DNA of 39,182 bases from Chlorobaculum sp. (lineage in GTDB: Bacteria > Bacteroidota > Chlorobiia > Chlorobiales > Chlorobiaceae), in the NCBI GenBank assembly GCA_013334855.1, contig JAAXWU010000007.1, positions 1 through 39,182 of the forward strand, written 5' to 3'. Below, in pieces: positions 1 to 39,182 of this stretch. Position 1 is the first letter of the stretch. Each line of letters opens with the position of its first letter. The notes beneath the pieces are model-generated. The model saw nothing but the letters and a program-made list of their open reading frames with translations, was not told the DNA's origin and made no database searches. A program made the position numbers and the translations under genes.

Positions 1-2
1 TC

Positions 3-512
3 CCTATCAGCAAGTACCTGAATGAGGCGGTTGATACCGTTCGTCGTCAGGAGTCCCGTCAGCTTCATCATGCAGGGGACAGGAGACTGATTGGATCGAA
101 ATTCATTTGGCTACGCAATCCGGAGAATATGAATGAAAGCCAGAGGGAGCAGCTGGATCAATTGATGGCCTGTGAGTTGAAAACCGCAAAAGCCTGGGCG
201 CTCAAGAACATGTTCCGGGAGTTCTGGAGACTGGGTTGTCGAGACAGCGCCAGTTTCTTTTTCGACTACTGGTCTGAACGGGTCGAGCAGTTAAAGTTGA
301 AACCCATGATCAAAATCAAGGAGCTGTTGAAACGCCATTTCGACAACATTCTGAACTATTTCAAGCACGAGATCACCAATGCGGTATCCGAAGGACTGAA
401 CAGCAAAATCCAGTTGTATAAAGCAGCAGCACGAGGATTCCACAGCTTTTCAAGCTACCGGACAAGGATTCTGTTTTACTGTGGAAAGCTCAACATGGCC
501 ATTACCGGTTGA
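3..512 (+). CDS. ISL3-like transposase, C-terminal part (5' end outside window)
   Basis: The reading frame is open from base 3 through the in-frame ATG at 129 to a TGA at 510-512, so the gene starts upstream of the window; the ATG at 129 is probably internal. The visible ~169 residues are the C-terminal part of a DDE transposase. The segment NAVSEGLNSKIQ followed by KAAARGFHSFSSYRTRILFY is the characteristic end of ISL3-family (DDE_Tnp_ISL3) transposases, where the last catalytic Glu lies in the N-x-x-x-E-G-x-N context. The product would cut and join the ends of its own insertion sequence. No intact right terminal inverted repeat could be identified downstream. A 12-bp direct repeat (CCTGCGAGCGTT, 521-532 and 597-608) lies just beyond the stop and may mark the junction with the truncated thiC remnant. 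Whether the gene is functional cannot be judged without the upstream part. Confidence 0.75.
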   Translation, partial: PISKYLNEAVDTVRRQESRQLHHAGDRRLIGSKFIWLRNPENMNESQREQLDQLMACELKTAKAWALKNMFREFWRLGCRDSASFFFDYWSERVEQLKLKPMIKIKELLKRHFDNILNYFKHEITNAVSEGLNSKIQLYKAAARGFHSFSSYRTRILFYCGKLNMAITG

Positions 513-576
513 CGTAATTACCTGCGAGCGTTACCATTAAATATTGCGAAGAGCCATAAAGAAAGAAGATTGAAGA

Positions 577-1495
<919 letters not shown>

Positions 1496-2851
1496 ATGGA
1501 TACCCTTTTTCTCGCGCGTCTACAGTTTGCTTTGACCTCGGTGTTCCACTTCTTCTTCGTTCCTCTCACCCTCGGACTCTCCATCTTCACGGCGATCATG
1601 GAAACCGCGTGGCTCAGAACGGGCAAGGAGAAGTACCGTCAACTGGCGAAATTCTGGGGACATCTGTTCCTCATCAACTTCGCCATCGGCGTCGTTACCG
1701 GCATCGTCATGGAGTTCCAGTTCGGCATGAACTGGTCGCAGTACTCCCGCTTCGTCGGCGACATCTTCGGTGTACCGCTCGCCATCGAGGCGCTGCTGGC
1801 CTTCTTCCTCGAATCGACCTTCATCGGCATCTGGATCTTCGGCTGGGATCGCCTGCCCAAGAGGTTGCACGCCGCCTCGATCTGGCTGGTGGCTCTCGGC
1901 TCGAACCTCTCGGCACTCTGGATCCTTGTCGCCAACTCATTCATGCAGTCGCCGGTTGGCTTCAGAATGGCTGCCGACGGCTCGCGGGCTGAAATGACCA
2001 GCTTTTCCGAGCTGCTCTTCAACCCCTACGTCTGGTTGCAGTTCCCGCACGTGGTCTCCGCTGGCGTCGCCACAGGCGGCTTCATGGTGATCGCCGTCAG
2101 CGCGTGGCACCTCATGAAGAAAACCCGCGACAAGGAGGCGTTCAGAACCTCGCTGAAATTCGGCGCGATCTACGCCTTCATGGGTGCGCTGCTGGTGAGT
2201 CTCGCCGGTCACACGCAGATGCAGGAGATGGTGCACAAGCAGCCGATGAAGGTGGCCGCCGCCGAAGCGCTCTGGCACTCGGAGAATCCGGCCAGCTTCT
2301 CTCTCTTCACGGTCGGCAACGAAAAGGAGCTGAAGGATGAGTTCTCGATCCGCGTGCCCGGCATGTTGTCGTTTCTCGCCTACAACAAATTTTCGGGCGA
2401 GGTCAAGGGCATCAGCGAGCTTCAGGAGGAGGCGGTCGCCAAATACGGCCCCGGCGACTACATCCCGTCGGTCATCACCGCTTACTGGAGCTTCCGCTTC
2501 ATGGTCGGCGCGGGTACGCTGATGCTGCTGGCCGCCGCGGTGGCGCTCTTCAAGGTAATCCGCGAGGAGTACACCTTCGGCAAGCTCACCGGTGCGTTGC
2601 TGCTCTGGTCGTTCCTCTTGCCCTACATCGCCAACTCGGCGGGGTGGATTCTGACTGAGATGGGCCGCCAGCCGTGGATTGTCGTCGGGCTGCTCAAAAC
2701 CGAACAGGCGGTGACGCCCGCCTCGGTGGTCAGCGGCGCTGAACTGCTCACCTCGGTGGTGGTGTTCACCCTCATCTACAGCGCGCTCACGCTCGTCAAT
2801 GTGCTGCTCTTGAAAAAATATGCAACGGCTGGCCTGCACGGCGCCGAATAA
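1496..2851 (+). CDS. cydA: Cytochrome bd ubiquinol/menaquinol oxidase subunit I
   Basis: CydA carries haems b558, b595 and d of cytochrome bd, the high-affinity quinol oxidase that reduces oxygen to water in the cytoplasmic membrane. The 451-residue product begins MDTLFLARLQFAL with the early histidine of the first helix (VFHFFFVPLTLGLS). It has many hydrophobic helices and the GRQPW signature at residues 390-394. Its length fits the short Q-loop form of the family. I chose ATG 1496 because family members begin almost exactly there; an in-frame TTG at 1454 would add a non-conserved extension. No strong ribosome site is seen. cydB follows after 18 bases, so the two form an operon. In a strict anaerobe this enzyme would serve oxygen scavenging and protection (inference). 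Confidence 0.97.
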   Translation: MDTLFLARLQFALTSVFHFFFVPLTLGLSIFTAIMETAWLRTGKEKYRQLAKFWGHLFLINFAIGVVTGIVMEFQFGMNWSQYSRFVGDIFGVPLAIEALLAFFLESTFIGIWIFGWDRLPKRLHAASIWLVALGSNLSALWILVANSFMQSPVGFRMAADGSRAEMTSFSELLFNPYVWLQFPHVVSAGVATGGFMVIAVSAWHLMKKTRDKEAFRTSLKFGAIYAFMGALLVSLAGHTQMQEMVHKQPMKVAAAEALWHSENPASFSLFTVGNEKELKDEFSIRVPGMLSFLAYNKFSGEVKGISELQEEAVAKYGPGDYIPSVITAYWSFRFMVGAGTLMLLAAAVALFKVIREEYTFGKLTGALLLWSFLLPYIANSAGWILTEMGRQPWIVVGLLKTEQAVTPASVVSGAELLTSVVVFTLIYSALTLVNVLLLKKYATAGLHGAE

Positions 2852-2869
2852 ACCGAAAAGGAGACAACA

Positions 2870-3892
2870 ATGGATTTGCAGACCATGCAGATAATCTGGT
2901 TCATTCTGGTCGCCGTTCTATTCACCGGATTCTTCATTCTCGAAGGATTCGACTTCGGCGTCGGCATCCTGCTCCCCTTCATGGGCAAGGATGACCTCGA
3001 ACGCCGCACGGTGATCAACACCATCGGCCCCTTCTGGGACGGTAACGAAGTGTGGCTCATCACGGCTGGCGGCGCGATCTTCGCGGCGTTCCCGCACTGG
3101 TACGCCACGCTCTTCAGCGGCTTTTACCTGGCGCTCCTGCTCATGCTGGTGGCGCTGATCTTTCGCGGCCTCGCGTTCGAGTACCGCAGCAAGCGCGACA
3201 ACCCCGCGTGGCGCAGCTTCTGGGACTGGAGCATCTTTTTCGGCAGCGCCGTGCCCGCCTTGCTCTGGGGCGTGGCGATGGCCAACTTCATCCGTGGCGT
3301 GCCGATTGACGCCTCGATGAACTATACCGGCGGCTTCTTCAACCTGCTGAACCCCTACGCACTCGCCTGCGGAGTGGCGTCGCTTTTGATCTTCACGCTG
3401 CACGGCGCGGTGTTCCTGACGCTCAAGACCTCCGGCGAACTTCAGGAGCGGGCGATGGGCATCGCCAAAAAGCTCTGGGCGCCCGCCACGCTGCTCTCGC
3501 TGGTTTTCGCGGTTTACACCTTCGTCGAGACCGATCTCTTCACGCGTCTCGGCGTCAACCCCGGCGCGATTCCGATCTTCAGCGTGCTCGCGCTGCTCTC
3601 GGTGATCGTGCTGCTGAAGAAAAACGCCACGGGCTGGGCCTTCTTCATGACCGCCATCGCCATTGCCTTCTCGGCCATCACCATCTTCATGGGACTTTTC
3701 CCGAGAGTGCTGATTTCGAGCACCAACCCGGCCTGGAGCCTGACGATCTACAACAGCTCCTCCTCAGCCTACACCCTCGGCATCATGACCACGGTCGCGC
3801 TCATCTTCGTCCCGATCGTGCTGATTTACCAGGGCTGGAGCTACTGGGTCTTCCGCCAGCGCGTCACGAAAGACTCGAAGCTGGAGTATTGA
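2870..3892 (+). CDS. cydB: Cytochrome bd oxidase subunit II
   Basis: CydB is the haem-free membrane subunit that pairs with CydA. The 340-residue product has about eight to nine hydrophobic helices. It shows the family's N-terminal signature FILEGFDFGVG, followed by NEVWLITAGGAIFAAFP in the next loop and helix. A clear ribosome site (AAGGAG) lies 8-9 bases before the ATG. The gene is the second in a cydAB operon and is followed after about 40 bases by a strong hairpin-plus-T-run terminator. The exporter genes cydDC, often directly adjacent to cydAB in other bacteria, lie 2.3 kb downstream beyond an accessory block. Confidence 0.97.
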   Translation: MDLQTMQIIWFILVAVLFTGFFILEGFDFGVGILLPFMGKDDLERRTVINTIGPFWDGNEVWLITAGGAIFAAFPHWYATLFSGFYLALLLMLVALIFRGLAFEYRSKRDNPAWRSFWDWSIFFGSAVPALLWGVAMANFIRGVPIDASMNYTGGFFNLLNPYALACGVASLLIFTLHGAVFLTLKTSGELQERAMGIAKKLWAPATLLSLVFAVYTFVETDLFTRLGVNPGAIPIFSVLALLSVIVLLKKNATGWAFFMTAIAIAFSAITIFMGLFPRVLISSTNPAWSLTIYNSSSSAYTLGIMTTVALIFVPIVLIYQGWSYWVFRQRVTKDSKLEY

Positions 3893-3932
3893 TTTTCAGG
3901 GGATTGCGCTGAATTATCGATGAATCCTGTAG

Positions 3933-3961
3933 GGGCGGACCTGTGTGTCCGCCCTTTTTTT
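3933..3961 (+). terminator. Rho-independent terminator after cydAB
   Basis: A perfect 8-bp stem (GGGCGGAC at 3933-3940 with GTCCGCCC at 3947-3954), a 6-base loop and seven T residues at 3955-3961. It lies about 40 bases after the cydB stop and just before the convergent toxin gene, so it ends the cydAB transcript. Confidence 0.9.
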
Positions 3962-3984
3962 ATTGCTCAGAATCGGGATGGGAT

Positions 3985-4287
3985 TTACTGATCATCTTTT
4001 TCAGATGCGCCCAGCACATTCATGGCGGCATGTATGACAGCCAGAACGTCGATCTGATCTGCATTGATCAGGTAGATGATACGGAAGGGGCCTTCGATTA
4101 TTTCCCGGATATGTTCAGCATCATATTCGGGGACTTTACGGCCAGAATATGGGAATTCAGAGATTTGAGCGGATTTTCGGGTAAACCGATCCACCATGCG
4201 CCTTGCATATTCGGGAGAATCCAGCGCGATGTGCGCATAGATGGCATCGAGATGCCCTTCGGCAGTGTTAGTCCAGTGGACTCTCAT
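3985..4287 (-). CDS. ParE/RelE-superfamily toxin of a type II toxin-antitoxin pair
   Basis: This 100-residue basic protein has the layout of the ParE/RelE fold. The N-terminal beta strand is followed by two helices (TNTAEGHLDAIYAHIAL, then EYARRMVDRFTRKSAQI). A typical turn G-R-K-V-P-E-Y follows, and strands carry REIIEGPFRIIYLI and IDVLAVIHA. Members either inhibit DNA gyrase (ParE) or cleave ribosome-bound mRNA (RelE); the sequence alone does not decide which, although the GRKVPE and FRIIYLI segments are more usual in the ParE branch. It overlaps the upstream antitoxin gene by 4 bases (ATGA), so translation is coupled. The pair lies in the accessory block between cydAB and cydDC. Confidence 0.85.
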   Translation of the reverse strand: MRVHWTNTAEGHLDAIYAHIALDSPEYARRMVDRFTRKSAQISEFPYSGRKVPEYDAEHIREIIEGPFRIIYLINADQIDVLAVIHAAMNVLGASEKDDQ

Positions 4288-4472
4288 TCCGGCAAACCGT
4301 ACTTTGCCCGAATCTCTTTCACCTCTTTTGTCCGGCCCGCTTTGCTGTCGGACAAACCGTGCTCGATCACTTCGCGGACATAAATCTCACGCATCAAGTC
4401 ATCCCACGTCGCATCTGATGGCAACCTGTCGATGATCCGGTGGGCCTCCTCTTTTTCCATGATAGTCGGCAT
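4284..4472 (-). CDS. Small antitoxin partner of the ParE/RelE-like toxin
   Basis: This 62-residue protein is rich in charged residues and predicted helices (EEAHRIIDRLPSDATWDDLM, then VREVIEHGLSDSKAG). It precedes the toxin with a 4-base overlap, the standard order for antitoxin-toxin operons. A good ribosome site (AAGGAG) lies about 7 bases before the ATG at 4472. No clear ribbon-helix-helix or Phd DNA-binding domain is visible. The sequence resembles short antitoxins with a 'LP..ATWDDLM..IYVR..IE.GL.D...G' pattern that occur next to RelE/ParE toxins in cyanobacteria and green sulfur bacteria. The role as antitoxin is inferred mainly from position and size. Confidence 0.8.
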   Translation of the reverse strand: MPTIMEKEEAHRIIDRLPSDATWDDLMREIYVREVIEHGLSDSKAGRTKEVKEIRAKYGLPE

Positions 4473-4549
4473 ACGTTTCGCTCCTTTTCCATTGATTCAT
4501 TTTCTCATGATAAAAAACAGCGCCAAACCCAACAAGCATCGATGTCATT

Positions 4550-4575
4550 GCGGAGCTGGGGCTCCGCGCTCCCAG
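4550..4575. repeat. Short palindromic repeat, copy 1
   Basis: The core is a hairpin GCGGAGC-TGGG-GCTCCGC followed by GCTCCCAG. It lies between the antitoxin start and the 3' end of the TIR-FGE gene. Related copies occur at 5926-5952 (opposite orientation) and 6002-6029, so this gene is bracketed by the same element. Confidence 0.7.
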
Positions 4576-4609
4576 ATTTCGACATTTCACTCCTTTTTTG
4601 CCGGATGAG

Positions 4610-5869
4610 CTACGCTTTGAACTGCGGGACGAACGCCAGGCGGAAGCCAACGTCGTTGACGCGACGTCCGGGATCGTCGCCGTTGCGACAAGCCGACCGG
4701 CAGCGACGGGCATCGCTGCTCCAGCCCCCGCCGCGAAGCACACGGGTCGAACCGATCTGCGGCCCCCGCGGGTTCTCCACAAATCCCCGCTTCAGGCACT
4801 CCTTATAATACTCACTCCCGTACCAGTCGCTACACCACTCCCACACATTGCCGTGCATGTTGTACAGGCCGTAACCGTTCGGTTGTAAACTGTCCACCGT
4901 AACCGTTTTTTTGCGATAGATGCCTTTCGGATAGTTTCCGTATGGATAGTTCCCGTCATAGTTCGCCTCTTCGGTCGTCAAGTTCTCGCCCGTGCTGAAC
5001 GGCGTTGTCGCGCCCGACCGGCAGGCGTACTCCCACTCCGCCTCCGTCGGCAAACGGTACGTACCATCACCTCGTTTCTCCGTTAACCACTGACAACAGG
5101 CAACAGCATCGTTCCAGCTCACATGCAGCACAGGATGGTTCCATTCAGATTCCGGCTTTACGTTGCCCGAAGCATCGTGACGCCAGTTGATCCCCTTTCT
5201 CTTCGACCACTCATTTCCGACCCAAACAAAGCTCCAGTTCTCTTTTTCAGCTTCAGTCTTATAACCGCTCTCGTCCGCGAAGCGTTTGAAATCGGCAACC
5301 GTCACCGCATACTTGCACATCATAAAGTCACTCAGCTTCACCTCATGCCGAGTCTCATTCTTTTCTCTGTCCTCTTCGCTCTCCGGGCTGCCCATTATGA
5401 ACCGACCACCCCTGATCAGCACGAAGTTCTCCGGCAGCATTGTCGATGCAACAAAAGTAAGCGTTTCCTTAGGGTCTTCAGGCGAAACCAGCGCGGCAAT
5501 TGCCTTGACGCACTTCTCGAATTCCTCATGGGAAGGATCGTTATTCCATGCGCACAGATCAGCAGTCTGAATCGACCCGAATCCGAAAGGTGGATTGATC
5601 TGATCTATCTTGAGCGGGATAAGAATATCCTTTTCTCTACCTGCACGTGCTTCTTCTTTGACCCAACGAGAATTCACAGAATGTGTCGACCAGGCAACAA
5701 CAACGCATCGAGAAGCGTTAAGGCGTTGTTCAATATATTCATCCCAATCTTCTCCTACTGGAATGTGTTGATCCCAGAAAACGCTCCAGCCCAAACGCTC
5801 AAAATGCACGACCAGCGGACGCACCCGCTCTTTGTCTTTTTGGGAATAGCTCAGGAAAATATCGCTCAT
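4610..5869 (-). CDS. TIR domain - FGE-sulfatase (C-type-lectin fold) fusion protein
   Basis: The 419-residue product has two domains. Residues 1-125 form a bacterial TIR domain: IFLSYSQKD at the start, GWSVFWDQ, and SRWVKEE at 68-73, where the Glu after the Trp corresponds to the catalytic NAD-cleaving Glu of TIR NADases. Residues 145-415 form an FGE-sulfatase (formylglycine-generating-enzyme-like) domain: VLIRGGRFIMGS, HPVLHVSWNDAVACCQWL, YRLPTEAEWEYACR, NMHGNVWEWCSDWY, and the terminal RVLRGGGW ... DVGFRLAF. Of the two Cys used by true FGE near the C-terminus, the first aligns with Ser385 and only Cys390 remains. The domain is therefore probably a ligand-binding lectin-like module rather than an active oxidase. 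TIR-FGE fusions are known from bacterial immunity-like conflict systems, and such domains are frequent targets of diversity-generating retroelements. No reverse transcriptase or template repeat is visible in this window. Single-gene unit; palindromic repeats lie on both sides. Confidence 0.88.
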   Translation of the reverse strand: MSDIFLSYSQKDKERVRPLVVHFERLGWSVFWDQHIPVGEDWDEYIEQRLNASRCVVVAWSTHSVNSRWVKEEARAGREKDILIPLKIDQINPPFGFGSIQTADLCAWNNDPSHEEFEKCVKAIAALVSPEDPKETLTFVASTMLPENFVLIRGGRFIMGSPESEEDREKNETRHEVKLSDFMMCKYAVTVADFKRFADESGYKTEAEKENWSFVWVGNEWSKRKGINWRHDASGNVKPESEWNHPVLHVSWNDAVACCQWLTEKRGDGTYRLPTEAEWEYACRSGATTPFSTGENLTTEEANYDGNYPYGNYPKGIYRKKTVTVDSLQPNGYGLYNMHGNVWEWCSDWYGSEYYKECLKRGFVENPRGPQIGSTRVLRGGGWSSDARRCRSACRNGDDPGRRVNDVGFRLAFVPQFKA

Positions 5870-5925
5870 AATTCGGGGTTGTCAGTTACGCAAACTGTTC
5901 GTTGAATATACGGAAAAAGGGCAAT

Positions 5926-5952
5926 CTGGGAGCGCCAAGCTCCAGCTTGGCA
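5926..5952. repeat. Short palindromic repeat, copy 2 (opposite orientation)
   Basis: CTGGGAGCG followed by the hairpin CCAAGCT-CC-AGCTTGG. It is the inverted counterpart of the copies at 4550 and 6002. It sits 57 bases upstream of the TIR-FGE start codon, within the 280-base region that must hold the promoters of both that gene and cydD. Confidence 0.65.
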
Positions 5953-6001
5953 TCTTATCCTGCTTTCAAATCAAACAACTGTTGAGCCTGCGGTATAAAT
6001 G

Positions 6002-6029
6002 TGCGGAGCTGGGGCTTCGCGCTCCCGGC
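6002..6029. repeat. Short palindromic repeat, copy 3
   Basis: GCGGAGC-TGGG-GCTTCGC hairpin (one mismatch) followed by GCTCCCGG. It has the same orientation as copy 1 and is inverted relative to copy 2, so copies 2 and 3 could pair over a 49-base spacer into a larger stem. It lies about 120 bases before cydD. Confidence 0.65.
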
Positions 6030-6151
6030 TTGAATACCCCTTCCCTGTTGCATCGCTCGTGGGAATTCTTTACCATTGGTAGCGGGTTGATTTCGTAAAT
6101 TCTTCACATGACCATCCATCAGTTTCCTGCCGGAGCCATCAAGTCAGTACG

Positions 6152-7894
6152 ATGAACATTGACCGGAACCTCATGCGGCTGCTTTCGGAACAGAAGCGGC
6201 CTTTCATATTCTCGGGCCTTTCGGGTGCGTTGGGGGCGCTTATGCTCGTCGCGCAGGCGTGGGTGCTGAGCGGCATCATCCAGACCGTGTTCCGGCAGGC
6301 TCCGGCTTGGTCGGCGATTCTGCCGCTCGTGGGCCTCTTCGCGCTCTTCAGCACCATGCGCGTGCTCTTCGGCTGGGCGGGGCATCACGAGGCCAAAAAG
6401 GGGACGCTCGCCATCCGCAAAACGCTGACCGAACGGCTCTCCGGCACCATCGCGGCGCTGGGGCCGTCGTTCGCCCGTTCGGCGCAGAGCGGGCGCATCG
6501 TCACCACGCTGCTCAAAGGCGTGGAGTCGGTCGATGCCTGGTTCAGCCAGTACATCCCGCAACTCTTTTTGTCGCTTATCGTTCCGGTGGTGATCCTCGT
6601 GGCGATCTTCCCCGCAGACTGGCTCTCCGGGCTGATTCTCGTCTTGACCGCTCCGCTCATTCCGGTTTTCATGATCCTGATCGGCAAGCGGGCGAGCGCG
6701 GCGACCGAGAAGCAGTGGAACACCATGAGTCGCATGAGCGGCCACTTCCTCGACATGTTGCAGGGGCTTTCGACGCTGAAGCTCTTCGCGCAGGCCAAGG
6801 CGCGGCGCGACGGCATCGAAGAGGCGAGCGAGAACTTTCGCCACTCGACGATGCAGGTGCTGAAAATCGCCTTTCTCTCGTCGCTGACCCTCGAACTCGT
6901 CGGCACGCTCGGCACGGCGGTGGTGGCGGTGAGCATCGGTCTGCGGCTCCTCTCCGGCGCATTGCCCTTCCGCCCTGGCCTTTTCGCGCTGCTGCTCGTG
7001 CCGGAGTTCTACCTCGTGCTCCGCCAGCTCGGCACGAAGTTCCATGCGGGCATGGAGGGTGTGACAGCCTCGAAGGAGATGCACGAGATTCTCAACCGTG
7101 CAAGCGAAATCCCCGAAGCGGGTTCGTGCGACCTCGACGCCGTCGAGGTTTCGACGCACCCCATTGTCATCGACAATCTGAGCTACCGCTTTCCCGGCAG
7201 CGCCAAAGCGGCGCTCGACGGCGTGAGCCTCACCATCGAGCCGGGCACGGTGACGGCCCTGACCGGGCCGAGCGGCGCGGGCAAGAGCACGCTCTTGAAC
7301 CTGCTCCTGCGCTTCGTCGAACCCGCCGACGGCGCGATTTCGCTCGGCAGCCGCAAGGCGGGTGAATTCAGCCTCGATTCGTGGTACCGGCAGATCGCCT
7401 GGGTTCCGCAGCATCCCTTTCTCTTCAACGCCACCATCCGCGACAACCTCCTGATGGCCCGGCGCGACGCGACGCCTCAGGAGCTTGACAAAGCGCTGAA
7501 GCAGGCGGGGCTTCTCGACATGGTACGCTCGCTGCCGGAGGGGCTGGAGACGATGATCGGCGAAGAGGGAGCGCGACTGAGCGGCGGCGAGGCGCAGCGG
7601 CTATCGCTCGCCCGCGCCTTCCTGAAGGACGCGCCGCTCCTCTTGCTCGACGAACCGACTTCGCACACCGACCCGATCCTCGAAGCGCAGCTCCGCAAGG
7701 CGATGGAGGTGCTGATGCAGGGACGCACGGTGATCATGATCGCCCACCGGCTCGAAAGCATCCGCAACGCCGACCGCATTGTGGTGCTCGACGGCGGACG
7801 GGTCGCACAGAGTGGTACGCACGGCGAGCTGATGTCGGGTGAGGGCTTCTACCGTCAGGCGATCTTCTCGTCGATGGAGGAGGTTGCCGCATGA
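6152..7894 (+). CDS. cydD: Cysteine/glutathione ABC exporter subunit, permease-ATPase
   Basis: CydD forms a heterodimeric ABC exporter with CydC that moves reduced thiols out of the cytoplasm and is needed for assembly of cytochrome bd. The 580-residue protein has an N-terminal six-helix exporter domain (about 1-310). The C-terminal ATPase has Walker A GPSGAGKST at 372-380, the signature LSGGEAQRLSLARA, and Walker B LLLLDEPTSHTD with the catalytic Glu present. The early segment LSEQKRPFIFSGLSGALGAL and the order cydD then cydC fit the family. The start ATG has no strong ribosome site. cydC overlaps by 4 bases (ATGA), so the two are translationally coupled. Organisms of this type may export another thiol, for example a bacillithiol-related compound (inference; bshC occurs at 20.4-22.1 kb). 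Confidence 0.93.
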   Translation: MNIDRNLMRLLSEQKRPFIFSGLSGALGALMLVAQAWVLSGIIQTVFRQAPAWSAILPLVGLFALFSTMRVLFGWAGHHEAKKGTLAIRKTLTERLSGTIAALGPSFARSAQSGRIVTTLLKGVESVDAWFSQYIPQLFLSLIVPVVILVAIFPADWLSGLILVLTAPLIPVFMILIGKRASAATEKQWNTMSRMSGHFLDMLQGLSTLKLFAQAKARRDGIEEASENFRHSTMQVLKIAFLSSLTLELVGTLGTAVVAVSIGLRLLSGALPFRPGLFALLLVPEFYLVLRQLGTKFHAGMEGVTASKEMHEILNRASEIPEAGSCDLDAVEVSTHPIVIDNLSYRFPGSAKAALDGVSLTIEPGTVTALTGPSGAGKSTLLNLLLRFVEPADGAISLGSRKAGEFSLDSWYRQIAWVPQHPFLFNATIRDNLLMARRDATPQELDKALKQAGLLDMVRSLPEGLETMIGEEGARLSGGEAQRLSLARAFLKDAPLLLLDEPTSHTDPILEAQLRKAMEVLMQGRTVIMIAHRLESIRNADRIVVLDGGRVAQSGTHGELMSGEGFYRQAIFSSMEEVAA

Positions 7895-9609
7895 AGACCT
7901 TCCTCCGCCTCGTCGGCCTCACCCGCCCCTTCGCCTGGTGGATGGCGCTCGCCGCGCTCATCGGCTTCGCCACCATCGGCAGCGGCATCGGCCTGCTCAT
8001 GGCTTCGGCCTGGCTCATCACCACCGCCGCGCTGATGCCTGCGCTCTCGGCGCTCCAGATCGGCATCACCGGCGTGCGTTTCTTCGGCATCTCTCGCGGC
8101 GTGATTCGCTACGCCGAGCGGCTCATGTCGCACAATACCACTTTCCGCATCCTCACCCGGCTGCGCGTCTGGTTCTACGACGCCATCGAGCCGCTCGCCC
8201 CGGCCCGGCTCGCCGCCTACAAAAGCGCCGACCTGCTCAAGCGGATTGTGGACGACATCCAGAGCCTCGAAAACATCTACGCCCGCGTGCTCTCGCCGCC
8301 CGTCACCGCCGCGCTCGTGACGCTGCTCATGTGGTTCATCGTGGGCCACTGGTCAACCGCCGCCGCCGAAGGGGTGCTCACGAGCCAGCTTGTCGCCGGA
8401 ATCGCCGTGCCGATGCTGACGGCGCGGCTCGCCAAAGGCACGGCCCGCAGCATCGGCACACTCCAGGCCGAACAGCAGCTACTCGCTGTCGATATGGTTC
8501 AGGGCATGAGCGAGTTGCGCGTCTTCGGCATGGTTGGCGACTACACCGAACGGCTGCGCGAGGCCGAGGCGAAAAAGCTCGCCTTGCAGAAAAAGGCGTC
8601 GCTCATCGAAGGGCTGCACGAATCGCTGACCGGACTTGCCATGAACGGCGCGGTGATCTGGATTCTCTACTCGATGCTGCCGCTGGCCAGAAGCGGCGCG
8701 GTCAACGGCGTCACGCTCGCCTCGGTGGTGTTCGGCGTCATGGCCTCGTTCGAGGCGTTCCTGCCGCTCACCGGCTCGGTGCAGAACATCGAGGCGGACG
8801 TCCGTGCGGGCGAACGGCTGTTCGAGATCATCGACGCCAAACCCGAAGTGACCGCGCCCGAAAAGCCTGAACCCTTTCCGACATCGACCGCTATCGAGGT
8901 CAACAACCTCGCCTTCACCTACCCCGGCAGCAACCGGCCCGCACTCGACGGCGTGTCGTTCAGCGTACCGCAGGGCAGCCGCACGGCCATCGTCGGCCCG
9001 AGCGGCGCGGGCAAATCGACCATCGCCTCGCTCATGGTGCGCTTCTGGAACCCTGCGCAAGGCACCATTTCGATTGGCGGGCAACGCATCGACCGGCTCG
9101 ATCCCGAAGCGCTGCGCCGCAACATCGCGGTGGTCTCGCAAAAGACCTACCTCTTCGGCCAGAGCATCCGCGAGAACCTCTTGCTCGCCGCGCCCGCCGC
9201 GACGGACAAGCAGCTCCGCCAGGCGCTCACAATGGCCGGACTCGACACTCTGCAAAGCCGTCTCGACGACTGGGCGGGCCAGCACGGCATGAACCTCAGC
9301 GGCGGCGAACGTCAGCGGCTCGCTATCGCCCGCATGATTCTGCAGGACGCCCCGGTGATCCTGCTCGACGAAGCTACGGCCAACCTCGACGCCGTCACCG
9401 AAGAGGCCCTGCTCGACACCCTCGACCGCACCAGCCAGGGCCGCACGGTGATGGCCATCACCCACCGACTGCACCACATGGAGCGCTACGACGAAATCGT
9501 CGTGCTCTACGAAGGAAAGATCATCGAGCAAGGCCGTCACGAAGCGCTGCTCCAGCGCGACGGTTTCTACGCCGGAATGTGGCGCTTGCAGCACCAGCAA
9601 GAAGCGTGA
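7891..9609 (+). CDS. cydC: Cysteine/glutathione ABC exporter subunit, partner of CydD
   Basis: The 572-residue partner of CydD starts MKTFLRLVGLTRPF, with a six-helix membrane domain to about residue 320. The ATPase domain has Walker A GPSGAGKST at 369-377, signature LSGGERQRLAIARM, Walker B VILLDEATANLD, and the switch His in MAITHRLHHMERYD. Its start overlaps the cydD stop. The stop codon at 9607-9609 is followed after only three bases by the first GTGGAC unit of the repeat array at 9613, so the array forms the 3' end of the cydDC transcript and could act as its terminator or stabiliser. Confidence 0.93.
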   Translation: MKTFLRLVGLTRPFAWWMALAALIGFATIGSGIGLLMASAWLITTAALMPALSALQIGITGVRFFGISRGVIRYAERLMSHNTTFRILTRLRVWFYDAIEPLAPARLAAYKSADLLKRIVDDIQSLENIYARVLSPPVTAALVTLLMWFIVGHWSTAAAEGVLTSQLVAGIAVPMLTARLAKGTARSIGTLQAEQQLLAVDMVQGMSELRVFGMVGDYTERLREAEAKKLALQKKASLIEGLHESLTGLAMNGAVIWILYSMLPLARSGAVNGVTLASVVFGVMASFEAFLPLTGSVQNIEADVRAGERLFEIIDAKPEVTAPEKPEPFPTSTAIEVNNLAFTYPGSNRPALDGVSFSVPQGSRTAIVGPSGAGKSTIASLMVRFWNPAQGTISIGGQRIDRLDPEALRRNIAVVSQKTYLFGQSIRENLLLAAPAATDKQLRQALTMAGLDTLQSRLDDWAGQHGMNLSGGERQRLAIARMILQDAPVILLDEATANLDAVTEEALLDTLDRTSQGRTVMAITHRLHHMERYDEIVVLYEGKIIEQGRHEALLQRDGFYAGMWRLQHQQEA

Positions 9610-9612
9610 ACG

Positions 9613-9694
9613 GTGGACAAAGTGGACGTTGTGGACGAGGTGGACGATTTTCCGCTGCTTTGTCCACGAAGTCCACAACGTCCACTCAGTCCAC
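9613..9694. repeat. Inverted array of 9-nt-period GTGGACNNN repeats (left array)
   Basis: Four GTGGAC units begin at 9613, 9622, 9631 and 9640, exactly 9 bases apart. After a 16-base spacer, four GTCCAC units begin at 9662, 9671, 9680 and 9689, again exactly 9 apart. The two 33-base arms are reverse complements except in some of the three-base spacers, giving a long imperfect hairpin. The array fills the gap between the convergent stop codons of cydC (9609) and the four-helix-bundle gene (9701). Confidence 0.95.
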
Positions 9695-9700
9695 ACTGTG

Positions 9701-10288
9701 CTATTGCCCACGCCTGTTGCTTCGCACCCGGTAGAGGCGCTCGGTGAAGCCGCCGCCCTCCTCGAAAGATTGAGCAAGCGTGCGAATTTGCCGGTCGAGC
9801 AAAGCGCAAGCCACGGCAATGAGCGCAAGCGCGGCATTGGCGGAAATTTCCGGCAAAGTTGAAGCTTGTCCACAAAGTCCACGACGCCCACTTTGAAATT
9901 CTTCTTTCACCCACTGCGCTACTTCGTCGGCGGCGGTGCAGCGCGAATCGATCAGGCGTTGCCGCCTCGGGTCGATGCGGGGCCATATCGGCAGGTTGCG
10001 GTGGCGCAGGAAATCCTCGTAGTCGAGCTTCAGCTCTTCAAGGCTGGCTCGTGCGACGTTGGTAAGCTTCAGTTCGCTTTTCTTCGAGGTGCCCGATGCC
10101 TGGCGGCCTTCAGCAATGTTCTGCACGCCGTAACGTGCGGCTTGCACCATCTGGTCGTGGGTGCGGCTTTTCTTTTCGATAAACCGGTCGCAAAAGCGTA
10201 CCGTAACGTCGTACACAAGCTGCGCGAGCTGGAAGTTTTTGAGGTTTCGGTATCCGCCATGCGTCGGAATAAGGGGTTCCGGGTTCAT
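9701..10288 (-). CDS. Four helix bundle protein with 'suffix' domain (S23/IVS-like)
   Basis: The 195-residue product begins with the four helix bundle (23S rRNA intervening-sequence/S23-like) domain at about residues 14-130. It shows NFQLAQLVYDVTVRFCDRF, the hallmark QMVQAARYGVQNIAEGR, and ASLEELKLDYEDFLRHRNL. A short Gly-rich linker at 133-143 (GRRGLCGQA) is followed by the suffix domain at about 147-188 (NAALALIAVACALLDRQI, then FEEGGGFTERLYRVR). This arrangement matches the family I recall as 'four helix bundle suffix domain' proteins. Their biochemical role is not established; S23-like bundles are compact helical proteins first seen in rRNA intervening sequences. ATG 10288 is preferred because the upstream part of the open frame translates the repeat array. 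The gene is enclosed by inverted repeat arrays, and the linker itself is coded by a copy of the same repeat. Confidence 0.85.
   Translation of the reverse strand: MNPEPLIPTHGGYRNLKNFQLAQLVYDVTVRFCDRFIEKKSRTHDQMVQAARYGVQNIAEGRQASGTSKKSELKLTNVARASLEELKLDYEDFLRHRNLPIWPRIDPRRQRLIDSRCTAADEVAQWVKEEFQSGRRGLCGQASTLPEISANAALALIAVACALLDRQIRTLAQSFEEGGGFTERLYRVRSNRRGQ
9868..9891. repeat. In-frame copy of the 9-nt repeat inside the four-helix-bundle gene
   Basis: GTCCAC at 9868, GTCCAC at 9877 and a degenerate GCCCAC at 9886, spaced exactly 9 bases. Because 9 is a multiple of 3 the reading frame is kept, and on the minus strand the units encode G-x-x tripeptides (GRR-GLC-GQA) in the linker between the bundle and the suffix domain. 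Confidence 0.9.
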
Positions 10289-10322
10289 GGGAAATAGCGT
10301 TTTGGTTGTTGTTTTGTGCAGT

Positions 10323-10395
10323 GTGGACGATGTGGACTTTGTGGACAATATTCTTTGGCTTTGTCCACAAAGTCCACAGCGTCCGACAACTCCAC
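10323..10395. repeat. Inverted array of 9-nt-period GTGGACNNN repeats (right array)
   Basis: GTGGAC units at 10323, 10332 and 10341 face GTCCAC at 10363 and 10372, then degenerate GTCCGA at 10381 and CTCCAC at 10390, all on a 9-base period. The array lies between the blc stop codon (10395-10397), which it touches, and the start codon of the four-helix-bundle gene at 10288. It is the mirror of the array on the other side of that gene. Confidence 0.93.
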
Positions 10396-10913
10396 TATTG
10401 CGGCGTGCGCATAACCCTCGAAATATCAAAGCCCTGCGCTTTTGCTTCTTCGAGTAGCTTTGCGTAAAGCGCGTCGTCCATCTGTGGGGTTCTCGCGAGA
10501 ATCCAGAAGTAGTCGCGGCTGGAGGCTGTTACCATTGCCCAGGAGTAGTTTTCGCGGTCGAGGGCGAAAACGTTGTACGGGCCGTAGAATGGGCCGAAAA
10601 ACGACACTTTCAACGCTCCGACGTTCGGGTCTACGGCAAATTTGGCTTTGCCTTCGGCGGTTTTCCACTTCTTTTTTTCGGGATAGTAGCCTTTGTTGAG
10701 CACCTGCACCATGCCGTCCTTGCGTAGCGTGTAGATGGCCGAGACCTGCTCCGATCCGCGCTCGAAGCGGTTGTCGATTCTTGCGATTTCGTACCACGTG
10801 CCGAGGTAGCGGTCGAGCTTGAAGTTATCGACCGCCACAATCCCCTCCGGCGCGCCGGTGCACCCGACAAGCAGTATCGGCCAGAGCAGTAAAAGCAGAA
10901 TGAGTTTTTTCAT
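10395..10913 (-). CDS. blc: Bacterial lipocalin (outer-membrane lipoprotein)
   Basis: The 172-residue product has a lipoprotein signal peptide (MKKLILLLLLWPILLVGC, lipobox LVGC with Cys18) and the lipocalin first-strand motif YLGTWYEIAR at 37-46. It continues with DGMVQVLNKGY, GKAKFAVDPNVGALKVSFFGPFYG, NYSWAMV and ILARTPQMDD, the usual order of the Blc family. Bacterial lipocalins bind fatty acids or lysophospholipids at the outer membrane and are often stress-induced in envelope maintenance. The gene is transcribed toward the four-helix-bundle gene and may be co-transcribed with it across the repeat array. No Asp at position +2 argues for outer-membrane sorting by the usual proteobacterial rule, which may not hold here. 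Confidence 0.93.
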   Translation of the reverse strand: MKKLILLLLLWPILLVGCTGAPEGIVAVDNFKLDRYLGTWYEIARIDNRFERGSEQVSAIYTLRKDGMVQVLNKGYYPEKKKWKTAEGKAKFAVDPNVGALKVSFFGPFYGPYNVFALDRENYSWAMVTASSRDYFWILARTPQMDDALYAKLLEEAKAQGFDISRVMRTPQ

Positions 10914-11765
10914 AGATGTTCTCTCGTTTAGTTTTGAAAGAACAACAAAATCCCCGCTTCAGAGTTCCGGGAGGCAGATAGTCAGGATTCCACAATATGA
11001 CGGGAGCGTACAACTTTTTCGACGACGTCAGGAATGGTAGGTGCAGCATTTTTTCACCAGCAAAGGCATCGGCGAGAAGGTCGAACAGCGCATCGGTCGC
11101 GATGTCGGCATTGGTATGATTGAGGTCGAACTGATGAAAATGCAAGAACTTGCCTGTTTTTTCAGGGATGGAGGAGGCTGAATCAACGTCGCCCCTGTTT
11201 CGTTCAGACGAGTTTGTTCGCTTGACTATCGAAGGATGAAAAAATGCGGAGTTCTCAGCATCGCAGCCGTAGACCTCAAGCCACTTCATGAAGAGCGTCG
11301 CAACGCTGTCGGCATCGGGTGTATTTGGTATGATGTTTGAAATGGATGGGAGCGTGTGCTTCCAGAGTAAAAAAGCAAAACAACGATCTCTCTTTTAGCC
11401 AATAGCTTTTGACTCTCAGACAGCCTTCACTTGTCGGGTCAAAAAAATCGTGCAATCAGTGCCTTCGAATTTGCTTTATGTTACAATTTTTTTACATTCA
11501 TATAAAGTGTCGGCAGGAACATAAGGCAGAATAACCTTTTCCCCACAGCCAATGCCCCACGCAAGCTCCATCTTACGGTTCGCGCCTCTCGAATACAGAG
11601 GCGAACATCCACAACTACCGGGTGTAACCCGGCTTCGTAGTTGCGAATTATCGCATTTCTCTGAATCGGAGAGGGTAATCGATTTACTGCTCAGGCTGTA
11701 GAGTAGTGTAGATAAGCAGGATGAACGTGATTATAGGAAAGTTGCACACCTAAGAAAAAATCAAT
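10914..11765. other. Long non-coding stretch between blc and the helicase gene
   Basis: About 850 bases without a convincing gene. A minus-strand frame is open from about 11395 down into blc; its first ATG at 11289 gives 154 codons ending at 10825. It contains HFHQFDLNHTNADIATDALF but matches no family I know, overlaps the blc start out of frame and lacks a ribosome site, so it may be a gene remnant. From 11400 the GC content falls toward that of the AT-rich helicase gene. Two hairpins lie at 11584-11643, listed separately. Confidence 0.4.
11584..11643. repeat. Two adjacent palindromes upstream of the helicase gene
   Basis: GCCTCT (11584-11589) pairs with AGAGGC (11597-11602). Directly after, CAACTAC (11612-11618) pairs with GTAGTTG (11637-11643), enclosing a second palindrome CCGGGTGTAACCCGG (11618-11632). 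The structure lacks a T-run, so it is not a simple terminator. It lies at the junction between GC-rich core DNA and the AT-rich insertion. Confidence 0.55.
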
Positions 11766-14700
11766 ATGATGTTTAAGGAACTTTATTCTGAACTGATTTT
11801 CTCGAATATCGAGAGGCATAAAGCAGATAGAATAAATCAAATATTTGTTCTATTAGGGCAGTCAAACTTATTGAAAGTAGAAGGTATAGAGAAGTTGATT
11901 GTTGATCGAGAAACATTTAATCTTGAAAAAGATGAGCAAGTATTTAATAAAGAATGGTTTTCTATGACTTTTACTAAGCTTCAACAGGAAAAAGAGTATC
12001 ATCTTTTGTCTTTTGGTCAATTTAGTTATCTTATTAATTTTATAGCGCCTTCATTTTTTGCGGACAGAGTAGTAATAATTAAAGATAATTTGCGTCAGCT
12101 TTTTCCTATTGATAAGCAGGATTATATTGAAAAGGATGAGAAGGAAAATATTGAAATACGTCCAGATAGGCTTCCTGTTTATCAGGCAGAACAAATGGTA
12201 GTTAATGAAAGATATTTTTACTCTCTAAAAACGCCTGTTGAATCGTTTGATACTTATGATATTTTTACAGAGTCAATGGAATTAGACTTTTCAAGCAATC
12301 AGGTTTTAGAAAATATCGATGTTAGTTCTGATCCATATTCTATAGATATTTTTCTTAACGATTGTATTGAGAAAGATGATTTTTCAAGGAAGGCTATTGT
12401 GAAATTTTACTGTAAGCAACAATTAAATCCAATCGTTCTAAATAAATTAAAAAAAATTAATTCACTTTTAAATAAGTTTGGTGGGGCACTTTTTATCTTT
12501 AAGGAAGCATCAGCATTGTCGGATTGTAGGGTGAGTAGTGAAACTCAAGAAATGCTAGTGAGTTATTGGGGTGAAAATGCTTTTTTTAGAAATATATCTA
12601 TTTATAAGAGCCCAGATGCTAACAATGAAATAATAGGATTGTCACAAGGTCTGATTGTAGAAAAAATCATAAATGAATACGAGAATTCAAAAGGTGATGG
12701 GCCTTGTAGGGATTTATTCTTAACGGCTCCTACCGGATCGGGTAAGTCCCTACTTTTTCAATTGCCAGCATTTTATGTTTCTAATCACAACGATGTTGTT
12801 GTCGTGGTTTCTCCATTGATAGCTTTAATGAAGGATCAAGTCAATGCGATTATCAAAGATAGAGGTTTTGATAAAGTGGCTTATATAAATAGTGAACTAA
12901 GTTTAATAGATCGTGAGCGAGTTATAGAAAGTTGTAAGAATGGTGAGATTGATATGCTTTATATGTCTCCTGAACTTCTGCTATCATACGATATAACTCA
13001 TTTTATTGGTTTTAGAAGGCTTGGTTTGTTGGTGATAGATGAAGCTCATCTTATTACAACTTGGGGACGAGATTTTAGGGTGGATTATTGGTTTCTTGGG
13101 AACTATATAAGGAAAATGAGAAAGTATCATAGCCTTAAATTTCCTATGGTTGCGGTTACTGCAACTGCAATATATGGAGGTGCTAATGATATGGTATTTG
13201 ATAGTATTGATAGTCTGGTGATGAATAATCCGCATATTTTTATTGGACAAGTGAGGAGAAATGACATTGAGTTTATTGTGAATAATTATGAGCGGTTTAC
13301 TGTTAATTATGAGTCAAGCAAAACAAGTCAAACAGTCGAATTTATTAAGAGTATAAATAAACTTGGTTTTAAGACTTTGGTCTATACACCTTATGTTCGT
13401 CATATTCAACAGATTCTTAATCAAGTGAACGCTGACCAGCAAAATATCGCGACAGGATATTATGGCTCATTAGACTCATTAAATAAAGAGTTTGCTTATA
13501 GGCAATTCAAGAGTGGGGAAAGAAAAGTAATGATTTCTACAAAAGCTTTTGGGATGGGGGTCGATATATCTGATATACAAGTAGTATACCATCATGCGCC
13601 ATCGGGTTTGCTGCCTGACTATGTTCAGGAAATTGGTAGGGTTGCAAGAAAAGCTGAAATAAAAGGTTTTGCGACATTGAATTATTCTTCTCAAGATCAG
13701 CGATATACTAGGGCTCTTCACGGGATGTCTGCTCTTAGACAGTATCAGATAAAAGAGATGCTGAAAAAAATTCATAAGGCATATATAAAGAATGGTAAAA
13801 ATAGAAATCTTCTTTTGTCGGTAGATGATTTTGGTCATATTTTTGAAAATGCTCTTGATCTTGATCAAAAGGTTTTGACGGCTTTAATGATGATTGAAAA
13901 AGATTACTTAGCCAAAAACCGTTTTAATGTAATATTGGCGCGCCCAAAGAAGCTTTTTGTAAAGGTCTATGCGAGAGTGTCGGGTCAACATCTTGATATC
14001 CTAAAAGTTAAGTATTTAAATACTTTTAGAGTTCTTGAAGTGTCAGGAAATGGCAATAATATCATAGAGCTAGACCTAGATAAGCTATGGTATGATTTTT
14101 TTGTGAACAAAAGCTTTCCAATTCTAAAGCGGGATTTTTATGCGGGTAAATTATTTAAGGATGATGATGTTGATCTGATGCCAAAATTAAAGATTTCATT
14201 TGAGCGACTTGATAGTTTTGATAACGTCTTTAATAATCTTAATAATTTATTGAGTTCAGTTCAGGATATATTTTCAAATATAAGCGGTTTCTTTGAGAAA
14301 GATGATTTTAAGAAAAGATTGAACGATTATTTACATAATTCGGAGAAGGCTGAAAAGTTATCTAGATTTATATTGTCTTCCTATTCTGGACGGCTTATTC
14401 GCCCTGGTGTTGTTGAGTCAAATGCTTTTTTGCAAAAACGTAAAAGTATTGATGGTTATGAATACAGAGTATTTAATAATCAATACTTGGCAAGTTTTAT
14501 GTCTTTGAAAAAGAGTTTAACTGATCTTTTCGGAAACGCTGACAGACCACTAGTGGAAAGGTATGTCACCAATAAAGATTCCAGTTCAGTTAATTATGTG
14601 AGGCTTGGCTACTTTTTGGAAATCCTTGAGCTAGGAACATTTGAAGTTAAAGGTGGTGAGAATCCAATGGTTTTTATTCGTATTAACGATCCTGACAGAA

Positions 14701-14948
14701 TTGAGCGAGATTCTAAAAACTCAAGTTATTCGAATAGTCTTCTTTCAAAGACGTTGGAGAAACACTATTTGAGTAATCAAATTTATGATCACTTTTTTTT
14801 GAGAAGTTTTACAAATGCAGAGCGATGGAATTTTATTGAAGACTTCTTCTTGGGGGCAGATGTTGATACTATCCTTGAGAAATACAAGGGTGGTGAAGCA
14901 AATAATATTGATATAATTGAAACTCTAAAAAAAAAGAATTATTATTAA
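11766..14948 (+). CDS. Large RecQ-like superfamily 2 DNA helicase, AT-rich accessory gene
   Basis: The 1060-residue frame contains a RecQ-like helicase core. Walker A is APTGSGKS at 321-328, followed by VVSPLIALMKDQV (motif Ia, RecQ-like), MSPELLL and a VIDEAH box (DEAH at 425-428) continuing HLITTWGRDFR, the RecQ aromatic-loop equivalent. Motif III is VAVTATA. The second RecA domain has MISTKAFGMGVDISDIQVVYHH, and motif VI is QEIGRVAR at 621-628. About 300 residues precede the core and about 400 follow it; I recognise no domain in either. It should use ATP to unwind DNA, but RQC zinc-binding and HRDC domains are not evident. Base composition and codon use are far more AT-rich than all neighbours, pointing to horizontal transfer. 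The C-terminal part appears to continue in the -1 frame after an A9 run (14927-14935). Large RecQ-like helicases occur in phage-defence loci (for example DpdF), but no partner gene is visible here. Start chosen at the first of two consecutive ATGs. Confidence 0.85.
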   Translation: MMFKELYSELIFSNIERHKADRINQIFVLLGQSNLLKVEGIEKLIVDRETFNLEKDEQVFNKEWFSMTFTKLQQEKEYHLLSFGQFSYLINFIAPSFFADRVVIIKDNLRQLFPIDKQDYIEKDEKENIEIRPDRLPVYQAEQMVVNERYFYSLKTPVESFDTYDIFTESMELDFSSNQVLENIDVSSDPYSIDIFLNDCIEKDDFSRKAIVKFYCKQQLNPIVLNKLKKINSLLNKFGGALFIFKEASALSDCRVSSETQEMLVSYWGENAFFRNISIYKSPDANNEIIGLSQGLIVEKIINEYENSKGDGPCRDLFLTAPTGSGKSLLFQLPAFYVSNHNDVVVVVSPLIALMKDQVNAIIKDRGFDKVAYINSELSLIDRERVIESCKNGEIDMLYMSPELLLSYDITHFIGFRRLGLLVIDEAHLITTWGRDFRVDYWFLGNYIRKMRKYHSLKFPMVAVTATAIYGGANDMVFDSIDSLVMNNPHIFIGQVRRNDIEFIVNNYERFTVNYESSKTSQTVEFIKSINKLGFKTLVYTPYVRHIQQILNQVNADQQNIATGYYGSLDSLNKEFAYRQFKSGERKVMISTKAFGMGVDISDIQVVYHHAPSGLLPDYVQEIGRVARKAEIKGFATLNYSSQDQRYTRALHGMSALRQYQIKEMLKKIHKAYIKNGKNRNLLLSVDDFGHIFENALDLDQKVLTALMMIEKDYLAKNRFNVILARPKKLFVKVYARVSGQHLDILKVKYLNTFRVLEVSGNGNNIIELDLDKLWYDFFVNKSFPILKRDFYAGKLFKDDDVDLMPKLKISFERLDSFDNVFNNLNNLLSSVQDIFSNISGFFEKDDFKKRLNDYLHNSEKAEKLSRFILSSYSGRLIRPGVVESNAFLQKRKSIDGYEYRVFNNQYLASFMSLKKSLTDLFGNADRPLVERYVTNKDSSSVNYVRLGYFLEILELGTFEVKGGENPMVFIRINDPDRIERDSKNSSYSNSLLSKTLEKHYLSNQIYDHFFLRSFTNAERWNFIEDFFLGADVDTILEKYKGGEANNIDIIETLKKKNYY
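14927..14935 (+). other. A9 run: candidate -1 frameshift site at the end of the helicase frame
   Basis: In the helicase frame the bases read CTA AAA AAA AAG, so both A-AAA-AAA and A-AAA-AAG heptamers occur; the latter equals the dnaX-type slippery site. The -1 frame is open from 14921 to the stop at 15433, and the zero-frame stop is at 14946, so only 14921-14948 is shared. A -1 slip here would fuse the helicase to the following 159-codon frame. An indel in the homopolymer or a sequencing error would look the same. Confidence 0.6.
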
Positions 14949-14953
14949 CGGAG

Positions 14954-15433
14954 GTGTCTTCTGATCAAGGTGATGATTTTAATGTTAATATTTTTTATCC
15001 TAATGCTGAAAAGTATTATTTTCTCAAAGACCCATTAACAATAGTAGATGAAGGTGGGGTTAGAACAAAAAGAGTCATGGAGTGGTTAAGTGAAGATCCT
15101 GTAGCCTTTGATATAGTTAGAAAAGAAACACCTTTTAAGGTCAATAAAGATGTGTTTGATATACTGATTTCAAAGCTAAATGCCCACCACAAAGAATATG
15201 TCAAGAAAGTACTGGGGCTGAAATTTAAAATAGAATTCAAGGGATATTCTAGACCCGTTCAAGCCGCTGTTCCATATTCTACAAAGCCAGTAGATTTTTA
15301 TAAGTGGTGGTGTTCAAATCAGGAGAATGTGATTATGACAATAGAGGAAAAAGTTAAGCTATTTAACAAGGTGTATTTACTAAAACCAACGGTATTGAAA
15401 AGAGAACACAAGAATCTGATAAAAAAAACATAA
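14954..15433 (+). CDS. Probable C-terminal continuation of the helicase in the -1 frame (or separate small gene)
   Basis: The frame encodes about 159 residues from a GTG at 14954, but that codon overlaps the only ribosome-site-like sequence (CGGAGG, 14949-14954), so it is a poor start. The next in-frame ATG is about 40 codons in. The frame is already open upstream to 14921, through the A9 run inside the helicase gene, so a single frameshift would yield one protein of about 1,220 residues. It has the same AT-rich composition as the helicase. The sequence (for example TIVDEGGVRTKRVMEWLSED and FYKWWCSNQENVIMTIEEKV) belongs to no family I recognise. A separate partner protein translated by re-initiation is the alternative. 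Confidence 0.55.
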   Translation: MSSDQGDDFNVNIFYPNAEKYYFLKDPLTIVDEGGVRTKRVMEWLSEDPVAFDIVRKETPFKVNKDVFDILISKLNAHHKEYVKKVLGLKFKIEFKGYSRPVQAAVPYSTKPVDFYKWWCSNQENVIMTIEEKVKLFNKVYLLKPTVLKREHKNLIKKT

Positions 15434-15859
15434 TTACTCGGTATAGTGGTAGAAAGTTTCGTGTTTTTAATCTTGTAGTGCTCAAAGAGCCTACCGTTAA
15501 CCTTGCAAAAATCAAAATATTGATATTGTTGTTCATCTGCCCTTAACGCCACAGATTACACCTCAGTTTACATAAGCTAATCCCGACACCCGTCCACATA
15601 CCCCTGATTTCACGTTAATCCCATCTATAAATTGATAATCAATCCAACCCCATCCCCTCTTCGCCCCGCATCATTTCGCGCCCCGCTAACCCCAACTCAA
15701 CAACACATTTGAGTTTCGAGGTGAAACGGGGCTATATTGCGGCTTAACAGTCTGGCAGGGGTACGGCGGGGGGTCGAGAGAAAACGCGGGTATCGTTGCT
15801 GGGGCAAAGCTGTGATCTGGCTTGTTAAGTCTTTTTATAATAGTGTTTTACGTGCTCTT
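15434..15859. other. Gap between the AT-rich insertion and trpG
   Basis: No gene is visible in these 425 bases. The AT-rich character continues to about 15560, where composition returns toward that of the core genome; the right border of the insertion is therefore near 15540-15600. A plus-strand open frame from 15737 runs into trpG, but its first 41 codons have no family-like sequence. The trpG promoter should lie in the last 200 bases; no clear -10/-35 pair was assigned. Confidence 0.45.
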
Positions 15860-16423
15860 ATGATTCTTGTTATAGACAATTACGACTCGTTTACTTACAA
15901 CCTTGTCCAGTACATCGGCGAGCTTGGGGCTGAGGTTTCGGTGTACCGGAACGATGAACTCACCGTCGATGAGGCGCTGGCGCTGAAGCCGGAGAAGATC
16001 GTCATCTCTCCGGGGCCGGGTACGCCTGCGGACGCGGGCATCTCCATTGCGCTCATCGACGCCGCGAAGGGCAACATCCCGCTGCTCGGCGTCTGCTTGG
16101 GCCATCAGGCCATCGGCGAAGCTCTTGGGGGCAAGGTCGTTCGCGCCGGGCAGATCATGCACGGTAAAACCTCCGAGGTCTATCACGACGGGCAGGGGAT
16201 GTTCCGCGACATTCCGAACCCCTTCACGGCCACCCGTTACCACTCACTCATCGTCGAGCGACAAACGCTTCCGGCGGCGCTTGCAATCCGCGCATGGACG
16301 GAGGACGGCGTCATCATGGCCTTCGACTCGAAGGAACTCGGCCTGTACGGCGTGCAGTTCCATCCCGAATCGATCATGACCGCCGTCGGGCACGATCTCA
16401 TCAGAAACTTCCTTGAAATCTGA
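15860..16423 (+). CDS. trpG: Anthranilate/aminodeoxychorismate synthase glutamine amidotransferase subunit
   Basis: The 187-residue class I glutamine amidotransferase supplies ammonia to TrpE (tryptophan) and often also PabB (folate). It starts [18 protein letters not shown], typical of the family, and has the oxyanion-strand motif ISPGPGTP at 49-56. The nucleophile elbow is [11 protein letters not shown] with Cys79, and the His-Glu pair is QFHPES (His168, Glu170). ATG 15860 is chosen because the family begins exactly there; the upstream open frame is not conserved-looking. trpE is not adjacent. The LOG-family gene starts 7 bases after the stop, so the two are probably co-transcribed. trpF, another tryptophan gene, lies separately at 33.5-34.2 kb. 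Confidence 0.95.
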
Positions 16424-16430
16424 ACGCCGC

Positions 16431-17168
16431 ATGGACGATCAGGAGCGCAAAAAGCCCGATTGGGCGGCGGGTCAGGAGCTGAAGTCTCATACGGTTACGC
16501 CGCATGGTGACGGCAGCGAGTTCATGGCCGACGGATGGCGCGTTTTCAAGATCATGGCGGAGTTCGTCAATGGCTTCGAAACCATGTCCCGCGTCGGCCC
16601 CGCCGTTTCGGTTTTCGGCTCGACGCGAGTCCGTGAGGGCGACCCGGAGTACCAGCTTGGCGAAACGATGGGGCGGATGCTTGCCGACGTTGGCCTGGCC
16701 GTGATCACCGGCGGCGGCCCCGGCGCGATGGAGGCGGCCAACAAAGGGGCGCAGAGCAGGGGAGGGGCGTCGATCGGCTTCAACATCAAGCTACCCAACC
16801 AGCAGCGGCCAAATCCCTACATCGATTACGACAAGCTCGTGACGTTCGAGTATTTCTTCGTGCGAAAGGTGATGTTCCTGAAGTACTCCCAGGCATTCAT
16901 CGTCCTGCCCGGCGGTTTCGGCACGCTCGACGAGTTCGCCGAAGCGATCACCCTGATCCAGACCGGCAAGAGCCAGAAGTTTCCGGTGATCATGATGGGA
17001 TCGGAGTACTGGGGCGACCTCTACCGCTGGTTCCGCAAGCGGATGCTCGAAGAGAACGGGTTCATCTCCGAAGCCGACCTCGACTTCATCTTCATCGAGG
17101 ATGACCCGCTAAAGGTCATCGACATCATTCTGAGCTTCTATCCCGAAGGTTACAGCATTAACTTTTAG
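16431..17168 (+). CDS. LOG family protein (TIGR00730-type Rossmann fold nucleotide hydrolase)
   Basis: The 245-residue product carries both family hallmarks: GGGPGAMEA at 94-102 and PGGFGTLDE at 160-168, plus the Arg-Lys pair (FFVRKVMF) between them. Proteins of this fold, once called 'lysine decarboxylases', include LOG cytokinin-activating phosphoribohydrolases and PpnN-type nucleotide 5'-monophosphate nucleosidases. The cellular substrate in this organism is not predictable from sequence. ATG 16431 was chosen over TTG 16413, which would overlap trpG. There is an N-terminal extension of about 45 residues before the Rossmann core (VGPAVSVFGSTR). Confidence 0.9.
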   Translation: MDDQERKKPDWAAGQELKSHTVTPHGDGSEFMADGWRVFKIMAEFVNGFETMSRVGPAVSVFGSTRVREGDPEYQLGETMGRMLADVGLAVITGGGPGAMEAANKGAQSRGGASIGFNIKLPNQQRPNPYIDYDKLVTFEYFFVRKVMFLKYSQAFIVLPGGFGTLDEFAEAITLIQTGKSQKFPVIMMGSEYWGDLYRWFRKRMLEENGFISEADLDFIFIEDDPLKVIDIILSFYPEGYSINF

Positions 17169-17265
17169 CCTGGAAACACGTTAGCATTCAGCGCTTCTTG
17201 TCGGTTTCCACGCCTGCGAGAGATTTTTTTAACGGAGTAAAAATTTTAGGTGCAGCGGCCTTTTA

Positions 17266-17745
17266 TCAATGCGCTGAATTGTTTATCCTACCGTTTAGTT
17301 CACGATTGTTATTTGTGGCCCATCCGGCAAGAATCTGCCGCTCCTGCTCGGAGATGCTGACTGTCGGAAATCCCGGAATTCTGCCATGGGTTGACAGATT
17401 GGCCGTTCCGGCAACTTTTGCCACCGATTGTTCGATTTCATGCCGCGTTGCATCCGGTAACGAGCCGAAGTTCGAAAAGTTCATGGCTTTGCGGGCCTCA
17501 CGGACTTTTGCGGTGACGTACCATGAGAGCGGCGCGATGTACGCGCTTCGCGGCCATCTCGTTTCACCGGAGTGGCAGTCGAAGCAGTGTGCTTCGAGCA
17601 CAGCGCTGACGCTGCCGGGAATGCCCGTGGGCGTTTTCGTCTGCTGATCGATACGATCCAGCGGGATGAACTGAATCAGGAGCAAGGCGATGATGCTCCA
17701 GCCCGCGATGGTGCTCGCTCCGGTTTTGCGCTCTTGAGAGGCCAT
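17266..17745 (-). CDS. Haem-binding domain protein with a single CxxCH motif
   Basis: The 159-residue protein has one N-terminal membrane helix (TIAGWSIIALLLIQFIPL), followed by an exported domain with C54-F-D-C57-H58, a covalent c-type haem attachment site. The segment HCFDCHSGETRWPRSAYIAPLSWYV and the later MNFSNF and ILAGW place it in the haem-binding domain family (Haem_bd, PF14376). It probably acts as a membrane-anchored small electron carrier in the periplasm. It is divergent from the HTH regulator gene, and the cytochrome c maturation genes resB-ccsA lie beyond that regulator, so the cluster pairs a c-type haem protein with its maturation system. Three GTTAAC sites lie 26-49 bases upstream of its start. 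Confidence 0.88.
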   Translation of the reverse strand: MASQERKTGASTIAGWSIIALLLIQFIPLDRIDQQTKTPTGIPGSVSAVLEAHCFDCHSGETRWPRSAYIAPLSWYVTAKVREARKAMNFSNFGSLPDATRHEIEQSVAKVAGTANLSTHGRIPGFPTVSISEQERQILAGWATNNNRELNGRINNSAH

Positions 17746-17770
17746 GACGTGTCGATGGATTTTTTTTAAC

Positions 17771-17794
17771 GTTAACCTGGTTAACCTCGTTAAC
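17771..17794. promoter_or_regulatory. Three GTTAAC sites at exact 9-base spacing (putative operator)
   Basis: GTTAAC occurs at 17771, 17780 and 17789, so each palindromic hexamer is 9 bases from the next. The array lies in the divergent region between the haem-binding gene (start 17745, minus) and the HTH regulator (start 17903, plus). It could be an operator, or a relative of the 9-nt-period repeats elsewhere in the window. Confidence 0.5.
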
Positions 17795-17902
17795 GAAATT
17801 TATGATAACTTAAGCCAAATGAATCGCAAGCGTTACGACTCCCATGCAGGTGTCAGTCTCGTGGTTCTATTGGTGAACAACACTCTTAAGCGAAAAAGTT
17901 AG

Positions 17903-18241
17903 ATGATTTTTCCATGTGAAAAAGCGGTTTGGTACTATCTGCCTCAAATCAGGGCAGATCTGGCCAAGGAGCTGGTGAGAACGGGTATGACCCAGTCAAG
18001 CGCGGCCAAAGCGCTCGGCGTTACGCCAGCAGCAGTTTCCCAGTATCTGCACAAAAAGCGTGGCGGGCAGAATATCAAATCCCGCGTCTACAAGCAGGAG
18101 ATTCGCAGCGCCGTGGACAAGATTCGCGATGGCGCGACGGGTGAGGAGCTGTACTCCTTCGTTTGCAAGTGTTGTCAGATTTTGAAAAAAGACGATGCGG
18201 AAGTTGGCGGTGGAAGTTGTGGTGATGTAGCAGCAGGATAA
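17903..18241 (+). CDS. HTH transcriptional regulator with conserved-looking Cys residues
   Basis: The 112-residue product has a Cro/CI-type helix-turn-helix at about 15-55: LPQIRADLAKELVRTGMTQ, then KALGVTPAAVSQYLHKKRG. The pattern 'E..VWYYLPQIRA.LA..L...G.tQ..aA..LGVT.AAVSQYL..KRG' followed by a C-terminal Cys cluster is that of COG2522-type predicted regulators. Cys5 near the N-terminus and C88-K-C90-C91 could form a metal or Fe-S/redox switch (inference). The gene is 4 bases upstream of resB, so it may be the first gene of a resB-ccsA operon and control it in response to redox state. The start has only a weak ribosome site. Confidence 0.82.
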   Translation: MIFPCEKAVWYYLPQIRADLAKELVRTGMTQSSAAKALGVTPAAVSQYLHKKRGGQNIKSRVYKQEIRSAVDKIRDGATGEELYSFVCKCCQILKKDDAEVGGGSCGDVAAG

Positions 18242-18245
18242 GTGT

Positions 18246-19496
18246 ATGGCAGGAAGTAACAAAACGGTAAAAACCGGTGCTGCGCCAGCCGGTTTCAGGG
18301 AGGCGGCGCTTTTTACTCTCGTGACGATTCTCTTCGGATGCGGCATCGAAATTCTCACCTCTGGCGGCGGCATCGATGTGCCTGGCTGGCCCTTCAACCT
18401 CATCTTTCTGCTGCTGTTCGGCGGATCGATTGTCGCGGTCGCCCTGCTTTTCAGGGAGCGACCGATGGTCTCGTGGCTTGGCGGCATCCCTCTCGGGCTG
18501 AGCCTGATTATCGGTATCGCGCTGCTCTCGCTCGTTGGCGGCGTTCTGCCGCAAGAGGAGTATCCGGCGGGGTCGATCATGACCGTCTTGCGGCTGAACG
18601 GCATGTTTTCGAGCTGGCCCTTCGCGCTGGTCACGCTGATTTTCCTTATCAATCTTGGCCTGTCGCTGGTCTGGAAGACCATTCCATTCAGGGCGGCCAA
18701 TCTCCAGTTCATGCTGTTTCATGGCGGCTTCTGGCTCGCGCTCTCCTGCGGCCTGCTCGGCAACTCGCAGCTCGAACGCCTCGTGGTGCCGATCTATGAA
18801 GGCAAGGCGAGCAACGTGGCCTACGACAATAAAACCGAAAAGGTGATTCATCTTCCGTTTGCGATCTTCCTCAAGGATTTTCAGATCGACGAGTATGTTG
18901 CGCAGTTCGCCCTCTACGATCCGCAGCACGACGTGGTGATCGAGCCGAAGTCTAAGCTGATGCCGGAACTCCACAAAGGGGTGAAGGCTGAATGGGAGGG
19001 GATCGGTTCGGTGACGGTGCTCGACTATTTGCCCGACGCCTTGCCCGACGCAAAGGGGATGCCGGTGCCGGTGGGCGACAAGAAGGGGGTACGGTTCGCC
19101 AAAGTGAGGATCGATGAAAACGGCAAGATTTCGGAGACGTGGATCAGTTCGGGTTCGGAAGCCTTGCAGATCAAGCCGCTCTTCGTGCCGATGGGAGGCT
19201 ATTACATCGTCATGGCCGATGGCCCGCCGAAGGCGTTCAGGTCGAATGTGATGCTGATCGGCGATGGGGGCGAGCGCAAGGTGGCGAGGCTTGAAGTGAA
19301 CAAGCCGGTCGATATGCAGGGATGGATGCTGTACCAGATGGGCTACGACGAGAAGGCCGGACGCTATTCGACCATGAGCCTCGTCGAGGCGGTGCGCGAC
19401 CCGTGGCTGCCAGCGGTGTACCTTGGATTTTTCATGATCATGGCGGGCAACGTGTTGTATTTCTGGAAAGGCGTTAAAAAGATGGAGGAGGCATGA
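18246..19496 (+). CDS. resB: Cytochrome c biogenesis protein ResB-like
   Basis: The 416-residue membrane protein matches the ResB/Ccs1 half of system II cytochrome c maturation, which with CcsA/ResC carries haem across the membrane and attaches it to apocytochromes. It has about four N-terminal helices, a large periplasmic domain (about 175-375) containing LPFAIFLKDFQIDEY and MGGYYIVMADGPP, and a last helix near the C-terminus (WLPAVYLGFFMIMAGNVLYFW). The terminal segment DPWLPAVYLGF is typical of ResB. It overlaps ccsA by 4 bases and follows the HTH gene by 4 bases. It shows lower similarity than classical ResB, which is common in this phylum. Confidence 0.88.
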   Translation: MAGSNKTVKTGAAPAGFREAALFTLVTILFGCGIEILTSGGGIDVPGWPFNLIFLLLFGGSIVAVALLFRERPMVSWLGGIPLGLSLIIGIALLSLVGGVLPQEEYPAGSIMTVLRLNGMFSSWPFALVTLIFLINLGLSLVWKTIPFRAANLQFMLFHGGFWLALSCGLLGNSQLERLVVPIYEGKASNVAYDNKTEKVIHLPFAIFLKDFQIDEYVAQFALYDPQHDVVIEPKSKLMPELHKGVKAEWEGIGSVTVLDYLPDALPDAKGMPVPVGDKKGVRFAKVRIDENGKISETWISSGSEALQIKPLFVPMGGYYIVMADGPPKAFRSNVMLIGDGGERKVARLEVNKPVDMQGWMLYQMGYDEKAGRYSTMSLVEAVRDPWLPAVYLGFFMIMAGNVLYFWKGVKKMEEA

Positions 19497-20290
19497 CCCT
19501 GGTTGATTTTCCGGCTATAGCCTTCGCGGCGGTCTCGTGCTGGGTCGCGGGCAGCCTGTTGCAGATTCCGGCGAGGAGCAACAAAGCGCTCGGTACTCTT
19601 TCGTGGGTGTTCATGATAGCCGGAACGGGCGTACTCACCTGGTTTCTCACCTCCTACTGGATTGCGCTCGAACGCCCGCCGCTCCGCACGCTCGGCGAAA
19701 CGAGGCTCTGGTACGCGACGCTCATTCCGGTGGTCGGCTTCATCGTCGAGTATCGTTACAAGATCGTGTGGCTCAAGTACTACTGCATGGGTCTCGCGGC
19801 GATGTTTCTCGGGATCAACTACATGCATCCCGACGTGTTCGAGAAGGCACTGATGCCCGCGTTGCAGAGTCCGTGGTTCGTGCCGCATGTGGTGGTCTAC
19901 CTCGTCGCCTATGTGATGCTCGCCGCGTCGTGCGTGGCGGGATGGCACAACGTCATTCTCGGCTTCCGCAACAAGCGTTCGAGCAAGTCGGAGTCGATGT
20001 CGCACTATCTTGCCCTGCTCGGCTTCGTGCTGCTCACCTTCGGCCTGATTTTCGGGGCGCTCTGGGCCAAAGAGGCCTGGGGGCACTACTGGACGTGGGA
20101 TCCGAAGGAGACCTGGGCCTTCATCTCGTGGCTCGCCTATCTTGGCTACCTGCACCTCGTGGCGCGGAAGACCGATTCGCGGAAGCTCCAGTGGTACCTC
20201 GGCCTCTCGTTCTTCGTACTGCTGGTATGCTGGTTCGGCGTGAACTACCTGCCCTCGGCGCAGAACAGCGTGCATACTTACTCGGGGTGA
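19493..20290 (+). CDS. ccsA: Cytochrome c biogenesis protein CcsA/ResC
   Basis: The 265-residue integral membrane protein is the haem-handling half of system II. The tryptophan-rich WWD motif WGHYWTWDPKETWAF (196-210) binds haem on the outer face, and His132 in PWFVPHVVVYL and His261 near the C-terminus are the expected flanking haem ligands. About eight hydrophobic helices are present. The start overlaps the resB stop (ATGA), giving coupled translation. The stop codon is followed after about 20 bases by a 9-nt-period inverted repeat that can act as a terminator against the convergent bshC. Confidence 0.93.
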   Translation: MTLVDFPAIAFAAVSCWVAGSLLQIPARSNKALGTLSWVFMIAGTGVLTWFLTSYWIALERPPLRTLGETRLWYATLIPVVGFIVEYRYKIVWLKYYCMGLAAMFLGINYMHPDVFEKALMPALQSPWFVPHVVVYLVAYVMLAASCVAGWHNVILGFRNKRSSKSESMSHYLALLGFVLLTFGLIFGALWAKEAWGHYWTWDPKETWAFISWLAYLGYLHLVARKTDSRKLQWYLGLSFFVLLVCWFGVNYLPSAQNSVHTYSG

Positions 20291-20310
20291 GCTGAGTTGT
20301 GGAATAGCAA

Positions 20311-20399
20311 AGGGACTTGAAGGACATCAGGGACTGAAGGGACGAAGAGGATTTTCGGATTCTCTTCGTCCCTTTTGTCGTTTTGTCCTTTCACTCCTT
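20311..20399. repeat. Inverted 9-nt-period repeat array (AGGGACNNN type) between ccsA and bshC
   Basis: AGGGAC/AAGGAC units begin at 20311, 20320, 20329 and 20338, exactly 9 bases apart. On the other arm GTCCCT (20368), GTCGTT (20377), GTCCTT (20385) and CTCCTT (20394) follow at 8-9 bases. The two innermost units extend into the 13-bp hairpin listed separately. The layout matches the GTGGACNNN arrays at 9.6 and 10.3 kb, with a different hexamer. Confidence 0.8.
20337..20374. terminator. Bidirectional hairpin terminator between ccsA and bshC
   Basis: A perfect 13-bp stem, AAGGGACGAAGAG (20337-20349) with CTCTTCGTCCCTT (20362-20374), and a 12-base loop, followed by T-rich sequence. It lies between convergent stop codons (20290 and 20408) and can serve both transcripts. 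Confidence 0.75.
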
Positions 20400-20407
20400 T
20401 TCTTTTT

Positions 20408-22099
20408 TTACAGCTCCACGATCAGGTGCGACTCTGTCGAGTAGCCTTCTAGCACTTTTACCAGCTCGCCGATGAGCGAGGGGCCGTATTTGTTGAGGTA
20501 ATAAAAGATGTTGATGCTACGCTCCTGCGGCTTGCCTTCAGGGAAGAGGTTCAGCTCCGCCTTGTCGAGCTGTTGCAGCAGTTCGTCGTGCTTCCTTCGG
20601 CCCGCCCGCCAGGTTTTCTCTTTGATGGTTCCGATAATTTTGGCGATCTGGCCAGACGAGGCGGCGAGTGCTGGCTGCAAGGTCGGGTCCATTTTCGCGA
20701 GCGCCGGTTCCAGCGTCGCGAGCGACCTGGCGACCTCCGACTCTACCTCTGCGAAGAGCGCATCAATATCCACGCTGTCGCCGCCCGACACCATCGATTT
20801 GCGCAGCTCCTGCACGTCCCCGAAGACCGATTCGTACACCTGCCGCCGCGAAAAGCTTGGACGCCCGGTGGCTTTGAGCACCTTGTCCATCGTGCGGGCG
20901 ATCTTTGGCTCGACGAGCGTGAAGCTGCCGCGCGGAATCACGAAGGGCATCACGAGGCCGAAGTGCTCGTACGCTTTGCGGAACTGCGCGAGATAGCCGA
21001 TCTCGCCAGGGCCGCCGATGTAGGCGAAGGTGGGCAGCACGGCATCCTGCACGATGGGGCGCAGGACAACGTTCGGGCTGAATTTTTCGGGATGATCCTG
21101 GCAGAGTTCAATCAACTGATGGCGCGTGTAGCGCTGCCGGTCGGGCAGGACGACGAAGTTGTCCGGCGCGGGCTGTTCGATCTTCAACCGCTGGTCGAGC
21201 TGGTTGAGGTAGAAGAGGTTGACCGGGCGCGGCTTGGTTTGAGCCGGGTAGCCCATCGATTCGAGGATCGAGCTTTGCGCCACCACATCGTACGACGAGG
21301 CGGGCGCGGTTTCGATCTCCCGGCAGAGCACCTCGCTGGCGAGCTGCTTGAAGCGCGGGTCGCTGGCCGAAACGAGGATCAGCGGGTGGTCGCTGAAGAG
21401 GCGGTTCATCGTTCTCGCGAAGGCGATCTCGAAGGTGACGCCGGGTTCGTAGCAGGCGCGGAGCAGTTCGGCGATCTCCGGCTTGAACTCCGTCTCCGGC
21501 AACAGGTCGAGGAACTGTTGCATCGTCTCGCCGATGCTCACGCCGAGCAGGGTCGCTCCGGCCATCTGGTCGGCGAGGCGGTGGGCACCCTCTGCCGTGA
21601 CCGTTTCGAGGCCGCCGCCGGAGAAGAGCGTGGTTGACGACGCCTCGTCGAAATCATGATCCTCGCTCTCGATCCAGAACACCGGCACGAAGTCGTACTC
21701 GGGGAAGAGCTTGCTCTGCTTGCGGGCGAGCACCACGGCGGTCAGCGCCTTGTAGATCGTGTAGAGCGGGCCGGTGAACAGACCGGTCTGCTGGCCGGTG
21801 ACGATGGTCATGCAGCGCGGCGAGCGCAGCTTTTCGATCTCCCGCTGCTGCCGTTCCGAGCCGCCGAACCGCAGGTTCTGCTCCGTCAGCAGCTCCACGA
21901 GAGCCTCACGGCGGAAGTTGCGCGAGGCGAGCAGGCCGAGGTGGCGATAGTAGTCGGCATCCTTGCGGTAGTCGAGGTGGAAGCAGCTCGCGAGCAGCTT
22001 CGTTCGCGCCTCGCTTTCGGAGGTGTAGTCGCAGAAGAGGCGGGAGAAGCCCTTTTTGGGCGTCTGAATCCGCTGGTAGTCGATGAGGAAGGTGTTCAC
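20408..22099 (-). CDS. bshC: Bacillithiol biosynthesis cysteine-adding enzyme BshC
   Basis: BshC adds cysteine to glucosaminyl-malate, the last step of bacillithiol synthesis. The 563-residue product shows the family signature [18 protein letters not shown] at 101-118 and [12 protein letters not shown] at 141-152, both in the Rossmann core. Later segments include [26 protein letters not shown] and a helical coiled-coil-like region (about 400-500). The length is close to the usual ~540. The start is a GTG four bases after the surE stop, so it is translated from the surE transcript. Green sulfur bacteria make a bacillithiol-related low-molecular-weight thiol (N-methyl-bacillithiol in Chlorobaculum, from literature knowledge), which agrees with this gene. 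Confidence 0.93.
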
Positions 22100-22103
22100 G
22101 ATC

Positions 22104-22880
22104 TTACTTTTTGAGGCCCCAGGTTTCGAGTTCGCTGCGGAAGCGATGGTCGGTCATGTCGCAGGAGATCGGCGTGACGGCAACGTAGTTGTGCCGGACG
22201 GCGTATTCGTCCTCCGCGAGATCGCTGTCGCACAACTGGAGCGAACCGGCGAGCCAGTAGTAGGGATTGCCGTACATGTCGTGCCGTTCGATGGCCGACT
22301 CCTCCCACCGCGACCGCCCCTGCCGCGTGAAGAGCACGCCGCGAATCTCCTTTTCAGGCACGTTGGGGATGTTTGCCGACAGGATCGTGTCCGCCGGCAA
22401 GCCACGCCGGAGCGTCTCCCGGACGAGCTGCCGGGCGAACTTGGCGGCGTAGGTGAAGTCGGCGTTCTCGTAGGTTGTCAGCGAAAAGGCAAGCGACGGC
22501 ACATTCTGAATCGCTCCCTCGCGGGCAGCGGCCACCGTGCCGGAGTAGAGGCTGTTCATTGCTGTGTTGCTGCCGTAGTTAATACCCGAGACGATCAGGT
22601 CGGGCTTCTTGTCGAGGATGTGGCTCAGGGCGACCTTGATGCAATCGACCGGCGTGCCCGAGACGGTATAGCCAAAAAAGCGGTTGTTTTTCAGGTACTT
22701 CCTGATGCGCAGCGGTTCGCCGAGGGTCATGGCGTGGCTCTTGCCGCTTTGATGCTCGACGGGGGCGACCACCGTCACCGAGCCGAGTTTCTTCATCGAG
22801 GCCGCCAGCGCGTGCAGCCCCGGCCCTTCGATGCCGTCGTCGTTACAGACCAGAATATGCGGTTTGGTGCGTGTCGTCAA
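22104..22880 (-). CDS. surE: 5'/3'-nucleotidase SurE
   Basis: SurE is a metal-dependent survival-protein phosphatase acting on nucleoside monophosphates. The 258-residue product has the metal site [10 protein letters not shown] (Asp14, Asp15), Ser45 in HQSGKSHA and Asn101 in VSGINYGSN, along with [10 protein letters not shown] and LSANIPNVP. The length is normal. Translation appears to start at a TTG (22880), because an in-frame stop lies a few codons upstream and no ATG or GTG precedes the conserved start. It is 28 bases downstream of the patatin/barrel gene and 4 bases upstream of bshC on the same strand, forming a three-gene operon. Confidence 0.95.
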
Positions 22881-22908
22881 AAGGTGCGAGGTAGAGTTTC
22901 AGATATTG

Positions 22909-25701
22909 TCAGAAGTCGTGGCCCAGGCTGAAGTAAAACACGGTGTTGCTGAAATCGATCCTGGCGTTATCCCTGACATCGTCGTTTTCGAACGCGAAGG
23001 GCTTGGCGACGCTGAACTGCGCCGGACCGATCGGCGTCTCCCAGACCATCCCGACGCCTGCACCCTGAAGCAGTTGATGAACGGACATCTCTGTTCGTCG
23101 TTCCCAGACGTTGCCGATGTTGTAGGAGAGCGTGAACGATGTAGGGAAAACGAGTTGTACCGGAAATTTGTAGCGCAGCATGGCTCCGGCGACGGCGATG
23201 TTGTTGCCGATCAGGTCGCTGTCCTTCAGACCGATGAAGCGGTAGCTGTAGGCGTTGCCCGTGCCGCCGAGGAAGAATTTCTCTGAAAGCGGAACCTCGT
23301 GGCTGCTGGATCCGGCCAGTGTTGTCACCTGGAGCGTGGTTTCGGGGCTGATCGAGAAGTTCTCCTCGTGGAATGCCGCCAGTTGCCAGAAACTGTCCGT
23401 ATTGTTGAGAAGAGCGGAAGTCGAACTGTACCTGATGTTGGTATATCGTCCGCCTGAGGGCAGGAAAGAGCTGTCGCGATTGTCGAAGGTAAACTCTCCT
23501 CCGATGGACATCAGGTTCACATTGCCGGTGGCGAATGGTTCCGCGATCTTGTCCCTCGTGTACGAGCGGGCGTTCTGCAAAGTGAAGTCCGCCGTCAGAC
23601 GGCCATTTTTGCGGATTCGCGTACCGAAGGAGGTCGTCACGCCGTAGCGCTGGAGACCGAGCGAGCGGGGTTCTCCCGTGGCCTGCAAGCCAGATTGGCC
23701 GATCAGCGCGAGCTGGCGCGTTTCAAAATCACGCTGGTCGAAGAATGCTCTCGTGAACATGGTCAAGGGCGTCCTGCCGATCCGCGGCACACTGAACTCG
23801 AGGTTGAAGCGGTTGTTTTTCGATCCCACCTTGGCCCATCCGCCGACCGAGCTTCCGGTTCCATTGAGGTTTTCGTTTCGGAAGTCGAGCAGCAGTTGCG
23901 CGTTCGACGTATCGTCATAGCGTACGCCGATGCGCAAAACGCTCGGAAGCTTCTCGTCGAGCCGGACGAGGAGCGAGCTGTTGCCGCCGTCGTCCTCTCC
24001 CGAGGGCGGTTCCGTGCTCAGAGAGACGCGATTGAATACGCCAGTGCCGTACAGGTTATCGATCGTTTTTTCGGCGTCAGCGTACCGGAACGCCCTGGTC
24101 GAGTCAACCGCCACTTCTCGCCGAACAGTCAGTGGACGGGTGAGTTTCCTGTCCTGCTCGATCCGCACGTTTTCGATTCTGCCCGGGGAGAGGCGCACAG
24201 AGAGTTTGTTACCGGTGGCGGTGACCTTTTCGATTCTGACGAGGCTGTACCCCTTTTTCCGGCAGAGGCGGATCAGCTCCTCAAGCGAGCGGGTCGCCAT
24301 GGCGCTGGTGTAGAGTCTGCCGGTCACTGGCGTGAAGATGCGCTCGATCTCTTTTGCGGACACTTCGCTGGCGGGGCCGCCCGTCACCTCGACGCGCTCG
24401 ATTCGGGGCAGCGGTTCGAGCACGAATGCCGCACGTTTCGAGCGGCTGTCGATCTCGGCATGAACCCTTGCGAACAGGCCGGTTTCGAGCAGTTCGTTCA
24501 TGATTTTTCGGACGCGGGTTCCATTGCTCGTGATGGCTTTGGCTGTTCTCGCCTGTTCGATATATCCGGCGGAATCCGGGATGCCCTCGACGCTTTTGTT
24601 GTAGCCGGTAATATCGGTCTCTTTTTGCGGGTCGATCCGGATATTCCGTTTGATGACCGGGGCAAGCAGGCGGCCCTTGGCGTAACCGGCGGCGATGAGC
24701 TGGCTAACATCGGAAAAATCGGTCGCCTTGTGATTTTCGAGAGCGGGGGAGATGACCATATCGGCCTTTTCGAGCTGCTGCGGGTACTGAACCTGCGTCA
24801 GGATGGTCATCGCCTGGTCGGCGGCTTTCCAGGGCACGTCGATGTCGCCGCTGTCGGTGTACATTCTCCCATGCGTATCCACGGCAACCTTGTAACCTGC
24901 GTTGAACTGATCCAGCTCATCGACGGGAAGGTTGGCAACCAGACCGCCGTCGGCAAGCTTCTGCCCGTTGCGCTCGATGGGCTGAAAAAGAATCGGGATA
25001 GTGGCGCTGGCCCGCATCGCCTCCGAGAGCGGCCCCGAGGTCAAGGTGACGCGGCGTCCCGACAGCAGATCGGTGGTGACGGCTCGAAACTCCACCGGCA
25101 GATCGGAAAATGAGCGTCCGGCGTGGTAGGGGGCGTTCAGGATCAAGAGGTCGATGGTGCGGGTGAGGGTCTGCGCGGCGCTCATCGATTTGGGCACGAC
25201 AAGCTTGAATTTCTTGAAGCGGATGGCGATGGAGGCGCGATCCCTGATGTTTTTCTGTTCGAGATAGGTGTTTGTTCTCTGCGCTTCGTTGTCGAGCGAA
25301 ACGAGCTTCTGCCAGGGGAGCGTACGAGCCAGCGATTCGAGTTCGGATGCGGTGTAGCCAGAGCTGTACAGTCCTCCGACCAGCGCGCCCATGCTGGTTC
25401 CGGCAATGAAGTCGATGGGCACATGCGCCTCCTCCAGCGCTTTCAGCACGCCGATCTGGGCGATGCTGTTCGCGCCGCCGCCGGAGAGCGCCAGACCGAC
25501 GGTTTTGCGAAGCGGGCGCATGGCCGGCGTGACTTCATAGTGGTGGTTTGGCGTGGCGAGGGTGTCGGGCCAGACGATGGTCGCAGCCCTTGCCTCGGGG
25601 AGCGGTTGCATCGCGATCACGGCAATCGAGAGCAGGAGCGCCAGCCTGATACAAATTCTCTCTCCTGAAAGAAGCTGACGGTGTCTGTGTTTGCAGTTCA
25701 C
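22909..25701 (-). CDS. Patatin-like phospholipase with POTRA and BamA-like beta-barrel (type Vd-like outer-membrane protein)
   Basis: The 930-residue product starts with a signal peptide (hydrophobic stretch about 18-31, cleavage near ARA). A patatin lipase domain spans about 66-340: oxyanion loop GGGANS at 74-79, nucleophile elbow GTSMG (Ser103) and the DGG motif with Asp251, so the Ser-Asp dyad is complete. Next come POTRA-like repeats (about 430-600, including GRLYTSAMATRSLEELIRLCRKKGY and ADAEKTIDNLYGTGVFNRV). The C-terminus is a bacterial surface antigen/Omp85 barrel ending in YFSLGHDF, with a terminal Phe suited to BAM recognition. This order equals PlpD-type patatin autotransporters (type Vd), though the protein is longer. 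It probably exposes or releases a phospholipase at the cell surface. First gene of an operon with surE and bshC; starts at GTG 25701, start uncertain. Confidence 0.9.
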   Translation of the reverse strand: MNCKHRHRQLLSGERICIRLALLLSIAVIAMQPLPEARAATIVWPDTLATPNHHYEVTPAMRPLRKTVGLALSGGGANSIAQIGVLKALEEAHVPIDFIAGTSMGALVGGLYSSGYTASELESLARTLPWQKLVSLDNEAQRTNTYLEQKNIRDRASIAIRFKKFKLVVPKSMSAAQTLTRTIDLLILNAPYHAGRSFSDLPVEFRAVTTDLLSGRRVTLTSGPLSEAMRASATIPILFQPIERNGQKLADGGLVANLPVDELDQFNAGYKVAVDTHGRMYTDSGDIDVPWKAADQAMTILTQVQYPQQLEKADMVISPALENHKATDFSDVSQLIAAGYAKGRLLAPVIKRNIRIDPQKETDITGYNKSVEGIPDSAGYIEQARTAKAITSNGTRVRKIMNELLETGLFARVHAEIDSRSKRAAFVLEPLPRIERVEVTGGPASEVSAKEIERIFTPVTGRLYTSAMATRSLEELIRLCRKKGYSLVRIEKVTATGNKLSVRLSPGRIENVRIEQDRKLTRPLTVRREVAVDSTRAFRYADAEKTIDNLYGTGVFNRVSLSTEPPSGEDDGGNSSLLVRLDEKLPSVLRIGVRYDDTSNAQLLLDFRNENLNGTGSSVGGWAKVGSKNNRFNLEFSVPRIGRTPLTMFTRAFFDQRDFETRQLALIGQSGLQATGEPRSLGLQRYGVTTSFGTRIRKNGRLTADFTLQNARSYTRDKIAEPFATGNVNLMSIGGEFTFDNRDSSFLPSGGRYTNIRYSSTSALLNNTDSFWQLAAFHEENFSISPETTLQVTTLAGSSSHEVPLSEKFFLGGTGNAYSYRFIGLKDSDLIGNNIAVAGAMLRYKFPVQLVFPTSFTLSYNIGNVWERRTEMSVHQLLQGAGVGMVWETPIGPAQFSVAKPFAFENDDVRDNARIDFSNTVFYFSLGHDF

Positions 25702-25792
25702 GCGGGACTCCGGGTAGACCCTGTTTTTGATAAGTCGTATCGAGTTTATATTTTAAATTCCAATGTAAACTCTTTAGAGGTAATAAGAAAAA

Positions 25793-26629
25793 ATGGTCTG
25801 GTTCAAACGGGCGATTCCGTCGATCAAGACGACGGACAAACGCGACACCCCCGAGGGGTTGTGGTCGAAATGCGACTCATGCGGGGCGGCCCTGCACAAA
25901 AAACAGCTCGAAGATCACCTCTACACCTGTCCGGATTGCGGTTTTCACTTCCGCATTGCGCCGGATATCTATTTCTCTTTTCTGTTCGATGACGGGAAGT
26001 GGGAGGAGTTCGATGCCCGGCTCAGGGCGGCCGACCCGCTCGGGTTTGTCGATACGAAGAAATATCCCGACCGCGTGCGCGACACGATGCAGAAGTCCGG
26101 CAAAACCGAGGCTTGCCGCAACGCCACCGGCAAAATGGAGGGATCGCCGCTGGTTGTCTCGGCGATGGATTTCGGATTCATCGGCGGCTCGATGGGTTCG
26201 GTGGTCGGCGAGAAGATCGCCCGCGCCGCCGACAGGAGCGTCGAACTGAACGCGCCGCTCGTCGTGATTTCACAGTCCGGCGGCGCACGCATGATGGAGG
26301 GGGCCTTCAGTCTGATGCAGATGGCCAAGACCTCGGCGCGGCTCACCCGCCTCGGCGAGCGCGGCATTCCGTTCATTTCGCTCATGACCGATCCCACGAT
26401 GGGCGGCATCAGCGCTTCGTTCGCCATGCTCGGCGACCTGAACATCAGCGAACCGAAAGCGCTCATCGGCTTCGCCGGGCCGCGCGTCATCCGCGACACC
26501 ATCAAACGCGACCTCCCCGAAGGGTTCCAGCGAGCCGAGTTCCTGCAAGAGCACGGCTTCGTGGACGTAATCGTTCACCGCAAGGATCTGCGTGCGCAAA
26601 TCAGCAGGCTGCTCGGGCACATGGGGTGA
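25793..26629 (+). CDS. accD: Acetyl-CoA carboxylase carboxyltransferase subunit beta
   Basis: AccD, with AccA, transfers the carboxyl group from biotin to acetyl-CoA, making malonyl-CoA for fatty acid synthesis. The 278-residue product has the N-terminal zinc ribbon (Cys27, Cys30, Cys46, Cys49). The carboxyltransferase core includes [38 protein letters not shown] and LTDPTMGG-type segments, ending in [22 protein letters not shown] ribosome site lies about 12 bases before the ATG. The gene is monocistronic as far as visible. A 9-10-nt-period repeat array begins 14 bases after its stop. Confidence 0.97.
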
Positions 26630-26642
26630 AGAAGAAGAGGGA

Positions 26643-26771
26643 ATGGACTTTATGGACTTTAATGGACGAATGTAATGTAAGATATGGACTTTGATGGACA
26701 GTGTAAGAGAAGAGATTTGTCTCGTCAGTCTTCGCCGTCCATCAGCGTCCATCAGTGTCCATAAAGTCCAA
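26643..26771. repeat. Inverted 9/10-nt-period repeat array (ATGGACNNN type) between accD and thyX
   Basis: ATGGAC units begin at 26643, 26652, 26662, 26684 and 26694. Inverted GTCCAT/GTCCAA units begin at 26737, 26747, 26757 and 26766. Spacing is 9 or 10 bases except one larger step, so this copy is less regular than those at 9.6 and 10.3 kb. It fills the space between the convergent stop codons of accD (26629) and thyX (26783). Confidence 0.85.
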
Positions 26772-26782
26772 CTGCTTGCTGC

Positions 26783-27442
26783 TCACGCCTCGCTATCCCA
26801 CCCCATCGCCCGACTCGTCACCGGGAACTGCTCCGTAAAAATTGCCTTCACCGCGTCGGCGATGTCTCGGTGCTCTTTCTGGGTGGCGGGGTCGGTGCGC
26901 ACTTCGAGGTAGTGGATCCAGCTTCGTATCGATCCCTTCATGTAGAGCCGGGTCTGGGTGCCGAGCGGCAGCAGTACGCGGGCGCACTCCTTGGCGATAC
27001 CTTTTTCCAGCGCCTCTTCGTAACTCTCGAACGCGAGCCGCGCCATCTTGTCCTGCGCTTCGTCAAACCATCTCACGGTTGCCTCGTCGAGGTCGTCGAG
27101 CGAGTTCTGCCGGTTTTTCGTGTCCTGCCGTCTCGGCTGGTACTTTTCGGTGGTCTGCGCTTTGGCGTAGCGTTGTGAAAATTCCTGGAAGCAGAAGCTG
27201 CGGTGGCGGAGAATCTGCGGTGAGATGGCGCGGGAGGTGGTGATCTCGACCGTCATGTCAACCATCTCGAAGACGCTCCAGTGCTTGTTTTGGATGCAGT
27301 AGGAGAGCAGCTTTTCGTAGTCGGGCGTCTCCTGGTTCGGACTCGAAACCCGTGCGCAGTAGGCGATGAGTCCTTCAGGCGTGAGCTGGCTGTTGTCGAT
27401 CTCGATGAGCGGATTGGTGACGGAGATGAGGCGTACCTGCAT
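26783..27442 (-). CDS. thyX: Flavin-dependent thymidylate synthase
   Basis: ThyX makes dTMP from dUMP with methylene-THF, FAD and NADPH. The 219-residue product carries the ThyX motif RHRx7S at 79-89, within [14 protein letters not shown] (79-92), preceded by [24 protein letters not shown]. The C-terminal region contains [25 protein letters not shown], which holds the nucleotide-binding Arg residues. Length and start (ATG 27442) are normal. It consumes methylene-THF without oxidising it to dihydrofolate, so it is linked to the folate pair at 34.7-36.2 kb. Convergent with accD across a repeat array. Confidence 0.96.
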
Positions 27443-27659
27443 GGCGGTCTGGTGGTCTTGAGGATATTGGGAAGCCGCAAATATATCAAATCAAAGGAAA
27501 AGTAACTCAGACGGCGTGCCGCTGTGAATAATTTAAGGAAACGGAACCGGATTTCTGGAATTCTTGTTCCGTCTCTGTATTTTAGGTGTTCATTGCAGGA
27601 CTCTGCGGAATTTGAACGTATGTTCCGGAAGAGCGTCAACAAATAAACGTGTGAAGCAC

Positions 27660-28337
27660 ATGGCAAATATCAATTTCGGATTCGACCATCACGCCAAAAA
27701 GCTCTACTCCGGAGCTATCGAACAGAGCATCAACAGCCAGCTCGTGCCGATGGTCATAGAGACCTCTGGCCGCGGCGAGCGAGCGTTCGATATTTTTTCC
27801 CGCCTCCTGAGGGAGCGCATCATCTTTCTCGGCTCGGGCATCGACGAGCATGTGGCCGGGCTGGTGATGGCGCAGCTCATCTTCCTCGAATCGGAAGACC
27901 CGGAACGCGACATCTACATCTATGTCAACTCGCCCGGTGGCAGCGTTTCGGCGGGCCTCGGCATCTACGACACGATGCAGTACATCCGCCCCGACATCGC
28001 GACGGTCTGCGTCGGCATGGCGGCCAGCATGGGCGCGTTCCTGCTCGCCAGCGGAACGACCGGCAAGCGGGCTTCGCTGCCGCACTCGCGCATCATGATT
28101 CACCAGCCATCCGGTGGCGCTCAGGGGCAGGAGACCGACATTCTCATCCAGGCCCGCGAGATCGAAAAAATCCGTCACCTCCTTGAAGACCTGCTTGCCA
28201 AACACACAGGTCAGGATGTGTCGAGAATTCGCGAAGACTCCGAGCGCGACCGCTGGATGAACGCCACCGAAGCCAAGGAGTACGGCCTGATCGACCAGAT
28301 TTTCGAAAAACGTCCCGCGCCTGCCAAAGAGGATTGA
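27660..28337 (+). CDS. clpP: ATP-dependent Clp protease proteolytic subunit
   Basis: ClpP forms the 14-mer serine protease chamber that works with ClpX/ClpA ATPases in the cytoplasm. The 225-residue product has the catalytic triad Ser123 ([10 protein letters not shown]), His148 ([10 protein letters not shown]) and Asp197 (ERDRW), plus [16 protein letters not shown] 27660 is chosen because MANINFGFD leads directly into the family's N-terminal region; the open frame extends upstream to 27564 without similarity. About 20-30 N-terminal residues precede the usual mature start and may be a propeptide. clpX is not adjacent; valS follows after about 95 bases. Confidence 0.97.
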
Positions 28338-28369
28338 CAGGCTTCGACCTACGGATTATGATGATTTTC

Positions 28370-28402
28370 GGGCGCTCTCTTTCAGGTGAAAAGGGGGCGC
28401 CC
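28370..28402 (+). terminator. Hairpin between clpP and valS
   Basis: GGGCGC (28370-28375) pairs with GCGCCC (28397-28402), and the inner bases can extend the stem with G-T pairs. No T-run follows, so it may be a weak or factor-assisted terminator, or an element in the valS leader. Confidence 0.4.
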
Positions 28403-28432
28403 GTCACCTTCAATCAGTTTTGAACCATACTC

Positions 28433-31135
28433 ATGAGTGACCATTCCGCGCAGAATCTCGAAAAAACCTATAACCACCACGAAGTCGAAGAGCGCTGGCG
28501 AAGCGCGCACTGGGAGGCGCTCGGCGCGTTCCACGCCGAAAGCTCGTGCGTGCGCGACGATGGCGCGATGCCCTACACCGTGCTGATGCCGCCGCCGAAC
28601 GTCACCGGCAGCCTCACGCTCGGCCACGTGCTGAATCACACGCTTCAGGACATTTTCATCCGCCACGCCCGCATGACGGGCAAGGAGGCGCTCTGGCTGC
28701 CTGGTACCGACCATGCAGGCATCGCGACGCAGACGGTGGTCGAGAAGCGGCTGCGCTCGGAGGGGGTCACCCGCCACGATCTCGGGCGGCGCGATTTTCT
28801 CGACAAGGTGTGGGAGTGGCGCGACGAGTACGGCGGCCTGATTCTGCGCCAGCTCCGCAAGCTCGGCATCTCCTGCGACTGGCGGCGCAACCTCTTCACG
28901 ATGGACGAACGCGCCTCCGAGGCGGTCATCAACGCCTTCGTTGCGCTCTATCGCGAAGGCTTGATCTACCGAGGTCGCCGCATCATCAACTGGTGCCCGG
29001 TCTCGCAGACGGCGCTCTCCGACGAGGAGGTGATCATGAAGTCTCGTCGCGACCAACTGGTCTACGTCAGCTATCCGCTCGCCAAGGATCCGTCGCGTTC
29101 GATCACCATCGCCACCGTGCGACCGGAGACGATTCTCGCCGACGTGGCTATCGCGGTCAATCCGAACGACGAGCGTTACCGCGACCTCATCGGCGAGCTG
29201 GTGATTGTGCCGGTCGCCGGACGCCACGTGCCGGTCATCGCCGACGACTACGTCGATATCGAGTTTGGGACCGGCGCATTGAAGATCACTCCGGCGCACG
29301 ATCCGAACGACTACGAGGTGGCCAAACGCCACAACCTTCCGGCCTTCTCGGTGGTCGGCAAGGATGGCCGCATGACCGACGAGAGCGGCTACGCGGGTCT
29401 GGATCGCTTCGAAGCTCGCGAAAAGATCATCGCCGATCTTCAGGAGCTGGGCCACATCGTCAAGGTCGAGGAGTACGAGCACAACGTGGGCTACTCGGAG
29501 CGGGCCGACGTGGTGGTCGAGCCATATCTCTCGGAGCAGTGGTTCGTGAAGATGAAGCCGCTGGCCGAACCGGCGCTCAGGGCGGTCAACGACGGCGAGA
29601 TTCGTTTCCACCCGGAGCACTGGATCAGCACCTACCGCCACTGGATGGAGAACATCCAGGACTGGTGCATCTCGCGCCAGCTCTGGTGGGGCCACCGCAT
29701 TCCGGCGTGGTACGACGAGAAGGGCAACGTCTGGGTCGCCTCCTCGTACGACGAGGCCTGCCATCTTGCGGGCACCGACAAGCTCGCCCAAGACGAGGAT
29801 GTGCTCGACACCTGGTTCTCGTCGTGGCTCTGGCCGCTGACCACCCTCGGCTGGACGGGGCTGCACAGCGACAACGACGATCTCCGCGCCTTCTACCCGA
29901 CCGACACGCTCGTCACCGGTCCGGACATCATCTTCTTCTGGGTTGCCCGCATGATCATGGCCGGTATGCACTTCCGGGGCGACGTGCCGTTCCGCGATGT
30001 CTACTTCACCAGCATCATCCGCGACATGAAGGGGCGCAAGCTCTCCAAGTCGCTCGGCAACTCACCCGATCCGCTCAAGGTGATCGACGCCTATGGCACC
30101 GACGCTCTGCGCTTCACCATCGTCTATATCGCACCGCTCGGACAGGATGTGCTCTTCGGCGAGGAGAAGTGCGAGCTTGGGCGCAACTTCGCCACCAAAA
30201 TCTGGAACGCCTCGCGCTTCGTCTTCATGCAGCGCGAAAAGCTCTTCGCCACCCGCGAGGAGTTCGTCGAAGCTTTCGCGGGCTTCACGCCCGACCGCGC
30301 CCTCTTGTCCTCCGCCGGACTCTGGCTCCTGTCGCGCTACAACGCCATGCTCGAACGCTACCATCAGGCGATGAAGAGCTTCAGGGTGAACGACATGGTG
30401 AAGATTGTGCACGAGTTCTTCTGGGGCGACTACTGCGACTGGTACGTCGAGGCGTTGAAAAGCGAGCTGGCGGGCGAAAGCTCCGAAGAGCGCTCGCGCC
30501 ACGCGGTCTGCCTGGCCGTCTCGGTGCTCGAAGGGGTGCTCAAGGCGCTGCATCCGGTGATGCCTTTCATCACCGACGAAATCTGGCACGCCATCGCCCC
30601 ACGCGGCACGGACGAAACCATCGCGAAAACCGCCATGCCGCAACCCGATGCCGCGTGGACAGCGGAGGATGCTGCCGCGTTCGACCTGGTGCGCAACATG
30701 GTGTCGGAGATCCGCAGCCTCCGCTCGGCCTTCAACGTGCCGCACGACCTGCGGGCCAGCGCCGTCATCCGGGCCTCCGGCGAAGCGCTCGCCGCGCTCG
30801 AAGCGGGCAAAGCGATCTTCCCGGCGCTCACCCGGTGCGAGGTCGAGCTTGGCGACAGCATCGCCCGCCCACCCCACTCGGCTGCTTCGGTGGTGGACGG
30901 CAATGAACTATTTATCCTGTTAGAGGGGTTAATATCCTTTGAAAAGGAAAAAACCCGCCTGCAAAAGGAGATATCCAGGGTGACCTCCTACATCGAATCA
31001 TTGCAGAAAAAACTCTCCAATCAGGGATTTGTGGCCAACGCTCCGGCGGAAGTTGTCGCCAAAGAGCAGGAAAAGCTCGAAGAGTCGCGTTCGCTGGTGT
31101 TGAAGCTGCAAGGGAATCTAGAAGTGCTCTCGTAA
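28433..31135 (+). CDS. valS: Valyl-tRNA synthetase
   Basis: ValS charges tRNA-Val and edits mis-activated threonine. The 900-residue class Ia synthetase has the HIGH-equivalent [12 protein letters not shown] (54-65), an editing domain in the first half ([35 protein letters not shown]), and [14 protein letters not shown]. The KMSKS-equivalent is KLSKS at 536-540. The anticodon-binding helical domain follows, and the C-terminal coiled coil (about 830-895, [12 protein letters not shown] onward) is typical of ValS. Length is normal. It has high GC and generates several long spurious frames on both strands. The start ATG lies about 95 bases after clpP. Confidence 0.97.
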
Positions 31136-31308
31136 AGGAGATGTATATTTTTAGACAAAAAACGGAAAAGTCCAAATTTTTTCAGATATTCTCAGTTTGA
31201 TTTCGTTTGTCCGGGATTCCACTGCCGGAGTCGATGTGATCCGGTTGGCAGGCAGTAGAGGGGGCGTTATCCCTGACAGTAACGTGAATTTCGAACGAGG
31301 ATCTATTC

Positions 31309-32208
31309 ATGAGGCAATTGAAAATAAGTAAGCAAATTACCAACAGGGAGAGCCTTTCCCTCGACCGTTATCTCCAGGAGATCGGCAAATACGATCTGCT
31401 GACGGCAGAAGACGAGGTAAAACTGACCAGGGCGATCAAGGAAGGCTACGACATGCCGGTCGATACCGTCGAGTACAAACGCGCCAAGCGGGCGCTCGAC
31501 AAGTTGATCAAGGGCAACCTCCGCTTCGTGGTCTCGGTGGCCAAGCAGTACCAGAATCAGGGTTTGACCCTCGGTGACCTGATCAACGAGGGCAACCTCG
31601 GCCTGATCAAGGCGGCCAAGCGTTTTGACGAAACCCGCGGTTTCAAGTTCATCTCGTACGCCGTGTGGTGGATCCGCCAGTCGATCCTCCAGGCGCTGGC
31701 CGAGCAGTCGCGCATCGTGCGCCTGCCGCTCAACCGCGTCGGTACGCTCAACAAGATCAGCAAGGCCTACAGCCAGCTCGAACAGGAGTTCGAGCGCGAC
31801 CCGAACACCAAGGAGCTGGCAAACCTGCTCGACATGGACTCGCAGGATGTGGCCGACACCCTCAAAATCGCCGGACGCCACGTCTCGGTCGATGCGCCCT
31901 TTGCGCAGGGTGACGACAACCGTCTGCTCGACGTGTTGCAGAACGACGGCCATATGCCCGACCACGGCCTGAACCGCGATTCGCTCACCCTCGAAGTGGA
32001 GCGTTCCCTCTCTGTGCTCGCGCCGCGAGAGGCCGACGTCATCCGCTCCTACTTCGGCATCGGCATGGACAATCCGCTCACCCTTGAAGAGATCGGCGAA
32101 AAGTTCAAGCTCACCCGCGAGCGTGTCCGCCAGATCAAGGAAAAAGCGATCCGTCGCCTCCGCCAGTCCGCCTACAACAAGGTGCTCAAGGAGTACATCG
32201 GAAGCTGA
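31309..32208 (+). CDS. rpoD: Primary RNA polymerase sigma factor (RpoD/SigA), short form
   Basis: The 299-residue product is a sigma-70 group 1-type factor lacking region 1.1, as in Bacteroidota/Chlorobiota. Region 1.2 is [21 protein letters not shown]; region 2 includes [21 protein letters not shown] and [17 protein letters not shown] (the -10 recognition helix). Region 3 is [17 protein letters not shown], and region 4 ends with the -35 helix-turn-helix [19 protein letters not shown]. It directs RNA polymerase to housekeeping promoters. A GAGG ribosome site lies about 10 bases before the ATG. The 170-base region upstream is AT-rich and probably contains the promoter. Confidence 0.95.
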
Positions 32209-32237
32209 GATTTTCAGCGGAAACATCGTGATTCATC

Positions 32238-32264
32238 AAAGCCGGCGGTAGTTTCGTCGGCTTT
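32238..32264 (+). terminator. Hairpin downstream of rpoD
   Basis: AAAGCCG (32238-32244) pairs with CGGCTTT (32258-32264) over a 13-base loop, 30 bases after the stop; the following bases are only moderately T-rich (GGTGTTTTA). Probable terminator of the sigma-factor gene. Confidence 0.55.
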
Positions 32265-32579
32265 GGTGTTTTATGGGGGGGGCGTGACGGAGCGGATCAC
32301 TCCTGCCCGACTGATCCGGCGGGCTGGACGATTTCCCTCTGATTTGTCCGCGTCGTTTACATTGCACTCCATTCTCAAAGCGAATAAGCGCATTGAAGTT
32401 GGAAGAATTAACATTAGATATAGAGGCGTTCTGGATATTTCTTGATGTTTGCAGAAAAGAAAAGGTCACTATAGCCGATTTATTCTGAAAAGTGAAGAAA
32501 AAAGAGCGTGCAATCAGGAATTTTATCTAAATTTGCCTTGTTGACTGTTGCGTTTTTCCAAACTTTATCATTTCAGGCC
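32265..32579. other. Gap between rpoD and the alpha/beta hydrolase
   Basis: No gene is recognised. A short GC-rich part (32275-32340) contains a G7 run and several small GC-rich inverted segments. The rest is AT-rich and should hold the promoter of the hydrolase. A possible GTG start at 32508 would extend the hydrolase upstream by 24 residues through this AT-rich sequence. Confidence 0.35.
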
Positions 32580-33536
32580 ATGGAAAAATTGCCGGAACCC
32601 TCTTCCGATAAATTCAGGGCTTACCACCTGAAGCTTCTCGACCAGCTCGAACACGCTACCAAAGGAGAACGCCATCGCGCCCGGTACGAGCTCGATCTGA
32701 TGCAGAACAGTCACTTCGTCCAGGTCGGCGGTCTGTTGCATCACTATCACGATTCAGGGCCGGAAAATCCGGTCGGTACTGTCCTTTTAATTCACGGTTG
32801 GGATTGCTGGTGGATGTGGTGGCATCGCATCATCCCGGAGCTGAACGCGGCGGGTTACCGGACAGTGGCGTACGACATGAAGGGGCACGGATGGTCGGAG
32901 AACGATCCGCGAAACCGCTACCATATCTCCGATTTCGCACGTGACCTCGACGAGCTTGTCCGGACGCTGGGCCTGGTGGATGTTCATGTCGCTGCGTTTT
33001 CGTTCGGCCCGTTCGTGGCGCTCGACTATGTCAACAACTACCCGAACAGCGTCAAGTCGATGGTTTTCTTCAACTTTGGTTTCCTGCCGAACGACGAGTT
33101 CATCTCGAAGGCCGCCCCCGCAACGATCAACTTCGTTTTCAACAACCTGATGCGGAAGCTCACCTGGTGGCTGCCCGCCTACATGTTCGGTCGTTTGGCG
33201 CTGTCGAGGAATGCGATCATGATGCACGACATCAAGGTCGGCTTCGAGAGTCTCGGTTTCTGCGCCTCGGAAGCGATCGAGCAGACGACGCAGCAGATCA
33301 CCGCGATGGAGACCACCGAGATGCTACCGGAGATGGTCAAAGCGGTGAAAGCACCGGTGCTCTACGTGGCGGGTGACGGCGATGTGATCATGAAACCTGA
33401 AAACGCCAAGAAATTGCAGGAGATGACCGAATTGGGCAGCTATCTCTGCGTGCCGGATTGCGGCCACCTCATCACGCTGGAGCTGCCGGAGACGGCGGCG
33501 GAGATCGTGCTACGGCACGTCGTCACCCATTCGTGA
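32580..33536 (+). CDS. Alpha/beta hydrolase
   Basis: The 318-residue product has the alpha/beta-hydrolase fold. VLLIHGWDCWWMWWHRIIPEL carries the oxyanion strand (HGW), TVAYDMKGHGWSE follows, and the nucleophile elbow is AAFSFGPF (Ser in FSFG). The acid Asp is in VAGDGDVIM, and the His is in DCGHLITLE. The catalytic triad appears complete. The substrate is unknown; esterase, haloperoxidase-like or lipid hydrolase roles are all possible. I chose ATG 32580; a GTG at 32508 would add a hydrophobic N-terminus (LLTVAFFQTLSFQA) that could be a signal sequence, but that stretch has intergenic-like AT-rich composition. The 3' end overlaps the convergent trpF by 14 bases. Confidence 0.88.
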   Translation: MEKLPEPSSDKFRAYHLKLLDQLEHATKGERHRARYELDLMQNSHFVQVGGLLHHYHDSGPENPVGTVLLIHGWDCWWMWWHRIIPELNAAGYRTVAYDMKGHGWSENDPRNRYHISDFARDLDELVRTLGLVDVHVAAFSFGPFVALDYVNNYPNSVKSMVFFNFGFLPNDEFISKAAPATINFVFNNLMRKLTWWLPAYMFGRLALSRNAIMMHDIKVGFESLGFCASEAIEQTTQQITAMETTEMLPEMVKAVKAPVLYVAGDGDVIMKPENAKKLQEMTELGSYLCVPDCGHLITLELPETAAEIVLRHVVTHS

Positions 33537-34185
33537 GCGAGCGGTCGGCCTCGCGCACCGCTTCGACGAACCGCCGGATCTTCAGCGCATCCTTGATGCC
33601 CGGCGCGGACTCGACGCCGCTCGCCGTATCGACGCCCCATGGGCGAACGAGGCGCACGGCATCGGCGACGTTCTCCGGCTTCAGCCCGCCCGCAAGCAGC
33701 GACCAGCCGAAGTCGCGAGTCGCGTCGAAAAGCGCCGCAGCGGTTCGCGCCTCGATGCTCTCGCCGGTGCCGCCAGCGGTGACGGGGCTGTAGGCGTCGA
33801 AGAGAAAGCTCCGGCATCCCGTGCTCCCGGCGAACTCCCGTACCTGCGACACCGCGAACTCCGGCCCTGGCCGGAAGACCCGGATCACCCGGAATCCCTC
33901 GATTCGAAGCGTCTTTTCGGCATCATACTCGTCCGAATGAAGCTGCGCCGCCTGCAAGCCGCAGTATCGGCAGAGATCGACGATCTCCTCGGGCGACTGC
34001 TCGACGAAGATGCCCACGGCGGAGACGAGCGGCGGCAGCCGGGCGATGATGGCGCGAGCGGCGTCGGCATCGATCCTGCGCGGACTGCTCCGGCTGAAGT
34101 TGAAGCCGAGAGCATCCGCCCCGGCGAGCGCGGCCTGGAGGGCGTCTTCCGTGCGGGTGATGCCGCAGATCTTGATTTTCGTCAT
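33523..34185 (-). CDS. trpF: Phosphoribosylanthranilate isomerase
   Basis: TrpF catalyses the Amadori rearrangement of phosphoribosylanthranilate, the third step of tryptophan synthesis. The 220-residue TIM barrel begins MTKIKICGITRTEDA, with catalytic Cys7 in KICGI. It continues with GADALGFNFSRSSPRRI, AQLHSDE, FLFDAYSPVTAGGTGE (catalytic Asp) and the phosphate-binding end LAGGLKPENV and VDTASGVESAPGIKD. Length is normal. It stands alone, apart from trpG at 15.9 kb. Its stop overlaps the convergent hydrolase gene by 14 bases, leaving no room for a separate terminator. Confidence 0.96.
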   Translation of the reverse strand: MTKIKICGITRTEDALQAALAGADALGFNFSRSSPRRIDADAARAIIARLPPLVSAVGIFVEQSPEEIVDLCRYCGLQAAQLHSDEYDAEKTLRIEGFRVIRVFRPGPEFAVSQVREFAGSTGCRSFLFDAYSPVTAGGTGESIEARTAAALFDATRDFGWSLLAGGLKPENVADAVRLVRPWGVDTASGVESAPGIKDALKIRRFVEAVREADRSLTNG

Positions 34186-34455
34186 GAAGCGTTCCGTTGT
34201 ATTCGGCGGAAAAGGTCAATGCCAAAAGTAAAAAATTGTTCTGCAAAAACTCATTGGCAAGTAACGGGTTACAAAATGGAGTCTCTTCTCTTGCATTATC
34301 CGAGTCTGACATTCGTCCATTCACTCCACATTGCCCATTTCCTCTTTCCCTGAGCTGTGGTAAACGGTTCACCCGATTTCCAGTGGCTTCGTTTTGTGTT
34401 TTAAGCTATTTATCCGTATAATTCAAGCCGATTATCGCAGATCATCCGCCATCGA

Positions 34456-34527
34456 TGGGGCGTCGCCAAGTGGTAAGGCATCGGCCTTTGGAGCCGACAT
34501 TCGCAGGTTCGAATCCTGCCGCCCCAG
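34456..34527 (+). tRNA. tRNA-Gln (anticodon UUG)
   Basis: A complete 72-nt cloverleaf without encoded CCA. The acceptor TGGGGCG (34456-34462) pairs with CGCCCCA (34520-34526), with discriminator G at 34527. The anticodon stem TCGGC/GCCGA encloses the loop CTTTGGA, giving anticodon TTG, which reads CAA (Gln). The T arm is GCAGG-TTCGAAT-CCTGC. The 270 bases between trpF and this tRNA contain no gene, and about 210 bases follow before the next gene. Confidence 0.95.
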
Positions 34528-34735
34528 CAAAACAGCCGGACGCCATCGTGTCCGCATACAAATCCACCGCCTTTCACGGCGAAGCCTTTTGCCCCGTGAT
34601 TACCGTGTCAAGAGCATCCCGACTGAAATCAGAGCCGTTATACAGCTCATCGCCCTCCATCGCGTTGCATTTCCATTTCCGACAGTCGCGCTTTACAGGA
34701 AAACCCGTGAACCGAACCGATTCTGCCATTGAACC

Positions 34736-35626
34736 ATGAAAGTGCTTGAACCGAACCCGATAGCGGCGCAGTTCCGTGACGCCGTCCGCCGCGAGATATG
34801 CGAGGAGAAGCTCAAGATCAACATTGTCGGTATTCTCGCCTCGACCGACCCCGCCTCGATCACCTACGCTGATTATACTCGCGCCGGTTGCGAGGATGTG
34901 GGCATTTTTTTCGATCTCAGGATGACCGAACCGGAATCGGTCCGCCAGATTCTCGAAGAGGCCAACCGCGACATCACGGTTCACGGCATCTTCGTCTACT
35001 ACCCGATCTGGGGCGACGAGCGCGATGCGGAGTTGCGCGATCTGATTTCGCCGCGCAAGGATGTGGAGGGGCTGTCGCCGCACTGGATTCAGAAGCTCTA
35101 CGCCAACGAGCGCTTCGATGACGAGGGGCGGCGCTTCAAGGCGATCCTGCCCTGCACGCCGCTGGCGATCATCAAGCTGCTCGAAGCCACCGATGCGTAC
35201 GAACCCTACGGCCTGCCGTTCGAAGGGCGGCAGATCACCATCTTCAACCGCTCGGAGGTTGTCGGACGACCGCTCGCCTACATGCTTTCGAACGACGGTG
35301 CGCGGGTTTATTCGTTCGACATCAATGGCGGGTTTGTCGTTGACGTCAACAGCGCCGATCCTGAAGCGCGGCCCGTCACTCGGGCGGAAGCGCTCAGCCA
35401 GTCCGATATCGTCATCACCGGCGTGCCGTCGCCGCACTTCGACAAGGTGCGGGCGGAGGAGCTGAAGCCGGGCGCGATCTGCCTCAACTTCTCCTACGTC
35501 CAGAACTTCGAGCCGGAGGCCAAGGAGGCCGCGTCGCTCTTCATCCCGCGAGTTGGCCCCATGACGGTGGCCATGTGCATGAGAAACGCCCTGCAACTCT
35601 ATCGCAACTACCACTATGAAGCTTGA
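34736..35626 (+). CDS. FolD-family methylene-THF dehydrogenase, MTD1-like (cyclohydrolase residues replaced)
   Basis: The 296-residue product has the FolD fold: an N-terminal catalytic domain, then a Rossmann domain (ITIFNRSEVVGRPLAYMLSNDGARVYSFD, DIVITGVPSPHF). Key FolD positions differ. In the active-site stretch PASITYADYTRAGCEDVGI the Lys (Lys54 in E. coli) is Thr48. The Gln of VQLP is Tyr88 (FVYYP), and the Asp of KDVDG is Glu111 (KDVEG). All three changes match what I recall of yeast MTD1, a monofunctional NAD-dependent dehydrogenase without cyclohydrolase activity. So it probably only oxidises methylene-THF to methenyl-THF with NAD. Its 3' end overlaps fchA by 11 bases, which would supply the missing cyclohydrolase. 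No strong ribosome site is visible. Confidence 0.88.
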   Translation: MKVLEPNPIAAQFRDAVRREICEEKLKINIVGILASTDPASITYADYTRAGCEDVGIFFDLRMTEPESVRQILEEANRDITVHGIFVYYPIWGDERDAELRDLISPRKDVEGLSPHWIQKLYANERFDDEGRRFKAILPCTPLAIIKLLEATDAYEPYGLPFEGRQITIFNRSEVVGRPLAYMLSNDGARVYSFDINGGFVVDVNSADPEARPVTRAEALSQSDIVITGVPSPHFDKVRAEELKPGAICLNFSYVQNFEPEAKEAASLFIPRVGPMTVAMCMRNALQLYRNYHYEA

Positions 35627-36239
35627 CGGCACGCTCGGTTCGACCCCGGTTTCCATCTATCTCGACACGCTCGCCAGCGCCGATCCCACCCCCGGCGGCG
35701 GCGCGGCGGCGGCAGTCACGGCGGCGCAGGGAGTCGCGCTGCTCTCGATGGTCTGCAACCTGACCATCGCCAAGAAGAAGTTCGCCGACGTGGAGCATGA
35801 AGTACGCACGATTCACGATGAGTGCGAAACCGCCCGCCGCCAGATGCTCAACCTCGGCGACCGAGACATGGAGGTGTTCGGCACGATCATGGAGGTCTAC
35901 AAGATGCCGAAAGCGACGCCGGAAGAGGCCGAAGCCCGCCGCACGGCGATCCAGCTCGCGCTCAAGGCCAGCTCCGAAGCGCCGTTCGAGCTGTTCAAGC
36001 GCTGCCTCGCCATGCTCCCACACGCCGACCGCCTCGAAAAGATCGGCAATCCCTCCGTCCTCAGCGACGTTATCGTTGGCCGCTACCTGCTCGTCGCCGG
36101 GCTGATGAGCGCCATGGCCAACGTCGAAGTCAACCTCGCCAGCATCGACGATGCCGAATTCTGCAAAGCGAAGCGCGAGGTGATGCTTCCGGCGATTGGA
36201 AGTATGGGTGAGAACTGGCGGGGGCTGGCGGGGAGGTAG
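35616..36239 (+). CDS. fchA: Methenyltetrahydrofolate cyclohydrolase / FTCD-C (cyclodeaminase) family
   Basis: The 207-residue helical protein belongs to the formiminotransferase-cyclodeaminase C-terminal family (PF04961), which includes FchA. The signature SADPTPGGGAAAAVTAAQGVALL lies near residues 20-45, followed by NLTIAKKKF and helices to the C-terminus. It should hydrolyse methenyl-THF to 10-formyl-THF, completing the work of the overlapping MTD1-like dehydrogenase. Start ATG 35616 lies inside the dehydrogenase gene, so translation is coupled. The last 304 bases (35934-36237) are duplicated at 38668-38971, downstream of a two-gene module. The gene may therefore be a hybrid whose 3' end came with that insertion. 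Confidence 0.9.
   Translation: MKLDGTLGSTPVSIYLDTLASADPTPGGGAAAAVTAAQGVALLSMVCNLTIAKKKFADVEHEVRTIHDECETARRQMLNLGDRDMEVFGTIMEVYKMPKATPEEAEARRTAIQLALKASSEAPFELFKRCLAMLPHADRLEKIGNPSVLSDVIVGRYLLVAGLMSAMANVEVNLASIDDAEFCKAKREVMLPAIGSMGENWRGLAGR
35934..36237 (+). repeat. Left copy of a 304-bp direct repeat (3' half of fchA)
   Basis: It aligns without gaps to 38668-38971 (offset 2,734 bases). The first 32 bases are identical; I count 18 mismatches in 304 positions (about 94% identity). Sixteen are synonymous, and two fall in one codon near the end (Glu here, Val in the right copy). Similarity ends at the stop codon's first base; the sequences beyond are unrelated. Confidence 0.93.
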
Positions 36240-36419
36240 AAGAGGCAGTGAGGGGCGTATAGGATTTTTTCAAGTGAGCACAAGTGAATAAAATCCGTTT
36301 ATTGTGTTTAGGATTCAATGAATGGTTATTATTAAGCCAATCGGCACTCCTTTGTGAATTGCTCGGGTGAAACAAGGAGGCGTTCGCGGTAACTACACGG
36401 GATCAATAAAGGAACATCG

Positions 36420-37628
36420 ATGCAACCACTTTCTTCCATTGAGCTTGAAGCATTGCTGGATGATCTTGAATCCGATCTTGTTGAACGCAAGCAATCATTT
36501 AAAGGCGAAACTCCGAAAAAAGGGAGACAAGCCGTATGCGCATTCTGCAACGACTTGCCAAATCATAACAAACCGGGAATTTTGTTCATCGGCGCTTGTG
36601 ATAACGGTACTCCATCATATGAGCCGATTACAGACGAGTTGCTGCGAACTCTCGCTGATATGAAAACCGATGGCAATATTCTGCCTCTCCCGGTGCTGAC
36701 GGTGGAGAAAAGAGTACTGAAGGGGGCGGAAATGGCTGTGGTTACCGTCATGCCATCGGACATGCCACCAGTTAAATATGATGGTCGAATTTGGGTAAGG
36801 ACTGGCCCCTGTCGATCCATCGCTAATGAGCAGGAAGAGCGAATTCTCAATGAAAAAAGGAGATACAAACATCTTCCTTTCGATCTTTATCCGGTTCCAA
36901 CAGCACGGGTTACCGATCTTTCAAAACTGATTTTCGAAAACGAATATCTCCCGTCAGCATTTGCCTCCGATGTTCTCGAAGCCAACAACCGGAGCTATGA
37001 GGAGCGTCTCGCTTCATGCAAGATGATCGTATCGCCGGAAGATTCAACTCCGACTGTTCTTGGTTTACTTGCTATCGGGAAAAGTCCACAGGATTTCCTG
37101 CCAGGTGCGTATATACAGTTCCTGCGGATCGACGGATTCGAACTGGCTGATTCCGTTATCGATGAAGCCAATATCGGCGGCGCTCTGGTCGATATGCTTC
37201 GAAGGACTGAGGAAAAGCTGCACTCCCATAACAGAACGGCACTCGATATTCTGTCTGCGCCTACTCACCGGTCAGAAACACCCTATCCGCAGGTGGCGAT
37301 CCAGCAGATACTGTACAATGCCGTGCTGCATCGCACCTATGAGAGCACCAATGCGCCGGTTCGGGTTTACTGGTTCAATGACAGAGTCGAAATCATCAGT
37401 CCGGGCGGTCCCTATGGCAATGTGACTATTGAGAATTTCGGACGACCCGGAATTACCGATTATCGCAATCCCGATATCGGAGATGTTTTGAAAACATTCG
37501 GGTTCGTTCAGGCATTTGGAAGGGGGATTGCTACAGCCAGAAAGGAGATGGAGCGAAATGGCAATCCGCCTCCGGAGTTCAGTGTCAATCAGTCAGCCAT
37601 TGTCTGCATTCTGAAACGCAAGCCATGA
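36420..37628 (+). CDS. Schlafen/AlbA_2-domain ATP-binding protein (COG2865-like)
   Basis: The 402-residue product starts with an AlbA_2 (Schlafen AAA-4, nucleic-acid-binding) domain at about 10-140: ESDLVERKQSFKG, AVCAFCNDL, GILFIGACDNG, and VRTGPCRSIAN. A linker region follows, then a C-terminal GHKL-type HATPase part at about 290-370: QILYNAVLHRTYE with the Asn300 box, NDRVEIISPGGPYG, and GIATARKEMERNG. This order is that of COG2865 proteins, often annotated as transcriptional regulators; AlbA_2/Schlafen domains also occur in RNA-targeting immune proteins. It overlaps the ParA-like gene by 4 bases, so the two form a coupled pair. GC content is lower than the flanking fchA copies. The ATG has no strong ribosome site; about 180 non-coding bases separate it from fchA. 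Confidence 0.85.
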   Translation: MQPLSSIELEALLDDLESDLVERKQSFKGETPKKGRQAVCAFCNDLPNHNKPGILFIGACDNGTPSYEPITDELLRTLADMKTDGNILPLPVLTVEKRVLKGAEMAVVTVMPSDMPPVKYDGRIWVRTGPCRSIANEQEERILNEKRRYKHLPFDLYPVPTARVTDLSKLIFENEYLPSAFASDVLEANNRSYEERLASCKMIVSPEDSTPTVLGLLAIGKSPQDFLPGAYIQFLRIDGFELADSVIDEANIGGALVDMLRRTEEKLHSHNRTALDILSAPTHRSETPYPQVAIQQILYNAVLHRTYESTNAPVRVYWFNDRVEIISPGGPYGNVTIENFGRPGITDYRNPDIGDVLKTFGFVQAFGRGIATARKEMERNGNPPPEFSVNQSAIVCILKRKP

Positions 37629-38644
37629 GTACGCCGGTTCTGACTTTTTTCAATAATAAAGGCGGTGTCGGCAAGACGTCGCTGATCTATCATCTTTCAT
37701 GGATGTTTGCCGCGCTTGGAAAAAGGATCGTTGTTGCCGATATCGATCCGCAGGCTAATCTTACCGCGGCGTTTCTGGATGAAGACCGGATCGACAGCCT
37801 CTGGAACGGCCAAGAACCCGGGACAACCATGTATCAATGCATCAGCCCTCTTGCCGGTATCGGGGATATCGTCAAACCAGAGCTTCAGCATATTTCGCCC
37901 AATCTCTACATGCTTCCCGGTGACGTGAGTCTTTCCAGCTTTGAAGATACCTTGTCGTCTGTATGGCCGGAGAGTATGGGGGATAACAATCTGTATCGTC
38001 CCATGCGCATCATCACTGCGTTTTGGCAAGTGATGCAGATGGCGGCCGATCAGGTTCAGGCCGACCTCATTCTCGTGGATATTGGCCCGAATCTCGGCGC
38101 GATCAATCGTTCGGTGCTCATCGCGACAAATTACGTAGTCATTCCGCTTGGTGCGGATCTGTTTTCACTGCAAGGTTTGAAAAACCTCGGACCGACGTTG
38201 AGAAGCTGGAAAGGGCTATGGCAGAAAAGGCTGGATAACTGGAATGATAATACTGAATGTAGCAGATATCCTGATTTCAGACTGCCTCAGGGGATAATGC
38301 AGTCTGTCGGTTATCTCTGTCAGCAGCACGGCGTCAGACTGGATCGTCCGGTGAAAGCCTATGACAAGTGGGTACAGCGAATACCTGAGATCTACAGAAA
38401 ATCGGTATTGAATGTGATTCCTGATCAACTACCGGAACGGCAGGAAGATGACCCATACTGTCTGGCAACCATCCGGCATTATCGAAGCCTTATTCCAATG
38501 GCGCAAGAGCATCGCAAGCCGATTTTCAACCTGACTTCGGCAGATGGAGCCATCGGAAGCCATGCCAATGCCGTGCGGGATGCAAAAAATGAGTTCAAGC
38601 TTCTCGCGTCGAGGATCGCTGAACTTATCGGGATGCCGTTATAG
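37625..38644 (+). CDS. ParA/Soj-like P-loop ATPase
   Basis: The 339-residue product has the deviant Walker A of the ParA/MinD family, KGGVGKTS at 12-19. It continues with VADIDPQANLTAAF (Walker A' region) and LILVDIGPNLGAINRSVLIATNYVVIPLGADLFSLQGL (Walker B and following helix). The C-terminal third (about 200-339) is longer than in plasmid ParA and contains no recognised domain. No ParB partner or parS-like sites are visible, so chromosome or plasmid partitioning is unlikely. The coupling with an AlbA_2/HATPase gene suggests a two-component module of another kind, possibly defence (inference). Its stop lies 24 bases before the duplicated fchA fragment. Confidence 0.88.
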   Translation: MSTPVLTFFNNKGGVGKTSLIYHLSWMFAALGKRIVVADIDPQANLTAAFLDEDRIDSLWNGQEPGTTMYQCISPLAGIGDIVKPELQHISPNLYMLPGDVSLSSFEDTLSSVWPESMGDNNLYRPMRIITAFWQVMQMAADQVQADLILVDIGPNLGAINRSVLIATNYVVIPLGADLFSLQGLKNLGPTLRSWKGLWQKRLDNWNDNTECSRYPDFRLPQGIMQSVGYLCQQHGVRLDRPVKAYDKWVQRIPEIYRKSVLNVIPDQLPERQEDDPYCLATIRHYRSLIPMAQEHRKPIFNLTSADGAIGSHANAVRDAKNEFKLLASRIAELIGMPL

Positions 38645-38667
38645 CTCCGGTATGAACCGTGTTTGAC

Positions 38668-38973
38668 GCCCGCCGCACGGCGATCCAGCTCGCGCTCAAA
38701 GCCAGCTCCGAAGCGCCGTTCGAACTCTTCAAGCGCTGCCTCGCCATGCTGCCCCACGCCGACCGCCTCGAAAAGATCGGCAATCCCTCCGTCCTCAGCG
38801 ACGTTATCGTTGGCCGCTACCTGCTCGTCGCCGGGCTGATGAGCGCGATGGCGAACGTCGAGGTCAACCTCGCCAGCATCGACGACGCGGAGTTCTGCAA
38901 GGCGAAGCGCGAGGTGATGCTTCCGGCCATCGGAAGCATGGGCGTTAACTGGCGGGGGCTGGCGGGGAGGTGA
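38668..38973 (+). pseudogene. fchA: Truncated second copy of fchA (3' half), right direct repeat
   Basis: The frame from 38659 encodes 104 residues, of which all but the first three match the C-terminal half of FchA (ARRTAIQLALKASSEAP to NWRGLAGR). The 5' half with the PGGG signature is missing, so the product would not be functional. There are no stops or frameshifts and nearly all changes against the left copy are synonymous, so the fragment is either young or was under selection in an intact gene until recently. It is best read as the displaced original 3' end, or as the end of a foreign fchA, at the right border of the inserted module. Confidence 0.9.
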
Positions 38974-39125
38974 CGGGGGATTTCGGTTTCGATTTCATGG
39001 AGCACGAGTAGTTCTGGAAATGCTCTAACAGAAAATCATTCGTGCGTTCTTACTTTTGTTTTGGTTCAGCGTGAATTGGAGAAATCGACCGTTTGAGTTA
39101 GAGTGCAAAAACGGAGGAATTCACC

Positions 39126-39182
39126 ATGCGAAAAGTGAGAAAAAACTACACCCCACAGGAAAAGGTCGCTCTCCTGAAACGG
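39126..39182 (+). CDS. Start of an IS3-like transposase subunit (3' end outside window)
   Basis: The frame begins MRKVRKNYTPQEKVALLKR and is cut by the window edge. This opening is typical of HTH-containing transposase OrfA proteins of IS3-like elements. A strong ribosome site (ACGGAGG) lies about 9 bases before the ATG. The 150 bases upstream, after the fchA fragment, probably contain the left end of the insertion sequence, but its terminal repeat cannot be defined without the other end. Confidence 0.6.
   Translation, partial: MRKVRKNYTPQEKVALLKR

What the first reader, a model, noticed from the sequence alone, without database searches (positions are those of the whole stretch)
14921..15433. 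A9 slippery run joins the helicase to a downstream -1 frame: programmed frameshift or one-base loss
The frames overlap only from 14921 to 14948, and the A9 run lies in that overlap with codons AAA AAA AAG, the same heptamer used in dnaX frameshifting. The downstream 159-codon frame has no well-placed start; its GTG lies on the only ribosome-site-like sequence. The two parts share composition. A single protein of about 1,220 residues is the simplest reading; the alternatives are a homopolymer mutation (ten A would restore the frame) or a sequencing error.
Basis: partly seen in the sequence, partly recalled or inferred. Interest (0 to 1): 0.68.

Follow-up and report, generated by a model that had tools for sequence, protein, structure and literature searches.

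The report
Poly-A slippage site in RecQ-like helicase
A run of nine A's puts the tail of a mobile RecQ-like helicase out of frame; relatives carry the same protein fused in one frame, yet three other distant lineages show the same one-base break at the same A-run, which suggests that slippage there makes a short and a long form of the helicase.

Summary
A 1,060-aa RecQ-like helicase ORF (11766-14948) overlaps a 170-codon -1 frame (14921-15433) by 28 nt, and the window's only A9 run (14927-14935) lies in the overlap. Homologues show what the second frame is: the C-terminal domain of the same protein. The sister gene in the same genus and other relatives read through the junction in one frame, giving about 1,222 aa, exactly the length a -1 shift gives here. 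Relative to them the window is one base short.

One mutation or sequencing error does not explain the rest. In a clade of ten relatives the junction is always a pure A9-A11 run. Four members (window, Emticicia complete genome, Bacteroidales MAG, Parafilimonas MAG) are displaced there, all in the same sense, with intact C-terminal frames and no sign of relaxed selection. There is no upstream Shine-Dalgarno and no conserved stem-loop, so transcriptional slippage fits better than dnaX-type ribosomal frameshifting. dnaX in the same genome carries an in-frame A10 with early stops in both other frames.

I favour slippage giving helicase-only and full-length forms. Recurrent one-base loss or phase variation remains a real rival. 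No RNA or protein evidence was available.

The parts
11766..14948 (+). RecQ-like DEAD/DEAH helicase, 1,060 aa in the 0 frame (Walker A APTGSGKS, DEAH, QEIGRVAR); the short product
   Evidence: Pfam DEAD 7e-21, Helicase_C 7e-19; PADLOC C3a193 'poss. alt. Cas3' 3e-167; RecQ models hit well below their cut-offs
14927..14935 (+). A9 run at the domain junction, holding A_AAA_AAG; proposed slippage site
   Evidence: run of 9-11 A in all relatives of the clade
14936..15433 (+). C-terminal domain in the -1 frame, 165 codons after the run, then stop TAA; about 170 aa, no named family; the tail of the long product
   Evidence: (75% identical to the fused G009 tail)
14946..14948 (+). TAA that ends the short product
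14949..14956 (+). CGGAGGTG: Shine-Dalgarno-like letters that overlap the only early start (GTG 14954) of the second frame; badly placed for it and absent from the other displaced genes
11505..15500 (+). AT-rich insert (33-34% GC) that carries the gene; trpG-type amidotransferase follows at 15737-16423 here and in G009

Best explanation
The two frames are one gene for a RecQ-like helicase with a C-terminal domain of about 170 aa. Shown: the fused frame is the form of nearly all relatives; the window lacks one base against them at the A-run that codes for Lys-Lys-Lys at the domain border. Inferred: the run is a slippage site. RNA polymerase adds an A to part of the transcripts (A9 to A10), so that ribosomes read on into the C-terminal domain (1,222 aa), while unslipped transcripts give the helicase alone (1,060 aa), a form complete in Firmicutes relatives. 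In relatives whose DNA is in frame, the same slippage would give the short form as the minor product. Because both forms are made from either register, the DNA register can drift between 0 and -1, which is what the ten relatives show.
For: Fused in one frame in sister gene G009 with exactly one more base and in all 12 tail-bearing relatives outside the clade at this junction. Within the clade the same -1 displacement at the same run in four lineages; on the tree they need four changes, at least two forced by supported branches. KKK is AAA AAA AAA in the product frame in all nine rows tested; the product of the genes' own AAA shares is 7e-5, only 4 of 32 other invariant Lys columns are all AAA, and synonymous sites are mostly saturated, so descent alone explains little. 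Four displaced tails carry no stop and no inner frame break; neutral simulation gives 0.09 for one tail at 0.05 substitutions per site; window-G009 tail dN/dS 0.20, like fused pairs at 0.17-0.21. No start before codon 47 in three of four tails. All four need an added A; in the A11 run of C. rodentium tssM1, transcripts of 10 to 15 A were found, and 20-25% frameshifting gives two needed forms (PMC4256274). dnaX of the window's own genome, of G009, G003 and of the Emticicia and Parafilimonas hosts has an in-frame A10 with early stops in both other frames, the layout of T. thermophilus dnaX, where an A9 gives about 50% slippage (PMC1088944).
Against: No RNA, ribosome or peptide data. Long A-runs also mutate fast, so recurrent loss needs no function. 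Four in one direction among four is weak (1 in 8 by chance for one shared sign). In six of ten relatives the DNA is in frame, so the displaced state is not required. The G009 copy is cut by an insertion, so this gene can be lost. One of the four displaced genomes may rest on long reads, which miscall long runs.
Confidence: 0.55

Rival explanations
1. Recurrent loss of one A by replication slippage, either as plain decay of a dispensable tail or as reversible phase variation that switches the tail on and off. The window would make only the 1,060-aa helicase.
For: A-runs of this length are hypermutable (PMC1088944, PMC3711429). Helicase-only relatives exist, so the truncated form may work. G009 carries an insertion in the same gene. 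Flectobacillus has a one-base loss in another A-run of the same gene (L057).
Against: Four displaced tails are all intact with no rise in amino-acid changes. All four are displaced in the same sense. If the A-run were only a liability, AAG codons would be expected in place of some AAA codons.
Confidence: 0.3
2. Programmed -1 ribosomal frameshifting on A_AAA_AAG, as in E. coli dnaX.
For: The heptamer is in the right phase in the window and in L049; A_AAA_AAA in L042 and L047. The product is the same as with slippage.
Against: No Shine-Dalgarno 10-14 nt upstream in any of the four. The 3' folds are no better than shuffles in window, L042 and L047 (z 0.2, 0.0, 1.0), and L049 (z -1.7) shares no structure with them. 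The whole run, not just a heptamer, is kept.
Confidence: 0.1
3. Sequencing or assembly error in the A-run of the window.
For: The window is from a fragmented draft (233 contigs, 88% complete); the difference is one base in a homopolymer.
Against: Same displacement in three other genomes from separate projects. An A9 is within reach of short reads.
Confidence: 0.04
4. The tail is a separate gene started at GTG 14954 after termination at 14948.
For: GGAGG lies next to that GTG. A free-standing copy with its own ATG exists in one genome (L153).
Against: No start before codon 47 in the three other displaced genes, and the first one there cuts into the conserved part. The GGAGG overlaps the GTG, too close to serve it. 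All fused relatives have no break.
Confidence: 0.03

Closest known systems
tssM1 of Citrobacter rodentium and tssM3 of Yersinia pseudotuberculosis (PMC4256274)
   Same: Poly-A tract at a domain border, frame displaced in one gene and intact in its counterpart; short and long products; no ribosomal stimulators.
   Different: There shown by Western blot, mass spectrometry and mutation. Unrelated protein. Here only comparative sequence evidence.
dnaX of Thermus thermophilus (A9 transcriptional slippage) and two-ORF dnaX genes with poly-A (PMC1088944, PMC3711429)
   Same: A9-A10 run, two lengths of one protein, DNA register that differs between species.
   Different: Housekeeping clamp loader. Here a mobile, patchily distributed helicase.
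dnaX of Escherichia coli (A_AAA_AAG ribosomal frameshift)
   Same: Same heptamer in the same phase in the window and in L049.
   Different: No upstream Shine-Dalgarno, no stem-loop; in E. coli the shift makes the short form, here it would make the long one.
PADLOC model C3a193 'poss. alt. Cas3' (RecQ-like helicases, also near DpdF and PsyrT)
   Same: Helicase matches over residues 209-1032 at 3e-167.
   Different: The model ends before the junction; the tail is in no family searched. No Cas genes were seen at the loci read.
Poly-A phase-variable (contingency) genes
   Same: Homopolymer in a coding region with registers that differ between lineages.
   Different: Usually surface or modification genes that go fully off; here only the last domain is affected. 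Switching within a population was not testable.

Membership tests
Programmed transcriptional realignment (poly-A slippage) genes | Run of at least 8-9 A at the frame transition | tested here: met
   A9 in the window, 9-11 in ten relatives
Programmed transcriptional realignment (poly-A slippage) genes | Both frames under coding constraint | tested here: met
   Tail dN/dS 0.20 for window-G009; four displaced tails intact
Programmed transcriptional realignment (poly-A slippage) genes | Run conserved beyond what the amino acids require | tested here: met
   AAA in 27 of 27 codons; 7e-5 under independence, which relatedness weakens somewhat
Programmed transcriptional realignment (poly-A slippage) genes | Transcripts with extra or missing A | not testable with these tools
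   No RNA data held
Programmed -1 ribosomal frameshift (dnaX type) | X_XXY_YYZ heptamer in phase | tested here: met
   A_AAA_AAG in window and L049; A_AAA_AAA in L042 and L047
Programmed -1 ribosomal frameshift (dnaX type) | Upstream Shine-Dalgarno and/or downstream stem-loop or pseudoknot | tested here: not met
   None upstream; folds at chance level in three of four and not shared; pseudoknots not searched
Phase-variable gene | Run length differs between lineages so that register changes | tested here: met
Phase-variable gene | Mixed run lengths within one population | not testable with these tools
   No reads available
RecQ helicase (TIGR01389 / TIGR00614) | Score over the curated cut-off | tested here: not met
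   201.7 against 640.2 bits; 176.7 against 219.8: RecQ-like core only
PADLOC C3a193 | Match over most of the model | tested here: met
   Model 197-982 of 983; what the model does biologically is not established

The most novel reading that the evidence does not exclude
A mobile, defence-like RecQ-type helicase shared across phyla makes two forms, with and without a new C-terminal domain, through a kept poly-A slippage site; the site lets the DNA register drift freely between in-frame and -1, so that annotated 'pseudogenes' and intact genes of this family express the same pair of proteins.
Probability: 0.45. Interest if true: 0.65.

Novelty: new member of a known kind. Interest (0 to 1): 0.5.

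Why it matters
If slippage is real here, a helicase of defence type is made in two lengths at a set ratio, as dnaX and tssM are, and the short form matches the helicase-only proteins of other phyla. It would also mean that several annotated frameshifted helicases are functional, and give a natural series (A9, A10, A11; in frame and -1) for measuring poly-A slippage outside the usual model bacteria. The tail domain itself is a family with no name, no solved relative and no fold match.

Tried and rejected
Separate gene for the tail: no start in three of four displaced genes. Stem-loop stimulator: folds at shuffle level. Tail as a known domain: no match in Pfam, PADLOC or NCBIfam, only weak sequence hits in the PDB, best E 0.008 over 25 residues, no fold match below E 0.5. 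Viral contigs: no relatives of helicase or tail. Plasmids: helicase-only relatives, no tail. More clade members: 390 genomes of the Emticicia order, 393 of the Bacteroidales and 398 of the Parafilimonas order gave one more, in frame. A conserved partner gene: none at the loci read; neighbours differ. Counting singleton changes to date the shifts is biased by saturated synonymous sites; used only to compare displaced with in-frame rows.

Full report
Observation. The helicase ORF (11766-14948) and the frame 14921-15433 overlap in 28 nt that hold the window's only A9. The second frame has one early start, GTG 14954, inside ACGGAGGTG. Both parts share 33-34% GC in a genome stretch of mostly 50-65%. 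A shift of -1 on AAG (14934-14936) gives LKKK-ELLLTEVSSDQGDD and a protein of 1,222 aa.

What the second frame is. In the same genus, genome G009 has an 80%-identical copy at the same place, upstream of the trpG-type amidotransferase, with 7 kb of 83% synteny behind it. G009's gene is cut at about residue 970 by an insertion whose ends are inverted repeats (GGCCAYCTC) flanked by TTTA on both sides; the contigs end inside it. Its C-terminal part still reads ...IIENLKKKDLSVAKEFVDLGDDFNVHIFYP... in one frame of 285 codons, aligned with the window over the whole tail with one missing base at the A-run and 75% identity in protein. A scan of 84,980 genomes gave 20 helicases with this tail. At the junction, 17 are in one frame with the helicase; L039, L041 and L043 are 1,222 aa from the start codon, others 1,221 to 1,257. 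The tail is absent from Firmicutes and plasmid relatives, whose helicase ends where the run would be. So the tail is an added domain and the short product is a complete helicase elsewhere.

The break recurs. Three of the 20, Emticicia sp. 21SJ11W-3 (complete genome, A11), a Bacteroidales MAG (L047, A11) and a Parafilimonas MAG (L049, A9), are displaced like the window: -1, at the same run, with the tail open to its end. All belong, with the window and five in-frame genes, to one supported clade (99/99) whose members all have the long run; a tenth, found later, is in frame with A9. The 12 relatives outside the clade have no such run and none is broken at this point. On the tree the displaced state needs four changes, at least two of them forced. 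In-frame members have A9 after CTT or CTC, or A10 after CTA; displaced members have one A fewer than a frame would need.

Is the run kept? In the product frame the three Lys codons are AAA in all nine rows tested, while these genes use AAA for 56-80% of Lys; the product of the shares is 7e-5. Of 32 other invariant Lys columns, four are all AAA. Synonymous sites are saturated between most pairs, so the rows are nearly independent there, though not fully.

Is the tail kept? Window-G009 dN/dS is 0.20 in the tail and 0.12 in the helicase; pairs of in-frame genes give 0.07-0.21 in the tail. Lineage-specific changes show no excess of amino-acid changes in displaced rows (1.81 against 2.59 for in-frame rows). 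Without selection, one tail would keep its frame with probability 0.09 at 0.05 substitutions per site (indels assumed at 5% of substitutions). Either each shift is very young, or the tail is still expressed.

Mechanism. For ribosomal shifting the heptamer is there, but no Shine-Dalgarno upstream and no stem-loop beyond chance that is shared. For transcriptional slippage the length fits: selection against A/T runs sets in at nine in many bacteria, and A9 in T. thermophilus dnaX gives about half short product (PMC1088944); A11 in tssM1 gives transcripts of 10-15 A and 20-25% frameshifting, with both forms needed (PMC4256274). Two-ORF dnaX genes with poly-A were reported in several species and ascribed to slippage (PMC3711429). 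The window's own genome has dnaX with an in-frame A10, in a 64% GC gene, with a stop two codons after the run if one A is added and four codons after if one is lost; the same in G009 and G003, and an A10 of the same kind in the hosts of L042 and L049. This shows that the hosts carry what looks like a working poly-A site; it does not show that the helicase run slips.

Function. The core is RecQ-like but under the RecQ cut-offs, and the best model is PADLOC C3a193. The gene is patchy, AT-rich in a GC-rich host, crosses phyla at 70-80% identity, and sits beside an integrase, AIPR and RhuM genes, a C5 methylase with HNH nuclease, or an HTH-IrrE gene. I read it as a stand-alone defence-type helicase; that is inference. 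The tail is predicted as a helical domain with one hairpin (pLDDT 83) without a structural match.

Verdict. One gene, one base short against its fused relatives: about 0.95. Slippage at the run giving two forms: 0.55, most likely by RNA polymerase. Recurrent loss or phase variation: 0.3.

Noticed in passing
G009: L032 10150-10452 and L033 8024-8117: The sister helicase gene is interrupted at about residue 970 by an insertion with inverted ends (GGCCAYCTC...) and a repeated TTTA; both contigs end inside it. A 60-aa piece that looks to me like an IS transposase start had no Pfam match.
   Followed up: partly
L057 7575 (Flectobacillus sp. BAB-3569): One-base loss in a different A-run in the middle of the same helicase; the junction there is in frame. 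May be an error or decay.
   Followed up: partly
L148 1015-1024 (G000 dnaX), also L143, L145, L146, L147: dnaX with an in-frame A10 and early stops in both other frames in the window's genome, two genus mates, Emticicia and Parafilimonas hosts: a likely gamma/tau slippage site.
   Followed up: yes
L153 (reverse complement 1504-1992): Free-standing copy of the tail domain, 162 aa with its own ATG, beside a gene that looks like a Crp-type regulator; the same genome has a 43%-identical helicase without the tail on another contig.
   Followed up: partly
L157 1468-1797: Remnant of the tail domain (about 97 residues) with no helicase next to it.
   Followed up: no
L038 2845-4218 and L037 3116-4240: In Lactobacillales plasmids the helicase-only relative follows directly on a gene annotated as sigma-70 family factor, a possible partner.
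   Followed up: no
window 15421-15428: A8 at the very end of the tail, against A7 in G009; it changes the last residues (LIKKT against MIKKHKKSL).
   Followed up: no
window 9704-10429: Weak match to a 23S rRNA intervening sequence protein (below its cut-off) near the left edge of the AT-rich insert.
   Followed up: no
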